From Bacilli bacterium (GTDB taxonomy: Bacteria > Bacillota_I > Bacilli_A > ML615J-28 > CAG-698): a stretch of DNA of 64,000 nucleotides. The notes beneath the pieces are model-generated. The model saw only the letters and a program-made list of their open reading frames with translations. It did not search any database and had not been told where the DNA came from. The stretch lies in NCBI GenBank assembly GCA_028691515.1, contig JAQUZE010000002.1:22743-86742 (forward strand). Reading direction: 5' to 3'. The position numbers and the translations under genes were made by a program. Below are positions 1 to 64,000 of the stretch, piece by piece (within the stretch, counting starts at the first letter, position 1; the number at the start of each line of letters is the position of its first letter).

Positions 1-11
1 TATATAATATC

Positions 12-39
12 TTGACTTATGTTTAAAAGTGTTTATAAT
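12..39 (+). promoter_or_regulatory. sigma70-type promoter for the riboswitch/antiporter transcript
   Basis: TTGACT (12-17), 16-nt spacer, TATAAT (34-39). Confidence 0.75.
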
Positions 40-43
40 AGCT

Positions 44-101
44 GTAGGGAATGATGTCTCCCCTAGTATTACTAAAATTGCTATTAGCTAATGACTTCTA
101 C
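44..101 (+). promoter_or_regulatory. Fluoride riboswitch (crcB motif)-like aptamer
   Basis: GTAGGGAATGATGTCTCCC ... GCTAATGACTTCTAC resembles the crcB-motif core (GGnGATGnnnTCnCC ... GCTAATGACTnCTAC). GTAG (44-47) can pair with CTAC (98-101); GGGA (47-50) can pair with TCCC (59-62). Confidence 0.8.
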
Positions 102-126
102 AACTTTTTTGTTGTGGATTTTTTAT
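98..126 (+). terminator. Intrinsic terminator overlapping the 3' strand of the aptamer
   Basis: CTACAAC-TTTTTT-GTTGTGG followed by ATTTTTTATTT; shares CTAC with the aptamer closing helix. Confidence 0.75.
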
Positions 127-139
127 TTAGAAGGGAAAA

Positions 140-1342
140 ATGTTATTGAGCATATCATTAATTATTATTATAAGTTTATTGTTAGGTAAAATTTTTAATT
201 TATTAAAATTACCTTCTATATTGGGAATGTTATTAACAGGAATATTAATGGGACCATATTTATTAAATTTGATTGATAATAATGTTTTAAATATTTCTAC
301 TGAATTAAGGCAAATTGCATTAATTGTAATATTAATTAGGGCAGGGCTTTCTCTTAATATAAAAGATTTAAAAAAAGTTGGAAAACCAGCAATTTTGTTA
401 TCGTTTTTGCCTGCAACAATTGAAGTTATTGTAATTACTTTTTTAGCACCTTTGTTCTTTGATATTAGTTATGTAACTGCATTAATTATGGGTTCAATAG
501 TTGCTGCAGTTTCTCCAGCTGTTGTTGTGCCCAAGATGATTAGTTTAATTGATAAGGGTTATGGACAGAATAAGAAAATCCCACAAATGATACTTGCTAG
601 CGCATCTATGGATGATGTATTTGTTATTGTATTATTTTATTCATTTTTAAAATTGGGTCAAGGTGAAAGTTTTTCATTTTTTACACTTATCAATATTCCT
701 GTATCCATAGTAACTGGGATTGGAATAGGGGCTCTAGTAGGATTTTTGCTTTCGCTATTTTTTAAGAAATTACATATGAGAGATACGGTTAAGGTTTTGA
801 TAATTTTTGCGTTGGGGTTTTTATTTGTAACACTTGAAAATACTTTGGGTAAAATAATAGCAATTAGTGGTTTAATAGCTGTAATGTCATTTGGAATTTC
901 TTTAAATAATTTTTATCCAATATTATCTAAAAGGCTTGTTATTAAGTTTGAGAAGATTTGGGTTATTGCTGAAATAATGTTATTTGTTCTAGTTGGTGCT
1001 TTAGTTGATGTTCGAGTGTTGTTTGATTTGGGTTTATTAACAATTGTATTGGTTGTTATTTCGATGATTTTTAGAATTAGTGGTGTATATTTGTCTTTGA
1101 TTCATACTAGTCTTAATAATAAAGAAAAATTATTTACAGCGGTATCATATTTACCCAAAGCTACCGTGCAAGCAGCAATTGGTGCGATTCCTTTATCCTT
1201 GGGTATAGAAAATGGAGAATTAATACTAATGGTTTCTGTTTTAGCTATTATTATTACTGCCCCAATTGGTGCGATTTTAATGGATAAAACATATAAAACC
1301 CTCTTAGTAAAAACAGAAGATATTGTTATAACAGAAATATAA
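140..1342 (+). CDS. CPA-family monovalent cation/proton (possibly fluoride/proton) antiporter
   Basis: 400 aa, multiple TM segments, CPA2-type Asp-Asp motif (ASMDDVFVIV); lies downstream of a fluoride-riboswitch-like leader. Confidence 0.8.
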   Translation: MLLSISLIIIISLLLGKIFNLLKLPSILGMLLTGILMGPYLLNLIDNNVLNISTELRQIALIVILIRAGLSLNIKDLKKVGKPAILLSFLPATIEVIVITFLAPLFFDISYVTALIMGSIVAAVSPAVVVPKMISLIDKGYGQNKKIPQMILASASMDDVFVIVLFYSFLKLGQGESFSFFTLINIPVSIVTGIGIGALVGFLLSLFFKKLHMRDTVKVLIIFALGFLFVTLENTLGKIIAISGLIAVMSFGISLNNFYPILSKRLVIKFEKIWVIAEIMLFVLVGALVDVRVLFDLGLLTIVLVVISMIFRISGVYLSLIHTSLNNKEKLFTAVSYLPKATVQAAIGAIPLSLGIENGELILMVSVLAIIITAPIGAILMDKTYKTLLVKTEDIVITEI

Positions 1343-1356
1343 ATATTTATATAATA

Positions 1357-1386
1357 AAAACCAGAAAAATTAAATTCTGGTTTTTA
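1357..1386. terminator. Bidirectional intrinsic terminator
   Basis: AAAACCAGAA-AAATTAAA-TTCTGGTTTTT between convergent genes. Confidence 0.8.
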
Positions 1387-1863
1387 TTGTTTTGTTAAGT
1401 TATTTATTTCATTTTCTGTTAAACGGAATAATGTCCAATTTTTCATTGGTTTAGCGCCTAATTTTAAATAAAAATCAATTGCGGGTTTATTCCAATTCAA
1501 GCATAACCAATCAATTCTGGAAGCATTGTTTTCTTTAGCTATTTTTACAACTTCAAAGAATAGCTTTTTACCATATCCCCTTTTTCGGTATTTTTCATAC
1601 ACGAAGATATCTTCTAAATATATATTTGCTTTTCCAAAGAAAGTGGAATAGTTGTAAAAATAAAGAGCAAAACCAACAGGAACATTATTTTCTTCTGCAA
1701 TTAATACTTCGGCTTGATTTAAATCAAAAATTGATTTTTCAATGCTCTCTTTTGTTGCCACGACTTCATTTTCCATTTTTTCATATTTTGCAATGCCGTT
1801 TATTAAATTAAGAATAGTTTGAGAATCTTCTTTTTTTGCTTTTCTAATAATAAAATTAGTCAT
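1384..1863 (-). CDS. GNAT family N-acetyltransferase
   Basis: GNAT signature (IFVYEKYRKRGYGKKLFFEVVKIAKENNASRIDWLCLNWNKPAIDFYLKLGA); start refined to the ATG after AAGGAG. Confidence 0.85.
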   Translation of the reverse strand: MTNFIIRKAKKEDSQTILNLINGIAKYEKMENEVVATKESIEKSIFDLNQAEVLIAEENNVPVGFALYFYNYSTFFGKANIYLEDIFVYEKYRKRGYGKKLFFEVVKIAKENNASRIDWLCLNWNKPAIDFYLKLGAKPMKNWTLFRLTENEINNLTKQ

Positions 1864-2413
1864 TTGATTTCTCCTTATTAAATTCAATTTTTTTAATGGG
1901 GGTATAAGTTAATAGACCATTAATTCTATCACTTCTAAAAATTGTAAAAGAGTCGATTAGAATAGGTGGTTTATAAGTTGGAAGAAGAGGGGGGTTATTT
2001 ATAGCGCTTGCGTTCGTTAATTTTGCAAGAGTAATGTGTGGCTTCAAAGGTTTTTTATCATAAGAAATATGATTAAAATCTAATATATCTTTGATTGCTT
2101 TACTTAATCGAGCTAAATTATTTTCTTTATCGGTTACATCCATATATAAAATATGGTTTTTAGTGTTTTTAAAAGTATTGGGATTAGATAGATGTATTGT
2201 AAAATTCGAAATATTATATGTTTTTTTATTTAATTTTGAGATAACAGTGTTAAGAGAAGGAAGATCTAATTCACCAATAAATACTAATGTTAAATGAAAA
2301 TTATTTATTGGAGTTTTTAAACTATCTTTTAAGTTTAATAACAATAATTCTTGTGATTGTTTTAAATATTTTAAAACGTTATTATTGAATGAAATTCCAA
2401 TAAATATTCTCAT
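1856..2413 (-). CDS. thpR: RNA 2',3'-cyclic phosphodiesterase (2H phosphoesterase)
   Basis: Two HxT-type motifs (FHLTLVFIGEL, PHITLAKL). Confidence 0.85.
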   Translation of the reverse strand: MRIFIGISFNNNVLKYLKQSQELLLLNLKDSLKTPINNFHLTLVFIGELDLPSLNTVISKLNKKTYNISNFTIHLSNPNTFKNTKNHILYMDVTDKENNLARLSKAIKDILDFNHISYDKKPLKPHITLAKLTNASAINNPPLLPTYKPPILIDSFTIFRSDRINGLLTYTPIKKIEFNKEKSND

Positions 2414-2528
2414 AGCTATACCTCCCTATAAGTTTATCATATATCTAGTAAAATCGTATGAAGAATTTTAAATTGCATGAAGATATAAAATAAGTTATAA
2501 TAACTGGAGGGAAAGTGTGGAGGGTATA

Positions 2529-4226
2529 ATGAAAAAAATTAAATTTTCAACAATATTAATGTTTTTCATAGTTATGTTTTTGTTTGGCTTTATTTCTAAT
2601 GTTAATGCATTAACAGAAGCTGAAATAATAAGTGAACTTTCAACTGCTGAATATAGTGAAAAAATTGAAAGAATATATATTAATGGAAAGGGAGCTACTA
2701 CTTTTTATTATGACAATGATATAAGTTTAAATTCTTATGGGGAATATTTATATAATCAATTTTATGCTTTTATAAAGGATAACCATTATGAAGCGCATTT
2801 TGTAATAAAGGAAGGTCCTTTGAATGAATATCTTGATCAAATTGGCATCGCATATCAAGCATTTGTGAGAGATCATTTAGAGTTTTTTTGGTTAACTGAG
2901 GGATACACAACAAGTTATAAGTATAATGAAAATCTCTTAGGTGAAAAAACAATTACAGAATTAACTTTAATACCAACCATTTCTGAAACATATATTGGAG
3001 ATGAAGATTTATTAACTGACGATATTGATAAATATATAATACAAGTAGAAATGCTTGTGGAAGAATCAAAAGATTACCTTTATAATTATGAGAAAGTTAA
3101 GTTTTTTCATGATTGGTTAGTTTTAAATAATGATTATTCTGAAGAATCTGAAGATTTAGCTCATTCTTCTATTGGTGCCTTACTTAACAAGTATTCTCCA
3201 GTTTGTGAAGGATACGCTAAAGCTTTTATGATATTGTGTAATTATATAAATATAGGTAATATTGTTGCAACTGGAGAAGCTGGAGAAAAACACGCCTGGA
3301 ATTATGTTGAAATTTTTGGTGAATGGTATTTTACTGATGTTACTTGGGATGATCCAATCACTAATCCTAATGATCCATCTAATATAGAATACACTTATTT
3401 TCTATCTGTTATTGATGATGAACATATTTTAGACGAAGAACAAATTTTGCCAATACCGCTTGCTACAAAAAGATTCGATAAGGATAGTATTGGTAATTAT
3501 TATATTGTTAATTTTTATGATGGTAATGATAAAATTTATTTTACTAATGAAGTTAAAGAAGGGGAGAAATCTTTAGAGCCTTTTGTTCTTCCTGTAAAAG
3601 ATGGCTACAAATATATTGAATGGGATCAAGAATATGATAATGTCTTAGAAAATCTTGATATTAAACCTATTTTTGATAAGGCAAATATTATAGTTAAAGA
3701 TGCTGAAGGAGCAAATATTGTAATTGATTATGAATCAATTGAAGATATCCTTTCAATAGATTTAAATATAGATGATAATTTGTTGTTTATTGGATGGAGT
3801 GATGGTAATAAGTATTATTCTTCTACAAGTATTATCACTGAGGATGTTGTTATTGTTCCTGTTGTAAAAGAAGTTGTTTTTACGATTAAAGGAATGAAAA
3901 AAATTGACGACTCACATTTTACAATTCCTCTTTTTAATATTGAAAATTTAGAAATCGATGTTGAAGAAGGAGTAATTGTTAAAACTATTGAAAAACCAGA
4001 AATTAATGTTTTTACAGACGAATATGAAATAGAAATTACTTTTGGAAGTAATTTTTCAAATTCAACTATTACAAAAAAAATTACTATTACAGCAACAGGA
4101 ATGAAAATTATAAATGATGTAATTAATTGGATTAAAATTAATTACATATATCTTTTAGTTGGTGTTGGTGGAATAATTGTAATAGGTATAGTTAAGAATT
4201 CTATTAAGAAAAGAAAAAGGAAATAG
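2529..4226 (+). CDS. Secreted/membrane-anchored transglutaminase-like protein
   Basis: Signal peptide; TGase-like triad context CEGYAKAF...HAWNYVEI...WYFTDVTWDDP; C-terminal TM helix followed by KKRKRK. Confidence 0.75.
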   Translation: MKKIKFSTILMFFIVMFLFGFISNVNALTEAEIISELSTAEYSEKIERIYINGKGATTFYYDNDISLNSYGEYLYNQFYAFIKDNHYEAHFVIKEGPLNEYLDQIGIAYQAFVRDHLEFFWLTEGYTTSYKYNENLLGEKTITELTLIPTISETYIGDEDLLTDDIDKYIIQVEMLVEESKDYLYNYEKVKFFHDWLVLNNDYSEESEDLAHSSIGALLNKYSPVCEGYAKAFMILCNYINIGNIVATGEAGEKHAWNYVEIFGEWYFTDVTWDDPITNPNDPSNIEYTYFLSVIDDEHILDEEQILPIPLATKRFDKDSIGNYYIVNFYDGNDKIYFTNEVKEGEKSLEPFVLPVKDGYKYIEWDQEYDNVLENLDIKPIFDKANIIVKDAEGANIVIDYESIEDILSIDLNIDDNLLFIGWSDGNKYYSSTSIITEDVVIVPVVKEVVFTIKGMKKIDDSHFTIPLFNIENLEIDVEEGVIVKTIEKPEINVFTDEYEIEITFGSNFSNSTITKKITITATGMKIINDVINWIKINYIYLLVGVGGIIVIGIVKNSIKKRKRK

Positions 4227-4445
4227 ATTTCTTTCTATGATATAAAGATTGTATTTGAATAATGCTATAGAAATAGTTATTGTAATAATCAGGGTTTTTT
4301 GGGAATGATATTATTATTTAAGTGCTTTAGTAATTTTATTATAAATGTTAATAAGTTTTTATTAATTTATTTAATATAATTACTGCTAGTATTAGGATTG
4401 GTTAAAGCTGTTACATTTTTTATTATATAAAAAAATAATTGATTT

Positions 4446-4474
4446 AAAAGCGTCTATTTAGGTGCTTTTTTTCT
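4446..4474 (+). terminator. Intrinsic terminator
   Basis: AAAAGCGTC-TATTTA-GGTGCTTTTTTT. Confidence 0.55.
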
Positions 4475-4517
4475 TGCAATGAGTATTTCTTTTTGATATA
4501 ATGTTCGCATACGAACA
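4474..4517 (+). promoter_or_regulatory. Promoter with perfect palindromic operator for the marR-ABC operon
   Basis: TTGCAA (4474-4479), 17-nt spacer, TATAAT (4497-4502), then TGTTCG-CATA-CGAACA (4502-4517). Confidence 0.7.
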
Positions 4518-4534
4518 ATTTTCGGGAGGGAAAT

Positions 4535-4978
4535 ATGCGAAGAATTGGTTTTGAAGTAAGATATTTAGCGAATTTAATTAAAAAGACTTTAGATAATACT
4601 CCAACTTTTCAAAAAAATAAAAGTATTACAGGGATGCAATATTTTATTATTTGTTTTATTTATAAGAATAGTGATCGGGATGTTTTACAAAAAGATATTG
4701 AAAAGAGGTTTCATATGCAAAAATCTACTACATCTCAAATTATATATACTATGGAAAAAAATGGTTTAATAATAAGGGAAAAAGTAGATTATGATAAAAG
4801 AACTAAGAAGATTGTTTTGACCAATTTAGCATTGATGATTAAAGATGAAGCAAAAAAAGAAATAAATCAATTAGAGCAAAATATTGTACAAGGATTAACA
4901 GAAGAAGAAATAGAGCAATTTTATTATGTTGTTGATAAAATTAAAAAAAATATTCAAGATAAGGAACAAAATTTATGA
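4535..4978 (+). CDS. MarR family transcriptional regulator
   Basis: wHTH MarR-type sequence (QKDIEKRFHMQKSTTSQIIYTMEKNGLIIREKVDYDKRTKKIVLT); 4-nt overlap with the next ORF. Confidence 0.9.
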   Translation: MRRIGFEVRYLANLIKKTLDNTPTFQKNKSITGMQYFIICFIYKNSDRDVLQKDIEKRFHMQKSTTSQIIYTMEKNGLIIREKVDYDKRTKKIVLTNLALMIKDEAKKEINQLEQNIVQGLTEEEIEQFYYVVDKIKKNIQDKEQNL

Positions 4979-6726
4979 TAGAAAAATTACTTAAGAAAAG
5001 TGTAAGAGAATATAGAAAGCCTGCTTTTTTAACTTCTTTTTTTGTTGTTATAGAAGTTATATTAGATGTTATAATTCCTATGGTTATTGGGAAAATTATT
5101 ACTCTTGTTCAAAACCAAGAGCCACTAACTGAAATATATAAGCTTGGAGGTTTGCTAGTTATTTTATCTATGCTAACTTTATTGTTTGGATATTTGAGCG
5201 GCAGATATGCAGCATTTGCTGCATCAGGTTTTGGAAAAAATTTAAGAAAAGATATGTTCTTTGCTACACAAGATTATTCTTTTAGTAACATTGATCATTT
5301 TTCATCATCTTCAATTGTTAATAGAATGACATCTGATGTTACTAGAGTAGAAATGGCATATCAAATGTCAATTAGAATTGCTATTAGAGCGCCTTTGATG
5401 TTATCTGGGGCTTTAGTTATGGCTTTTATTATTAATGCTAAAATATCTTTGATATTTTTGGCAGCTATTCCTTTGCTTGCTTTGGGGTTGTTTTTAATAA
5501 TTAAATTTGTGAATCCTTTATTTGTAAAGGTTTTTAAAAAATTAGATAAGATGAATAATATAGTTCAAGAGAATGTTAGAGGAATAAGAACGGTAAAGTC
5601 TTATGTTAGAGAAGAGCACGAGATTGAAAAGTTTACTGAATCAACTGAAGAGATTAAGAATGAGTTTTCAGTAATTGAAAAAATATTAGCTTTAAATACA
5701 CCAATGTTACTTGGGTTTGTTTATGCAATTACACTTTTAATATCTTGGTTTGGAGCTAAATTGATTATAGAGGTTGGTGCAGTTCCGGGGGGAATGGAAG
5801 TAGGAGATTTAACAGCTTTATTGAATTATTCAATGCAAATACTTATGAGTTTGAATATGCTATCAATGGTTTTTGTTATTAGTATTATATCAAGAGCATC
5901 TCAAAAAAGAATTGTTGAATTATTAGTTGAAGAAAAAGATTTACACAATTCTGAAGAACCTATTTATGAAGTTGTAAACGGTGATATTGAATTTGATAAT
6001 GTATCATTTAGTTATTCAAAAAACTCTTCTTCATCGTGTTTAAAAAATGCAAACATTAAAATTAAGTCTGGTGAAACTATTGGAATAATCGGAGGAACAG
6101 GTAGTTCAAAATCTACTTTAGTTCAATTAATTCCTAGATTATATGACGCTACTATTGGAGTTGTTAAAGTTGGAGGAATTGATGTAAAAGATTATGATAT
6201 TGAAACACTTAGAGAAAGTGTAGGAATGGTACTCCAAAAAAATGTATTATTTAGTGGTACTATTAAAGAAAATCTTCTTTGGGGTAATCCTGACGCTACT
6301 GATGAAGAAATTATTCATGCTTCTAAATTGGCTCAAGCAGATAACTTTATTCAAAAAATGCCTCTTAAGTATGATACTTATTTAGAACAAGGTGGTTCTA
6401 ATGTATCTGGAGGACAAAAACAAAGATTGTGTATTGCAAGAGCTTTGTTAAAAAAACCTAAAATTTTAATTTTGGATGATTCTACTAGTGCAGTAGACAC
6501 TAAGACTGATTCTTTAATTAGAAAAGCGATGTACGAAGAAATACCAGCAACAACTAAATTAATTATTGCTCAAAGAATTTCATCAATCAGTAATGCTGAT
6601 AAAGTAATAGTTATGGATGAAGGCCAAATTAATGCTTTTGATACACCTGAAAATTTATTGAAAACTAATGAAATATACAAAGATGTTTATCTTTCACAAT
6701 TGAAGGGTGGTGGGCTTAATGAATAG
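4975..6726 (+). CDS. ABC exporter half-transporter, degenerate nucleotide-binding site subunit
   Basis: TMD plus NBD; Walker A GGTGSSKST, signature VSGGQKQR, Walker B ILILDDSTSAVD (Asp for catalytic Glu), IIAQRIS (Gln for switch His). Confidence 0.9.
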   Translation: MIEKLLKKSVREYRKPAFLTSFFVVIEVILDVIIPMVIGKIITLVQNQEPLTEIYKLGGLLVILSMLTLLFGYLSGRYAAFAASGFGKNLRKDMFFATQDYSFSNIDHFSSSSIVNRMTSDVTRVEMAYQMSIRIAIRAPLMLSGALVMAFIINAKISLIFLAAIPLLALGLFLIIKFVNPLFVKVFKKLDKMNNIVQENVRGIRTVKSYVREEHEIEKFTESTEEIKNEFSVIEKILALNTPMLLGFVYAITLLISWFGAKLIIEVGAVPGGMEVGDLTALLNYSMQILMSLNMLSMVFVISIISRASQKRIVELLVEEKDLHNSEEPIYEVVNGDIEFDNVSFSYSKNSSSSCLKNANIKIKSGETIGIIGGTGSSKSTLVQLIPRLYDATIGVVKVGGIDVKDYDIETLRESVGMVLQKNVLFSGTIKENLLWGNPDATDEEIIHASKLAQADNFIQKMPLKYDTYLEQGGSNVSGGQKQRLCIARALLKKPKILILDDSTSAVDTKTDSLIRKAMYEEIPATTKLIIAQRISSISNADKVIVMDEGQINAFDTPENLLKTNEIYKDVYLSQLKGGGLNE

Positions 6727-8638
6727 AGGGCAACACAGAATAATTGATAAGAAAAAAGGTGCAAAGAATCCAATAAAAACATTAAGAAAATTACTTGGAT
6801 ATATATTTAAAGATTATAAATGGTCATTATTACTTGTGTGTGTTTTAATTATTATTGTTGCAGCAACAACTACAATTAATGCTTTGTTTTTAGAAGTTTT
6901 AGTAGATGATTATATCAGACCTTTAATTGGAACAGTAGAACCAGTATATACTGGATTAATTACAGTAATTTTAATTATGATGAGTATATATATTGGTGGA
7001 ATTATTTCCACATATATCTTTAATATTATTATGGTTAAAGTTTCTCAAGGAACTTTAAAGAAATTAAGAGATGAAATGTTTGTAAAGATGCAATCATTAC
7101 CAATTAATTATTTTGATACTACTTCTCATGGAGATATCATGAGTAGGTATACAAATGATACTGAAACTTTGCGACAAATGATTTCTCAAAGTCTTCCACA
7201 AATATTTAGATTTTCTATTACATTGTTGATGGTGTTTGTATCAATGCTTGTTAACAATTTATTATTAACTTTAATTGTAGTTTTATTTGTTATATTTATG
7301 ATATTTGCATCTAAATTTATTGCAAAGAAAAGTGGAAAGTATTTTGTAAACCAACAAAGAGCATTGGGTAAATTAAATGGCTATATTGAAGAAATGATTC
7401 ACGGACAAAAAGTTATAAAGGTTTTTAATCATGAAGAAACAGCTAAAAATGAGTTTGAAATACTTAGTGAAAATTTAAGGGAAAATGCTGCAAATGCGAA
7501 TAAACATGCGAATACTATGATGCCAGTAATGCACAATATTGGATTGTTGCAGTTTTCAGCCATTGCTATTATAGGAGCAATACTAGCGTTAACATTTAAA
7601 GATAACGCAGAGCATTTATTATATATGAGTGTGGGGAAATTAGTATCATTTTTACAATTATCAAGAAGTTTTACTAATCCAATAAGTCAAATGGCACAGC
7701 AATTAAATAGCATTGTTATGGCTCTTGCTGGTGCGGAACGTATTTTTGAATTATTAGATCAAGCAGAAGAAATTGATGATGGATTTGTTACATTAGTTAA
7801 TGCAAATGTAGATAGTAACGGAATTATAAGCGAAGCGGATCATATAACTGATATCTGGGCTTGGAAGTATTCAAGCGAAAATGGGGATGTTGAATACCGT
7901 TTGTTAAAAGGTGATATAAGATTTTATGATGTTGATTTTGCTTACCCAACAAGTGAGATGATTTTGCATGATGTAAGTATTTATGCTGAGCCAGGACAAA
8001 AATTGGCTTTTGTTGGTGCTACTGGAGCAGGGAAAACAACAATTACTAATCTGATAAATAGATTTTATGATATTGCTGATGGTAAAATTTCTTATGATGG
8101 AATAAATATTAATACGATAAAAAAATCTTCATTAAGATCTTCGTTAGGAATTGTTTTGCAGGATACAAGTTTATTTACTGGAACTGTTATGGAAAATATA
8201 CGTTATGGTAAATTAGATGCAACTGATGAGGATGTATATAAAGCAGCTAGACTTGCTAATGCTGATGAATTTATTAGAAGACTTCCTGAAGGATATAATA
8301 CTATTTTAACTGGAGATGGCGGGAATTTATCTCAAGGACAAAGGCAGTTATTATCTATTGCAAGAGCTGCAGTTAGTAATGCTCCTGTAATGATTCTCGA
8401 TGAAGCAACATCTTCCATTGACACTAGAACTGAAAAATTAGTTCAAAAAGGAACTGATGAACTTATGAAGGGAAGAACTGTGTTTGTTATTGCGCATAGG
8501 CTTTCTACAATTATGAATTCAGATGTAATTATGGTTCTTGATCAAGGAAGAATTGTTGAAAGAGGAAGTCATGATAAACTTATTGAAAAACAAGGTATTT
8601 ATTATCAATTATATACTGGTGCATTTGAATTAGAATAA
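6719..8638 (+). CDS. ABC exporter half-transporter, partner subunit
   Basis: Walker A GATGAGKTT, LSQGQRQ, MILDEATSSID, VIAHRLST. Confidence 0.9.
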   Translation: MNRGQHRIIDKKKGAKNPIKTLRKLLGYIFKDYKWSLLLVCVLIIIVAATTTINALFLEVLVDDYIRPLIGTVEPVYTGLITVILIMMSIYIGGIISTYIFNIIMVKVSQGTLKKLRDEMFVKMQSLPINYFDTTSHGDIMSRYTNDTETLRQMISQSLPQIFRFSITLLMVFVSMLVNNLLLTLIVVLFVIFMIFASKFIAKKSGKYFVNQQRALGKLNGYIEEMIHGQKVIKVFNHEETAKNEFEILSENLRENAANANKHANTMMPVMHNIGLLQFSAIAIIGAILALTFKDNAEHLLYMSVGKLVSFLQLSRSFTNPISQMAQQLNSIVMALAGAERIFELLDQAEEIDDGFVTLVNANVDSNGIISEADHITDIWAWKYSSENGDVEYRLLKGDIRFYDVDFAYPTSEMILHDVSIYAEPGQKLAFVGATGAGKTTITNLINRFYDIADGKISYDGININTIKKSSLRSSLGIVLQDTSLFTGTVMENIRYGKLDATDEDVYKAARLANADEFIRRLPEGYNTILTGDGGNLSQGQRQLLSIARAAVSNAPVMILDEATSSIDTRTEKLVQKGTDELMKGRTVFVIAHRLSTIMNSDVIMVLDQGRIVERGSHDKLIEKQGIYYQLYTGAFELE

Positions 8639-8643
8639 AATAA

Positions 8644-8671
8644 AAAAGCAAAGTTTAATTACTTTGCTTTT
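8644..8671. terminator. Bidirectional intrinsic terminator
   Basis: AAAAGCAAAGT-TTAATT-ACTTTGCTTTT between convergent genes. Confidence 0.8.
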
Positions 8672-9033
8672 ATATTTTTAAAATGATTTTTAATTGCTTT
8701 AAAAGAGTCTTCGCTTAAATCATGTTCAATTTTACAAGCGTCATCTGCAGCAATATTACTTGGAACACCTAATTTAATTAAAAAGGTAGTTAATAGGCGA
8801 TGACGTTCTAACATATTTTTTGCAATTAGTAAACCTTTATTTGTTAAATCAATGTATCCTTCTTTATCAATGACAATAAATTCATTTTGTTTTAAATTTT
8901 TCATAGCTCTTGATATGGAGGCTTTTGTAAAATTCATGTCTAAAGCTATATCTATTGATCGAACTTTTTCGTTTTTTTCTTTTAACATTAAAATTCTTTC
9001 AAGATAATTTTCTGCTGATTCATATAATTTCAT
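8659..9033 (-). CDS. DtxR/MntR family metal-dependent repressor (short form, no SH3-like domain)
   Basis: N-terminal wHTH and metal-binding segment ADDACKIEHDLSED, resembling DtxR C-x2-EH; about 125 aa. Confidence 0.85.
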   Translation of the reverse strand: MKLYESAENYLERILMLKEKNEKVRSIDIALDMNFTKASISRAMKNLKQNEFIVIDKEGYIDLTNKGLLIAKNMLERHRLLTTFLIKLGVPSNIAADDACKIEHDLSEDSFKAIKNHFKNIKAK

Positions 9034-9141
9034 TATTAACACCCCACAAATTAATTATAACAAAAAACAAAATATAAAACAAGAAAGACAAAATATAGAT
9101 ATTTTTTATAATGTTGAAAGCAATTTCACTTACAATATTAA

Positions 9142-9192
9142 TTGACAAAAATTGTAAATAATGTATAATTGTCTTAGTTAGCGTATGCTAAC
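9142..9192 (+). promoter_or_regulatory. feo promoter with DtxR-box-like palindrome
   Basis: TTGACA (9142-9147), 16-nt spacer, TATAAT (9164-9169), GTTAGC-GTAT-GCTAAC (9177-9192). Confidence 0.8.
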
Positions 9193-9204
9193 CAGGAGAA
9201 AAAT

Positions 9205-9426
9205 ATGAAAACATTAAGAGATATAAAAATTGGGGAATCTGCTACTGTTATTAGAGTACATGGTTCTGGAGCAATTAAAAGAAGAATAATGGATATGGGT
9301 ATTACAAAAGGTTGTGAAGTTAGAGTTATTAAAGTTGCTCCTTTGGGAGATCCTATTGAGATTAGCGTAAGAGGTTATCAGTTATCTTTGCGTAAAAGCG
9401 ATGGAGATATAATTGAATTTATTTAA
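9205..9426 (+). CDS. feoA: Ferrous iron transport protein A
   Basis: 73 aa FeoA SH3-like protein (RRIMDMGITKGCEVRVIKVAPLGDPIEISVRGYQLSLRKSD). Confidence 0.92.
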   Translation: MKTLRDIKIGESATVIRVHGSGAIKRRIMDMGITKGCEVRVIKVAPLGDPIEISVRGYQLSLRKSDGDIIEFI

Positions 9427-9457
9427 TGAACAAGTTTAGTAATTAGAGAGGATGAAT

Positions 9458-11590
9458 ATGAGTATAAAAATAGCATTAGCTGGTAATCCTAATTCAGGTA
9501 AAACAACTTTATTTAATACTCTTACAGGTGCAACACAGTATGTAGGCAATTGGCCAGGAGTGACGGTTGAGAAAAAAGAAGGAAGAATAAGAAAAAATAA
9601 AGATATTACAGTGGTTGATTTACCTGGAATTTATTCTTTGAGCCCTTATACTTTAGAAGAAGTGATAGCGAGAAATTATTTACTGAATGAAAAACCGGAT
9701 GTAATAGTAAATATTGTTGATACAACAAATATTGAAAGAAATTTGTATCTTACAACTCAATTGATGGAATTAGGAATTCCTGTTGTTGTTGCATTAAACA
9801 TGATGGATGTTTTTATAAAAAGTGGCGATACAATTGATTCAAATAATTTAAAGAAATTATTTAATTGTGAAGTTGTTGAAATATCAGCACTTAAAAATAG
9901 AGGAACTAAAGATTTAGTTGAAGCAATTAGAAAAAGTTACGAAGAAAAACTTATACCTAATAATGTGAAGTTTGATGATGAAATTGAACAAAATATTTTT
10001 AAAATTATGGAAATAGCTAATGTTGATAGATGGACAGCTATTAAACTTTTTGAAAATGATGAAAAGATTACTCAAGAGAGTGAACTAGATGAAAATATAA
10101 TTTCAAAAATTGAAAATATTAGAATAAATTTATTAAAAAAAGAAAATAATGATGTTGAATCAATTATTATTGATCAAAGGTATAATTTTGTTACTAGTTC
10201 ATTATCTTTAATTTGTGTTAAAGCCAATAAGGATAAAAGGACAATAAGTCAAAAAATTGATTTGATTGTAACAAATAGATGGTTAGCTTTACCAATATTT
10301 GCTGTGATAATTTTTGCTGTGTATTATTTAGCAATTTCAAGTGTTGGAGGGTTTTTTACAGATTTTATCAATAATACTGTTTTTGGACCAACAGGGATTC
10401 CATATTTTGTGGAAACTTTTTTAACAAATATTAATACCGCTAGTTGGCTAATAGGATTAATTGTAGATGGTATAATAGGTGGAGTAGGTGCGGTTTTAGG
10501 GTTTTTACCGCAAATGCTAGTTTTGTTTTTATTGTTAGGGTTTTTAGAAGATACTGGTTATATGAGTAGAATTGCTTTTATATTAGATAAAATATTTAGG
10601 AAATTTGGTTTATCGGGAAAATCGTTTATTCCCATGTTGATATCAACCGGATGCGCTGTTCCAGGAATTATGGCTACAAGAACAATTGACAACAGAAGTG
10701 AAAGAAGAATTACAATGATAACTACATCATTTATGCCGTGTAGTGCTAAATTGCCAATTATTGCTTTAATTTCGGGAGCTATGTTTAGAGGCGCAAGTTA
10801 TCAATTTTTAATTGCTCCATCAGCTTATTTTGTTGGTATAATAGCGATTATAATTTCAGGAATAATTTTAAAAAAAATTAAAATATTTAGGGGAGATGCA
10901 TCTCCTTTTGTTATGGAACTACCTAATTATCATTGGCCAAGAATTAAAAATTTGTTAATATTAGTCTATGATAAATTAAAATCATTTGTGAAAAAAGCAG
11001 GAACAATTATTTTGCTGGCTGCAGTTGTAGTGTGGTTTTTATCAAATTTTAGTTGGCGATTATCAATGGTTACAGAAAACGAATCAATGCTTGCTGATAT
11101 AGGCAGAACATTTTCAGTATTATTTTCTCCATTAGGATGGGGAGACTGGAAGGCAACAGTTGCTACATTTACAGGTTTAATTGCAAAGGAAAATGTTGTT
11201 GGTACATTTGGTGTTTTGTATGGTTTTACTGAAATAACAGCAAATGGTGTAGAAATTTGGGAAGTTTTGAGCGTTGATTTTACATCATTGTCCGCATATT
11301 CCTTCTTAATATTTAATTTACTGTGTGCGCCATGTGTGGCTGCAATTGGAGCACTTAAAAAAGAAGCGGGAAGTTTTAAATGGATGGTTTTTGCAATAGC
11401 TTATCAAACGGTGTTTGCTTATTTAGTTTCGTTTATGATTTTCCAAATAGGTATGATGTTTATGTTAGGATTTAGTTTAGGTTCATTAATAGCTGTTTTA
11501 GTAATTATCTTGTTTGTTTTTATGATTGTAAGACCAGATTTAATTATAAAAAGGAGGAAAAATATAAATGGTAGAATTCTTAATAAATAA
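9458..11590 (+). CDS. feoB: Ferrous iron transport protein B
   Basis: G1 GNPNSGKTT, G3 DLPGIYSLSPY, FeoB membrane core (GFLEDTGYMSRIAF, GCAVPGIMATRTI). Confidence 0.95.
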   Translation: MSIKIALAGNPNSGKTTLFNTLTGATQYVGNWPGVTVEKKEGRIRKNKDITVVDLPGIYSLSPYTLEEVIARNYLLNEKPDVIVNIVDTTNIERNLYLTTQLMELGIPVVVALNMMDVFIKSGDTIDSNNLKKLFNCEVVEISALKNRGTKDLVEAIRKSYEEKLIPNNVKFDDEIEQNIFKIMEIANVDRWTAIKLFENDEKITQESELDENIISKIENIRINLLKKENNDVESIIIDQRYNFVTSSLSLICVKANKDKRTISQKIDLIVTNRWLALPIFAVIIFAVYYLAISSVGGFFTDFINNTVFGPTGIPYFVETFLTNINTASWLIGLIVDGIIGGVGAVLGFLPQMLVLFLLLGFLEDTGYMSRIAFILDKIFRKFGLSGKSFIPMLISTGCAVPGIMATRTIDNRSERRITMITTSFMPCSAKLPIIALISGAMFRGASYQFLIAPSAYFVGIIAIIISGIILKKIKIFRGDASPFVMELPNYHWPRIKNLLILVYDKLKSFVKKAGTIILLAAVVVWFLSNFSWRLSMVTENESMLADIGRTFSVLFSPLGWGDWKATVATFTGLIAKENVVGTFGVLYGFTEITANGVEIWEVLSVDFTSLSAYSFLIFNLLCAPCVAAIGALKKEAGSFKWMVFAIAYQTVFAYLVSFMIFQIGMMFMLGFSLGSLIAVLVIILFVFMIVRPDLIIKRRKNINGRILNK

Positions 11591-11759
11591 TTTAGCAACA
11601 ATTATTATATCGTTATTACTTGCAATTATCTTTTTCTTCATTATTAAATCTGTAATTAAAAATAAAAAAAGTTGTAATGCTAATTGTGGTTCATGTAATA
11701 TTAGTAAAACATGTAATAAGGATATATTAGCAGAGTTAAGAAATGCAGTTAAAGAATAG
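11568..11759 (+). CDS. FeoB-associated Cys-rich membrane protein
   Basis: 63 aa, one TM helix then CNANCGSCNISKTC; overlaps the 3' end of feoB. Confidence 0.8.
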   Translation: MVEFLINNLATIIISLLLAIIFFFIIKSVIKNKKSCNANCGSCNISKTCNKDILAELRNAVKE

Positions 11760-11782
11760 AAGGCAAAAGCCTTCTTTTTCTT
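11758..11782 (+). terminator. Intrinsic terminator
   Basis: AGAAGGCAAAAGCCTTCTTTTTC. Confidence 0.85.
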
Positions 11783-11838
11783 TCATTATTAATAATTATG
11801 TGATAGAATACAAAATGTTAAGTTAAGGAGATTTAAAA

Positions 11839-12405
11839 ATGGAATGGTTGATTGATTTTTTTACAGCAACACCTTGGTGGGAATTGGTAATTATCTTTGG
11901 ATGTAAAATGTTAGAAGTTGCAATTATGACTGTAAGAATTATTATTGTTAATAGAGGGTATAAATTGATTGGTTCAATTTTAGCTTTTATTGAAGTTATT
12001 TTGTGGATATTTATTGCTTCTCGTGTTATTGTAAATATAGCTGCAGAACCATTTAAAGGAATTATTTATTCTTTGGCTTTTGCTGTAGGAATTTATGTAG
12101 GATCAATTATTGAAAAGAAACTTGCTTTTGGTAAAATTATGATTCAAGTGATTTTACCAAGTGAATTGTCTGAAGGAATAGTTTCTGATATTAGAAAGAA
12201 AAAAATTGGTGTTACAACCATTGCAGCAAAAGGAGTTTCTGGTAATAAAACTATTGCTATGATTTATGTGAGTAGAAAAAGAGCTGAAAGTTTAAAAAAC
12301 GAAATACTTCATCAAGCTCCATCTGCTTTAATTGCCGAAAATGATATTGTTGATATATCTGGAGGTACAATGTCATCAAACATGAGAAGGAGAATAATTA
12401 AATAA
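11839..12405 (+). CDS. UPF0316-like membrane protein (DUF5698/DUF2179), paralog 1
   Basis: Three predicted TM helices plus DUF2179-like C-terminal domain; near-identical architecture to 12629-13192. Confidence 0.75.
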   Translation: MEWLIDFFTATPWWELVIIFGCKMLEVAIMTVRIIIVNRGYKLIGSILAFIEVILWIFIASRVIVNIAAEPFKGIIYSLAFAVGIYVGSIIEKKLAFGKIMIQVILPSELSEGIVSDIRKKKIGVTTIAAKGVSGNKTIAMIYVSRKRAESLKNEILHQAPSALIAENDIVDISGGTMSSNMRRRIIK

Positions 12406-12430
12406 ATGGTGGGTTAATTATCCCATCCAT

Positions 12431-12506
12431 GCATCCATAGCTCAATGGATAGAGTCTCACCCTCCTAAGGTGATTGTTGCAGGTTCGACTCCTGCTGGGT
12501 GCGCCA
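12431..12506 (+). tRNA. tRNA-Arg(CCT)
   Basis: Cloverleaf by eye: acceptor GCATCCA/TGGGTGC, anticodon arm TCACC-CTCCTAA-GGTGA, T arm GCAGG-TTCGACT-CCTGC, encoded CCA. Confidence 0.93.
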
Positions 12507-12518
12507 TTGATTTTTAAT

Positions 12519-12543
12519 ACCAGCTATTTTAGCTGGTTTTTAT
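12519..12543 (+). terminator. Intrinsic terminator after tRNA
   Basis: ACCAGCTA-TTT-TAGCTGGTTTTT. Confidence 0.85.
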
Positions 12544-12628
12544 TATATGTTTTGTAGAATTATTATTGTGTTTATATTGCATAATAATTTTGTTACTATA
12601 TAATATTATATATATGGAGAGTGAATAT

Positions 12629-13192
12629 ATGGAATGGTTTGTTGATTTTATGACTGCAACACCTTGGTGGGAGTTGTTAATTATTTTTATTTTTAAGGTG
12701 GTTGAAATTTCAATATCTACAGTTAGAATTATAATTGTAAATAGAGGATATAAAAAAGAAGGAGCAATATTATCTTTTATTGAAGTTTTAATTTGGGTAT
12801 TTGTTGCTTCTGTGGTAATTGCAAATATTAGTGAAGCTCCTTTAAAAGGAATAATATATGCTTTAGGATATTCGGTTGGAGTTTTTTTAGGTTCAATAAT
12901 TGAAAAACGTTTAGCGTTCGGACAAACAATGTTACAAATAATTGTTGATAATGATGTTGCTAAAGAGATTACTACATTAATTAGATCAAAGAAAGTTGGA
13001 GTGACAACAATAGATGCTCAAGGAGCTAGTGGAGTAAAAATGTTAATAATAATATATATCAACAGAAAAAATGTTGTTGAGATAAAACAACAGATTTTAG
13101 CAATAGAACCAGCAGCTTTAATTGCTGAAAATAATGTTGATAGTATTTCAGGTGGAACAATTTTAAAACAAAAAAGAGGAATTAGAAAATAA
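12629..13192 (+). CDS. UPF0316-like membrane protein (DUF5698/DUF2179), paralog 2
   Basis: Start refined to MEWFVDFMTATPWWELL, matching paralog 1 MEWLIDFFTATPWWELV. Confidence 0.75.
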   Translation: MEWFVDFMTATPWWELLIIFIFKVVEISISTVRIIIVNRGYKKEGAILSFIEVLIWVFVASVVIANISEAPLKGIIYALGYSVGVFLGSIIEKRLAFGQTMLQIIVDNDVAKEITTLIRSKKVGVTTIDAQGASGVKMLIIIYINRKNVVEIKQQILAIEPAALIAENNVDSISGGTILKQKRGIRK

Positions 13193-13220
13193 AAACGCAG
13201 TTAATAATACTGCGTTTTTT
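13192..13220. terminator. Intrinsic terminator
   Basis: AAAACGCAGT-TAATAAT-ACTGCGTTTTTT. Confidence 0.85.
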
Positions 13221-13232
13221 ATTTGTTAATAA

Positions 13233-14270
13233 TTATTTGTCGATATCGGTTATGTAATTTTTTAAATAGGTTGCTATTTTATAAAATCCTAAATCAGTTA
13301 AATGCGTGCCATCAACAGATTCATCAAATGAGTATTCTTTTAATATATCTATTCCAGAAATAAAGTTGCAATTATATTTTTCACATATATCTTTTTGAAT
13401 TTTTCTTGTTTCATTACGAGTTTTTCTTGTGTTTTCATCGATTAATTCAAAAGCATCAGGAAAATGAGAAATAACAATAATGTTTAAGTTTCTTATTTTG
13501 TTTAGGAGTATTTCTAAAAACAATGGTAACCTTTCTTTAATTATTTTAGGGTCATTTATATTTGCTTCAGCTTCAATTATAAGATATTTTAAGTTTTTAA
13601 TTGTTGTAATTTGTTCAGCAATTTCTAAATTTAAATGACAATTACCAGAAAACCCTAAATTTATAATTTCATAATTAATTAGTCTTCCAAGAATTGAGGG
13701 ATAGCTCATTCCTGGACGAGTTGCACAACCGCCTTGAGTTATTGATGTGCCATAAGTAACTATTTTGTCTTTAATAATATTTGTATTAGATTGTATTGTG
13801 GAATTTTGGTCTATTCCTATTTCTAGTTCTTCTAATGTAATATATAAAGGCAAATATAATCTAAATGATCTTGTTTCAGGTAACAAATTTTTTATCAATG
13901 TTATTAAATATTCTTTTTGATCTATTTTAGTTGTAGCAATAAAGATATATTTATTATTTTGTTTATAATATAAATCAATTCCTATTTGACCTATAGCGGT
14001 CATATGAGCCATATATGAAGAACTAGATGTTTTAACATGTAGATTAATGGATGTAGAATTAGTAGTAAAGTCGATGTATAAACCAGATGAATGTTTTGCA
14101 AGATATTTAATTTCTTTTGTAGTTTTAATTTTATCTGGTAATCTTGAGTACAGCAAAGAAGAGGCCATTTTTCCGTTGACTTGAAAATTTGATTTGGTAT
14201 TATACCAAGTAATATTTTCACAAGAAAATTTTGTAATGTTCATGTTCTTATCAATTTTTATAGTGTTCAT
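13233..14270 (-). CDS. SGNH/GDSL-type hydrolase with N-terminal beta domain
   Basis: YGTSITQGG block, GFSGNCHL, C-terminal DGTHLTDLGF (catalytic Asp/His context). Confidence 0.8.
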   Translation of the reverse strand: MNTIKIDKNMNITKFSCENITWYNTKSNFQVNGKMASSLLYSRLPDKIKTTKEIKYLAKHSSGLYIDFTTNSTSINLHVKTSSSSYMAHMTAIGQIGIDLYYKQNNKYIFIATTKIDQKEYLITLIKNLLPETRSFRLYLPLYITLEELEIGIDQNSTIQSNTNIIKDKIVTYGTSITQGGCATRPGMSYPSILGRLINYEIINLGFSGNCHLNLEIAEQITTIKNLKYLIIEAEANINDPKIIKERLPLFLEILLNKIRNLNIIVISHFPDAFELIDENTRKTRNETRKIQKDICEKYNCNFISGIDILKEYSFDESVDGTHLTDLGFYKIATYLKNYITDIDK

Positions 14271-14335
14271 GATTAACCTCCATATTATAATTATACACTT
14301 TAAAAATTAGAACTCAAAGAAAAAATGCACAAGTG

Positions 14336-14364
14336 TTGACAATTATCTGTAATTAAGGTATTAT
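14336..14364 (+). promoter_or_regulatory. Promoter of sRNA candidate
   Basis: TTGACA (14336-14341), 17-nt spacer, TATTAT (14359-14364). Confidence 0.75.
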
Positions 14365-14370
14365 TTATAA

Positions 14371-14463
14371 GCAACTTAGGTTGTACTTATCCCTCTGCGT
14401 TGAATAAATTCAACGCACCCCCCCTTCAAAAGCCGAGTTTTATTTTTAAAACTCGGCTTTTCC
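14371..14463 (+). ncRNA. Candidate small non-coding RNA (C-rich linker, intrinsic terminator)
   Basis: Starts ~7 nt after the -10; no ORF; hairpin TGCGTTGAA-taaa-TTCAACGCA (approx. 14396-14417), C7 (14418-14424), terminator hairpin (14428-14461). Confidence 0.65.
14428..14463 (+). terminator. 14-bp perfect intrinsic terminator hairpin
   Basis: AAAAGCCGAGTTTT-ATTTTT-AAAACTCGGCTTTT. Confidence 0.9.
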
Positions 14464-14500
14464 TTTTGTGTTTTATTTGTATTATGTTATAATACTTTAG

Positions 14501-17374
14501 GTGATTAAAATGAAAAAAATAACTATTATTATGTTTAGTATGTTTCTATTTATTCTTTGGGGATGTACTCCTTCAAAAATAGAAGAAGGAGCTTTAAAAG
14601 ACTTTATACTTCCAGAGTTTATTTATGATGATGTCAGTTTTCCAACTCAGTTTGTTGATAATGATAACAATACTCATCAACTTAATTATTCTTCTAGTGA
14701 CTCAAACATTTTGACTATTACTGGGAAAATAGGAAAAATAGACAAAGATGAAGAAGTTACTATTTCTGTAACTATGGAATTTGATAAAAAAACTTATCAA
14801 AGAGATTATATGATTTTGGTATTAAAAGGACCTTTTGAAGAGGGTGTTTTAAGCGATTTGTCTATACCGGAAATTATATATGAAGATTATACTTTTTTAT
14901 ATACTATGAATGATAATTTAGATCAAAAATATAATTTGACTTATTATTCAAGTAATGAAGATGTTTTAGATAATAAGGGTCAAGTAACTAGAAGTGATAA
15001 AGATGAAAATATTGTGATTAAGGTTGTTGCTGATAGAGAAAAACATGTTTATATAAAAGAATATAATGTTTTAGTGCCTAGTTCTAAAACAGAAATGTCA
15101 GAAGATATAATTGCAGCGTTAGAAGCAAAAGATTCTTTTGATTTAGGAATTGAAACAATAGAAAGTAATATTAATTTGCCTATTAGTTATTCGGGATTTG
15201 ATTTAACTTGGGTTTCGTCTAATAAAGAAGTTATAGATGATAAAGGTAATTACTATCCTATTGATCAAGATGAGAATATTACTTTGACAGTAAAGTTTGA
15301 AAAGAATGATAAAGTTTTAGCTTCTAAGGATTTTGCTGTTTTAGTTAAAAAAACAAGTCCAGAAGATAGATTGGTCTTTGTTCATTCCTCTATAGTTATT
15401 CCCTCAATAATAGCAGAAGATGATGTGATTCAATTGGATAGTTCTTTCTCTTATGGTGTTCAAGGTTCCTGGGAAAGTAGTGAACCAGATGCATTAAGTA
15501 ATGATGGGAAAGTAGTTTTTAAAACTTATGAACAGTCGGTTGTTTTAACATTAACCTTATCATATCTTGATGAAGTAAAGCAGTTTGATTATATTATAAC
15601 AATAAGTGCTATAGAAAATTCATTTGAGTTTTTAGAGGCTGTTTCAAGCATAAATATTCCGTTGGAAACAAAAAATAATATATATCTTCCTTCAACAGTA
15701 AATATAAACAATGAAGATATAATCTTAGAATATAATATTTCAAAGCCTGATATTATAAGTTATGATGGAATTATTAATAGAGATAATAACGATGAAGAAG
15801 TATTAATTGTTATAAAAAGAATATTAGAAAATCGCATTGAAATGATTGAAAAAAATATAGTTGTTTTGGGTTATGATGTGGAAGAAGTAGCTGAATTATT
15901 TGATTTAGGTATTGAGGAAACATATGTGGATATAGAATTGCCAAGTAGTTTTATGGGATATGAAATTCTTTGGTTATCATATAATGAAGATGTTATAAGT
16001 AGTTCAGGTAAATATAGCTTTGTTTCTGTTGATACTGAAGTAACTCTTTCTGCATTATTTGCTGCTGGCAGCTATCCGGAAAAAGAAATAAAGGTTATTG
16101 CAAAACCTATTCCTGATTCTGTTAGGTTAAATATGATTATTAATACTATCGAAATACCGGAAGTTGTAGGAACAAACTTAAATTTGGAAACTGTTTATGA
16201 TTATAGTGTGACTGGCGAGTGGACAAGTAGTGATGAGGGTGTTATTACAACTGATGGAATAGTGTATTTAACTAGTATTGAAAAAAATGTAACATTATCT
16301 TTAACTCTATATTCTGGAGAAGAAACACTAACAAAATTATTTATAGTTAAAACAATTGCAATAGAAGGGAAACAGGTTATGGGTCATAATTATCAAGATT
16401 ACGCTAAAGATTATAATTTAATGAGTATGGTAGATGTACACTTAGAAGATGAAAGATTAGTTTTAGATGAAGGAAAAACGACTGGTACATATGTATCAAG
16501 TGAATTTAATACAATAGGATTTGAGAGGCTGGTAGCGTCTTGGGCAGCAATTAGTTCAATGAAAGGCACTGTTGAAATTGAAATCAAAGTAAAAGTTGAT
16601 GGTATATGGAGTAAATATTTCTCTTATCAAAAATGGGGATTAGGTTTGCAAAATAAATCTATTGATTCTTCTGATTCAATTGCTAAATTATCAACTGATG
16701 AAGTTGTAATTTTAAATTCAAAAACGGCAGTTGCATATCAATATAAAGTAACTTTGAGAAGGAATGCATCTCTAGATGAATCTCCTAAATTATTACTAGT
16801 TGCGGTTGCTTTAACTATTCCTAATTATACATATCCGGTTGATACAACAGGATTTCCTGATTTTGTTGATTATGATGTTCCGCTGTTGAATCAAAATGAA
16901 GTTCCGGTAATAGGAAACTCTATATGTAGCATTACTTCTTCAACAATGTTGTTAAAATATAAGGGGCATAATTTTGAAGAATATGATTCAGAATATGAGC
17001 ATCGATATATTGCTGGATTATTTAAAGATTATGGTGCCAATATTTATGGTAATTGGGTTTATAATACTGTGGGTATGAGTGCTTATGGAGAAGAGACTTT
17101 TGTTAATAAAATGTATTCTTTTGCAGAATTACAAAAACATTTATTAGAAGTTGGACCTATTTCAGCATCGGTAAAAGGCAATATGGGGTTATATACAACT
17201 GCAGGTCATTTAATTGTTGTTCGAGGTTATAGAATTACTAACGGACAAACTTATGTTATTACTAATGATCCAAACATAAATAGTAGATTTGGAAATGATT
17301 TGTTTGTTTATTATGAATATCCATTGGCAACATTTATGAATGTTTGGCGTGGAGTTAATTATATAATTAAATAA
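14501..17374 (+). CDS. Lipoprotein with tandem Ig-like (atrophied bacterial Ig) repeats and C-terminal C39-like papain-fold peptidase domain
   Basis: Lipobox LFILWGC; repeats with W.SS...... pattern; C-terminal YDVPLLNQNEVPVIGNSICSITSSTMLLKYKG...TTAGHLIVVRGY...VITNDPN. Confidence 0.75.
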   Translation: MIKMKKITIIMFSMFLFILWGCTPSKIEEGALKDFILPEFIYDDVSFPTQFVDNDNNTHQLNYSSSDSNILTITGKIGKIDKDEEVTISVTMEFDKKTYQRDYMILVLKGPFEEGVLSDLSIPEIIYEDYTFLYTMNDNLDQKYNLTYYSSNEDVLDNKGQVTRSDKDENIVIKVVADREKHVYIKEYNVLVPSSKTEMSEDIIAALEAKDSFDLGIETIESNINLPISYSGFDLTWVSSNKEVIDDKGNYYPIDQDENITLTVKFEKNDKVLASKDFAVLVKKTSPEDRLVFVHSSIVIPSIIAEDDVIQLDSSFSYGVQGSWESSEPDALSNDGKVVFKTYEQSVVLTLTLSYLDEVKQFDYIITISAIENSFEFLEAVSSINIPLETKNNIYLPSTVNINNEDIILEYNISKPDIISYDGIINRDNNDEEVLIVIKRILENRIEMIEKNIVVLGYDVEEVAELFDLGIEETYVDIELPSSFMGYEILWLSYNEDVISSSGKYSFVSVDTEVTLSALFAAGSYPEKEIKVIAKPIPDSVRLNMIINTIEIPEVVGTNLNLETVYDYSVTGEWTSSDEGVITTDGIVYLTSIEKNVTLSLTLYSGEETLTKLFIVKTIAIEGKQVMGHNYQDYAKDYNLMSMVDVHLEDERLVLDEGKTTGTYVSSEFNTIGFERLVASWAAISSMKGTVEIEIKVKVDGIWSKYFSYQKWGLGLQNKSIDSSDSIAKLSTDEVVILNSKTAVAYQYKVTLRRNASLDESPKLLLVAVALTIPNYTYPVDTTGFPDFVDYDVPLLNQNEVPVIGNSICSITSSTMLLKYKGHNFEEYDSEYEHRYIAGLFKDYGANIYGNWVYNTVGMSAYGEETFVNKMYSFAELQKHLLEVGPISASVKGNMGLYTTAGHLIVVRGYRITNGQTYVITNDPNINSRFGNDLFVYYEYPLATFMNVWRGVNYIIK

Positions 17375-17386
17375 AAATGAATTATT

Positions 17387-17413
17387 ACTGCCCACATTTG
17401 TGGGCAGTTTTTA
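17387..17413 (+). terminator. Intrinsic terminator
   Basis: ACTGCCCACATTTGTGGGCAGTTTTT. Confidence 0.9.
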
Positions 17414-17593
17414 ATATTTTTACCAGGAAATATTCAGAAGAATATTAATATATTTTTTAATGTTTTATTATGATTATAGATAATAATTATTGAAAATTTG
17501 ATTAGGTATATAGGTTTAAATTTAATTATTGTTAACAAAATATATGAGAAAAAACAATAAATATTATTGGATATAAAATAATTTATATTTTTC

Positions 17594-17621
17594 TTGCATT
17601 ATTTTTTTTATTTGGTATAAT
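17594..17621 (+). promoter_or_regulatory. S10 operon promoter
   Basis: TTGCAT (17594-17599), 16-nt spacer, TATAAT (17616-17621). Confidence 0.7.
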
Positions 17622-17627
17622 ATACAA

Positions 17628-17740
17628 GGCTTAAAGAGAGACATAGATGTGCGAGGTTGTTGATACGCACGGGTGCGTTGCCTATACCTCTTGCTATCAA
17701 GTAATTCGCATTGAGTCGAAGCTACAAATTAATTATGTAA
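17628..17740 (+). promoter_or_regulatory. S10 operon structured leader (likely autoregulatory r-protein leader)
   Basis: GAGGT (17653-17657) can pair with ACCTC (17686-17690), enclosing ACGCA-CGGG-TGCGT; >100-nt untranslated leader. Confidence 0.65.
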
Positions 17741-17756
17741 CGAAGGAGTGAAAAAA

Positions 17757-18062
17757 ATGGCAAAACAAGTTTTAAGAATTAAACTTATTTCTTACGATCA
17801 CAGATTATTAGATGAATCTGCAAAGAAAATTGTGGAAGCAGCGAAAAAATCAGGTGCAAAAGTATCTGGTCCTATTCCTCTTCCTACTGAAAAAGAAATT
17901 TTTACGGTTATTAGATCGCCTCATAAGCACAAAGATAGTCGTGAACAATTTGAGAGAAGAACTCATAAAAGATTAATTGACATCTTAGAAACTACTCCAA
18001 AAACTATGGACACACTTATTCATTTGGAAATTCCATCTGGTGTGGATATTATTTTGAAATAG
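17757..18062 (+). CDS. rpsJ: 30S ribosomal protein S10
   Basis: Conserved S10 sequence; ATG after GGAG. Confidence 0.97.
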
Positions 18063-18097
18063 TATGATGATGTTTATTTTAGAGAAAGGAGAAACTC

Positions 18098-18757
18098 ATG
18101 GCCAAAGGAATCTTAGGTAAAAAAGTCGGAATGACACAAGTGTTTGCAGCAAATGGTGCTTTAGTACCTGTCACTGTTATAGAAGTAAGTGGCAATGTTG
18201 TATTACAAAAGAAAACTGTGGAAACAGATGGTTATTCATCTGTGCAAATTGGTTATGCTGAAAAGAAATTATCTCGAAGCACTAAACCAGAAAAAGGACA
18301 TGCTTCTAAAGCAAGCACAACCCCTAAGCGCTTCGTAAAAGAAATCGCTGGGGAAGACATGCTAGCGTTTGAAGTAGGTCAAGTAGTAAAACCTAATATA
18401 TTTATAGAAGGTGAATTAGTTGATGTAACTGGAACTTCTAAAGGAAAAGGATATTCCGGAAGTATTAAACGTCATAATTACAGTATTGGGCCAAAAGCAC
18501 ATGGTTCAGGCTATCATCGAGGAAGTGGATCTATGGGCGCAATTGATGCAGCTCGTATATTTAAAAACAAAAAAATGCCTGGTAGAATGGGCGGAGAACA
18601 AAAGACAATGCAAAATTTGGAAATTGTTAAAATTGATTTAGAAAAGAATGTTATGCTAATAAAGGGGAATGTTCCAGGACCAAAAGGCTCTTATGTAATT
18701 GTATCAAATGCAGTTAAGAGTAATAGTTCTGCTATAAACCCTGAAGCATTGGCTTAG
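18098..18757 (+). CDS. rplC: 50S ribosomal protein L3
   Basis: [16 protein letters not shown]...; S10 operon order. Confidence 0.97.
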
Positions 18758-18774
18758 AAAGGAGATAAACACAT

Positions 18775-19401
18775 ATGTTAAGTGTTGATGTTAAAAATCA
18801 AGAAGGTGCAAAAGTAAGCACAATTGAACTAGCGGAAGAGATATTTGCAATTGAACCTAATATGCAAGTTGTATTCGATGTTGTTTATGCTCAAAGAGCC
18901 GGAATGCGTCAAGGAACTGCAAAAGCAAAAAATCGTAATGAAGTTAGAGGCGGTGGCCGTAAGCCATGGCGTCAAAAAGGAACTGGAAAAGCTCGTCAGG
19001 GCTCAATTAGAGCACCACAATGGGTTGGTGGTGGCGTAGTTTTTGGTCCTAACCCAAGAAAATATACAAAAAAAGTTAACAAAAAGGTGGCTTCAATTGC
19101 AGTTAAATCACTTTTATCAGATAGATTCGCAAATGATAATATGATTATAATTGATAAGATTGAATTACAAGAACAAAAGACAAAGAATTTTGCAAATGTA
19201 TTAATGAATTTAAATGTTCATCAAAATAAAACAATTGTTGTTTTAGCACAAGATGATTATGATTTATTCTTAGTAAGTAGAAATATTCCTGGTGTTTATG
19301 TTCAAACACTTTCGCATTTAAGTGTTTATGATCTTATTAATGCTGAAAAGTATGTTTTAACTACTGCTGCTGTTGAAAAATATCAGGAGGTATTGAAATA
19401 A
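18775..19401 (+). CDS. rplD: 50S ribosomal protein L4
   Basis: RGGGRKPWRQKGTGKARQGSIRAPQWVGGGVVFGP. Confidence 0.97.
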   Translation: MLSVDVKNQEGAKVSTIELAEEIFAIEPNMQVVFDVVYAQRAGMRQGTAKAKNRNEVRGGGRKPWRQKGTGKARQGSIRAPQWVGGGVVFGPNPRKYTKKVNKKVASIAVKSLLSDRFANDNMIIIDKIELQEQKTKNFANVLMNLNVHQNKTIVVLAQDDYDLFLVSRNIPGVYVQTLSHLSVYDLINAEKYVLTTAAVEKYQEVLK

Positions 19402-19685
19402 TGAAAAATCCTTATGAAATTATAAGACGTCCTATTATTACTGAAAAAACAAGCAAGTTAGTAGAACAAGGACAATATACATTTGAAGTTAAAGCTGGTG
19501 TTAATAAAGTTGAAGTCAAAGCCGCTGTTGAAGCTGCATTTGAAGTTGAGGTAACATCTGTAAAAATAATTAACTGTATTAGAAAACTTCGTCGTGTGGG
19601 AAAACACGAGGGATTACGTCCAGCGGTTAAAAAAGCAATAGTTACTTTGAAGGAAGGACAAACTCTAGATGTCTTTGAGATCTAG
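19401..19685 (+). CDS. rplW: 50S ribosomal protein L23
   Basis: Conserved L23 sequence and position. Confidence 0.96.
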   Translation: MKNPYEIIRRPIITEKTSKLVEQGQYTFEVKAGVNKVEVKAAVEAAFEVEVTSVKIINCIRKLRRVGKHEGLRPAVKKAIVTLKEGQTLDVFEI

Positions 19686-19710
19686 GAGTTGCTAAATATA
19701 GGAGGAAAAC

Positions 19711-20544
19711 ATGGGTATTAAAAAATATAAACCGACCACTAATGGTCGTCGTAATATGACAACATTAACTTATGATGAAATTACAACTTCTTCTCCTGAA
19801 AAAAGCTTATTACAACCTTTAAAGAAAAAAGGAGGACGTAATAACACAGGAAGAATTACTGTTCGTCACCGCGGTGGAGGACACAAAAGAAAATATCGTT
19901 TAATAGATTTTAAAAGAAATAAAGATAATATTATTGGTAGAGTAGCAGAAATTGAATATGATCCAAATCGTTCAGCTTTTATTGCTTTAATTAATTATGT
20001 TGATGGTGAAAAAAGATATATCATAGCTCCTAGTGGACTTACAGTAGGAATGGAAATTGTATCTGGAGAAGGTTCTGATATTAAAATTGGAAATGCACTT
20101 CCCATTAATAAAATTCCTGTTGGAACAAATGTTCACAATATTGAATTATATCCAGGACATGGTGGCCAACTTGTTAGAGCTGCAGGAACAAGCGCTCAAA
20201 TATTAGGACGAGAAGAAAGATATGTTCTTGTTCGTTTAGCTAGTAGTGAAGTGCGTAAAATTTTAAATGATTGTCGCGCAACTATTGGTACTGTTAGTAA
20301 TAAAGATAACGAATTGGTAAATATAGGAAAAGCAGGAAGAACAAGATATACTGGATTTAGACCTACTGTTAGAGGTTCAGTTATGAATCCAAATGATCAT
20401 CCACATGGTGGTGGTGAGGGAAAAACGCCAATTGGCCGTAAAGCTCCACTTACACCTTGGGGTAAATTAGCTATGGGTAAGAAGACAAGAAAAACTAAGA
20501 AAAAATCTAGCGACTTGATTGTACATCGTCGTTCTAGTAAATAA
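19711..20544 (+). CDS. rplB: 50S ribosomal protein L2
   Basis: [33 protein letters not shown]. Confidence 0.98.
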
Positions 20545-20560
20545 GGAAAGGAGAAAATAA

Positions 20561-20833
20561 ATGGCACGATCATTAAAAAAAGGACCTTTTGTTGATGACC
20601 ATCTACTAAAGAAAGTTATGGAACAACAAGGTGCTTCACATAAAAAAGTTATTCAAACTTGGTCGAGAAGATCTACTATTTTCCCTGAGTTTATTGGTTT
20701 TACAATTGCTGTATATAATGGTAAAGAACATGTTCCAGTTTATATAACTGAAGATATGGTAGGGCATAAGTTGGGTGAATTTGTTCCAACAAGAACTTTC
20801 CGTGGACATGGAAAAGATAAAAAAGGTATTTAA
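20561..20833 (+). CDS. rpsS: 30S ribosomal protein S19
   Basis: [18 protein letters not shown]. Confidence 0.98.
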
Positions 20834-20849
20834 TAGGAGGATATGAAAT

Positions 20850-21197
20850 ATGGAAGCTAAAATTGAAGCTAAAGCTATAGCAAAAACTGTTCGTATTGCT
20901 CCTAGAAAAGTTAGACTAGTAGTTGACTTAATTCGAGGCAAACAATTAATGGAAGCATATGCGATTTTAAAGTTGACTGAAAAAAGAGCGACGAAACCGA
21001 TTGAAAAAGCATTAAAATCTGCTGTTGCGAATGCAACAAATAATAATAATATGGATAAAGACAAATTATTTATAAAAGAAATATTTGTTGATGAAGGTCC
21101 AACACTTAAACGTTTCCTACCAAGAGCAAAGGGTAGTGCTAATCAAATATTAAAAAGAACCAGCAACATTACAGTAGTAGTTGCTGAGAAAGAATAG
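20850..21197 (+). CDS. rplV: 50S ribosomal protein L22
   Basis: [17 protein letters not shown]. Confidence 0.97.
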
Positions 21198-21208
21198 GAG
21201 GAACCTCA

Positions 21209-21865
21209 ATGGGACAAAAAGTCAATCCAAAAGGAATGCGTCTTGGCATAATTCGTGATTGGGATTCAAAATGGTATACGAGCAAAAGAGAAGTTCCTAC
21301 TCTATTACATGAAGATTTAAAAATTAGAAAAGAAATAGATATGTTCTATAAAAGAGCATTTGTTTCTCGAGTTAAAATTGAAAGAACTAAAACAAAAATC
21401 ATGTTGACAATATATACAGCTAAACCAGGAGTGGTTATTGGCCGTGAAGGATCAACAAAAAATGAGATTGTTGAAAAGTTACAAAATATTACTGGTAAAA
21501 GAGTATATCTAACTGTGTTAGATATAAAAAATCCTGATATTGATGCAACATTAGTTGCAAGAAATATCGCTGAACAATTGGAAAATCGTGCATCGTTTAG
21601 AAGAGTACAAAAAATGGCTATCCAAAGAGCAATGAGAGCAGGAGCAAAGGGAATCAAAACCGCTGTTTCTGGTCGTCTTGGTGGTGCTGAAATGGCTCGT
21701 CGCGAAGGGTATAGTGAAGGAACAGTTCCTCTACATACTTTACGTTCTGATATAGATTACGCAGTTTCAGAGGCTAATACTACTTATGGAAAATTAGGAG
21801 TAAAAGTTTGGATTTGTAAAGGAGAAATTTTACCGACAAAGAAAAACGTAAAGGAGGCTGAGTAA
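21209..21865 (+). CDS. rpsC: 30S ribosomal protein S3
   Basis: [23 protein letters not shown]. Confidence 0.98.
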
Positions 21866-21867
21866 TT

Positions 21868-22293
21868 ATGTTAATGCCAAAAAGAACAAAGTATCGCCGA
21901 CCTCATAGAGTAAGTTATGAAGGGAAGGCAAAAGGCGCTAAAGAAATTAATTTTGGTGATTATGGTCTTGTTTCTCTTGAAGGGGCATGGATTACACAAC
22001 AACAAATTGAGTCTTCTCGTATTGCTTTAACACGTTATATGAAACGTTTAGGAAAAGTTTGGTTAAGAGTTTTTCCTCATATGGCACAAACAAAGAAACC
22101 TTTAGAAGTGCGTATGGGTGGAGGTAAAGGTAGTCCTGTTGGCTTCGTAGCTGTTGTTAAAAAGGGAACTATTATTTATGAAATTGCAGGTGTAAGTGAA
22201 GAAATTGCAAAAGAAGCATTAAGACTTGCATCACACAAGTTACCTGTAAGAACCAAATTTATAAAGAAAGAAAGTGGTGAGATCAATGGCTAG
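21868..22293 (+). CDS. rplP: 50S ribosomal protein L16
   Basis: [12 protein letters not shown]...; start may be 21874. Confidence 0.97.
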
Positions 22294-22531
22294 AGCAAAA
22301 AAAGTTGAAGCTGCATCTGCTGCTAAAAAAGTTACTGAGACTGATGCAATTAGAAAATTAGACGAAGTTACTATTCATAATAAAATTGGTGAACTAAAAC
22401 AAGAATTATTTAATTTACGTTTTCAGGCAGCTGTTGGTAAACTAGAAAATACTGCCCAAATTGGTAAAACAAAAAAGCAAATTGCTAGAATGTTAACAGT
22501 ATTAAACGAGCGCGGAAAGGCTCTTAAGTAA
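22286..22531 (+). CDS. rpmC: 50S ribosomal protein L29 with N-terminal extension
   Basis: [34 protein letters not shown] core; about 20 extra N-terminal residues. Confidence 0.92.
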
Positions 22532-22542
22532 GGAGGCCCATA

Positions 22543-22803
22543 ATGGAAAGAAATAGTAGAAAGATTTATACAGGTACAGTTGTATCTGTAAGTAATGACA
22601 AAACTATAAAAGTTGAAATTGTTAGGGCGAAGCGCCATCCAATTTATGGCAAAAGAGTAATCAGAAGTAGTAAATTAACTGCGCATGATGAAAAAAATGA
22701 ATGTCAGCTTGGTGATAAAGTTAAGATTATGGAAACAAGACCATTATCAAAAACTAAGCATTTTCGTTTAGTTGAAATTATAGAGAAAGCTATTCAGTTG
22801 TAG
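22543..22803 (+). CDS. rpsQ: 30S ribosomal protein S17
   Basis: Conserved S17 sequence and position. Confidence 0.97.
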
Positions 22804-22815
22804 GAGGCGGAATTT

Positions 22816-23184
22816 ATGATACAACAAGAGACGAGATTAAAAATTGCTGACAATTCAGGCGCGAAAGAAATTTTAACAATTAAAGTTTTAGGCGGTACAA
22901 GAAGAAGATATGCAAACATTGGTGATATTATTGTTGCTACAGTTAAATCTGCATCTTCTGGTGGTACTGTGAAAAAAGGTGAAGTCGTAAGAGCAGTTAT
23001 TGTAAGAACTAAATACGGCTTGAGAAGAAAAGATGGATCATATATCAAATTTGATGATAACGCCGCAGTTATTATTCGTGATGATAAGACTCCAAAAGGA
23101 ACAAGAATTTTTGGGCCAGTTGCAAGAGAACTTCGTGATAAAGAATTTATGAAAATTATTTCTCTTGCTCCTGAAGTTCTGTAA
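22816..23184 (+). CDS. rplN: 50S ribosomal protein L14
   Basis: [18 protein letters not shown]. Confidence 0.98.
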
Positions 23185-23195
23185 GGAGGATATTT

Positions 23196-23510
23196 ATGTT
23201 TATAAAAAAAGGTGATACTGTAAAAGTTATTAGCGGAAATAGCAAAGGTAAAACAGGAAAAGTACTTAATATACTAATTAAGTCTGATAAAGTTGTTGTT
23301 GAAGGAGTAAACATTGTTTCTCGTCATACAAAACCATCAAACGCTAATCCTGATGGTGGAATTATTAAGAAAGAAGCTCCAATTGCTATATCTAATGTAC
23401 AATTAGTTGATACAAAAAAAGATAATATTGCATCTAAAGTTGGGATGAAAATTGTTGATGGTAAAAAAGTACGTTATTTTAAAAAAACAGGCAATGTATT
23501 GGATAAGTAG
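23196..23510 (+). CDS. rplX: 50S ribosomal protein L24
   Basis: [20 protein letters not shown] (KOW). Confidence 0.97.
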
Positions 23511-23519
23511 GAGGATATA

Positions 23520-24059
23520 ATGAATAGAGTTAAAAGTTATTATGATGAAACAGTTAAAGCTGCGTTAGTTAAAAAATTTAAATATACTTCAATCATGCAA
23601 GCTCCTAGACTTATGAAAATAGTTGTTAATATAGGTGTTGGTGAAGCAATAAATAATTCAAAATTGTTAGATGCTGCTGTAGAAGACTTAACTGTAATTA
23701 CTGGTCAAAAACCAATAATTACGAAGGCTAAAAAATCAATTGCTGCTTTTAAATTAAGAGAAGGTGTTGCAATTGGCTGTAAAGTTACTTTGCGTGGTGA
23801 GAGAATGTATGATTTTTATGATAAACTAGTTTCTGCTGCACTTCCAAGAGTTCGTGATTTTAGAGGATTGAGTAAGGATTCATTTGACGGACACGGTAAT
23901 TATACTATTGGTATTAAGGAACAATTAATTTTTCCAGAAATCAATTATGATAAAGTACTTAAAATCAGAGGTATGGATATTGTTATTGTTACAAATGCTA
24001 AGACCGATGAGGAAGGACGCGAATTACTTAAGCAATTAGGTATGCCGTTTAAAAAGTAG
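23520..24059 (+). CDS. rplE: 50S ribosomal protein L5
   Basis: Conserved L5 sequence and position. Confidence 0.97.
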
Positions 24060-24068
24060 GAGGATTTT

Positions 24069-24254
24069 ATGGCTAAAAAATCATTAGTAATTAAAAATAA
24101 GAAAAAACAAAAGTATGCTGTAAGGGAATATACAAGATGTGAACGCTGTGGAAGACCACATTCAGTATTCCGTAAATTTAAATTATGCCGTATATGCTTC
24201 CGAGAATTAGCACAAGAGGGACAAATCCCTGGTGTTAAAAAGGCAAGCTGGTAA
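24069..24254 (+). CDS. rpsN: 30S ribosomal protein S14, zinc-binding type
   Basis: 61 aa; [25 protein letters not shown] (CxxC...CxxC). Confidence 0.97.
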
Positions 24255-24269
24255 GAAGGAGGCTATCAT

Positions 24270-24668
24270 ATGGGAATGACTGATCCAATTGCTGATATGC
24301 TCACAAGAATTCGTAATGCTAATCACAGAAAGCATCCGGATGTTGAGATGCCAGCATCAAATGTTAAATTAGAGATTTTAAAAGTAATGCAAGATGAAGG
24401 TTTTATTGGAAACATTGAAGAAATTCAAGACAATAAACAAGGTCTTTTAAAAGTTACTTTAAAATATACCGAAAATAAAGAACAAGTAATTAAAGGTATT
24501 ACACGTATTTCTAAACCAGGATTGCGTGTTTATGCCAGAGCAAGTGAAATGCCTAGAGTTTTAAACGGTTTAGGCGTTGCAATCGTTTCAACATCAAATG
24601 GAGTAATGACTGATAGAGAAGCCCGCAAATTAAAAGTGGGTGGAGAAGTTATTGCCTACATTTGGTAA
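24270..24668 (+). CDS. rpsH: 30S ribosomal protein S8
   Basis: [16 protein letters not shown]. Confidence 0.98.
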
Positions 24669-24684
24669 TTAAGGAGGAAGTAAA

Positions 24685-25224
24685 ATGTCTAGAGTCGGGA
24701 ATAAATCAATCACAATACCTGAAGGAGTAAATGTTTCTGTAGATGATAAGAATTTTGTTGTTGTTAAAGGACCAAAGGGAGAATTATCTTTTGGTTTTAA
24801 TGCAAAAATGAAAGTTATCATTGATGGAAATATTTTGAAGGTTGAACGACCAAGTGATTCAATAGAAGATAAAACTCTTCACGGCACTACTAGAGCTTTA
24901 CTGCACAATATGGTACAAGGTGTTACTACTGAATATAGTAAAACATTACTTATGGAAGGTGTTGGTTATAAAGCCACTCTTCAAGGGAAAAAACTAGTTA
25001 TTAGTGCTGGTTATTCTCACTTAGTAGAAATGCCACTCCCTGAGGGGATAACAGTTGTGGTTTCTTCACCAACAGAGTTTTCAATACAAGGTATAGATAA
25101 ACAAAAAGTTGGCCAATTTGCTGCGGAAATAAGAGCAATTAGAAAACCAGAACCATATTTGGGTAAGGGTATCCGTTATAAGGATGAAGTAGTTCGTCGC
25201 AAAGAAGGAAAGAAAGCTAAGTAG
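24685..25224 (+). CDS. rplF: 50S ribosomal protein L6
   Basis: [15 protein letters not shown]... Confidence 0.97.
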
Positions 25225-25238
25225 AAAGGGACAGTAAA

Positions 25239-25601
25239 ATGAGTAAAAATAATTCGAGAAATGCTAGTCGTGTAAAACGACATTTAAGAATTCGCCAAAA
25301 CATTAAGGGAACTCAGGCTGTACCTCGATTAAATGTTTTTAGATCGAATGCTAATATATATGCTCAAATAATTGATGATGTTGCAGGAGTTACTTTAGTA
25401 AGTGCTTCAACTATTGATAAAGAGCTTAAATTAGAGAATGGATCTAATATTGAAGCTGCAAAGCAAGTAGGAGCATTAGTTGCAAAAAGAGCAATTGATA
25501 AAAAAATTGAAAAAGTTGTTTTTGATCGTGGTGGTTATTTATATCACGGTCGTGTAAAAGCTTTAGCTGATGCTGCTAGAGAAGCCGGGCTGAAATTTTA
25601 G
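25239..25601 (+). CDS. rplR: 50S ribosomal protein L18
   Basis: [26 protein letters not shown]. Confidence 0.97.
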
Positions 25602-25609
25602 GAGGTACT

Positions 25610-26137
25610 ATGCGACAAGATAAAAGAAAAACAAAGAAAGATGCTTTTGTGAAAGAAGAAAAGCAATTTGAGGAACGAGTTGTCAGTATTAATCACGTTA
25701 CAAAAGTTGTAAAAGGCGGTCGTAGATATCGTTTTAGTGCTGTTGTAGTTGTTGGTGATAAAAAAGGCAAAGTTGGTCTAGGAACAGGAAAAGCAATTGA
25801 AATTCCTGATGCAATAAAGAAAGCTGTTGAGGATGCTAAAAAGAATTTAATTAATGTTTCAATTGTTGGAAATACAATTCCACATGAAGTTACTGGAGTT
25901 TTTGGTGCTGGAAGAGTATATCTTAAACCTGCAGTAGAAGGAACTGGTGTTATTGCTGGTGGACCTGTACGTGCAGTTGTAGAACTTGCTGGTATTGAAG
26001 ATATCATTTCTAAATCTTTGGGTTCATCTTCACCTGTTAATATAGTTAGAGCAACTCTTATGGGTTTAGAGTCTGTAAGAGATGTTGAAGAAGTTGCTGA
26101 AATTAGAGGCAAATCTGTTGACGAGATTAGAGGTTAA
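25610..26137 (+). CDS. rpsE: 30S ribosomal protein S5
   Basis: [30 protein letters not shown]. Confidence 0.98.
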
Positions 26138-26141
26138 AAGT

Positions 26142-26330
26142 ATGGCTAAAGAACAAGTAATCACAATTAAATTAGTTAAAAGTGGAATAACTCATAAGCC
26201 TAATCAGGTTAAAACCTTAAAAGCTTTGGGATTAACAAAAATTAACAAACAAGTAACTAAACCGGATAATGAAGCTATCAGAGGCATGATTGCTACTGTG
26301 AGCCATTTAGTTGAAGTTATTGAAGGTTAG
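26142..26330 (+). CDS. rpmD: 50S ribosomal protein L30
   Basis: [31 protein letters not shown]; start refined. Confidence 0.95.
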
Positions 26331-26340
26331 GAGGTTAACA

Positions 26341-26781
26341 ATGCAATTACATGATTTAAAGCCTGTTGAAGGTGCTAGACATAAAAAGAAACGCGTAGGT
26401 AGAGGGACTGGAAGTGGACACGGAAAAACAAGTGGTCGTGGTCATGATGGTCAAAACCAAAGAAGCGGTGGCGGAGTTAGACCTTTATTTGAAGGAGGAC
26501 AAACTCCATTATTTAAACGTCTTCCAAAAAGAGGATTTACAAACATAAATAGAGTTGAGTTTGGTTGTGTCAATGTTGGTGAATTACATATTTTTGAAGA
26601 AGGCACAATTGTAAATAAAGAGTTACTATACGAAGCAGGTTTAGTTAATAAGAAATATAAAAATGTTAAAGTTTTGGGAAAAGGAAATGTGGATAAAAAG
26701 TTGACGGTTATTGCCGATAAATTTTCTAAGTCAGCAGAACAAGCAATTGTTAATGCTGGTGGGAAAATCGAGGTGATTTAA
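26341..26781 (+). CDS. rplO: 50S ribosomal protein L15
   Basis: [38 protein letters not shown]; start refined. Confidence 0.97.
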
Positions 26782-28077
26782 TTGGCTAAAGCAATTTTAA
26801 AAAGTAAGAAATTATGGATAATGATTTTATTCACTGCTGTTTTCTTAACTATTTGGAGACTTGGCTATTTTATTCATTTACCATTTATTGATGTTAGTTT
26901 GATAACATCAGGTATTGATTCAAATAATTTATTTGGTTTTCTAGATATATATAGTGGCGGTGCTTTATCAAACTTTTCAGTATTAGCTTTAGGTATTTCA
27001 CCATATATTACAGCTAGTATCGTTATTCAATTATTACAAATGGATATTGTTCCAAAATTAAAAGAATGGTCTGAAGAAGGACCTTCGGGTAAAGAAAAAA
27101 TCAATCAAGTAACAAAATACTTAGCATTATTTTTAGCATTTGTACAAGGTCTTGCTATTTCAATTGGTGTTTCTGCTCAATATGGAGATATCTTATTTGA
27201 AGGAATAGGTAATGTTAATGCATTTACATATGTTTATTTAGCATTGATTATTACTGCAGGTACGGCATTCTGTTTGTGGTTAGCTGAAAAAATCACAAAA
27301 AGAGGAATTGGTAATGGATCATCATTATTAATTGTTGCTGGTATCGTAGCTAGTTTTCCTCCAATGATTAATGATTTAATTAAATCATTTATTAGTGCTG
27401 AGGGAGCTGGTGTAGGAGATGCATTTATTTTTGTTGGTGTTATCTTACTTTTAATTTTAATTATAATCGGTATAGTATTTATGGAGGGAGCTCAAAGAAG
27501 GATTCCTATCCAATACGCAAATAGACCAGCAGCAGCTTCATTTAGAGGAAAGAGTGATTCAAACATTCCTATTAAGTTAAATTCTGCATCTGTAATTCCG
27601 GTAATTTTTGCTAGTACATTAATGTCTATACCAACAACTATCGCAAACTTTTTAGACACAGGGTCTAGAGCTTATTATTGGATTGTTGAAATATTTAGTT
27701 CAACAAAACCAATTGGTTTTGCGTTATATATTATTTTAATTTATGCTTTTTCATTCTTCTATTCATTTTTACAAATGAATCCTGATAATATGGCTGAAAA
27801 TTTACAAAAACAAAATGCATATATTCCAGGAATTAGACCAGGAGATGAAACTGCATCATATATTTCAAGAGTGTTATTCAAAATTACCATGGTTGGTTCA
27901 ACTTATTTAGCATTAGTTGCTATTACGCCAATTATTATGACTTGGATCTTCAAGCTTCCTGGTTCAATCCAAATAGGAGGAACTGGACTTATAATTGTTG
28001 TTGGAGTTGCTTTAGAAACAGCTAAACAATTAAAGACTGAAACTGAAGAAAAACAATACCGAGGATTTTTAGAATAG
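26782..28077 (+). CDS. secY: Protein translocase subunit SecY
   Basis: SecY membrane protein (ALGISPYITASIVIQLLQMDIVPKLKEW); TTG start. Confidence 0.97.
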   Translation: MAKAILKSKKLWIMILFTAVFLTIWRLGYFIHLPFIDVSLITSGIDSNNLFGFLDIYSGGALSNFSVLALGISPYITASIVIQLLQMDIVPKLKEWSEEGPSGKEKINQVTKYLALFLAFVQGLAISIGVSAQYGDILFEGIGNVNAFTYVYLALIITAGTAFCLWLAEKITKRGIGNGSSLLIVAGIVASFPPMINDLIKSFISAEGAGVGDAFIFVGVILLLILIIIGIVFMEGAQRRIPIQYANRPAAASFRGKSDSNIPIKLNSASVIPVIFASTLMSIPTTIANFLDTGSRAYYWIVEIFSSTKPIGFALYIILIYAFSFFYSFLQMNPDNMAENLQKQNAYIPGIRPGDETASYISRVLFKITMVGSTYLALVAITPIIMTWIFKLPGSIQIGGTGLIIVVGVALETAKQLKTETEEKQYRGFLE

Positions 28078-28079
28078 GT

Positions 28080-28739
28080 GTGTCTATGCGATTATTAATA
28101 ATGGGGCCCCCTGGTGCAGGAAAAGGTACTCATGCAAAATTACTTTGTAAAGAGTATAATATTGTTCATATTTCTACAGGTGATATGTTTAGAACTGCTA
28201 TAAAATTAGGAACAGCTGAAGGAATGATTGCAAAGCAATTTATTGATAAGGGTAATCTTGTTCCTGATGATATAGTTATAGGAATTGTTAGAGAAAAAAT
28301 TCAAGAAAATGAATGTAATAATGGTTTTTTATTGGATGGTTTTCCTAGAAATATTGAACAGGCAAAATCTTTAGATATAATTTTAGATGAATGCGGTGTA
28401 AAAATTGATGCGGTTTTAAACTTGCAAGTTAGTGATGATATTTTAATTAAAAGAATTAGTGGAAGAAGAGTTTGTTCAAAATGTGGAGAGACATATCATG
28501 TTGTAAATCATCCACCTAAAGTTGAAGGAATTTGTGATGTTTGTGGTGGGAATCTGGTTCAAAGAAAAGATGATACGGAAGAAACTATAAAAACTCGTCT
28601 TAAAATATATAATAAACAAACTAAACCTTTATTGAAGTATTATGAAAAACAAAATCTATTAAAGAATCTAAATGGAGTTGAAGATATTAATTTACTTTTC
28701 AACAATATAAAAAAACTTCTAGGAGGCATGAATGATTAG
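28080..28739 (+). CDS. adk: Adenylate kinase (zinc-lid type)
   Basis: [18 protein letters not shown]; lid CSKCG...CDVCGG. Confidence 0.97.
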
Positions 28740-29499
28740 TATTAAAAGTGATCGTGAAATTGAAATAATGAGAAAAGCAGGAGAGATAGTTGCTTTGGCC
28801 CATAAAGCCGTTAAAGAAGCAATTAAGCCTGGTGTTTCAACATTATATCTTGATAAGATTGCTGAAAAAACTATTAGAACCTATAACGCTATTCCTTCAT
28901 TTAAAGGATATAATGGTTTTCCAGGTTCAATTTGTGCCTCTGTGAATGAAGTGGTTATCCACGGAATTCCTAGTAAAAAAATAATTTTAAAGGATGGAGA
29001 CATAATCTCTATAGATATTGGAGCTATATATAATGGCTACCATGGAGATAGTGCAATGACACATCAAGTGGGAACAGTAAGTGAAGCTAAGAAAAAATTA
29101 TTAGAAGTAACTGAAAACTCACTATATATTGGCCTAGCACAAGCAAAACCGGGAAATCATTTGTCAGATATTTCTCATGCAATTGAAGAATATGTGCTTG
29201 CAAATGGTTTTAGTGTTGTAAAAGAATTTACTGGACATGGTGTTGGAAGAGAATTACATGAAGACCCTTCAATTCCTAATTACGGAGAAGCAGGACATGG
29301 TCCAATTTTGCGTAAAGGAATGACTTTGGCTATTGAACCGATGGTTAATATGGGAATTGAGGATATTAAAATTTTGGAAGACAACTGGACAACAGTAACT
29401 TTGGATTATCAACCAAGTGCACATTTTGAGCACTCGATTGTATTAACCGATACCGGATATGAAATACTTACCAAGCTAGGAGGAGACCAATATGTCTAA
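28732..29499 (+). CDS. map: Type I methionine aminopeptidase
   Basis: [38 protein letters not shown]. Confidence 0.97.
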
Positions 29500-29710
29500 A
29501 AATGAAGTCATTGAACTAAAAGGCACAGTTATTGACGCTCTACCTAATGCACAATTTAAAGTGAAATTAGAGAATGGGCATCAAATAAACGCTCACGTTT
29601 CTGGTAAAATACGGATGAATTTCATCACTATTTTACCGGGTGATAAAGTAACTGTTGAGCTGTCACCATATGACCTTACACGAGGGCGTATTACTTATCG
29701 TTTTAAGTAA
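29492..29710 (+). CDS. infA: Translation initiation factor IF-1
   Basis: 72 aa IF-1 OB fold; [13 protein letters not shown]. Confidence 0.96.
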
Positions 29711-29748
29711 TTAAATAAAAATTTGTTTTTCCAAAAGGAGGAAAAAAT

Positions 29749-29862
29749 ATGAAAGTCAGAGCATCTGTCAAACCAATTTGTGACAATTGTAAAGTTATAA
29801 AACGTAAGGGTAAAGTTATAGTGATCTGTAAAAACCCTAAACATAAACAAAGACAAGGATAA
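29749..29862 (+). CDS. rpmJ: 50S ribosomal protein L36 (zinc-binding type)
   Basis: Not in the ORF track; translated by eye: [37 protein letters not shown] with SD AAGGAGG. Confidence 0.97.
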
Positions 29863-29877
29863 TTAGGAGGTGCAATT

Positions 29878-30243
29878 ATGGCACGAATAGCTGGTGTTGA
29901 TATCCCAAGAGATAAAAGAATTGTTATTTCTTTAACATATATTTACGGGATTGGAAATGAGACATCTAGAGAAATTCTTAAAAAAGCGGGAGTCAGTGAA
30001 GATAAACGCGTTAAAGATTTGAGTGAAGAAGAGCTTGCTTTAATTAGAAAAGAAGTTGCTGAATTCAAAGTTGAAGGTGACCTACGTCGTGAGGTTGCAA
30101 TGAATATAAAAAGATTAATGGAAATTGGAAGCTATCGTGGACTTCGTCATCGTCGTGGGTTGCCTGTAAGAGGACAAAACACTAAATGTAATGCACGTAC
30201 TCGTAAGGGTAAAGTCAAAACTGTAGCTAATAAGAAGAAATAA
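29878..30243 (+). CDS. rpsM: 30S ribosomal protein S13
   Basis: [14 protein letters not shown]...; [22 protein letters not shown]. Confidence 0.98.
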
Positions 30244-30258
30244 TAGGAGGAAGAGAAA

Positions 30259-30642
30259 ATGGCACGTACAGTTCGTAAACGTAAAGCTAGAAAGAATATA
30301 CATAGCGGAGCTGCTTATATTCATTCTACTTTTAATAATACTATTGTTACTATTACCGATGAAGCTGGCAACGCAATTGCTTGGAGCAGTGCTGGAGCTT
30401 TAGGCTTTAAAGGTAGCAAAAAATCTACTCCTTTTGCTGCTCAGATGGCTTCAGAAGCTGCTGCGAAAGCAGCAATAGATAATGGCATGGTTAAGGTTGA
30501 AGTTACTGTTAAAGGTCCTGGACCTGGAAGAGAAGCAGCAATTAGATCATTACAAATTGCAGGTTTGGAGATTACATCAATTAGTGATGCAACACCAATT
30601 CCTCATAATGGATGTCGCCCATCAAAAAGACCAAGGGGATAA
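30259..30642 (+). CDS. rpsK: 30S ribosomal protein S11
   Basis: [27 protein letters not shown]. Confidence 0.98.
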
Positions 30643-30675
30643 GATAGATATTGCAATTTTTAAAGGAGGAAAGTC

Positions 30676-31731
30676 ATGCGTAGATTTGAGTTTATAAAAC
30701 CTCAAACAGAACCAGAAGTGAATGAAGAGAAGAATTATGGAAAATTCACAATTACTCCACTTGAAAGAGGTTATGGTTTAACTATTGGAAATGCTTTAAG
30801 AAGAGTTCTAATGTCTTCAATGCCTGGAATTGCTATTGTAGCAATGGAAATTGAGGGTGTATCTAATGAATATATGGCATTAGATGGAATTATAGAAGAC
30901 GTAACTGAAATAATACTTAATTTAAAAAATGTAAAGCTATCTATTGATGGTGACGATTTATTTAAACCAATGGGAGATAATCTTGATTTTAAGTTAGAAA
31001 TTCATGCAACTAAAGCAGGAGTTGTTACTGCTGGAGATCTAATTCATGAAAGTGAATTAGTAGTTGTTAATCCTGACCAAGTGATTCTTACACTTGCAAA
31101 AGATCGTATATTTGATGGTGTTTTCTTTGCAAGAAGAGGAGTTGGTTATGTTAGTTCTGAAGAAAATAAAGTTTTTTGTAAAGATGAAGCAGGAAATATT
31201 TATCAACAAAGAATCGCAATAGATTCAATATATACTCCTGTTACAAAAGTCAAATATGAAGTTGAAAAGACTCGTGTTGATGAAGATGTTAATTATGATA
31301 AACTTACTCTAGAAATATGGACAGATAAGAGAATTAGTCCTGAAGACGCAATATCTTTAGCGGCTGCATTTTTATCAGAACATTTTGATGTAATTAGTGG
31401 ATTAAATGATTTGATTAAAAATCAAGAGTATATGAATGAACCTGTTGAGAAAGTATCAAATAAAAAATTAGAGAAACCGATTGAAGATTTGGATTTATCT
31501 GTAAGATCATATAATTGTCTAAAGAGAGCTAATATTCATACTATTGGAGAACTTACTCAAAAGACAGTAAATGAAATGATCAGAATCCGTAATTTAGGTC
31601 GTAAGTCGCTAAAAGAAGTTGAAGATAAATTAAAAGAGTTCGGATTGTCTTTACGTCGCTCACTAGAAGCTGATTATGAAGATTTAGATGAATTTGATGA
31701 TGAAGATTCTTCTTCTAATAATGAAGATTAG
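30676..31731 (+). CDS. rpoA: DNA-directed RNA polymerase subunit alpha
   Basis: [27 protein letters not shown]-terminal alpha-[23 protein letters not shown]. Confidence 0.98.
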
Positions 31732-31745
31732 GAGGAATAGACAAA

Positions 31746-32114
31746 ATGTCATTAGGATATAGTAAATTAGGTCGTAATCAGGCCCAAAGAAAAGCACTTT
31801 TACGAGACTTAATTACTGATTTAATTATTAATGAACATATCGAAACAACTTTTTCAAAAGCAAAAGAACTTAAAAGATTAGCAGATCGTATGATTACGTT
31901 AGGTAAAAAAGGAACTTTAGCTGCAAGAGTTGATGCTGCAAGCTTAATTCGTTTTGAATATGTTGATGAAGAAAAAACTCAATATGCTGTTCAAAAATTA
32001 TTTTCTGAACTTGCACCTAAATATAAAGAAAGACATGGTGGTTACACTAGGGTATTAAAATTAATGCCAAGACGTGGTGATAATGCTCCTATGGCTTTAA
32101 TTGAGTTTGTTTAA
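31746..32114 (+). CDS. rplQ: 50S ribosomal protein L17
   Basis: Conserved L17 sequence and position. Confidence 0.97.
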
Positions 32115-32131
32115 AAATCAGTATAGTTAAT

Positions 32132-32163
32132 AAAAAAACCATCAAAGATTTTGATGGTTTTTA
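32132..32163 (+). terminator. Intrinsic terminator of ribosomal protein operon
   Basis: AAAACCATCAAA-GA-TTTGATGGTTTTT. Confidence 0.85.
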
Positions 32164-32283
32164 TTAATTTTTATATATAAGTGTTATTAATTATTTAGGG
32201 AATATATAATTTTTACTTCTATTCTTATGTTTGCAAATAGTTGTATAAAATGGTAAAATATGGAGATACATATAGGTGTAAAT

Positions 32284-32730
32284 ATGAAAAAACTTGATTA
32301 TATAATAATAATATTTATTTTTATTTTTTCTCTTGGTATATATGGAGTCTATTTTTATTATAAAGGACTTGGTAGTGATCAATTAAAAGTTGAAATTAGA
32401 TATCAAAATGAAATATTAGCTTCTTATGATTTTGTTGAAGGGTTAGATAAAGATATATATATTGATTTTTCTGATGGTCAACTTAATTGGACTGTTAAGT
32501 CAAAAGGAGTTATAGAATTAGAAGAGTCAGTGGCTATTAATAATAGCACTCATGAACAAACTCATAATGTTGTTCATTTAGCATATAAAGATATTTATAT
32601 GACGGAAGCGGATTGTCATGGTGGACAATGTTTAAGGATGAAGATTTTTGGATCTTTTTCTCCACCAATTTATTGTACAAATGGTGTTACTGTTTCATTG
32701 ACAGGAACCGAAATTGAAATAATTGTATAG
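32284..32730 (+). CDS. NusG domain II-containing membrane-anchored protein
   Basis: N-terminal TM; EADCHGGQCLRMKIFGSFSPPIYCTNGVTVSLTG resembles NusG_II C...C...C pattern. Confidence 0.75.
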   Translation: MKKLDYIIIIFIFIFSLGIYGVYFYYKGLGSDQLKVEIRYQNEILASYDFVEGLDKDIYIDFSDGQLNWTVKSKGVIELEESVAINNSTHEQTHNVVHLAYKDIYMTEADCHGGQCLRMKIFGSFSPPIYCTNGVTVSLTGTEIEIIV

Positions 32731-32741
32731 GAAATGAAAAA

Positions 32742-33551
32742 ATGAATATAATAGAAATTAAAAATTTAAATTTTAGATATACTCGTAAATATCCCGTTAT
32801 TAGAGATTTAAACTTATCGATAAAAAAAGGAGAGTATGTATCTATTCTTGGGCATAATGGTTCAGGAAAAAGTACTCTTGCAAAATTAATAGTAGGTTTA
32901 CTAGAAGCGGAAAGTGGTGAAATATATATTGATGGTAAATTGCTTTCCGAGGAATTTATTTATGATATTAGAGAAAAAATAGGAATAGTTTTTCAAAATC
33001 CAGATAATCAATTTGTTGGTATTACTGTAAAAGATGATATTGCTTTTGGCCTTGAGAATAGAGGGATTGAACGAATGAAGATGCTTGATTTAATTGACGA
33101 ATTCTCAACTTTGGTTAGAATGAATAAATTTTTGGAAAAAAATCCAGAAGAATTATCTGGTGGTGAGAAACAAAGAGTAGCAATTGCTGGTGTTTTAGCT
33201 TGTAAACCTGATGTGATTATTCTAGATGAGGCTACTTCGATGTTGGATCCAAAAGGAATAAAAGAAGTAAATGAGGTTATTGACACATTAAAAGGTAGTA
33301 AAACGATTATTTCTATTACTCATAATTTGAGTGAGGCAATTAATGCTGATAGAGTATTAGTTATGAGTGAAGGAAAAATTATTCTTGATGGAACACCATT
33401 AGATGTATTTAAAGAAGAAGAAATATTAAAAAATGCTCATTTAGATATATTAGAAAGTATGAAATTAATTTCGATGATTAAAAGTGGAACCGATATTAAA
33501 AATAAAGAAGGGATTGAAAACTTATTATGGGAATTAACTTTCAAAAAGTAG
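32742..33551 (+). CDS. ecfA1: Energy-coupling factor transporter ATPase 1
   Basis: GHNGSGKST, LSGGEKQR, VIILDEATSMLDP; operon with ecfA2-ecfT. Confidence 0.93.
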   Translation: MNIIEIKNLNFRYTRKYPVIRDLNLSIKKGEYVSILGHNGSGKSTLAKLIVGLLEAESGEIYIDGKLLSEEFIYDIREKIGIVFQNPDNQFVGITVKDDIAFGLENRGIERMKMLDLIDEFSTLVRMNKFLEKNPEELSGGEKQRVAIAGVLACKPDVIILDEATSMLDPKGIKEVNEVIDTLKGSKTIISITHNLSEAINADRVLVMSEGKIILDGTPLDVFKEEEILKNAHLDILESMKLISMIKSGTDIKNKEGIENLLWELTFKK

Positions 33552-34399
33552 GTTTTTATTACTATACCCCTAAGAAAAAGCAAGTAGTAGAATACACGCT
33601 TTCAAATATAAATTTAAATATTGAAGAATCAAATGAATTTATCGCTATTGTTGGTCATACAGGTTCCGGTAAATCAACTTTAGTGCAATTGATGAATGCT
33701 TTACTTTTACCTAAAACAGGAGAAATCACTATTGGGAATAAAGTTTTAACTAAAAAAACAAAAGTGGAGATGAAACCTATTCGTAAAAAAATTGGGCTTG
33801 TTTTTCAATTTCCTGAGTATCAATTATTTGAACAAAGTGTATTAAAAGATATCATGTTTGGACCAAGAAATTTTGGTTTTTCAGTAGAAGAAGCTAATGA
33901 ACAAGCTATAAAAATGTCTCAAGTTGTGGGGTTAGAAGAAAGTCTGTTATCTAGAAATCCTTTTTCTTTGTCTGGTGGACAAATGAGAAAGGTTGCTATT
34001 GCTGGTATTTTAGCAAGTAATCCAGAAATATTAATTTTTGATGAACCAACTGTTGGTCTTGATCCTCTTGCTAAGAATGAATTAATGTCTTTATTAAAGA
34101 AATTAAACGATGATGGAAAAACAATTATTATTATTACTCATGATATGGAAGTAGTATCTAAATATTGTAAAAGGGTAATAGTAATGAAAGAAGGAGAAAT
34201 TGCTATTGATACTACAAAAGATCAGCTTTTTAAAACTGAAGGTCTTTTAGAAAAGTATAGTTTAGATTATCCTATTTTACTAACGTTATTAAAAAAAATT
34301 AAAGAACAATATAATGTTGATTTAGATATCTACAAATATAATACTAATGATGCTTATTTAGAGTTGGTAAGGGTATTTGGTGATAGTTATGGGAAATAA
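33527..34399 (+). CDS. ecfA2: Energy-coupling factor transporter ATPase 2
   Basis: GHTGSGKST, LSGGQMRKVAIAG, ILIFDEPTVGLDP. Confidence 0.93.
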   Translation: MGINFQKVGFYYYTPKKKQVVEYTLSNINLNIEESNEFIAIVGHTGSGKSTLVQLMNALLLPKTGEITIGNKVLTKKTKVEMKPIRKKIGLVFQFPEYQLFEQSVLKDIMFGPRNFGFSVEEANEQAIKMSQVVGLEESLLSRNPFSLSGGQMRKVAIAGILASNPEILIFDEPTVGLDPLAKNELMSLLKKLNDDGKTIIIITHDMEVVSKYCKRVIVMKEGEIAIDTTKDQLFKTEGLLEKYSLDYPILLTLLKKIKEQYNVDLDIYKYNTNDAYLELVRVFGDSYGK

Positions 34400-35396
34400 T
34401 TTAGTATTAGGGCAATATTATAATTCTAAATCTTGGTTTCATGCTCTTGATCCAAGGACTAAATTACTGAGTATTTTATTATTGATGGTATCTGTTTTTC
34501 TAATGAGCAATTTTTACTTTTTACTTGGTACTTTTGCATTAATAATAATTTTAATTTTATCAACAAGGATTCCTTTTGGAAAGTTTCTTAGAAGTTTAAG
34601 AGCAGTTGCAATGCTTTTATTATTTACGATTATTTTTCAAATTGTATTTAGTAGGCAAGGAGAAAAACTTTGGGAAGGGGAATTCAAACTTGATGGTTTA
34701 ATTATTGTGTTTGGAATTATATTGTTTATAATATTTTCTTTAACAAAGAAAATATTTCCAAAGTTTAGAAGTATACAGTTGTTATTAATAATAGCATTTG
34801 TATTTGTGATGCAATATTTTAAAATATTTAATTTTAATTTTAATTTTTTCTTAACAGATGATTTTATTAGTTATCCAATAAAAATTTATAATGAAGGATT
34901 AAGTTTAGCGGGGACAGTAATTTTAAGAATATTATCATTAGTTTTTGTTTCTTCTTTATTAACCTTAACAACAAAACCATCAGACTTAACAAATGGTATT
35001 GAAAGTTTATTAAAACCATTAAAGAAAATAGGAATAAATGTTTCTATTTTTGCAATGATGATATCAATTGCTCTTCGTTTTATTCCCACATTGATTAATG
35101 AAGCTAATAAAATATTGAAAGCTCAAGCATCAAGAGGAGTAGATTTTAAGGAGTCTAAATTTAGGGAAAAAATTACTCAAATAATATCACTTTTAATTCC
35201 GATGTTTGTTATAGCTTATAAACGAGCAGGTGATTTAGCTGAGGCTATGGAAGCACGAGGATATGTTCCTAATAGTGAAAGAACCTCAATTAATGAATTA
35301 AGACTAAAATTATCTGATTATACAGTAATAAGTGTAATGATATTATTTTTATCAGGAGTTATTACTATTTTGGCTACGGGACTATATGCGATATAA
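34389..35396 (+). CDS. ecfT: Energy-coupling factor transporter transmembrane protein
   Basis: Multi-TM; ARG/ARG-type motifs (KAQASRGVDF, AMEARGY). Confidence 0.92.
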   Translation: MGNNLVLGQYYNSKSWFHALDPRTKLLSILLLMVSVFLMSNFYFLLGTFALIIILILSTRIPFGKFLRSLRAVAMLLLFTIIFQIVFSRQGEKLWEGEFKLDGLIIVFGIILFIIFSLTKKIFPKFRSIQLLLIIAFVFVMQYFKIFNFNFNFFLTDDFISYPIKIYNEGLSLAGTVILRILSLVFVSSLLTLTTKPSDLTNGIESLLKPLKKIGINVSIFAMMISIALRFIPTLINEANKILKAQASRGVDFKESKFREKITQIISLLIPMFVIAYKRAGDLAEAMEARGYVPNSERTSINELRLKLSDYTVISVMILFLSGVITILATGLYAI

Positions 35397-36120
35397 GTGT
35401 ATAGTTACTTATGACGGAACTAATTATTTTGGTTTTCAATTGCAAAAGAAATTTCGAACAATTCAATCAGAAATAGAACAAACAATATCAAAGGTTCTAA
35501 AACAAGATATTAAAATTTATGCGGCTGGAAGGACAGATGCAAAGGTTCATGCTTTGGGCCAAGTATTTCATTTTGATACTGATGTAATAATGAGTGCTAA
35601 AAGAATGCAAAATGCTATTAATTATCGAATTTCAAAAGATATATATATTCAAAGTGTGGAATTAGTGAGCGAAGAATTTCATTCTCGTTTTTCTGTTTTA
35701 AAAAAAGAATACCATTATTATATTGATTTTGGTAAACATAATCCATTTTTAAAAAATTATCGTTATTTTTATCCTTACAGTAAAAAAGTTGATTGGGAAA
35801 AATTTAAAAGTGCAGCTAGTATATTTATTGGTACACACGATTTTAAATCATTTACTAAAAATCATAAGTTGGAAAATACGATTAGAACAATTTATTCAAT
35901 TGATTTTTCTATTAAAGATACATTAATTATCGTTAAGATTGTTGGAGATGGGTTTTTACATAACATGGTTAGAATTTTGATTGGTATGCTTCTCGAAGTG
36001 GGAAGAGGTAATTACACTATTGATGATTTAAAATTGATTATGAATGAAAAGAACAGGGAATTAGCTCCTAAAATTGCTCCTCCTAATGGTTTGTATTTAT
36101 ATAAAGTATATTATAAATAA
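35386..36120 (+). CDS. truA: tRNA pseudouridine synthase A
   Basis: AAGRTDAKVHALGQVFHFDT. Confidence 0.96.
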   Translation: MRYKCIVTYDGTNYFGFQLQKKFRTIQSEIEQTISKVLKQDIKIYAAGRTDAKVHALGQVFHFDTDVIMSAKRMQNAINYRISKDIYIQSVELVSEEFHSRFSVLKKEYHYYIDFGKHNPFLKNYRYFYPYSKKVDWEKFKSAASIFIGTHDFKSFTKNHKLENTIRTIYSIDFSIKDTLIIVKIVGDGFLHNMVRILIGMLLEVGRGNYTIDDLKLIMNEKNRELAPKIAPPNGLYLYKVYYK

Positions 36121-36155
36121 AAAAATCCAGATTAATTAAATATCTGGATTTTTAT
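36121..36155. terminator. Bidirectional intrinsic terminator
   Basis: AAAAATCCAGAT...ATCTGGATTTTT between convergent genes. Confidence 0.75.
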
Positions 36156-37018
36156 TTACGATTTAAATATATAAGACGAATTTTTTTAAATATCATGATA
36201 CTAAACAAGAAGAATATACATAACAAGATAATGGTTGCTCCTGTAGGTAAATCAAAATAATAGGATAGGAAGAAACCTAGTATAACACTAATTTCACTAA
36301 AGACAATAGAAACTATTAGAGCATTTTTATATGATTTTCCTATTAAGATACCAATAGAAATTGGTACAATCATTAAAGCACTTATTAGTAAAACTCCAAT
36401 CAAGTTTAGGAAAAAAGAGATAACAAAAGCTAAAGTAATTGTTATTAACATTTGTAAAAATTTTACGTTAATTCCAGAGACTATTGCAAATGTTTCATCA
36501 AAACATAATGTTACTATTTTTTTGTAAGAAGTAAGGATAAAAATTATTATTAATAAGGTAATAATAAGAATAAGAATAAAGTCGGTTAAACCAACAGCTA
36601 AAATAGAGCCAAATAATAAACTGTTAATAAATTTGGAGTCCACACCAGTGCTTAAACTTAAGAATAAACTACTTAAAGCCACACCTAAACTTAAAATAAT
36701 TGGCATTGAGAGCTCTTTATAGTTTTTATAAAAGTTTCTTAGTTTTTCAATTAAAAAAGTTCCTAAAACGCCAAAAATTACTCCCCAAATTGTGGGATTT
36801 AATAATTCAAATTGAAATACATTAGCAATAAGTACGCCCATTGTTACACCAGCAAGAGAAAAGTGACTTAATGTATTTGCAATAAACGATAATCTTCTAA
36901 TAACTACTACTGATCCAACAACTGGAGCTAATACCCCAAGAATAATTGCTGAATAAATAGCATATCTAAAAAAGTCTTGTTCTATAAAAAAATCAAAAAT
37001 ACTCATTAAACTAATCAT
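36152..37018 (-). CDS. Metal ABC transporter permease (ZnuB/MntB-like)
   Basis: ABC-3 family sequence (GVLAPVVGSVVVIRRLSFIANTLSHFSLAGVTMG). Confidence 0.88.
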   Translation of the reverse strand: MISLMSIFDFFIEQDFFRYAIYSAIILGVLAPVVGSVVVIRRLSFIANTLSHFSLAGVTMGVLIANVFQFELLNPTIWGVIFGVLGTFLIEKLRNFYKNYKELSMPIILSLGVALSSLFLSLSTGVDSKFINSLLFGSILAVGLTDFILILIITLLIIIFILTSYKKIVTLCFDETFAIVSGINVKFLQMLITITLAFVISFFLNLIGVLLISALMIVPISIGILIGKSYKNALIVSIVFSEISVILGFFLSYYFDLPTGATIILLCIFFLFSIMIFKKIRLIYLNRK

Positions 37019-37661
37019 ATGTTTTACATCCTTTTTCAAAAGAAAAAAAGCCTAAATCATCTAGTATTAGAGTATAAGTAGATAAGTCTTTACAGAAAAC
37101 AGGGTCATGAGTAATTAGAATAATAGTAATTCCTTCTGATTTAAGTTTTGAGAGAATTTTATACATTGCTTCAATATTCTCTTGGTCAACGCCCACAGTA
37201 GGCTCATCTAATACAAGCATTTTTGGATTGCAAAGAAGCGCTCTTGCGATAAAAACTCGTTGTAATTGACCTCCAGATAAATTATTGATATTATCATTAT
37301 AAATAACATTTAAATCTAGGTCATTAATTATTTGTGTAAAAAATGCATCTTTTCTTTTAGGGTATGCACAAAGTAGTAATTCTTTTACAGAGATTGGGAA
37401 TTCATAATTGAATTCAGATTTTTGAGGAACATAGCCAATATTAAATAATTTTTTTAATTTGTTGATATCAACATCATCTAAAAATATTTTTTTATCAGGA
37501 ATTTTTAAAAGTTTCAACATGCATTTTGCAAGTGTAGATTTTCCTGTTCCGTTTCTTCCAATTACAGATAAAAAGTCTCCACTAACAAGTGAAAATGATA
37601 AATTATTTAAAACTATTTTGTCATCATAGGCAAATGACAATTTGTCAACTATTACCCTCAT
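37011..37661 (-). CDS. Metal ABC transporter ATP-binding protein (ZnuC-like)
   Basis: GRNGTGKST, LSGGQLQRVFIARAL, LVLDEPTVGVD. Confidence 0.9.
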   Translation of the reverse strand: MRVIVDKLSFAYDDKIVLNNLSFSLVSGDFLSVIGRNGTGKSTLAKCMLKLLKIPDKKIFLDDVDINKLKKLFNIGYVPQKSEFNYEFPISVKELLLCAYPKRKDAFFTQIINDLDLNVIYNDNINNLSGGQLQRVFIARALLCNPKMLVLDEPTVGVDQENIEAMYKILSKLKSEGITIILITHDPVFCKDLSTYTLILDDLGFFSFEKGCKTYD

Positions 37662-37686
37662 TGGATTCTCCTTTATTTTATACGTA

Positions 37687-37701
37687 TATGATTTTATCAT
37701 A
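37687..37701. promoter_or_regulatory. Palindrome overlapping probable -10 of the znuC-like promoter
   Basis: TATGAT-TTT-ATCATA; on the minus strand TTGCTT-N16-TATGAT. Confidence 0.45.
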
Positions 37702-37819
37702 GAATAGACTTTTCTTCAAGCAAGAATACATTAATTATAAGATTGAATATAAAACTGTTTCTTTTTTAGGCAATTTATGAGATAATAATATAAAGAAACA
37801 TATGTCAGAGGGTGAAAAA

Positions 37820-38446
37820 ATGAGTTTATTCATTACATTTGAAGGCGGAGAAGGAACGGGAAAAACTACCGTCATAAATAATTTATATAATTATCTTATT
37901 TCTTTGGGATATGATGTTATTAAGACACGAGAGCCAGGTGGTTCTAAAATATCGGAATCTATTAGAGGTATTATTCTTGATCGTAACAACACTATTATGG
38001 ATTATAAAACAGAAGCATTAATGTATGCTGCATCAAGAAGACAACATTTAATTGAAGTAATTATACCAGCTCTTAAGAAAAATAAAATTGTAATTTGTGA
38101 TCGTTATATTGATTCTTCACTTGCATATCAAGGTTATGCAAGGGGATTAGGAATTGAGCAAGTGAAAACTATTAATGAATATGCAATTAGTGGATATTGG
38201 CCTGATTTAACAATATATATTGATTTAGATCCTAATATTGGTATAAACAGAATTAAGAATAATAATAGAGATGTTGATCGTTTGGATGAAGAGACAATAT
38301 CTTTTCATGAGAAAGTGAGAGAAGGATATATAAAATTAATTGATTTATATCCAAATCGAATTAAAAAAATTGATGGGAATGTTTCTTTGGACATATTAAC
38401 ACAGATTGCTAAAGAAATTGTTGTTAATAAATTAAAAGAAGGATAG
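37820..38446 (+). CDS. tmk: Thymidylate kinase
   Basis: FEGGEGTGKTT; REPGGSKISE; DRYIDSSLAYQGYARGLG. Confidence 0.97.
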   Translation: MSLFITFEGGEGTGKTTVINNLYNYLISLGYDVIKTREPGGSKISESIRGIILDRNNTIMDYKTEALMYAASRRQHLIEVIIPALKKNKIVICDRYIDSSLAYQGYARGLGIEQVKTINEYAISGYWPDLTIYIDLDPNIGINRIKNNNRDVDRLDEETISFHEKVREGYIKLIDLYPNRIKKIDGNVSLDILTQIAKEIVVNKLKEG

Positions 38447-38454
38447 GAATATAT

Positions 38455-39444
38455 ATGAACTTTGAAATTTTGAAAAAAAACCAACCTAAAGTTATAAAAC
38501 TTCTAGAGAATAGTTTTATGAAAAATCGCTTAGTTCATACTTATTTGTTTGAGGGGCCAAGTGGCACTAATAAAGTTGAAGCTGCTTTTTATTTAGCTTG
38601 TTTGCTTTTTTGTGAAAACAGTGAAAAGCCTTGTTTAAAATGTAAAAATTGTCAAATGATATTAAATAAGACGCACCCCAGCGTTTTTTATATAACTCCA
38701 GAAACGGAAGTAATTAAAAAACAGCAAATTGAATCATTGATTCATGAATTTAGTTTAACCGCTTTAGTAGAAGGAAAAAGAGTATTTATTATTGATGGAA
38801 TTGAAAAAGCAAATATATTTGCAGCAAATTCTATATTAAAGTTTTTAGAAGAAATGCATGAAAATGATTATGGTATTTTAATTTCCGAAAATTTAAGTTC
38901 TATTTTACCTACTATTAGATCAAGAAGTCAAATTATTAATTTTCACAAAACATCTGAAGGTGATGTAGTTAAAGAACTTGTTAGTGAAAATGTTGATGAA
39001 CAATTAGCAAGAGTAATTGTCAAATTAACTAATAGTGTTAGTGAAGGATTAGAGCTTGCAAATGATAAATTATTTACTTATGTATATGATCTTGCTATAA
39101 AAATAATCAAGACTATTATTTTAAAAGAAGATTTTCCTTTAATAGTTTTAAATAGAGAAGGAAATGAATTATTAAGAGAAAAGGAAAAGAAATATCATCA
39201 TTATTTTTTAAACATGTTGGTTCTTTTTAATAACGATATGTTATATTTTTCACTTGGAAATAGAGATAAAATTGTTTTTTCTGAAGTAATTGATGAATAT
39301 AAGGCAAGAATAGAAATTATTAATGAAAAAATAATTAAGAATATAGAGTATATAATGGAAATGAAAGAAAGAATTAATTCTAATGTTAATCTAGACCTTT
39401 TATATACAGACTTATTTATAGAAACGGGGAAGTTAAATGGTTAA
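38455..39444 (+). CDS. holB: DNA polymerase III delta' subunit
   Basis: Clamp-loader-like; Cys-rich CLLFCENSEKPCLKCKNCQ; position after tmk. Confidence 0.88.
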   Translation: MNFEILKKNQPKVIKLLENSFMKNRLVHTYLFEGPSGTNKVEAAFYLACLLFCENSEKPCLKCKNCQMILNKTHPSVFYITPETEVIKKQQIESLIHEFSLTALVEGKRVFIIDGIEKANIFAANSILKFLEEMHENDYGILISENLSSILPTIRSRSQIINFHKTSEGDVVKELVSENVDEQLARVIVKLTNSVSEGLELANDKLFTYVYDLAIKIIKTIILKEDFPLIVLNREGNELLREKEKKYHHYFLNMLVLFNNDMLYFSLGNRDKIVFSEVIDEYKARIEIINEKIIKNIEYIMEMKERINSNVNLDLLYTDLFIETGKLNG

Positions 39445-40291
39445 AGTTGTAGGTGTAGCTTTTAAAGAAGTAGGGAAAATATATTGGTTTGATCCAAACA
39501 ATTTAACTTTATCAGAAGGTGATAAAGTTGTTGTGGAAACGATTAGAGGCTTAGAAATAGGTTTAATTGTTAAGGGAATACAGGAAGTTAATGAAAAAGA
39601 TGTTTTTGAATTAAAACCTGTTTTGCGAGTTGCTAGTATGAAGGACATCAAAAGAAGTATTGATAATGAAAGTGAAGAAGCGGAATCGCTTAGAATTATT
39701 AAGGAATTAGTAAAACAAAATAATTTACCAATGAAAGTATTAAGTTGTGAATTTACACTTGATCATAAAAAAATAATAATATATTATAATTCAGATTCAA
39801 GGGTGGATTTTAGAGACTTATTAAAGGATTTAGCAATTGCTTTTAGGCTAAGAATAGAATTAAGGCAGATTGGTGCTCGTGAAGGAGCAAAAATAATTGG
39901 AGGATTAGGAGTTTGTGGTAGAGAAGTATGTTGTAAGAGCCATTTAAGAGAATTTAGTGCAGTAAGCATGAAAATGGCTAAAGAACAGGATATGACTTTA
40001 AGTGCAGCAAAAGTTGCAGGAATTTGTGGAAAATTAATGTGTTGTATTGGTTATGAGTGTGATTTTTATAGAGAACAAAGGAAAAAAATTCCTGGTGTTG
40101 GAGATATGGTTAATACCCCAATAACTCAAAATTGTCCTGTTATTAGTGTAAATTATTTGCGAGAATTAATTAAAACAAGGGATTCTGATGGGAATGTAAA
40201 AGAATGGAAAGCAAGTGAAGTTGTTAGAGTTAAACAAGCACAAATGCAAGCACAACCAGATGATGATTCTGATGATATAGTTGATGATTAA
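39437..40291 (+). CDS. ricT: PSP1 domain protein (RicT/YaaT-like)
   Basis: PSP1 Cys-rich motif GGLGVCGREVCC...GICGKLMCCIGYE. Confidence 0.93.
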   Translation: MVKVVGVAFKEVGKIYWFDPNNLTLSEGDKVVVETIRGLEIGLIVKGIQEVNEKDVFELKPVLRVASMKDIKRSIDNESEEAESLRIIKELVKQNNLPMKVLSCEFTLDHKKIIIYYNSDSRVDFRDLLKDLAIAFRLRIELRQIGAREGAKIIGGLGVCGREVCCKSHLREFSAVSMKMAKEQDMTLSAAKVAGICGKLMCCIGYECDFYREQRKKIPGVGDMVNTPITQNCPVISVNYLRELIKTRDSDGNVKEWKASEVVRVKQAQMQAQPDDDSDDIVDD

Positions 40292-40294
40292 TAT

Positions 40295-41023
40295 ATGGAA
40301 TATATACATGAATTATTGGGATATAAAAATATAAAAATTATTCAAAAAGAAGAAATGTTTCGTTTTTCCTTGGATTCAATGTTGTTAGCTTATTTTGTTA
40401 ATGTAAAAAATGAAGATAGAGTTGTAGATTTAGGTTGTGGAAATGGTCCAATTCCCTTATTTTTATCTTTAAAAACAAAAGGTAAAATATATGGTATTGA
40501 AATACAAGAAGAAGTATATGATCTTGCTAAAAGAAGTGTTGTTTTAAATAATATTGAAGAACAAATTTGTATATTAAATGAAGATATTATTGATATATAT
40601 AAAATAATTGGTGCTAATTCTTTTGAAATTGTTACAACAAATCCGCCTTATTTTAAGTATAATCAAAGCAGCAATGTTAATAAAAGTGATTATAAAACGA
40701 TTGCTAGACATGAAGTATTAATTAATCTAGAACAAATCATTAAAGAAGCATCTAAATTATTAGTTGATGGAGGAAGCTTGAACATAGTTTATCGTGTTTC
40801 AAGACTAAATGATTTATTATTGGAGTTTAATAAATGCAATTTTGGGATAAAAAGGATACAATATGTATATCCAAAGATAAGTTCAAATGAAGCTTTAATA
40901 ATGCTTGTTGAAGCGAAAAAAAATCGGCCTTCAGATGTAAAAGTTCTTAAACCTTTATATGTTTTAGATAAAAATGGAGAATATACACCAGAAGTATTAA
41001 AAATATTTAATTTTAAAAAATAA
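40295..41023 (+). CDS. trmN6: tRNA1(Val) (adenine-N6)-methyltransferase-like protein
   Basis: DLGCGNGPIPLFLS; NPPYFK. Confidence 0.88.
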   Translation: MEYIHELLGYKNIKIIQKEEMFRFSLDSMLLAYFVNVKNEDRVVDLGCGNGPIPLFLSLKTKGKIYGIEIQEEVYDLAKRSVVLNNIEEQICILNEDIIDIYKIIGANSFEIVTTNPPYFKYNQSSNVNKSDYKTIARHEVLINLEQIIKEASKLLVDGGSLNIVYRVSRLNDLLLEFNKCNFGIKRIQYVYPKISSNEALIMLVEAKKNRPSDVKVLKPLYVLDKNGEYTPEVLKIFNFKK

Positions 41024-41038
41024 ATAGGAGGAATTAAA

Positions 41039-41443
41039 ATGTTATTATATTTATTAAATAAGGAAGAAAAAGGTTATTTCTTAGATTTGCTAGCTAAATT
41101 AATTAGAGCTGATGGAGATCCATCACAATTAGATTTACAAACAGTAATTGGTTTACGCAATGAAATGGGAGAAGAGGGGATTAGATATCGTAAAAGTAAT
41201 GCAAGTTTAGAGAAAATTATTGATTATTTTTCAAAAACTTCTAAACCTACAAGAAATTTAGTTCTTTTAAATTTAATTGGAGCATCATTAAGCGATGAAT
41301 TTTATAGTGTAGAAGAGCATTTTTTAATTGAGAAAATTCAAGAATCTTTTCAAATTAGTAATAAAAAAAGAGCAGAGTTAACAAGAATGGTATATCAAGA
41401 TAGAGATGTTCGTGAAAAAACAAAAAGAGTGATTGCAGATTAA
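41039..41443 (+). CDS. TerB-like/uncharacterised protein
   Basis: 134 aa alpha-helical, conserved reading frame, good SD. Confidence 0.5.
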   Translation: MLLYLLNKEEKGYFLDLLAKLIRADGDPSQLDLQTVIGLRNEMGEEGIRYRKSNASLEKIIDYFSKTSKPTRNLVLLNLIGASLSDEFYSVEEHFLIEKIQESFQISNKKRAELTRMVYQDRDVREKTKRVIAD

Positions 41444-42294
41444 TGAAAATACAAAAATCATATCTTGATAAAAAACCTAGTTTGTATTTAGTTCCGACAC
41501 CAATAGGCAATTATGATGATATGACTTTTCGGGCAGTCACTACTTTAGAAGCTGTTGATTTTATTTATTGTGAAGATACAAGAATTACTAAAGTTTTACT
41601 TAGTCATTTTAAAATTACAACGCCTCTACTTAATTATCATAAATTTAATGAAGATGTAGTTTCAAAAGAAATTATTGATAAAATATTAAAAGGCAGTAAT
41701 GTTGCTTTAGTTACTGATGCTGGGACTCCTTGTATTAGTGATCCGGGATTTCTTGTTGTTAGGAGTGCAATTGAAAGTGAAATACCAGTAATTTCCTTAC
41801 CTGGGCCATCTGCTTTAATTACAGCACTTTCAGCTTCTGGAATTGAATCTGAAAAATTTTTCTTTTATGGATTTTTATCACATAAAGATTCTCAAAAAAA
41901 AGAAGAATTAAAGACATTAACAGATTATAAAGAAACAATAATTTTTTATGAATCAGCAATTAGGATAAAAAATACGCTTTTATTGATTTGTGAAATAATG
42001 GGTAATAGAAAAGTAGTAATAGCTAGAGAAATTACAAAAAAATATGAAGAATATATAAGAGGAAATGTTGCTGATTTAATTGAAGAAAAATTAGATTTAA
42101 AAGGGGAGATTGTTTTAGTTGTTGAAAGAGCAAAACTTTCCAGTTTTCAAAAAGAATTAAATAATTTAACAATTAAAAAACATTATGAATATTATTTAGG
42201 ACTTGATTATAATAAAAAAGATGCTATGAAAAACACAGCAGCAGATCGAGGAATTTCTAAAAGTGAAGTGTATAAAGAGTTATTGGAAAAATAA
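41443..42294 (+). CDS. rsmI: 16S rRNA (cytidine1402-2'-O)-methyltransferase
   Basis: LYLVPTPIGNYDDMTFRA; EDTRITKVLL; VTDAGTPCISDPG. Confidence 0.96.
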   Translation: MKIQKSYLDKKPSLYLVPTPIGNYDDMTFRAVTTLEAVDFIYCEDTRITKVLLSHFKITTPLLNYHKFNEDVVSKEIIDKILKGSNVALVTDAGTPCISDPGFLVVRSAIESEIPVISLPGPSALITALSASGIESEKFFFYGFLSHKDSQKKEELKTLTDYKETIIFYESAIRIKNTLLLICEIMGNRKVVIAREITKKYEEYIRGNVADLIEEKLDLKGEIVLVVERAKLSSFQKELNNLTIKKHYEYYLGLDYNKKDAMKNTAADRGISKSEVYKELLEK

Positions 42295-42319
42295 AAACTG
42301 GATGGGAATCCAGTTTTTT
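42294..42319. terminator. Bidirectional intrinsic terminator
   Basis: AAAACTGGAT-GGGA-ATCCAGTTTTTT. Confidence 0.85.
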
Positions 42320-43931
42320 AAATTTTTAATTCATAAAATTTATTTTTATTATTTTTATAAATTATTATAAAATAATAATTTTCATGATTTAAAATGTATC
42401 CATATCTATATAATGTTTCAATTGATAAATCTGTAAAATTATTATTAAAAGCTTCATAAATATGTTTTTTTTCTTTTTTTGTAATAGAATATTGCCAATA
42501 TATTTTAGGTCTTACTTTAAAAAATTTTAAATAATCTTTTTTTATTAAAAAATTAATATAGGGATTATTGGTTTTTTGATTTAAAAAAGATGTAAATATT
42601 TGCGCTATTTCATGCACTTGACTATTTGTATAGTTTTTTTCTTGGCTTTCCATATATTCATCAAGTTCCAAAAAAGTATAAAAGGGATTTAGCGAAAGTT
42701 TTTTAAAAATAAATTCAATTGTATCTTTAAAATAGCCTTTATTATAAAATCTATCTACAGCTTTTTCAACTCTTCTTATTATATCAAGTTCTGTTTTGGT
42801 TATATATTTATTTTCAATTATTTCATAAGGAGCATTTTTATGAAAATTAAAACCGTGAATTTCTTTTGTTTGGCTTAATAGAGTTCCTTTAAGTTCTTTT
42901 AAAAAACCAAGTTGAAGTTCTTGAGCAAATAACTTAAATGTTTCATTAAATGTTGCAATGAAACTTTCTAAGTTTTCAAAGGGTAAACCAGCAATTAAAT
43001 CTGTATGAACTATTTGAGATTTACTTAGTCTTTCAATATTATATTTTAAAAGACTAAAATCTTGATTTCTTTTAACAGCTTTTAATGTTTTTTCATTAAA
43101 TGATTGAATTCCAATTTCAAATCTTAAATAATTACTTCGCATTGTTTCTATAAATGTTAAAATTTCTTCGTCCAATCTTTCGCCAACAATTTCAAATTGA
43201 ATTGTTGTGTAATTATTATCGTTATTTTTTAAAAAATTTAGGATATTTAACATATGGGTCTTATTTATATTAAATGAACGATCAAGAAACTTAATTGTTT
43301 TTGCATTATTTTTTAAAAGATACAATAATTCTTGATAAGTATTTTCAATGTTGAAAAATCTTACTTTATTGTCTAATGATGCAAGACAGTAAGTGCATTT
43401 GAAGTAACACCCCCTGGATGCTTCTAGATATACTACTCTGTTATTTATGTTACTTATTAAGGACAAATCATGTTTAATTAAATTAATGTTGGGTTTCTTA
43501 TTAAAAGTAAATTTAATAATATTATTTTCTTTATAATATAAATTTGATACTTGAGAAATCGGAATTAATCCTTGTAGATATGTAATTAATTCGTTAAATG
43601 ATTCTTCACCTTCGTTTTTAATTATGTAATTTATTTTTTTATTATTTAATAATTTAGGATTATAGCTTGCTTCAGGTCCGCCTAAAAGAATAGGATAATT
43701 AGTATCCAGTTTATTTATTAGATTTAGGGTATATTCTATATTAAAAATATATGTTGAGAAAGCTAATAAATCAAAAGTTTCTTTTTTGATTTTAGCAATT
43801 GCATTATTAATATCATCATTAATTGTGATCTCTAGGACAGAACAATTAGAGGTGGTATTTGCTTGTATTTGAAAGGCACCCATAGCTGGATGAATATATT
43901 TTGAATTTATTCCTATAATTAATGTTTTCAT
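42318..43931 (-). CDS. B12-binding-type radical SAM protein (DUF4080-like)
   Basis: Radical SAM CYFKCTYC; N-terminal Rossmann-like region; C-terminal extension. Confidence 0.85.
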   Translation of the reverse strand: MKTLIIGINSKYIHPAMGAFQIQANTTSNCSVLEITINDDINNAIAKIKKETFDLLAFSTYIFNIEYTLNLINKLDTNYPILLGGPEASYNPKLLNNKKINYIIKNEGEESFNELITYLQGLIPISQVSNLYYKENNIIKFTFNKKPNINLIKHDLSLISNINNRVVYLEASRGCYFKCTYCLASLDNKVRFFNIENTYQELLYLLKNNAKTIKFLDRSFNINKTHMLNILNFLKNNDNNYTTIQFEIVGERLDEEILTFIETMRSNYLRFEIGIQSFNEKTLKAVKRNQDFSLLKYNIERLSKSQIVHTDLIAGLPFENLESFIATFNETFKLFAQELQLGFLKELKGTLLSQTKEIHGFNFHKNAPYEIIENKYITKTELDIIRRVEKAVDRFYNKGYFKDTIEFIFKKLSLNPFYTFLELDEYMESQEKNYTNSQVHEIAQIFTSFLNQKTNNPYINFLIKKDYLKFFKVRPKIYWQYSITKKEKKHIYEAFNNNFTDLSIETLYRYGYILNHENYYFIIIYKNNKNKFYELKI

Positions 43932-44083
43932 AAATTATCTCCTAAGTTATTATAACATATTTTTAAAAGCTTATTCATAAAATAGTGCTTAACAATAAAG
44001 GTTTAATGTGGTATAATAGTAAATGTAAGATTTTGTATATTTAACTTAAACAAAATTATATTATAAAAATATGGAGGTAATAT

Positions 44084-47000
44084 ATGTCTAAAAAAGTTTT
44101 GCAATCTATGGATGGAAATCAGGCAGCGGCTTATACAGCGTATGCATTTACTGAAGTAGCGGGTATTTATCCAATAACACCTTCTTCTGTAATGCCTGAA
44201 CATGTTGATGAGTGGGCTAAACAAGGAAAGAAAAATTTATTTGGAACAACTGTTAAAGTTGTGGAAATGCAATCTGAGGCTGGTGCAGCTGCAGCTGTTC
44301 ATGGAGCACTACAAACAGGCGCTATGACAACTACTTTTACTGCAAGTCAGGGATTGCTTTTAAAAATACCAAATATGTATAAAATAGCTGGTGAGCTTTT
44401 ACCAGGAGTTATTCATGTAGCGGCACGTTCAATTGCTGCTCAAGCATTGTCAATTTTTGGAGATCATCAAGATGTTATGGCTGCAAGACAAACAGGATTT
44501 GCAATGTTATGTTCTTCGTCAGTTCAAGAGGTTATGGATCTTGGGGGGGTTGCTCATTTAGCGGCAGTTAAGTCAAGTTTACCATTTGTGCATTTCTTTG
44601 ATGGTTTTAGAACTTCTCATGAAATTCAAAGTGTTGAAGTTATGGATTATGAAGTTTTTGATCGTTTATTAGATAGAGAAGCAGTTAAAGACTTTAGGCA
44701 AAGAGCTTTAAATCCAGCAAGACCTGTTACTCGTGGAACAGCTCAAAATGACGATGTATATTTCCAAACAAAAGAAGTTACTAATAAATATTATAATGAA
44801 CTTCCAGATATTGTTAATAATTATTTACAAGAAATATCAAAGGTTACTGGAAGAGATTATGCTCCTTTTACATATTATGGCGATAAAGAAGCAACAGATG
44901 TAATTGTTGCAATGGGATCAGTTGTAGAATGTACAAAAGAAGTTGTTGATTATTTAAGGGAAAATAAACATAAAAAAGTTGGAGTTTTGTCAGTTAGATT
45001 ATATCGCCCATTCTCTAGTAAGTATTTCTTTGAGGCTATGCCTGAAACAGTAAAAAGAATTGCGGTTTTGGATAGAACAAAAGAGAGTGGATCAGTTGCT
45101 GAACCATTAAAACTTGATGTTATGGGTGTTTATTATGGTAGAAAGAATGCACCTATTATTATTGGTGGTAGATATGGTCTTTCTTCTAAAGATACTACTC
45201 CAGGACAAATTTTTGCTGTTTTTGATAATCTTGCAAAAGGAAATAAAGCTAAAAAAGAATTTACTATTGGAATTGTTGATGATGTAACTAATTTATCACT
45301 TCCAATCACAAAAGAAATAAATGTTGGATCACCAAATGTATCTGAATTAATTTTTTATGGTTTAGGTAGTGATGGAACCGTTGGTGCAAATAAAAGCACA
45401 ATTAAATTAATTGGTGATCATACAGAGTTTAATGGACAAGCATATTTTGCTTATGATTCACGAAAATCAGGAGGAGTAACAAGAAGTAATCTTCGTTTTT
45501 CTCCAGATCCAATTAGATCAACTTATCTAGTTCGTCATGCAGGATTTATTTCTTGCTCACTTGATTCTTACACACATAAATTTGATATGTTACGTAATTT
45601 AAAACCAGGTGGAACTTTCTTATTAAATACTGTTAAAAATGAAAAAGAATTAATTGAATATTTACCAAATAGTTTTAAAATTTCTCTAGCAAAGAAGAAA
45701 GTTAAATTTTATGTAATTGATGCTGTTTCTCTTGCTGCTGAAATTGGTCTTGGTAATAGAACAAATACAATAATGCAATCTGCGTTCTTTAAACTTAATG
45801 AACAAATAATGCCATATGAAAAAGCAAAAGACTTAATGAAACAATACGCTTTAAAATCTTATGGTAAAAAAGGTGATGCTGTTGTTCAAATGAATTATTT
45901 GGCTATTGAAAAAGGTGCAGAAGGATTAAAACAAATTAAAGTAAAACCTTCTTGGGCTAAATTAGAACAGGAAAAAGAATTATTTGATAAAGATAGACCT
46001 GATTTTGTAAGTAGAATTGCAGATAAAATTAATGCTTTAAAAGGTGATGATTTACCAGTTTCAACATTTGAAAAATATGATGATGGAACTATGAGTTCAG
46101 GAACGACAGATTTTGAAAAACGATACATTGCAAGTTTTGTTTCATCTTGGAATCCAGATAATTGTATTCAATGTAATCAATGTTCATTTGTATGTCCGCA
46201 TGCAGTTATAAGGCCATTCCTTGCTACTGAAGAAGAATTAGCTAATGCTCCAGAAGGAACAGTTACTTTAAAGGCAAACGGAAAAGGATTTGATGGATTA
46301 CAATATGCAATTCAAGTTTCAATTGCTGATTGTACAGGATGTGGAGTTTGTATAAATCAATGTCCTGGCAAGAAAGGCGAAAAAGCTTTATCATTTGCTC
46401 CAATTGAAGAAGAAGTTGAAAAAGGCAAACAAGAAATTGCAAGATATTTCTATGAAAATGTTACTTATAAAGATGACTTAATTGATAAAATGCAAAGCCC
46501 TAAAAATTCACAATTTGCGCAACCATTATTTGAGTTTAGTGGAGCATGTGCTGGATGTGGAGAAACTCCATATATTAAACTTGTAACACAATTGTTTGGA
46601 GAAAGAATGGTTATTGCTAATGCAACAGGTTGTTCATCAATTTATGGTGGATCTTACCCTATGGCACCATATACAACAAATAAGAAAAATCAACGTGGAC
46701 CAGCTTGGGCAAATTCCTTATTTGAAGATAATGCTGAATTTGGATTTGGTATGGAAATCGCAGCAAATGTATTAAGAAGTAAAGTTGCAGTTTTAATGGA
46801 AAAAGGTTTAGATGATGTTAATTTATCTGAAGAATTAAAATCATTGTTTACTGAATGGTTGGAAAATAAAGAAGATGGACAGGCAACTTTAAAATTATAT
46901 GATAAATTAGTTCCAGCATTAGAAAAATCTGATTCAGAGATTGCTAAGGAATTATTAGAAAATAAAGATTATATAATTAAACGTTCACAATGGATTATTG

Positions 47001-47644
47001 GTGGTGACGGTTGGGCTTATGATATTGGTTTTGGTGGACTTGATCATGTAATTGCGAATCAAGAAGATGTGAATATTTTAGTACTTGATACTGAGGTTTA
47101 TTCAAATACTGGAGGACAATCTTCTAAATCAAGTCAAACTGGTTCGATTGCTAAATTTACAGCTGGTGGAAAAACAGGCATGAAGAAAGATCTTGGCGCA
47201 ATAGCAATGACTTATGGTCATGTTTATGTTGCATCAATTGCTCATGGAGCAAGTCAAATGCAAATGCTTAAGGCAATGAAAGAAGCAGAAAGTTATCCAG
47301 GACCATCAATATTGATAGCATATTCTCCATGTATTTCTCACGGTATTTCTGGTGGATTATATAATTCTCAAATGCAAGCAAAAACTGCTGTTGAAGTAGG
47401 ATATTGGCCACTATATAGATTTGATCCTAGAAGAATAACTAATAATGAGAATCCTTTTGTTATTGATTCAAAAGAACCTAATTGGGATAAATATGAAGAG
47501 CATTTATTGTCTGAAGCACGTTATGCCATGTTAAAAAAGGCAAATCCAAATGAAGCTGAAAAGTTACTTGCTATTAATAAAGAACAATCTCAAAAGAGAT
47601 ATAGAATGTATCAACGCTATGCAGCTATGGATTATTCAAAATAA
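44084..47644 (+). CDS. nifJ: Pyruvate:ferredoxin (flavodoxin) oxidoreductase
   Basis: 1186 aa; two ferredoxin clusters (CIQCNQCSFVCP, CTGCGVCINQCP); TPP domain. Confidence 0.97.
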   Translation: MSKKVLQSMDGNQAAAYTAYAFTEVAGIYPITPSSVMPEHVDEWAKQGKKNLFGTTVKVVEMQSEAGAAAAVHGALQTGAMTTTFTASQGLLLKIPNMYKIAGELLPGVIHVAARSIAAQALSIFGDHQDVMAARQTGFAMLCSSSVQEVMDLGGVAHLAAVKSSLPFVHFFDGFRTSHEIQSVEVMDYEVFDRLLDREAVKDFRQRALNPARPVTRGTAQNDDVYFQTKEVTNKYYNELPDIVNNYLQEISKVTGRDYAPFTYYGDKEATDVIVAMGSVVECTKEVVDYLRENKHKKVGVLSVRLYRPFSSKYFFEAMPETVKRIAVLDRTKESGSVAEPLKLDVMGVYYGRKNAPIIIGGRYGLSSKDTTPGQIFAVFDNLAKGNKAKKEFTIGIVDDVTNLSLPITKEINVGSPNVSELIFYGLGSDGTVGANKSTIKLIGDHTEFNGQAYFAYDSRKSGGVTRSNLRFSPDPIRSTYLVRHAGFISCSLDSYTHKFDMLRNLKPGGTFLLNTVKNEKELIEYLPNSFKISLAKKKVKFYVIDAVSLAAEIGLGNRTNTIMQSAFFKLNEQIMPYEKAKDLMKQYALKSYGKKGDAVVQMNYLAIEKGAEGLKQIKVKPSWAKLEQEKELFDKDRPDFVSRIADKINALKGDDLPVSTFEKYDDGTMSSGTTDFEKRYIASFVSSWNPDNCIQCNQCSFVCPHAVIRPFLATEEELANAPEGTVTLKANGKGFDGLQYAIQVSIADCTGCGVCINQCPGKKGEKALSFAPIEEEVEKGKQEIARYFYENVTYKDDLIDKMQSPKNSQFAQPLFEFSGACAGCGETPYIKLVTQLFGERMVIANATGCSSIYGGSYPMAPYTTNKKNQRGPAWANSLFEDNAEFGFGMEIAANVLRSKVAVLMEKGLDDVNLSEELKSLFTEWLENKEDGQATLKLYDKLVPALEKSDSEIAKELLENKDYIIKRSQWIIGGDGWAYDIGFGGLDHVIANQEDVNILVLDTEVYSNTGGQSSKSSQTGSIAKFTAGGKTGMKKDLGAIAMTYGHVYVASIAHGASQMQMLKAMKEAESYPGPSILIAYSPCISHGISGGLYNSQMQAKTAVEVGYWPLYRFDPRRITNNENPFVIDSKEPNWDKYEEHLLSEARYAMLKKANPNEAEKLLAINKEQSQKRYRMYQRYAAMDYSK

Positions 47645-47656
47645 TTAAATTAAAAA

Positions 47657-47685
47657 TTAAGGATACTTTGGTATCCTTTTTTTGA
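47657..47685 (+). terminator. Intrinsic terminator
   Basis: AAGGATAC-TTTG-GTATCCTTTTTTT. Confidence 0.85.
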
Positions 47686-47759
47686 TGGAAACATTTTACT
47701 TGTTATTAATCTTTCTTTTTTTACTCTAAAAGAGTATAATAAGAAAAGAATTGAGGAAA

Positions 47760-48272
47760 ATGATGTATAAGTATACTTTATGTTTTATAAAAAATAAAAA
47801 TCAACTTTTAATGATTAATAGAAATAAAAGTCCATGGATGGGGTGTTGGAATGGACTTGGTGGTAAAATTGAAGATGGTGAAAAACCTGATCAATGTATT
47901 AAAAGAGAAATAATGGAAGAAGCAAATCTAGATGAATCATTTTATGATTTAAAATTTAAAGGAATTGTTACATGGAACGATGAAGAATTTGGTTTTGATG
48001 GCGGATTATATTTATATATTGCAGAACTTAAGAAAGATATAACATTTTCTTATCCATATAAAACCAAAGAAGGAATTTTGGATTTTAAAGATATTGACTG
48101 GGTTATCAGTAGTGAAAATTATGGGACAAGTCATAATATAAAATATTTTTTGCCTTATGCACTGGAAAGCGATATATTAAGAGAATATAATTGTTATTTT
48201 GAAAAAAATTTATTAAAGAAAGTTGATGTAAAATTAATAGCTAATGATTATTATAATAAAATAAGTTATTAA
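47760..48272 (+). CDS. NUDIX hydrolase (8-oxo-dGTP diphosphatase-like)
   Basis: Nudix box GGKIEDGEKPDQCIKREIMEEANL. Confidence 0.9.
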   Translation: MMYKYTLCFIKNKNQLLMINRNKSPWMGCWNGLGGKIEDGEKPDQCIKREIMEEANLDESFYDLKFKGIVTWNDEEFGFDGGLYLYIAELKKDITFSYPYKTKEGILDFKDIDWVISSENYGTSHNIKYFLPYALESDILREYNCYFEKNLLKKVDVKLIANDYYNKISY

Positions 48273-48288
48273 TTAATTGGTGATAAAT

Positions 48289-50055
48289 ATGATATTTGGA
48301 AAACATATAAATAAATATTATTTAAAATATCTTTGGATTTTTCTTATTGGAATATTTGCACTATTTGCTGTTGATATCTACCAATTAAGAATTCCAGAAA
48401 TTTTTGGAAGTATTGTTGATTCTTTAGAAGAAAAGCTTTTAACAAGAGAGATGTTAAGTGAACATATGTACAATATGTTTATTATATTGTTAGTTATGTT
48501 TGTGGGAAGATTCTTATGGAGAATTACATTACTAGGAAATGGTGCAAGGATTGAGGCAAGAATTAGGGATGATATGTTTAAGCATAGTTTAATTTTGTCA
48601 CAAGATTATTATCAGCAAAATAAAACAGGAGCATTAATGGCTCTTTATACAAATGATTTACAAACAATTAGAATGTCTGTTGGTTTTGGTTTAATAATGT
48701 TTTTTGATGCGTTAGTGTTAGGAAGCTTAGCTTTTTATAAAATGATTACACTAGATCTTGAATTAGCTCTTTTATCAACAATTCCTCTTTTTTTTATTGC
48801 TTTGGGAGGAAGAATTATTGGTAAATATATGGCTAAAAAGTTTGAAGCTAGACAAAAAGCTTTTGCTGATATGTCTGAGTTTACTTTAGAAAACTTTTCT
48901 GGAATTAGTGTTATTAAAGCTTTTGTAAAAGAAGGTAAAGAGTTAATTGCTTTTTCTAAAATTAATAAAAATAATTTTGATAAAAATATGGACATGGTTA
49001 AAGCTGGAATATTATTACAGGCTATAATATCAGGTTTAATTAGTAGTATTATGGTTTTGATTATTGGTTATGGAGGATATTTGGTTTTTTCAAGTACTCC
49101 AGAGAATCTTTTTACTGTTGGAAATTTAACTGAATTTATGGCTTATTTTTCTTCTTTATTATGGCCAATAATGGCTATTGCTCAATTAATTAATTTGAGC
49201 GCTCAAGCAAAAGCTAGTATGCGTAGAATAAGTAAATTATTAGATGAAAAACCAACCATTATTGATGAAGAATGTGATGAAGTTTCTGAACTTAAAGGAA
49301 ATATTAGAATTCAGAATTTATATTTTAATTACCCTGAAAAAGAAGATGTTATTTTAGATAATATTTCTCTTGATATTAAAAAAGGGGAAAGTATTGGTAT
49401 AATTGGAAGAACAGGATCAGGTAAATCTACATTTGTTGATTTGTTATTACGAATTTATAATGTTGATGAAGGAATGATATTTTATGATGATCATGATATT
49501 AGAAGAATACCACTTAAAGTATTATATGATTCAATTGCTTATGTTCCTCAAGATAATTTTTTGTTTAACGACACTATTTCAGGAAATATTCGCTTTGGAA
49601 AAAAAGGTGAAATATCTGATGAAGAAGTTATTAAAGCTGCTACACTAGCTGATTTAAGTGAAAATATTGATGAATTTAAAGATGGTTATAATACTCTAAT
49701 TGGTGAAAGGGGATCAACTATTTCTGGGGGGCAGAAACAAAGAACTTCAATTGCAAGAGCTTTGATTAAAGATGCGCCAATTTTAATATTGGATGATTCA
49801 GTTTCAGCTGTAGATACTGATACTGAAGATAAGATTATAAAGAATTTAAAACAAACTAGAAAAGGAAAAACAACTATTTTAATTGCTCATAGAATTTCTA
49901 CTGTTAGAAAACTAGATAAAATATTGCTTTTTGATGATGGCAAAATTTTAGGATTTGGAACTCATGATGAATTAATGAATAATGCTACATATGCTCATAT
50001 GGTACAATTACAAGCATTGGAAGATGAAGTAATGGCAGGTGGGATTAATGATTAG
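48289..50055 (+). CDS. ABC exporter half-transporter, subunit with Asp at Walker B
   Basis: GRTGSGKST, ISGGQKQR, ILILDDSVSAVD, IAHRIST. Confidence 0.9.
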   Translation: MIFGKHINKYYLKYLWIFLIGIFALFAVDIYQLRIPEIFGSIVDSLEEKLLTREMLSEHMYNMFIILLVMFVGRFLWRITLLGNGARIEARIRDDMFKHSLILSQDYYQQNKTGALMALYTNDLQTIRMSVGFGLIMFFDALVLGSLAFYKMITLDLELALLSTIPLFFIALGGRIIGKYMAKKFEARQKAFADMSEFTLENFSGISVIKAFVKEGKELIAFSKINKNNFDKNMDMVKAGILLQAIISGLISSIMVLIIGYGGYLVFSSTPENLFTVGNLTEFMAYFSSLLWPIMAIAQLINLSAQAKASMRRISKLLDEKPTIIDEECDEVSELKGNIRIQNLYFNYPEKEDVILDNISLDIKKGESIGIIGRTGSGKSTFVDLLLRIYNVDEGMIFYDDHDIRRIPLKVLYDSIAYVPQDNFLFNDTISGNIRFGKKGEISDEEVIKAATLADLSENIDEFKDGYNTLIGERGSTISGGQKQRTSIARALIKDAPILILDDSVSAVDTDTEDKIIKNLKQTRKGKTTILIAHRISTVRKLDKILLFDDGKILGFGTHDELMNNATYAHMVQLQALEDEVMAGGIND

Positions 50056-51829
50056 AAGACAATCAGAATTTAACGATTCAACATTATCAAAAAGATTATT
50101 AGCATATGGTTATAAGCATTGGAAATCATTTTTAGCTGTTTTTATTATGATGATAATTACAACTGTTGTAGGTTTATTAAGTCCTCTTATAACAGGAAAA
50201 GTTATTAAACTATTAGAAGATCCTTTATTAGACTTTATTAAAGTAATCTATTGGATAATATTTTTAGGTGTTGTAGTTTTTGCTTCTGTTATTTTAGAAG
50301 TAATATTATCTTATATCTTACAAAAAACAGGGCAAAGGATAATTTATGAAGTAAGGGAAAATGTTTTTTCAGCAATTGAAAGTTATTCTATTGCTCAAAT
50401 GAAGGAGACTCCCGCAGGTAAGTTAGTTACTAGGGTAACAACAGATACTAATACATTAAATGAGATGTACACTTCTGTGATTATTAATGTGTTGAAAAAT
50501 GTACTTACTATTGTAGGTGTTTTAGTTGCTATGTTTATTGTTAGTACTAAATTAACATTATATATATTATTATTTACGCCAGTTTTAGTTATAGTATCTT
50601 ATATATTTAGGAAGTATTCTCGTAGAGCTTATAGAGAAGTAAGAAAAAATGTAAGTAATGTTAATTCATTTATATCTGAAAATATTAGTGGAATGAAAGT
50701 AACAAAAGTGTTTGGACAAGAAGAAAAAAAATACAAGGACTTTCATGTTGAAAACACAAATCTTAAGAAAAGTTCATTAAAAGAAATACTTGCTTTTGCC
50801 ATTTTTAGACCTAGTATATATGTAATTTATATTTTAGCTGTTATCATGGTTCTTTGGATTGGTGGTAACGAAGCAATTCAAAATAATATTTTAATTATAA
50901 CTGGATTTACTTATGTAGAATTAATAGTGTTTTATCAATATATTGACAAATTATTTAATCCTCTTCAACAACTTGCAGAGCAATTTAATATTTTACAGTC
51001 TTCACTTGCTTCAGCAGAAAGAATTTTTGAAGCTATTGATAAAAAGTCTGATATTATTGAAGTTGAAAATCCAATTGAATTAACAGAAATTAAAGGCAAA
51101 ATAGAATTTAAAAATGTATGGTTTAGTTATATTCCGGGTGAGTGGATTTTAAAAGACGTTAGTTTTACGGTTGAGCCTAATGAAACAGTTGCTTTTGTTG
51201 GAGCAACAGGTTCAGGTAAAAGTACAATTTTAACATTAATTACAAGAAATTATGACATACAAAAAGGAAGTATTTTTATTGATGGTGTTGATATTAAACA
51301 AGTTAAGATATCTTCACTGAGAAAAGCGGTAGGTCAAATGTTGCAAGATGTGTTTTTATTTAGTGGGACCGTATCATCAAATATTGCACTTAGAGATGAA
51401 GATATTACTGAAGATGAAATAATTCATGCAGCAACTTATGTAAATGCAAATTCATTTATTGAAAAATTACCTAATAAATACGATGAAGAAGTAAAAGAAA
51501 AAGGAGCTAATTTTTCTAGTGGTCAAAGACAATTACTATCTTTTGCAAGAACAATTGTCCATACTCCCAAAATTTTAATTTTAGATGAAGCTACAGCAAA
51601 CATAGATACAGAGACCGAAAACCTTATTCAAGATTCTTTGAAGAAATTAATGAGTATTGGGACAATGTTAATTGTTGCTCATCGTTTATCAACCATTCAA
51701 CATGCTGATAAAATAATTGTTATTGAATCAGGAAAAATTATTGAGGAAGGTACTCACCAACAATTATTAAAAAACAAAGGTCATTATTATAAATTATATA
51801 AACTACAATATGAAGGGTCAGATATTTAG
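50048..51829 (+). CDS. ABC exporter half-transporter, partner subunit
   Basis: GATGSGKST, FSSGQRQ, ILILDEATANID, VAHRLST. Confidence 0.9.
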   Translation: MIRRQSEFNDSTLSKRLLAYGYKHWKSFLAVFIMMIITTVVGLLSPLITGKVIKLLEDPLLDFIKVIYWIIFLGVVVFASVILEVILSYILQKTGQRIIYEVRENVFSAIESYSIAQMKETPAGKLVTRVTTDTNTLNEMYTSVIINVLKNVLTIVGVLVAMFIVSTKLTLYILLFTPVLVIVSYIFRKYSRRAYREVRKNVSNVNSFISENISGMKVTKVFGQEEKKYKDFHVENTNLKKSSLKEILAFAIFRPSIYVIYILAVIMVLWIGGNEAIQNNILIITGFTYVELIVFYQYIDKLFNPLQQLAEQFNILQSSLASAERIFEAIDKKSDIIEVENPIELTEIKGKIEFKNVWFSYIPGEWILKDVSFTVEPNETVAFVGATGSGKSTILTLITRNYDIQKGSIFIDGVDIKQVKISSLRKAVGQMLQDVFLFSGTVSSNIALRDEDITEDEIIHAATYVNANSFIEKLPNKYDEEVKEKGANFSSGQRQLLSFARTIVHTPKILILDEATANIDTETENLIQDSLKKLMSIGTMLIVAHRLSTIQHADKIIVIESGKIIEEGTHQQLLKNKGHYYKLYKLQYEGSDI

Positions 51830-51878
51830 GTAAATTATAATTTTGAAAAGTAGTAAGATTAAATTAATATAAATTAAG

Positions 51879-51910
51879 TTAACACCCCTTAAATATTTAA
51901 GGGGTGTTAA
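51879..51910. repeat. 32-bp perfect palindrome
   Basis: TTAACACCCCTTAAAT|ATTTAAGGGGTGTTAA; no strong downstream T tract. Confidence 0.9.
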
Positions 51911-51930
51911 TTAATTAAGAAAATTTAAAT

Positions 51931-51974
51931 ACCTTATTATATAAGGTGCAAAAATTATATAAATTTGTTATAAT
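51931..51974 (+). promoter_or_regulatory. apbE-suf promoter with palindrome over the -35 region
   Basis: ACCTTAT-TAT-ATAAGGT (51931-51947); weak -35 GTGCAA (51946-51951), 17-nt spacer, TATAAT (51969-51974). Confidence 0.5.
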
Positions 51975-51997
51975 ATTATAGCTTAATGGAGGAAATG

Positions 51998-53197
51998 ATG
52001 AAAAAAACTTATAATGTATTTTTGATTTTAATATTAGTATTTACTCTTTTTGGTTGTGTAAATAATGAAGAGAAAGACTCATATATATATACGTTTAATT
52101 TGGGAAATGCTTTTGAAACAGTAAATAAAGTTCAGATAATTTCTAAAACGAAAGTTGAGGAAGACAAAAGGACAGAACTGTATGATGATATGGTTTTAAT
52201 TCTTGATGATTTAGATAAAAAATTTAATGTAGTAAAAAGAAGTGATAATCATATTACTGAAGTAATGCAGATAAATAATTCTGCAGGTGTAAATCCTGTG
52301 AAAGTTAGTGAAGAGGTTATATATGTAATTGAAGAAGCCATTAAGGTTGCTGATATGTCTATAGTTGATGATGTTGCTTTATTTGATCCAACTATAGCAC
52401 CTGTATGGCAAAAATGGGATTTTCCTAATTTGATTTTTTCTGTTATACAACAACCAGTTTTAAATGAATATATACCTACAACTGAAGAACTAAAGGAATT
52501 ATTAAAATTAGTTAATTATAAGAATATAGTTATTGATAAAGATAATAATACAGTCTTTTTGAAAGAAAAAAATATGGCTCTAGATTTAGGTGCTGTTGTA
52601 AAAGGATATGCAGCAGATGTAATTGAACAGTTTTTATTATCTGAGGGATTTGAAAAAGCAGTAATTGATATTGGAGCCAATATTTTATTAATGGGTAGTT
52701 ATATTGATGATAAAGGAAAAGATGCTCCTTGGAATGTATCTATACGTACACCTTTGAAAGATTTAAACGCAATGCTTCCAACTAATAGTGATGTGCTTAC
52801 GATAGGATCTTTAAAGGTTATTAACAAAACTGTTGTTACTAGTGGTATTTATGAAAAATTTATTCGAACTGAAGATGGTATTGACTATCATCATATTTTA
52901 GATCCGAGAACGGGGTATTCAATTGAAAATCATGTTGTATCTGTTTCTATAGTTACTGATCTTTCTATTAAGGGTGATGCATATAGTACAGCATTATTTT
53001 CTTTAGGTTTAGAAGAAGGAATAAAGTTTGTAAATAATAATGATAATATTGAATGTATTTATGTAGTTAGTCAAAAAAACGAAGAAAATAAAACAGAATA
53101 TTTAGTATATGTTTCTGATGGTTTAGCAGATTCTTTTGAATTTAATAAAGCAACTGAAAGACTTCGTATTAAATATATGGGAATATTGGAGGACTAA
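51998..53197 (+). CDS. apbE: FAD:protein FMN transferase (lipoprotein)
   Basis: Lipobox TLFGC; ApbE motifs LDLGAVVKGYAAD, DIGANILLMGS, HHILDPRTGY. Confidence 0.9.
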   Translation: MKKTYNVFLILILVFTLFGCVNNEEKDSYIYTFNLGNAFETVNKVQIISKTKVEEDKRTELYDDMVLILDDLDKKFNVVKRSDNHITEVMQINNSAGVNPVKVSEEVIYVIEEAIKVADMSIVDDVALFDPTIAPVWQKWDFPNLIFSVIQQPVLNEYIPTTEELKELLKLVNYKNIVIDKDNNTVFLKEKNMALDLGAVVKGYAADVIEQFLLSEGFEKAVIDIGANILLMGSYIDDKGKDAPWNVSIRTPLKDLNAMLPTNSDVLTIGSLKVINKTVVTSGIYEKFIRTEDGIDYHHILDPRTGYSIENHVVSVSIVTDLSIKGDAYSTALFSLGLEEGIKFVNNNDNIECIYVVSQKNEENKTEYLVYVSDGLADSFEFNKATERLRIKYMGILED

Positions 53198-54040
53198 ATG
53201 TCAAGAGTATTAAAAATTGAGAATTTACATGTTAATGTTGATGGAGTGGAAATTTTAAAGGGAATTAATTTAGAAATTAATACTGGAGAGTTTCATGCAA
53301 TTATGGGACCCAATGGTTCAGGCAAATCTACATTGGCAAGCACTATTATGGGTCATTATAAATATGAAGTAACGCAAGGAAAAATATTACTTGATGGATT
53401 GAATGTTTTAGAAATGAGCGTTGATGAAAGAAGTAGAAATGGATTGTTTTTAGCAATGCAGTATCCTAATGAAGTTAGTGGGATTACGAATTCAGAGTTT
53501 ATTAAAACGGCAATGCAAGCTAGACTTCCTGAAGGTAAACATGTATCTTTATATAAATTTATTACTGAGTTAGAGTTATCAGTTAAAGATTTAAAAATGA
53601 ATAGTGATTTACCTCATAGATATCTAAATGAAGGATTTTCTGGTGGGGAAAGAAAGCGAAATGAAATATTACAATTAAAAATGTTGAAACCAAGTTTTGC
53701 TATTTTAGATGAAATTGATTCTGGTCTTGATGTTGATGCCTTAAAAATTGTCGGTGAAAATGTAAGTAAATTAAGAAGTCCTAATTTTGGAGGATTGATT
53801 ATTACTCATTATGAAAGATTGCTTGACTATATTAAATGTGATTATGTTCACGTTATTGTTGATGGGAAAATAATTAAAACTGGTGGACAAGAATTGATTG
53901 AAAAAATTGATACTGAAGGTTATGATTGGGTAAAAACGGAATTAGGAATTTTTGAAGAAGGTAAGAAAAAGAAAGCACGAGTAGTATTGGGCACTTGTGC
54001 TGTAAAAGAAGCTATTTCTAAAGAAGTAAAGGTTAAGTAA
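53198..54040 (+). CDS. sufC: Fe-S cluster assembly ATPase SufC
   Basis: GPNGSGKSTLAS; FSGGERKRNEILQ; LDEIDSGLDVDAL. Confidence 0.97.
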   Translation: MSRVLKIENLHVNVDGVEILKGINLEINTGEFHAIMGPNGSGKSTLASTIMGHYKYEVTQGKILLDGLNVLEMSVDERSRNGLFLAMQYPNEVSGITNSEFIKTAMQARLPEGKHVSLYKFITELELSVKDLKMNSDLPHRYLNEGFSGGERKRNEILQLKMLKPSFAILDEIDSGLDVDALKIVGENVSKLRSPNFGGLIITHYERLLDYIKCDYVHVIVDGKIIKTGGQELIEKIDTEGYDWVKTELGIFEEGKKKKARVVLGTCAVKEAISKEVKVK

Positions 54041-54042
54041 CT

Positions 54043-54921
54043 ATGGATATTATTGAATTTATAGAAAAAGATGATTTTTTTGTTATTTTTGATAATGGAT
54101 TAGTTAAAGAAAGTAATTTTATTTCTAATAATAATTTTGTAATTAGCAAAAATGGAAATTATAAAATTATATATTCTAATGTGGTTGCAAACCAAAATGT
54201 TAGTTTTAAAGTAGATAAAGGGGTAAAGGCTAATATTACTGAAATATATAGCAAATATAGTAATAATAGTAAATATAATTTATATATTGAATTATTGGAT
54301 AATGCTGTTGTTGATTTTTTAACAATAAGGTTTGTTGAAAATGAAATTAATTATACTTCAAAAGTAGTTTTAAGTGTAAATTCTATATTTAGACAAATAA
54401 ATGTTTGCAAAATTAATGAACAAACATCAGGAAAAGTTGTTGTTGAATTAAATGGTAATTTTAGCAAAGCAGATATTAAAAATATTATTTTGAATGAATC
54501 TTCCAAAAAACAAAAACATGAATTTAAGATAATGCATAATATTTCTGAAACGGAATCATATTTATTAAATTATGCTGTATGCGATAATAAATCAATTCTA
54601 TTTATTGATAATGAGGGATTTGTTTTTGAAGGTGCTGAAAAAAGCAATATGAATCAAATAACAAAGGGAATTATTCTTGATTTAGAATCAGAAATTTCTG
54701 CGAATCCAATTTTAAAGATAGATAATTATAATGTAATTGCTAATCATGGAGCTTCTATTGGAGCAATAGATGATGAAGAATTATTTTATCTTATGAGTCG
54801 TGGTTTAACAAAAGCAGATTCTGAAAAGCTTATTTTAAGTGGATACTTTACATTTGTGGTTAATGAAATTAAGGATGAAAAAATAAAAGATTATATATTA
54901 AATAATCTATTAAGGGAGTAG
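54043..54921 (+). CDS. sufD: Fe-S cluster assembly protein SufD (short)
   Basis: SufBD-like C-terminus HGASIGAIDDEELFYLMSRGLTKADSEKLILSGYF; operon position. Confidence 0.9.
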   Translation: MDIIEFIEKDDFFVIFDNGLVKESNFISNNNFVISKNGNYKIIYSNVVANQNVSFKVDKGVKANITEIYSKYSNNSKYNLYIELLDNAVVDFLTIRFVENEINYTSKVVLSVNSIFRQINVCKINEQTSGKVVVELNGNFSKADIKNIILNESSKKQKHEFKIMHNISETESYLLNYAVCDNKSILFIDNEGFVFEGAEKSNMNQITKGIILDLESEISANPILKIDNYNVIANHGASIGAIDDEELFYLMSRGLTKADSEKLILSGYFTFVVNEIKDEKIKDYILNNLLRE

Positions 54922-54923
54922 TT

Positions 54924-56150
54924 ATGTTAGATGTAAATAAAATAAGAAAAGATTTTCCTATTTATGATAAGCATCCTAATTTAGTATATTTAGATTCAGG
55001 GGCAACTTCATTAAAACCAAAAGTTGTTTTGGATAAAATGAATGAATATTATATGGAATATGGTGTAAATATACATAGAGGGGTATATTCTTTATCTTAC
55101 AAGGCTACAAATGAATATGAAAATTCCAGAAAAAAAGTTGCTAAATTTATTAATTCTATGTTTGAAGAGGTTGTTTTTACAAAAAACACAACTGAATCTT
55201 TAAATTATGTTGCTTTAGCTTATAGTAAAAAATTTTTAAAAACAAATGATGAAATTATTATTTCTGAATTAGAGCATCATTCTTCAATTCTTCCTTGGCA
55301 ACATATTGCAAGGGAAAAGAATCTTAAACTAAAATATATTCCGCTTGATGAAGATGGAAGAGTTACTATTGAAAATTTTAATAAAGTAATATCTAAGGAC
55401 ACTAAAGTAGTTTGTTTAAATTATGTTTCTAATGTTATGGGTTATATTACTCCATTAAAAGAAATAATAAAAAAAGCTCATGAAGTAGGAGCTATTGTAA
55501 TTGTTGATGCAGCTCAAGCAGCACCACATATTAAAATTGATGTTAAGGCTTTAGATTGTGATTTTTTAGCTTTTTCTGCACATAAAATGTTAGGGCCAAC
55601 TGGTCTAGGAATTTTATATGGTAAGAAAAAAATTATGAAGAATTTAGAACCTTTGTTTTATGGAGGAGATATGATTGATGAAGTAGAAAAATATAATTCT
55701 ACTTATAAAGAACTTCCATATGGGTTAGAAGCTGGAACACCACCAATTGCGGAAATAATTGGTTTTTCTAAAGCTATTGAATATTTAGAAAATATTGGGT
55801 TTGAAAATATTAGTAAGCATATAAGTGATTTAAATCATTATGCGATTAATCAAATGAAAGAAATAGCAGATGTAAAAATATATAATGAAACTGCAGATAT
55901 GGGGATCATTGCTTTTAATGTAAAAGGTGTTCATCCGCATGATGTAGCAACTGTGTTTGATCAATATGGTGTTAATTTAAGAGCTGGGCATCATTGTGCT
56001 CAGTTAATAATTAAGTGGTTACAATGTGTTGGCACTTTAAGGGCTACTTTTTATATTTATAATAATTATAAAGATGTAGATATCTTTATTAAGGCTTTAA
56101 AAAATGCGGTTAGTTTTTTTAAGAAATTTGAAGGTGATAACGATGAATAA
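54924..56150 (+). CDS. sufS: Cysteine desulfurase SufS
   Basis: YLDSGATSLKP; FSAHKMLGPTGLGILYG; RAGHHCAQ. Confidence 0.97.
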   Translation: MLDVNKIRKDFPIYDKHPNLVYLDSGATSLKPKVVLDKMNEYYMEYGVNIHRGVYSLSYKATNEYENSRKKVAKFINSMFEEVVFTKNTTESLNYVALAYSKKFLKTNDEIIISELEHHSSILPWQHIAREKNLKLKYIPLDEDGRVTIENFNKVISKDTKVVCLNYVSNVMGYITPLKEIIKKAHEVGAIVIVDAAQAAPHIKIDVKALDCDFLAFSAHKMLGPTGLGILYGKKKIMKNLEPLFYGGDMIDEVEKYNSTYKELPYGLEAGTPPIAEIIGFSKAIEYLENIGFENISKHISDLNHYAINQMKEIADVKIYNETADMGIIAFNVKGVHPHDVATVFDQYGVNLRAGHHCAQLIIKWLQCVGTLRATFYIYNNYKDVDIFIKALKNAVSFFKKFEGDNDE

Positions 56151-56574
56151 TGATTTAAACAGTTTATATAGAACAATTATTATGGATCATTATAAAAATC
56201 CAAGACACAAGGGTTTAAAAGGATATCCGCATGTACATATTAAAAATCCTTCTTGTGGGGATGATATTACAGTTGAAGCTAAAGTTGTTAATGGAGTTGT
56301 TGAAGAAATAAATCATGTAGGAACTGGTTGCTCTATATGTTGTTCTTCAGCTTCTATTTTATCAGAATTACTTTCTGGTAAAACTGTGGAAGAAGTAAAT
56401 GAAATAATTGGTTTGTTTTATGATTTAATTCAAGGTAGAGAAATAGAAGATTTGCAAAAGTTAGAAGAAGCGTTGGTTTTTCAAGGTGTTTCTAAATTTC
56501 CAGCAAGAATTAAATGTGCAACTTTGTCTTGGAAAGCTTTAGAACAAGTTATAAATGGTGATATAGATGAATAA
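56143..56574 (+). CDS. sufU: Fe-S scaffold/sulfur transfer protein SufU
   Basis: [30 protein letters not shown]; start refined. Confidence 0.96.
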
Positions 56575-57976
56575 GCCTAAAAATAATGTTGATAAGATTG
56601 TTGGCGACTATAAATTTGGCTTTTCTACTACTTCAAAAGAAGTTTTTAAAACTGAAAAAGGATTAAATGCTGAAGTCGTTAATATTATTTCACAAAAAAA
56701 ACAAGAACCTGAATGGATGAATGAATTTAGGTTAAAAGCTTATGATGAGTTTGTAACTCATCCTATGCCTAAATTTGGACCAGATTTATCATTTATTGAT
56801 TTTCAAAATTATACATATTTTATTAAATCTAGTGACCAAGTTAATTCTACATGGGATGAAGTACCTGAATCTATTAAAGAAACTTTTGAAAAAATAGGAA
56901 TTCCTGAAGCGGAAAGAGCGTATTTAGCGGGAGTAACTACTCAGTTTGAATCGGAAGCTGTTTATCATAACAATTTAAAAGAGTTGGATGATATGGGAGT
57001 TTTATTTACTGATATGGATTCTGCTTTGAAAAAATATCCAGAAATAGTAAAAAAATATTTAGGAACTGTAGTCCCCTTTGATGATAATAAATTTGCTGCT
57101 TTAAATTCTGCGGTTTGGAGTGGAGGATCATTTATTTATGTACCTAAAGGTGTAAAAGTAGAAAATCCTTTGCAATCATATTTTAGAATTAATAGTGAAA
57201 GAATGGGACAATTTGAAAGGACTTTGATTATTGTTGATGAAGATGCTTCTGTGAATTATGTTGAAGGTTGTACAGCGCCAATTTATTCAAATGATTCACT
57301 TCATGCGGCGGTTGTGGAGATTGTAGTGAAAAAGGGTGGATATTGTCGTTATTCAACTGTTCAAAATTGGTCTAATAATATAGTCAATTTAGTTACTAAA
57401 CGAGCTGTTGTTGAAGAAAATGGGCATATGGAATGGATTGATGGAAATATTGGATCTGGACTTAATATGAAATATCCTGCATGTATATTAAAGGGAAGAA
57501 AAGCAAAAGGAACGTGTATTTCAATTGCTTTTGCAGGAAAAGGGCAATATCAAGATGCTGGTGCTAAAATGATACATTTAGCTCCAGATACTACGAGTAC
57601 AATTATAAGTAAATCAATTTGTCGTGGTGGAGGACAAGTAAATTATCGTGGTACTGTTAGACATGGAAAAAAGGCTTATAACGCTAGAAGTCATGTTGAG
57701 TGTGACACTATAATTTTAGATGATATATCTAAAAGTGATACTATACCTTTTAATTTTGTTCAAAATCAAAAATCGCGAATAGAGCATGAAGCATCGGTCT
57801 CTAAAATTAGTGAAGAACAGCTGTTTTATTTAATGACAAGGGGTTTAACTAAAGAACAAGCAACAGAAATGATTGTTATGGGATTTATTGAACCTTTTGC
57901 TAAGGAGTTGCCAATGGAATATGCTGTTGAATTAAATCAATTAATAAAATTAGAGATGGAAGGCTCTATTGGGTAG
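56567..57976 (+). CDS. sufB: Fe-S cluster assembly protein SufB
   Basis: SufB sequence ([35 protein letters not shown]). Confidence 0.97.
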
Positions 57977-57984
57977 GAGGTTAT

Positions 57985-60753
57985 ATGAAAAAAATATTTC
58001 TAGCATTTATATTATTGGCAAGTTTGTTTTTGGTGGCTTGCAATGGAACATCTACTGGTGAGATTACTGTAAATATATATGATAGCGAATCTAATGTCGT
58101 AACTAAAGTTGTAGAGATTAGTAAAGAAAGTAATTTATTAAATTCTTTAGAAGAAACAGATGAAATATCATTTATTATTGAGGAAGGATTAATAAAATCT
58201 GTTAATGGTATAGAGGCTAAAGATAGTTATAATTGGCAAGTTTATCTTAATGATGTATTAGTTGTTAATTTAGGAGCACAAGTTATTAAAGATAAAGATA
58301 TTGTTGAATTTAAGCAAGTATATGTTGAAAAAATAACTGTTGAAGTTATTCAAAATGGACAAGAACCAACTACTTATTTAGTTCCATTAAATGGAAATTA
58401 TCTTTTATCTGATGTTTTAATATCATTTGATGAACTAAAAGTATTAATAGCTGATGATAAAGTTATTTCTGTTTTAGATGTTACTTTGCAAGAAGGAAAC
58501 TATTGGCAAATTAAGAAGAATAACGATATTGTTGATAATATTTCATCAATTAGTGTTAGTGAAGGAGATATTATTAAAATCTCAAGTTTAGAAAATGATT
58601 TTTTTAATGTAATTATCCAAAATATTAATACTGATGCTTTTAGTAAAAAAGTATATATAAATGGTTTAAATATTATTGAGACTTTAACAAATGACCAAGA
58701 TATTAAATTAATATATAATAATAACGATATTGAAAGTATTAAGAATATAAATCTTGAAGAAGATTATAAATGGGTAATATATTTAAATGAGGAAATTATT
58801 GACTCGTTAGAAAATCTTACTATTAATAATGATGATGAATTAAAATTTGTAGTTGAAGAGAATATTACAATTAATGTTGAAGTATATAATGGGGATTCAT
58901 TAATTTATGAAGCAAGTATTAACACAGATAGTCTTAATTTGCTTACTGTTTTAACAAGTGATAGTGAGTTAGCATTTAATTATCAAGAAGGTGTAATTAA
59001 ATATGTTAGAAGCATATATCCTAAAAAGAATTTTCAGTGGGAAATTTTAAGTAATGGTTCATTAATTGAAGATATTGAAAATCATATAGTTAGTGCTAAT
59101 GAAGAGGTTTCTATAAGATTAGTATATGTTCCAATTATTGTTGATTTTGAAGTTTCTTTTTCTGATGTTGAATTTAGAGTAGGCAATGTAATAGGATATA
59201 GTATTAAAATTAATTCAGGTCCAAGTTTAGGTGCTAAAGTAACATCTTCTAATACGGATGTTTTAGAAGTTAATGGTTTGAATTTATATGCAAAGGCTAG
59301 AGGAGATGTAACGTTATTAATAGAGATAGGAGATTCAAAGCAATCATTTGAGTTGTCTGTTGGTTTCAAACGTTATGAAGATATGAGCGATGAAGAATAT
59401 ATGGCGCTTTCTCCTGAAGAACAGGATCAAGTTTGGGAAGAACATTTAGCGTATCAAGCAGAGTTAAGACATTTAGAAGTTGAAAGAATTGTTGAGTTTG
59501 CAAATAATTTACCAACTGAGGTTTCGGAAGATATTGAGCTAATACTTGGAACTTTGGTTCCAAGCGTTTGGGTAAGTTGGGAATCAAACTTTCCTGGAAG
59601 TATTTCAAATACAGGAAAGGTTATGAAAAAAACTTATGACACTGTTGTTACTTTAACTTTGACTGTATGGTCAACAGAAGAAAGTGTTTCAGTTAGTAGA
59701 GAAATTTTAGTAAAGGGGTTTGATATGGAACCATTACCAACTAATAATTTAACATTTGCATATTTACCGCCGTATAATTTTCAAGGGTTTAAGGAAGAAG
59801 ATATAAAAAAAGTTGATGTAATTAATTTTGCAGCAGGAAGTATTGGAGCAAGTCATCAATTGGTTATTACAAGTACGAATGTATTTTTTGAATTACTTAA
59901 ATTAAGAGAGCAAGGATTAAAAATAGTAGTTTGTGTACAAGGAGGATCTTGGTTTAGTGATCCATATACAACAATTTTTGAAGATATGGCAATTAATCCT
60001 GAGAATAGAGCAGCATTCGTTCAATCTGTAGTTGATGCAATTGAAATGTATGATTTTGATGGTATAGATATTGACTGGGAAATTCCTGCTCCAAATAATG
60101 CTCAATATTTTACTGCTTTGGTTCGAGATTTAAGAGAAGCTTTTGATAAAATAAATCCTGAATTAATTGTTTCTGCAGCTGTTCCTAATTCAAATTTAAG
60201 TTCTAATTTTGAATATGACAAGATTGGCCAATATATGGATTATTTACATTTAATGAATTATGATCTAGGATGGAAAGAACGAACAAGCCATAATAGTGTT
60301 TTATATTCTGGAAGTAATAATACGTATTTAGATTTAAGTGTAGATAAAACTGTAAATGTATTTAAGAGTTTAGGGTTTCCTAAAGAAAAAATGGTTATAG
60401 GGTCAGCCTTTTATGGAAAAATATATAAAAATGTATTTACTAGTGGAAATGGGTTAGGAGTTAGTGTTACTGGAGCAGATAATCAAGCGAAAACAATTAA
60501 TTATCATGATGTATATAATAATTATTTAACTGTTAATCCGCAATATATTAGAAGAGATGAAATTGCGCATGCTGATTATTATTATGATAATGTTAATGGT
60601 ATTTTTATTACATATGAATCATTTAATGTTTTGAGAGAAAAAACTCAATATGTAGTTGATAATGAACTTGCAGGAATAATGTTTTGGGATTATAATCAAG
60701 ATCAAACAGGTGATTTATTGCAAGCAATATATCAAACATATCCAACTAGATAG
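57985..60753 (+). CDS. Lipoprotein with tandem DUF4430-like repeats, Ig-like domains and C-terminal GH18 domain
   Basis: Lipobox LFLVAC; four ~88-aa repeats; GH18 catalytic motif DFDGIDIDWE. Confidence 0.85.
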   Translation: MKKIFLAFILLASLFLVACNGTSTGEITVNIYDSESNVVTKVVEISKESNLLNSLEETDEISFIIEEGLIKSVNGIEAKDSYNWQVYLNDVLVVNLGAQVIKDKDIVEFKQVYVEKITVEVIQNGQEPTTYLVPLNGNYLLSDVLISFDELKVLIADDKVISVLDVTLQEGNYWQIKKNNDIVDNISSISVSEGDIIKISSLENDFFNVIIQNINTDAFSKKVYINGLNIIETLTNDQDIKLIYNNNDIESIKNINLEEDYKWVIYLNEEIIDSLENLTINNDDELKFVVEENITINVEVYNGDSLIYEASINTDSLNLLTVLTSDSELAFNYQEGVIKYVRSIYPKKNFQWEILSNGSLIEDIENHIVSANEEVSIRLVYVPIIVDFEVSFSDVEFRVGNVIGYSIKINSGPSLGAKVTSSNTDVLEVNGLNLYAKARGDVTLLIEIGDSKQSFELSVGFKRYEDMSDEEYMALSPEEQDQVWEEHLAYQAELRHLEVERIVEFANNLPTEVSEDIELILGTLVPSVWVSWESNFPGSISNTGKVMKKTYDTVVTLTLTVWSTEESVSVSREILVKGFDMEPLPTNNLTFAYLPPYNFQGFKEEDIKKVDVINFAAGSIGASHQLVITSTNVFFELLKLREQGLKIVVCVQGGSWFSDPYTTIFEDMAINPENRAAFVQSVVDAIEMYDFDGIDIDWEIPAPNNAQYFTALVRDLREAFDKINPELIVSAAVPNSNLSSNFEYDKIGQYMDYLHLMNYDLGWKERTSHNSVLYSGSNNTYLDLSVDKTVNVFKSLGFPKEKMVIGSAFYGKIYKNVFTSGNGLGVSVTGADNQAKTINYHDVYNNYLTVNPQYIRRDEIAHADYYYDNVNGIFITYESFNVLREKTQYVVDNELAGIMFWDYNQDQTGDLLQAIYQTYPTR

Positions 60754-60759
60754 AAATGG

Positions 60760-60793
60760 AAAAAGAAATTAGTTTATGCTAATTTCTTTTTTA
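60760..60793 (+). terminator. Intrinsic terminator
   Basis: AAAAAGAAATTAG-TTTATG-CTAATTTCTTTTTT. Confidence 0.8.
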
Positions 60794-60864
60794 ATTCTTT
60801 AATGTTGTAGAAGATATAAAAAAGTGATAAAATACAATCATATAAAGAGGTGTTAGGAGGTTAT

Positions 60865-61950
60865 ATGAAGAAAACTATACTCTATGATGAACATGTAAAA
60901 AGGGGAGGAAGTATTGTTGAATTTGGTGGTTACTTAATGCCAATTCAATATCAAGGAATTCCTTTTGAGCATGATGCTGTTCGCAATAATTTGGGGGTGT
61001 TTGACTGTTCTCATATGGGAGAGATCTTAATTGAAGGTCGTGATGCTTTACTATTTGCTGACTATATTGTTACATCAAATATTGGTGAATTGAATGATAT
61101 GCGTATGCTTTATGGTTTCATCTTATATCCAGATGGTGGCATAGTTGATGATTTGATGGTTTATAAATATAATAGTGAAAAAATATTATTAGTTGTAAAT
61201 GCTGCAAATACTATCAAAGATTATAAATATATTATTAGTAAATTTCATAATATGAAGTTTAATTGTACCGTAACAAATGTTTCAGCAACAATGTCACAAT
61301 TAGCTTTACAAGGACCCAAAGCTGCTGATTATTTACAAAATCTTGTTGATATTAATTTAGATGATATGATAATGTATGATTTTTTGGAAATGAAAATTAA
61401 TAATATAATATTTCTTGTTTCAAGAAGTGGATATACTGGTGAAGATGGTTTTGAAATATATGGTTCTAATAATGATATATTAGAGTTATTTATAAAACTT
61501 GCTGATGATGGTGTTACTTTGTGTGGCCTTGGAGCAAGAGATACATTGAGATTTGAAGCTGGGCTTCCTCTCTATGGACATGAGATTAGTGAATCAATCA
61601 ATCCTCTTGAATCAGGTTTAAGTTTTGCATTAGCTTTTGAAAAAGATTTTTTTGGGAAAGATGTTTTATTGGAGATTAAAAAAAATAAATTAAAGAGAAA
61701 AGAAGTTGGCTTAGAATTAATTGGAAGAGGCATACCTAGAAATGGTTATTTGATATATAAAAATAATAAAGAGATAGGTTATGTTACTACTGGGTATATG
61801 ATTCCTAATACAAAAAACAGTTATGCAGTTGCATTAATTGATAATGCTTATTATGAAAAAAATGGAATTGTTGAAGTGTTAATTCATAATAAGCATGTAC
61901 AGGCTAGAATTAGAAGTAAGAGATTTATTACAAATAAATACAAAAAATAA
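60865..61950 (+). CDS. gcvT: Glycine cleavage system T protein
   Basis: DCSHMGEI; SRSGYTGEDGFEIY; GLGARDTLRFEAGLPLYGHE. Confidence 0.96.
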   Translation: MKKTILYDEHVKRGGSIVEFGGYLMPIQYQGIPFEHDAVRNNLGVFDCSHMGEILIEGRDALLFADYIVTSNIGELNDMRMLYGFILYPDGGIVDDLMVYKYNSEKILLVVNAANTIKDYKYIISKFHNMKFNCTVTNVSATMSQLALQGPKAADYLQNLVDINLDDMIMYDFLEMKINNIIFLVSRSGYTGEDGFEIYGSNNDILELFIKLADDGVTLCGLGARDTLRFEAGLPLYGHEISESINPLESGLSFALAFEKDFFGKDVLLEIKKNKLKRKEVGLELIGRGIPRNGYLIYKNNKEIGYVTTGYMIPNTKNSYAVALIDNAYYEKNGIVEVLIHNKHVQARIRSKRFITNKYKK

Positions 61951-61962
61951 AAGGAGAAAAAA

Positions 61963-62340
61963 ATGAGTAAAGTATTGAAAAATTTAAAGTATGCATCTAG
62001 TCATGAATGGATTAAAGTTGAAGGAAATGTAGGAATTATTGGTATTTCTGATTATGCACAAGATTCATTAGGAAATATTGTTTTTCTTGATGTTCCTGAA
62101 GTTGGAGATGTATTCAATAAAGGAGATGAGTTTGGAGTATTAGAATCTGTAAAAGCTGCATCGGATTTGTATTTGCCAGTTGGTGGGGAAGTAATAGATG
62201 TTAATTTAGAATTAGTAGATAGTCCAGAATTATTGAATGAATCTGCATATGATAATTGGATTTTAAAAATATCTATTGCTGATTTATCTGAGTTAGATGA
62301 CTTATTAACAGCAGAAGAATATGAAGCGGAGACAAAATAA
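61963..62340 (+). CDS. gcvH: Glycine cleavage system H protein
   Basis: SHEWIKVEGNVGIIGISDYAQDSLGNIVFLDVPEVG; lipoyl Lys in ESVKAASD. Confidence 0.97.
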   Translation: MSKVLKNLKYASSHEWIKVEGNVGIIGISDYAQDSLGNIVFLDVPEVGDVFNKGDEFGVLESVKAASDLYLPVGGEVIDVNLELVDSPELLNESAYDNWILKISIADLSELDDLLTAEEYEAETK

Positions 62341-63659
62341 TGCATAAATATTTTCCTCAAACAAGTTCTGATGTTTCAGAAATGAAAGAGGTTATAGGAA
62401 TAAAACAGTTAGATGAATTATTTAGCGATATTAATCCTAAAGTAAGAATAAATAACAAATTAAATTTACCTGAAGCTATGTCAGAGGAAGAATTAAGAAA
62501 GCATATGGATGATTTGGGGAAAAGAAACAAACAATTTTCTTCATTTTTGGGAGCAGGTACATATGATTCTTTGCAGTTTTCAGCAATCTCTGCATTGACT
62601 TCTAGACAAGAATTTTTAACTTCTTATACTCCTTATCAACCAGAGATATCTCAAGGAACATTGCAATATATTTTTGAATATCAAACAATGATTTGTGAAT
62701 TAACGGGAATGGATGTTAGTAATGCTTCAATGTATGATGGAACAACAGCTACTGCTGAGGCAATGTTTATGGCTGTTAGTTATACTAAAAGAAATAAAGT
62801 TTTAATAAGTAATACTTTAGATAAAAACACTATTGATGTTGTTAAGACATATGCAAAGTATCGAAATATTGAAATTGTTCTTATTAATGATAAGGATCTT
62901 AGTTTTGATAGAGAGAAATTATTATCGTTAATTGATGAAAATACTTCATGTTTTATTAGCCAAACACCTAATTATTATGGTGTTTTAGAAAACTATGAAG
63001 GCTTAAGTGAGATTTTACATAATAACAATTCTTTATTCATCATAAATTCTGATCCTTCGAGTTTGGGTTTATTTAAAAATCAAAAAGAGTGGGGTGCAGA
63101 TATCGCTTGTGGTAATGCTCAGACTTTAGGAATACCTAAATCATTTGGCGGACCCACTGTTGGATATTTAGCTTCCACAAAAGCATTGCTTAGAAAAATG
63201 CCCGGAAGAATTTGTGGCGCTACTACTGATAAAGATGGAAAAAGAGGATTTGTATTAACGCTTCAAGCAAGAGAGCAACATATAAGGCGAGAAAAAGCAA
63301 CTTCTAATATTTGTTCAAACCAGTCTTTAATGGCTTTATATATTACTATTTATTTAAGTTTAGTTGGGAAACGAGGCATAAAAGAAATTGCTCAAAGAGC
63401 ATATAATAATGCTCATTATTTTGAAGAAAAATTATTAAAAACAAAAAAGTTTATAAAGGTAAGCAATCATCCCTTTTTTAAAGAATTTGTTTTGGAATAT
63501 TTAGGAGATATTGACAAGTTAAATCAAGAATTGTTGAATAATAATATTTTAAATGGTTTAAATATTGGCAATAATAAATTATTATTATGTGCTACTGAAA
63601 CAAAAACGGTTAAGGAAATTAATGATTATCTAAATGTTTTGGAGGCTTTAAATGTATAA
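62340..63659 (+). CDS. gcvPA: Glycine dehydrogenase subunit 1
   Basis: [37 protein letters not shown]. Confidence 0.96.
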
Positions 63660-64000
63660 TAAATTAATATTTGAAATTTCTAAAAAAGATAGAATTGCAT
63701 ACTCACTTGCTAATTCTAGTATAGATAATTATGAATTACCAAAGGAATTATTAAGAAAAACAGAACTTAATTTGCCTGAAGTAAGCGAGTTAGATGTTAT
63801 TAGGCATTATACTAATATTTCTCAAAAAAATTATGGTGTTGAGTCGGGGTTTTACCCATTGGGCTCATGTACTATGAAATATAACCCTAAAATAAATGAG
63901 GAAATAGCTAAAAATACTAATTTTACCAATATACACCCATTACAGCCTGAAGATACAATCCAAGGAGCTTTAAAAGTATATTATGATTTATCTAATTATT
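63652..64000 (+). CDS. gcvPB: Glycine dehydrogenase subunit 2 (truncated by window end)
   Basis: Translated by eye: [22 protein letters not shown]...[25 protein letters not shown]; not in the ORF track. Confidence 0.95.

Follow-up and report, generated by a model that had tools for sequence, protein, structure and literature searches.

RsaE/RoxS (RF01820), described as the only trans-acting small RNA (sRNA) besides 6S common to Staphylococcus and Bacillus, pairs through CRR3 with G-rich Shine-Dalgarno sequences (PMC4409812). The UCCC motifs of LhrC (RF00616) of Listeria pair likewise with Shine-Dalgarno sequences, without Hfq (PMC4132741), and the C-rich Firmicutes sRNAs FsrA and CsfG are likewise C-rich in predicted single-stranded stretches (PMC4409812). 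Here we analysed a window, that is, the full 64-kb stretch of DNA, in which an earlier note made from the sequence alone had proposed an orphan sRNA gene of this functional kind. The element studied occupies 14336–14465 (+) and is composed of the following features; the models R1 and R3 are described below.

14336..14364, +, promoter TTGACA-N17-TATTAT; 51 of 58 family loci have a promoter in the corresponding position
14370..14465, +, sRNA of about 95 nt; R3 match at 14367–14465 (34.2 bits, E 3.9e-5) and R1 match (48.7 bits)
14372..14383, +, 5' hairpin CAAC-TTAG-GTTG; seen in sequence and fold, helix 1 covaries
14384..14395, +, C-rich motif 1, linker UACUUAUCCCUC; its core CUUAUCCC(C/U) is near-invariant among relatives
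14396..14417, +, second hairpin of 9 bp; seen in the fold, 5 of 8 pairs changed on both sides compared with L003/L004
14418..14427, +, C-rich motif 2, CCCCCCCUUC (family consensus AUCCCCUU); unpaired family-wide, mean probability 0.97
14428..14465, +, intrinsic terminator; stem at 14428–14461, 14–15 bp here and in the g6 relatives

The promoter consists of a −35 box TTGACA (14336–14341) and a −10 box TATTAT (14359–14364) with a 17-nt spacer. It matches 11 of 12 consensus positions and is the top promoter match within 3 kb, in line with its description in the earlier note as near-consensus. The sRNA probably starts at about 14370–14371, 6–7 nt downstream of the −10 box. The 5' hairpin, the linker (read as TACTTATCCCTC at 14384–14395), the 9-bp hairpin, and the C7 tract (14418–14424) were all found where they had been reported. 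The terminator hairpin was also present, with 15 pairs counted instead of the 14 bp reported, and its tail is CCTTTT, with no clean T run. The predicted fold of 14370–14463 has an energy of −36.1 kcal/mol, compared with −10.9 ± 2.7 kcal/mol in shuffles (z = −9.5), and leaves the linker and C7 unpaired. Compared with the family motifs, the window copy has CCCUC in place of CCCCU, and its motif 2 is C7UUC; this deviation tells against the pairing mechanism favoured below.

On the upstream side lies a gene encoding a GDSL/SGNH hydrolase (13233–14270), on the minus strand and thus divergent, as had been noted. The product of the downstream gene is a lipoprotein that combines aBig_2 domains with a C39-like peptidase domain. 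The claim that this gene has a promoter of its own was borne out by an extended −10 element (TGTTATAAT, 14485–14493, with TATAAT at 14488–14493), and its start is likely ATG 14510 rather than GTG 14501. The window genome (1.23 Mb in 24 contigs) has a single copy of the sRNA. Elsewhere in the window, a fluoride riboswitch was found at 38–107 (+) (36.9 bits against a cut-off of 34), and two adjoining paralogous DUF5698/DUF2179 genes at 11839–13192 (+) have a tRNA gene (12431–12503) between them.

A plain DNA similarity search found two relatives only, both in genomes of genus g6, which belongs to the GTDB family of the window. Their architecture is the same, their hairpin sequences differ, and their fold z-scores are −8.1 and −8.7. 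Since MAFFT misaligned hairpin 2 in the three sequences, the window was aligned using model R1, which was trained on the two relatives. In the resulting three-sequence alignment, all 32 pairs hold in every cell (100%) and 10 of the 32 have changed on both sides; none of 500 shuffles was as good. A three-sequence model run over 395 genomes of the class yielded three further clear copies, and the core common to the early copies, TATCCCCTA-N-CCCC, revealed the family when searched class-wide: it was found in most non-phytoplasma genomes of f10 and in more genomes of f1, f2, and f15. Core matches lacking a hairpin between the C tracts were regarded as chance. Many weak matches of R1 and R2 in the order and class searches were coding sequence or lone terminators and were discarded by eye. 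A locus search with the lipoprotein gene of the window as the query gave no related loci.

The covariance model R3 was trained on 21 sequences, of which 20 were regarded as Acholeplasmataceae and the remaining one came from an f15 genome; its training set contains no sequence of the window's order. In its structure, 14 of 22 pairs have changed on both sides, 97% of the cells are paired, and 0 of 500 shuffles were as good; sliding the pairing partners by 1–3 columns lowers the pairing to 31–54%. When R3 was run with filters off on the 64-kb window, the element was the top match, and the next match scored 18.4 bits. Under strict filters, R3 misses the window copy, which was then not among the candidates scored. 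R3 also recovers the g6 copies and other members from f1 and f2, one of them (G037) weakly with an E of 0.9. This held-out test provides the strongest support for regarding the window element as a genuine, diverged member of the family. Matches of R3 in G024 (coding), G031 (repeat array), G352, and G214 were rejected, as were L220, L224, and L381 as family members. A borderline locus on a phage-like contig from IMG/VR (L377) has motif 1 and motif 2, with a hairpin region that is long and different.

According to order and class searches with R3, in which matches were judged by eye and by neighbourhood, about 50 genomes of seven GTDB families (f1, f2, f10, f13, f15, f21, and f22) carry the sRNA, so that the term 'orphan' in the earlier note was wrong. 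Sampling 392 genomes across the phylum gave no match beyond the class at E ≤ 0.01. A survey of named genomes identified f10 as Acholeplasmataceae, and the carriers include Acholeplasma oculi (G305), A. granularum (G341), A. equifetale (G223), Haploplasma modicum (G217), and a strain of A. laidlawii (G123). Three further genomes (G129, G200, and G188) are presumably A. laidlawii PG-8A, A. palmae, and A. brassicae, respectively. Ten small genomes of genus g134 (f10), probably phytoplasmas, were sampled, and none gave a match. The family of the window includes the metagenome-assembled genomes Tenericutes bacterium ADurb.BinA124 (G026), Bacillales bacterium UBA3935 (G027), and Acholeplasmatales bacterium DTU067 (G005). 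In G027, two copies of the sRNA lie about 500 bases apart (L175; C60, positions 51852 and 52370), with a run of N after one of them; elsewhere, a single copy per genome is the rule.

In f2, f10, f13, and f15, the gene order topA–sRNA–(tpx)–ftsY–ylxM–ffh is shared, and the sRNA is located 50–160 nt behind topA on the same strand (70–150 nt in Acholeplasma). For G158, the identities of topA, a redoxin gene, ftsY, ylxM, and ffh were verified with Pfam. The recurrence of this position across families points to an ancestral gene. In g1, g6, g9, and one g14 genome, the sRNA lies just upstream of an aBig_2/C39-peptidase lipoprotein gene, on the same strand, and the hydrolase gene is usually on its other side. 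In the window's family, the sRNA has moved from the topA site to the C39 lipoprotein gene.

We surveyed the anatomy of 58 loci, a few of which are second records of one copy. A promoter with at least 9 of 12 consensus positions at the right distance was present in 51 of the 58, nearly always with a spacer of 17 nt, compared with 20% of shuffled controls. The hairpins vary in sequence and length and their loop lengths change freely, yet all three covary, while CUUAUCCC(C/U) and AUCCCCUU are nearly unchanged across the family. The mean unpaired probability over the 58 loci was 0.82 for motif 1 and 0.97 for the C tract before the terminator, which agrees with the earlier reading of the C-rich patches as single-stranded. 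The promoter and the covarying hairpins likewise support independent transcription, and the conservation and covariation check that had been suggested found both the linker core and the pre-terminator C tract kept in relatives. The gene, its promoter, structure, conservation, and exposed motifs, and its ancestral position behind topA, are results of the computation.

No family in Rfam 15 reached its threshold for the window element or for 20 loci with diverse members, consistent with the earlier statement that no known family was recognised, and a search of the window element at E ≤ 10 gave no meaningful match on the plus strand. RF01820 had no match at its gathering threshold in the window or in the loci of the 20 relatives and was not listed for the window. 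Against the copy of A. laidlawii, it scored 18.6 bits (cut-off, 79). RF00616 scored 28.7 bits (E 0.01; cut-off, 110) against the same copy and was also not listed for the window. With scores this far below the cut-offs, the element belongs to neither family, although it probably works in a similar way. FsrA and CsfG share with it C-rich regions in predicted single-stranded stretches, and no Rfam family reached its cut-off on any member tested.

Like RsaE/RoxS, the new family consists of sRNAs of about 100 nt in low-GC Gram-positive relatives, with several C-rich single-stranded stretches, one of them directly before the terminator (CCCCUUUGUU in RoxS and AUCCCCUU here), a duplicated motif, and Shine-Dalgarno pairing as the likely mode. 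The analogy to RsaE/RoxS drawn in the earlier note therefore holds for function, whereas family membership fails on the model score. The core CCCCUUUGUU of RoxS contrasts with CUUAUCCCC(U/A) of the new family, in which a linker carrying motif 1 joins two conserved hairpins and which occupies a different genomic position. The expression of RsaE/RoxS is under ResD/SrrA control. LhrC, of about 111 nt, resembles the new family in its repeated UCCC motifs and in Hfq-independent pairing with target mRNAs, the latter being what we propose here. In LhrC, however, UCCC is found in two loops (loop A and the terminator loop) and a linker, and the gene is multicopy, whereas the new family has its motifs in two single-stranded stretches and is mostly single-copy. 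The 10-nt duplication CCCCUUUGUU that characterizes RsaE/RoxS (PMC4409812) is absent, the motifs of the new family being (A)CUUAUCCCCUA and AUCCCCUU. Features general to C-rich anti-Shine-Dalgarno sRNAs, namely repeated C-rich motifs kept single-stranded and a gene with its own promoter and intrinsic terminator, are present. In the open PMC literature, no description of the family was found; a structured-RNA survey naming Acholeplasma concerns a different motif, upstream of aroF. With no Rfam 15 match, no published description there, and scores below the RsaE/RoxS and LhrC cut-offs, this is a new sRNA family of a known functional kind.

We favour, at a probability of roughly two in three, the reading that the element is a trans-acting, promoter-driven sRNA gene of about 95 nt whose exposed C-rich stretches pair with the Shine-Dalgarno regions of mRNAs. 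The two hairpins and the terminator would hold UUAUCCCCUA and AUCCCCUU single-stranded (UUAUCCCUC and C7UUC in the window), and UAUCCCCU and AUCCCCUU would then pair antisense with the G-rich Shine-Dalgarno regions of several mRNAs. Such pairing would lower translation initiation and subsequently mRNA stability, presumably without Hfq, judging from what is generally known of Mollicutes and from the precedent of LhrC. Expression of the gene, its pairing with ribosome-binding sites, and the identity of the controlled mRNAs are what we infer from these features.

In 10 Acholeplasmataceae genomes, the complement of motif 1 followed by a start codon (AGGGGATA-N2-12-ATG) occurs 131 times, compared with 38 times for the reversed pattern. 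Since AGGGG itself resembles a Shine-Dalgarno sequence, however, this enrichment upstream of ATG cannot be ascribed specifically to the sRNA. Among 87 inspected AGGGGATA sites, 65 begin an open reading frame of at least 50 amino acids. A search for conserved targets found almost no orthologues sharing a site across species; the shared sites were one ABC-transporter-like cluster in three species and one pair in two species. The mRNA of the lipoprotein gene directly downstream of the sRNA in A. laidlawii has a ribosome-binding site (AAAAGGGATAAGTTATG) predicted to form 9–10 bp with ACUUAUCCC (duplex energy, −14.6 kcal/mol), which makes this mRNA a lead, not a result. At locus L183 (about 4640–4655), the ribosome-binding site AAAAGGGATAAGTTATG is complementary to motif 1, and the lipoprotein gene is missing here in strain QMP. 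The R3 match of this locus spans 352,877–352,979 of a 1,496,992-bp contig, and its −10 box is TATAAT.

The main rival to mRNA pairing is that the sRNA acts chiefly by binding a protein, as a decoy or sponge with repeated UAUCCCCU/AUCCCCUU. The near-invariance of CUUAUCCC across families exceeds what loose pairing with diverse Shine-Dalgarno sequences needs, and two near-invariant C-rich copies displayed between rigid hairpins would also suit a protein-binding site. Nevertheless, there is no candidate protein, and the Firmicutes relatives in design (RoxS and LhrC) pair with mRNA, so that we regard this reading as unlikely. More improbable still is a cis-acting element, which would be either a leader or an attenuator belonging to the lipoprotein gene that follows, or else the processed 3' untranslated region of the gene that precedes it. 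It would fit the position upstream of the C39 lipoprotein gene in g1, g6, g9, and one g14 genome and the short distance behind topA in Acholeplasma. However, the neighbouring genes change between lineages (lipoprotein, topA/tpx/ftsY, tgt/ftsW, or recombinase), the sRNA has its own promoter and terminator while the next gene in the window has its own extended −10 element, and in G026, G027, and G005–G007 the sRNA is not the leader of that lipoprotein gene. That the element is the 5' untranslated region of the gene at 14501, which the earlier note had named as a refuting outcome, is contradicted by the differing neighbours in most relatives.

We rejected a peptide-coding function, to which we give very little weight: a frame of 12–14 codons spans motif 1 in A. 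laidlawii, but frames and starts vary among the 52 members surveyed, none is conserved, and 16 of the 52 have no ATG frame at all, while loop lengths vary freely and the hairpins covary. Chance hairpins and a terminator in a non-functional intergenic region are hardly credible. Promoter-like matches as a class are indeed not more frequent in this AT-rich stretch than in shuffles, but covariation, the held-out model match, and the conserved position refute this reading.

A near-identical variant, GTCGCAACTTATCCCTTACATAGCATG, lies on mobile elements. It was found in f13 and f22 genomes (L296 and L307), in four viral-type contigs (L376, L378, L379, and L380), and in plasmid CP017949.1 of Tenericutes bacterium MO-XQ (L382), whose chromosome also has an ordinary copy (L207). 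The mobile copies follow a large serine recombinase gene at a distance of about 30–60 nt, and this gene is in most cases the second one in a tandem pair. Several are located a few hundred bases before tRNA-Leu, tRNA-Cys, or tmRNA genes; in L307, L376, L379, and L382, the gene that soon follows is for tRNA-Leu or tRNA-Cys. tRNA and tmRNA genes are usual integration sites. From their position behind serine recombinases, and in several cases near tRNA or tmRNA genes, we conclude that the sRNA is cargo borne by integrative elements at their end. A mobile-type copy in G149 (L308; 3086–3184 vs 3493–3838) adjoins smpB and the tmRNA gene, and no recombinase lies within 3 kb of it; it may be left over from an element at this tmRNA. 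Separately, three tandem AAACTCCCTTGAAAAAGTGTAACTTTTTACAC units, each a hairpin with CUCCC, lie behind a serine recombinase gene (L241; G031:C25:6037–6138). These units score 26 bits with R3 and are not a clear member; they may represent an array of attachment sites or an RNA with multiple motifs.

sRNAs so broadly conserved are rare in low-GC bacteria, and our literature search found no described trans-acting sRNA of Mollicutes of comparable depth. Tentatively, and with somewhat less than even confidence, we suggest that these loci form one very old trans-acting sRNA family, on that side of the Mollicutes to which Acholeplasma belongs, whose place behind topA was fixed in an ancestor common to several families and which serves as a broad, Hfq-free translational regulator. 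tRNA-integrating elements with tandem serine recombinases would carry copies of it, perhaps to enter or control the sRNA network of the host. The mobile copies raise the question of why integrative elements keep a host-type sRNA beside their recombinases. In this family, the Mollicutes have an sRNA whose locus is fixed, whose structure covaries, and whose seed is obvious, and since it is present in cultivable species such as A. laidlawii, its expression and targets can be tested at once.
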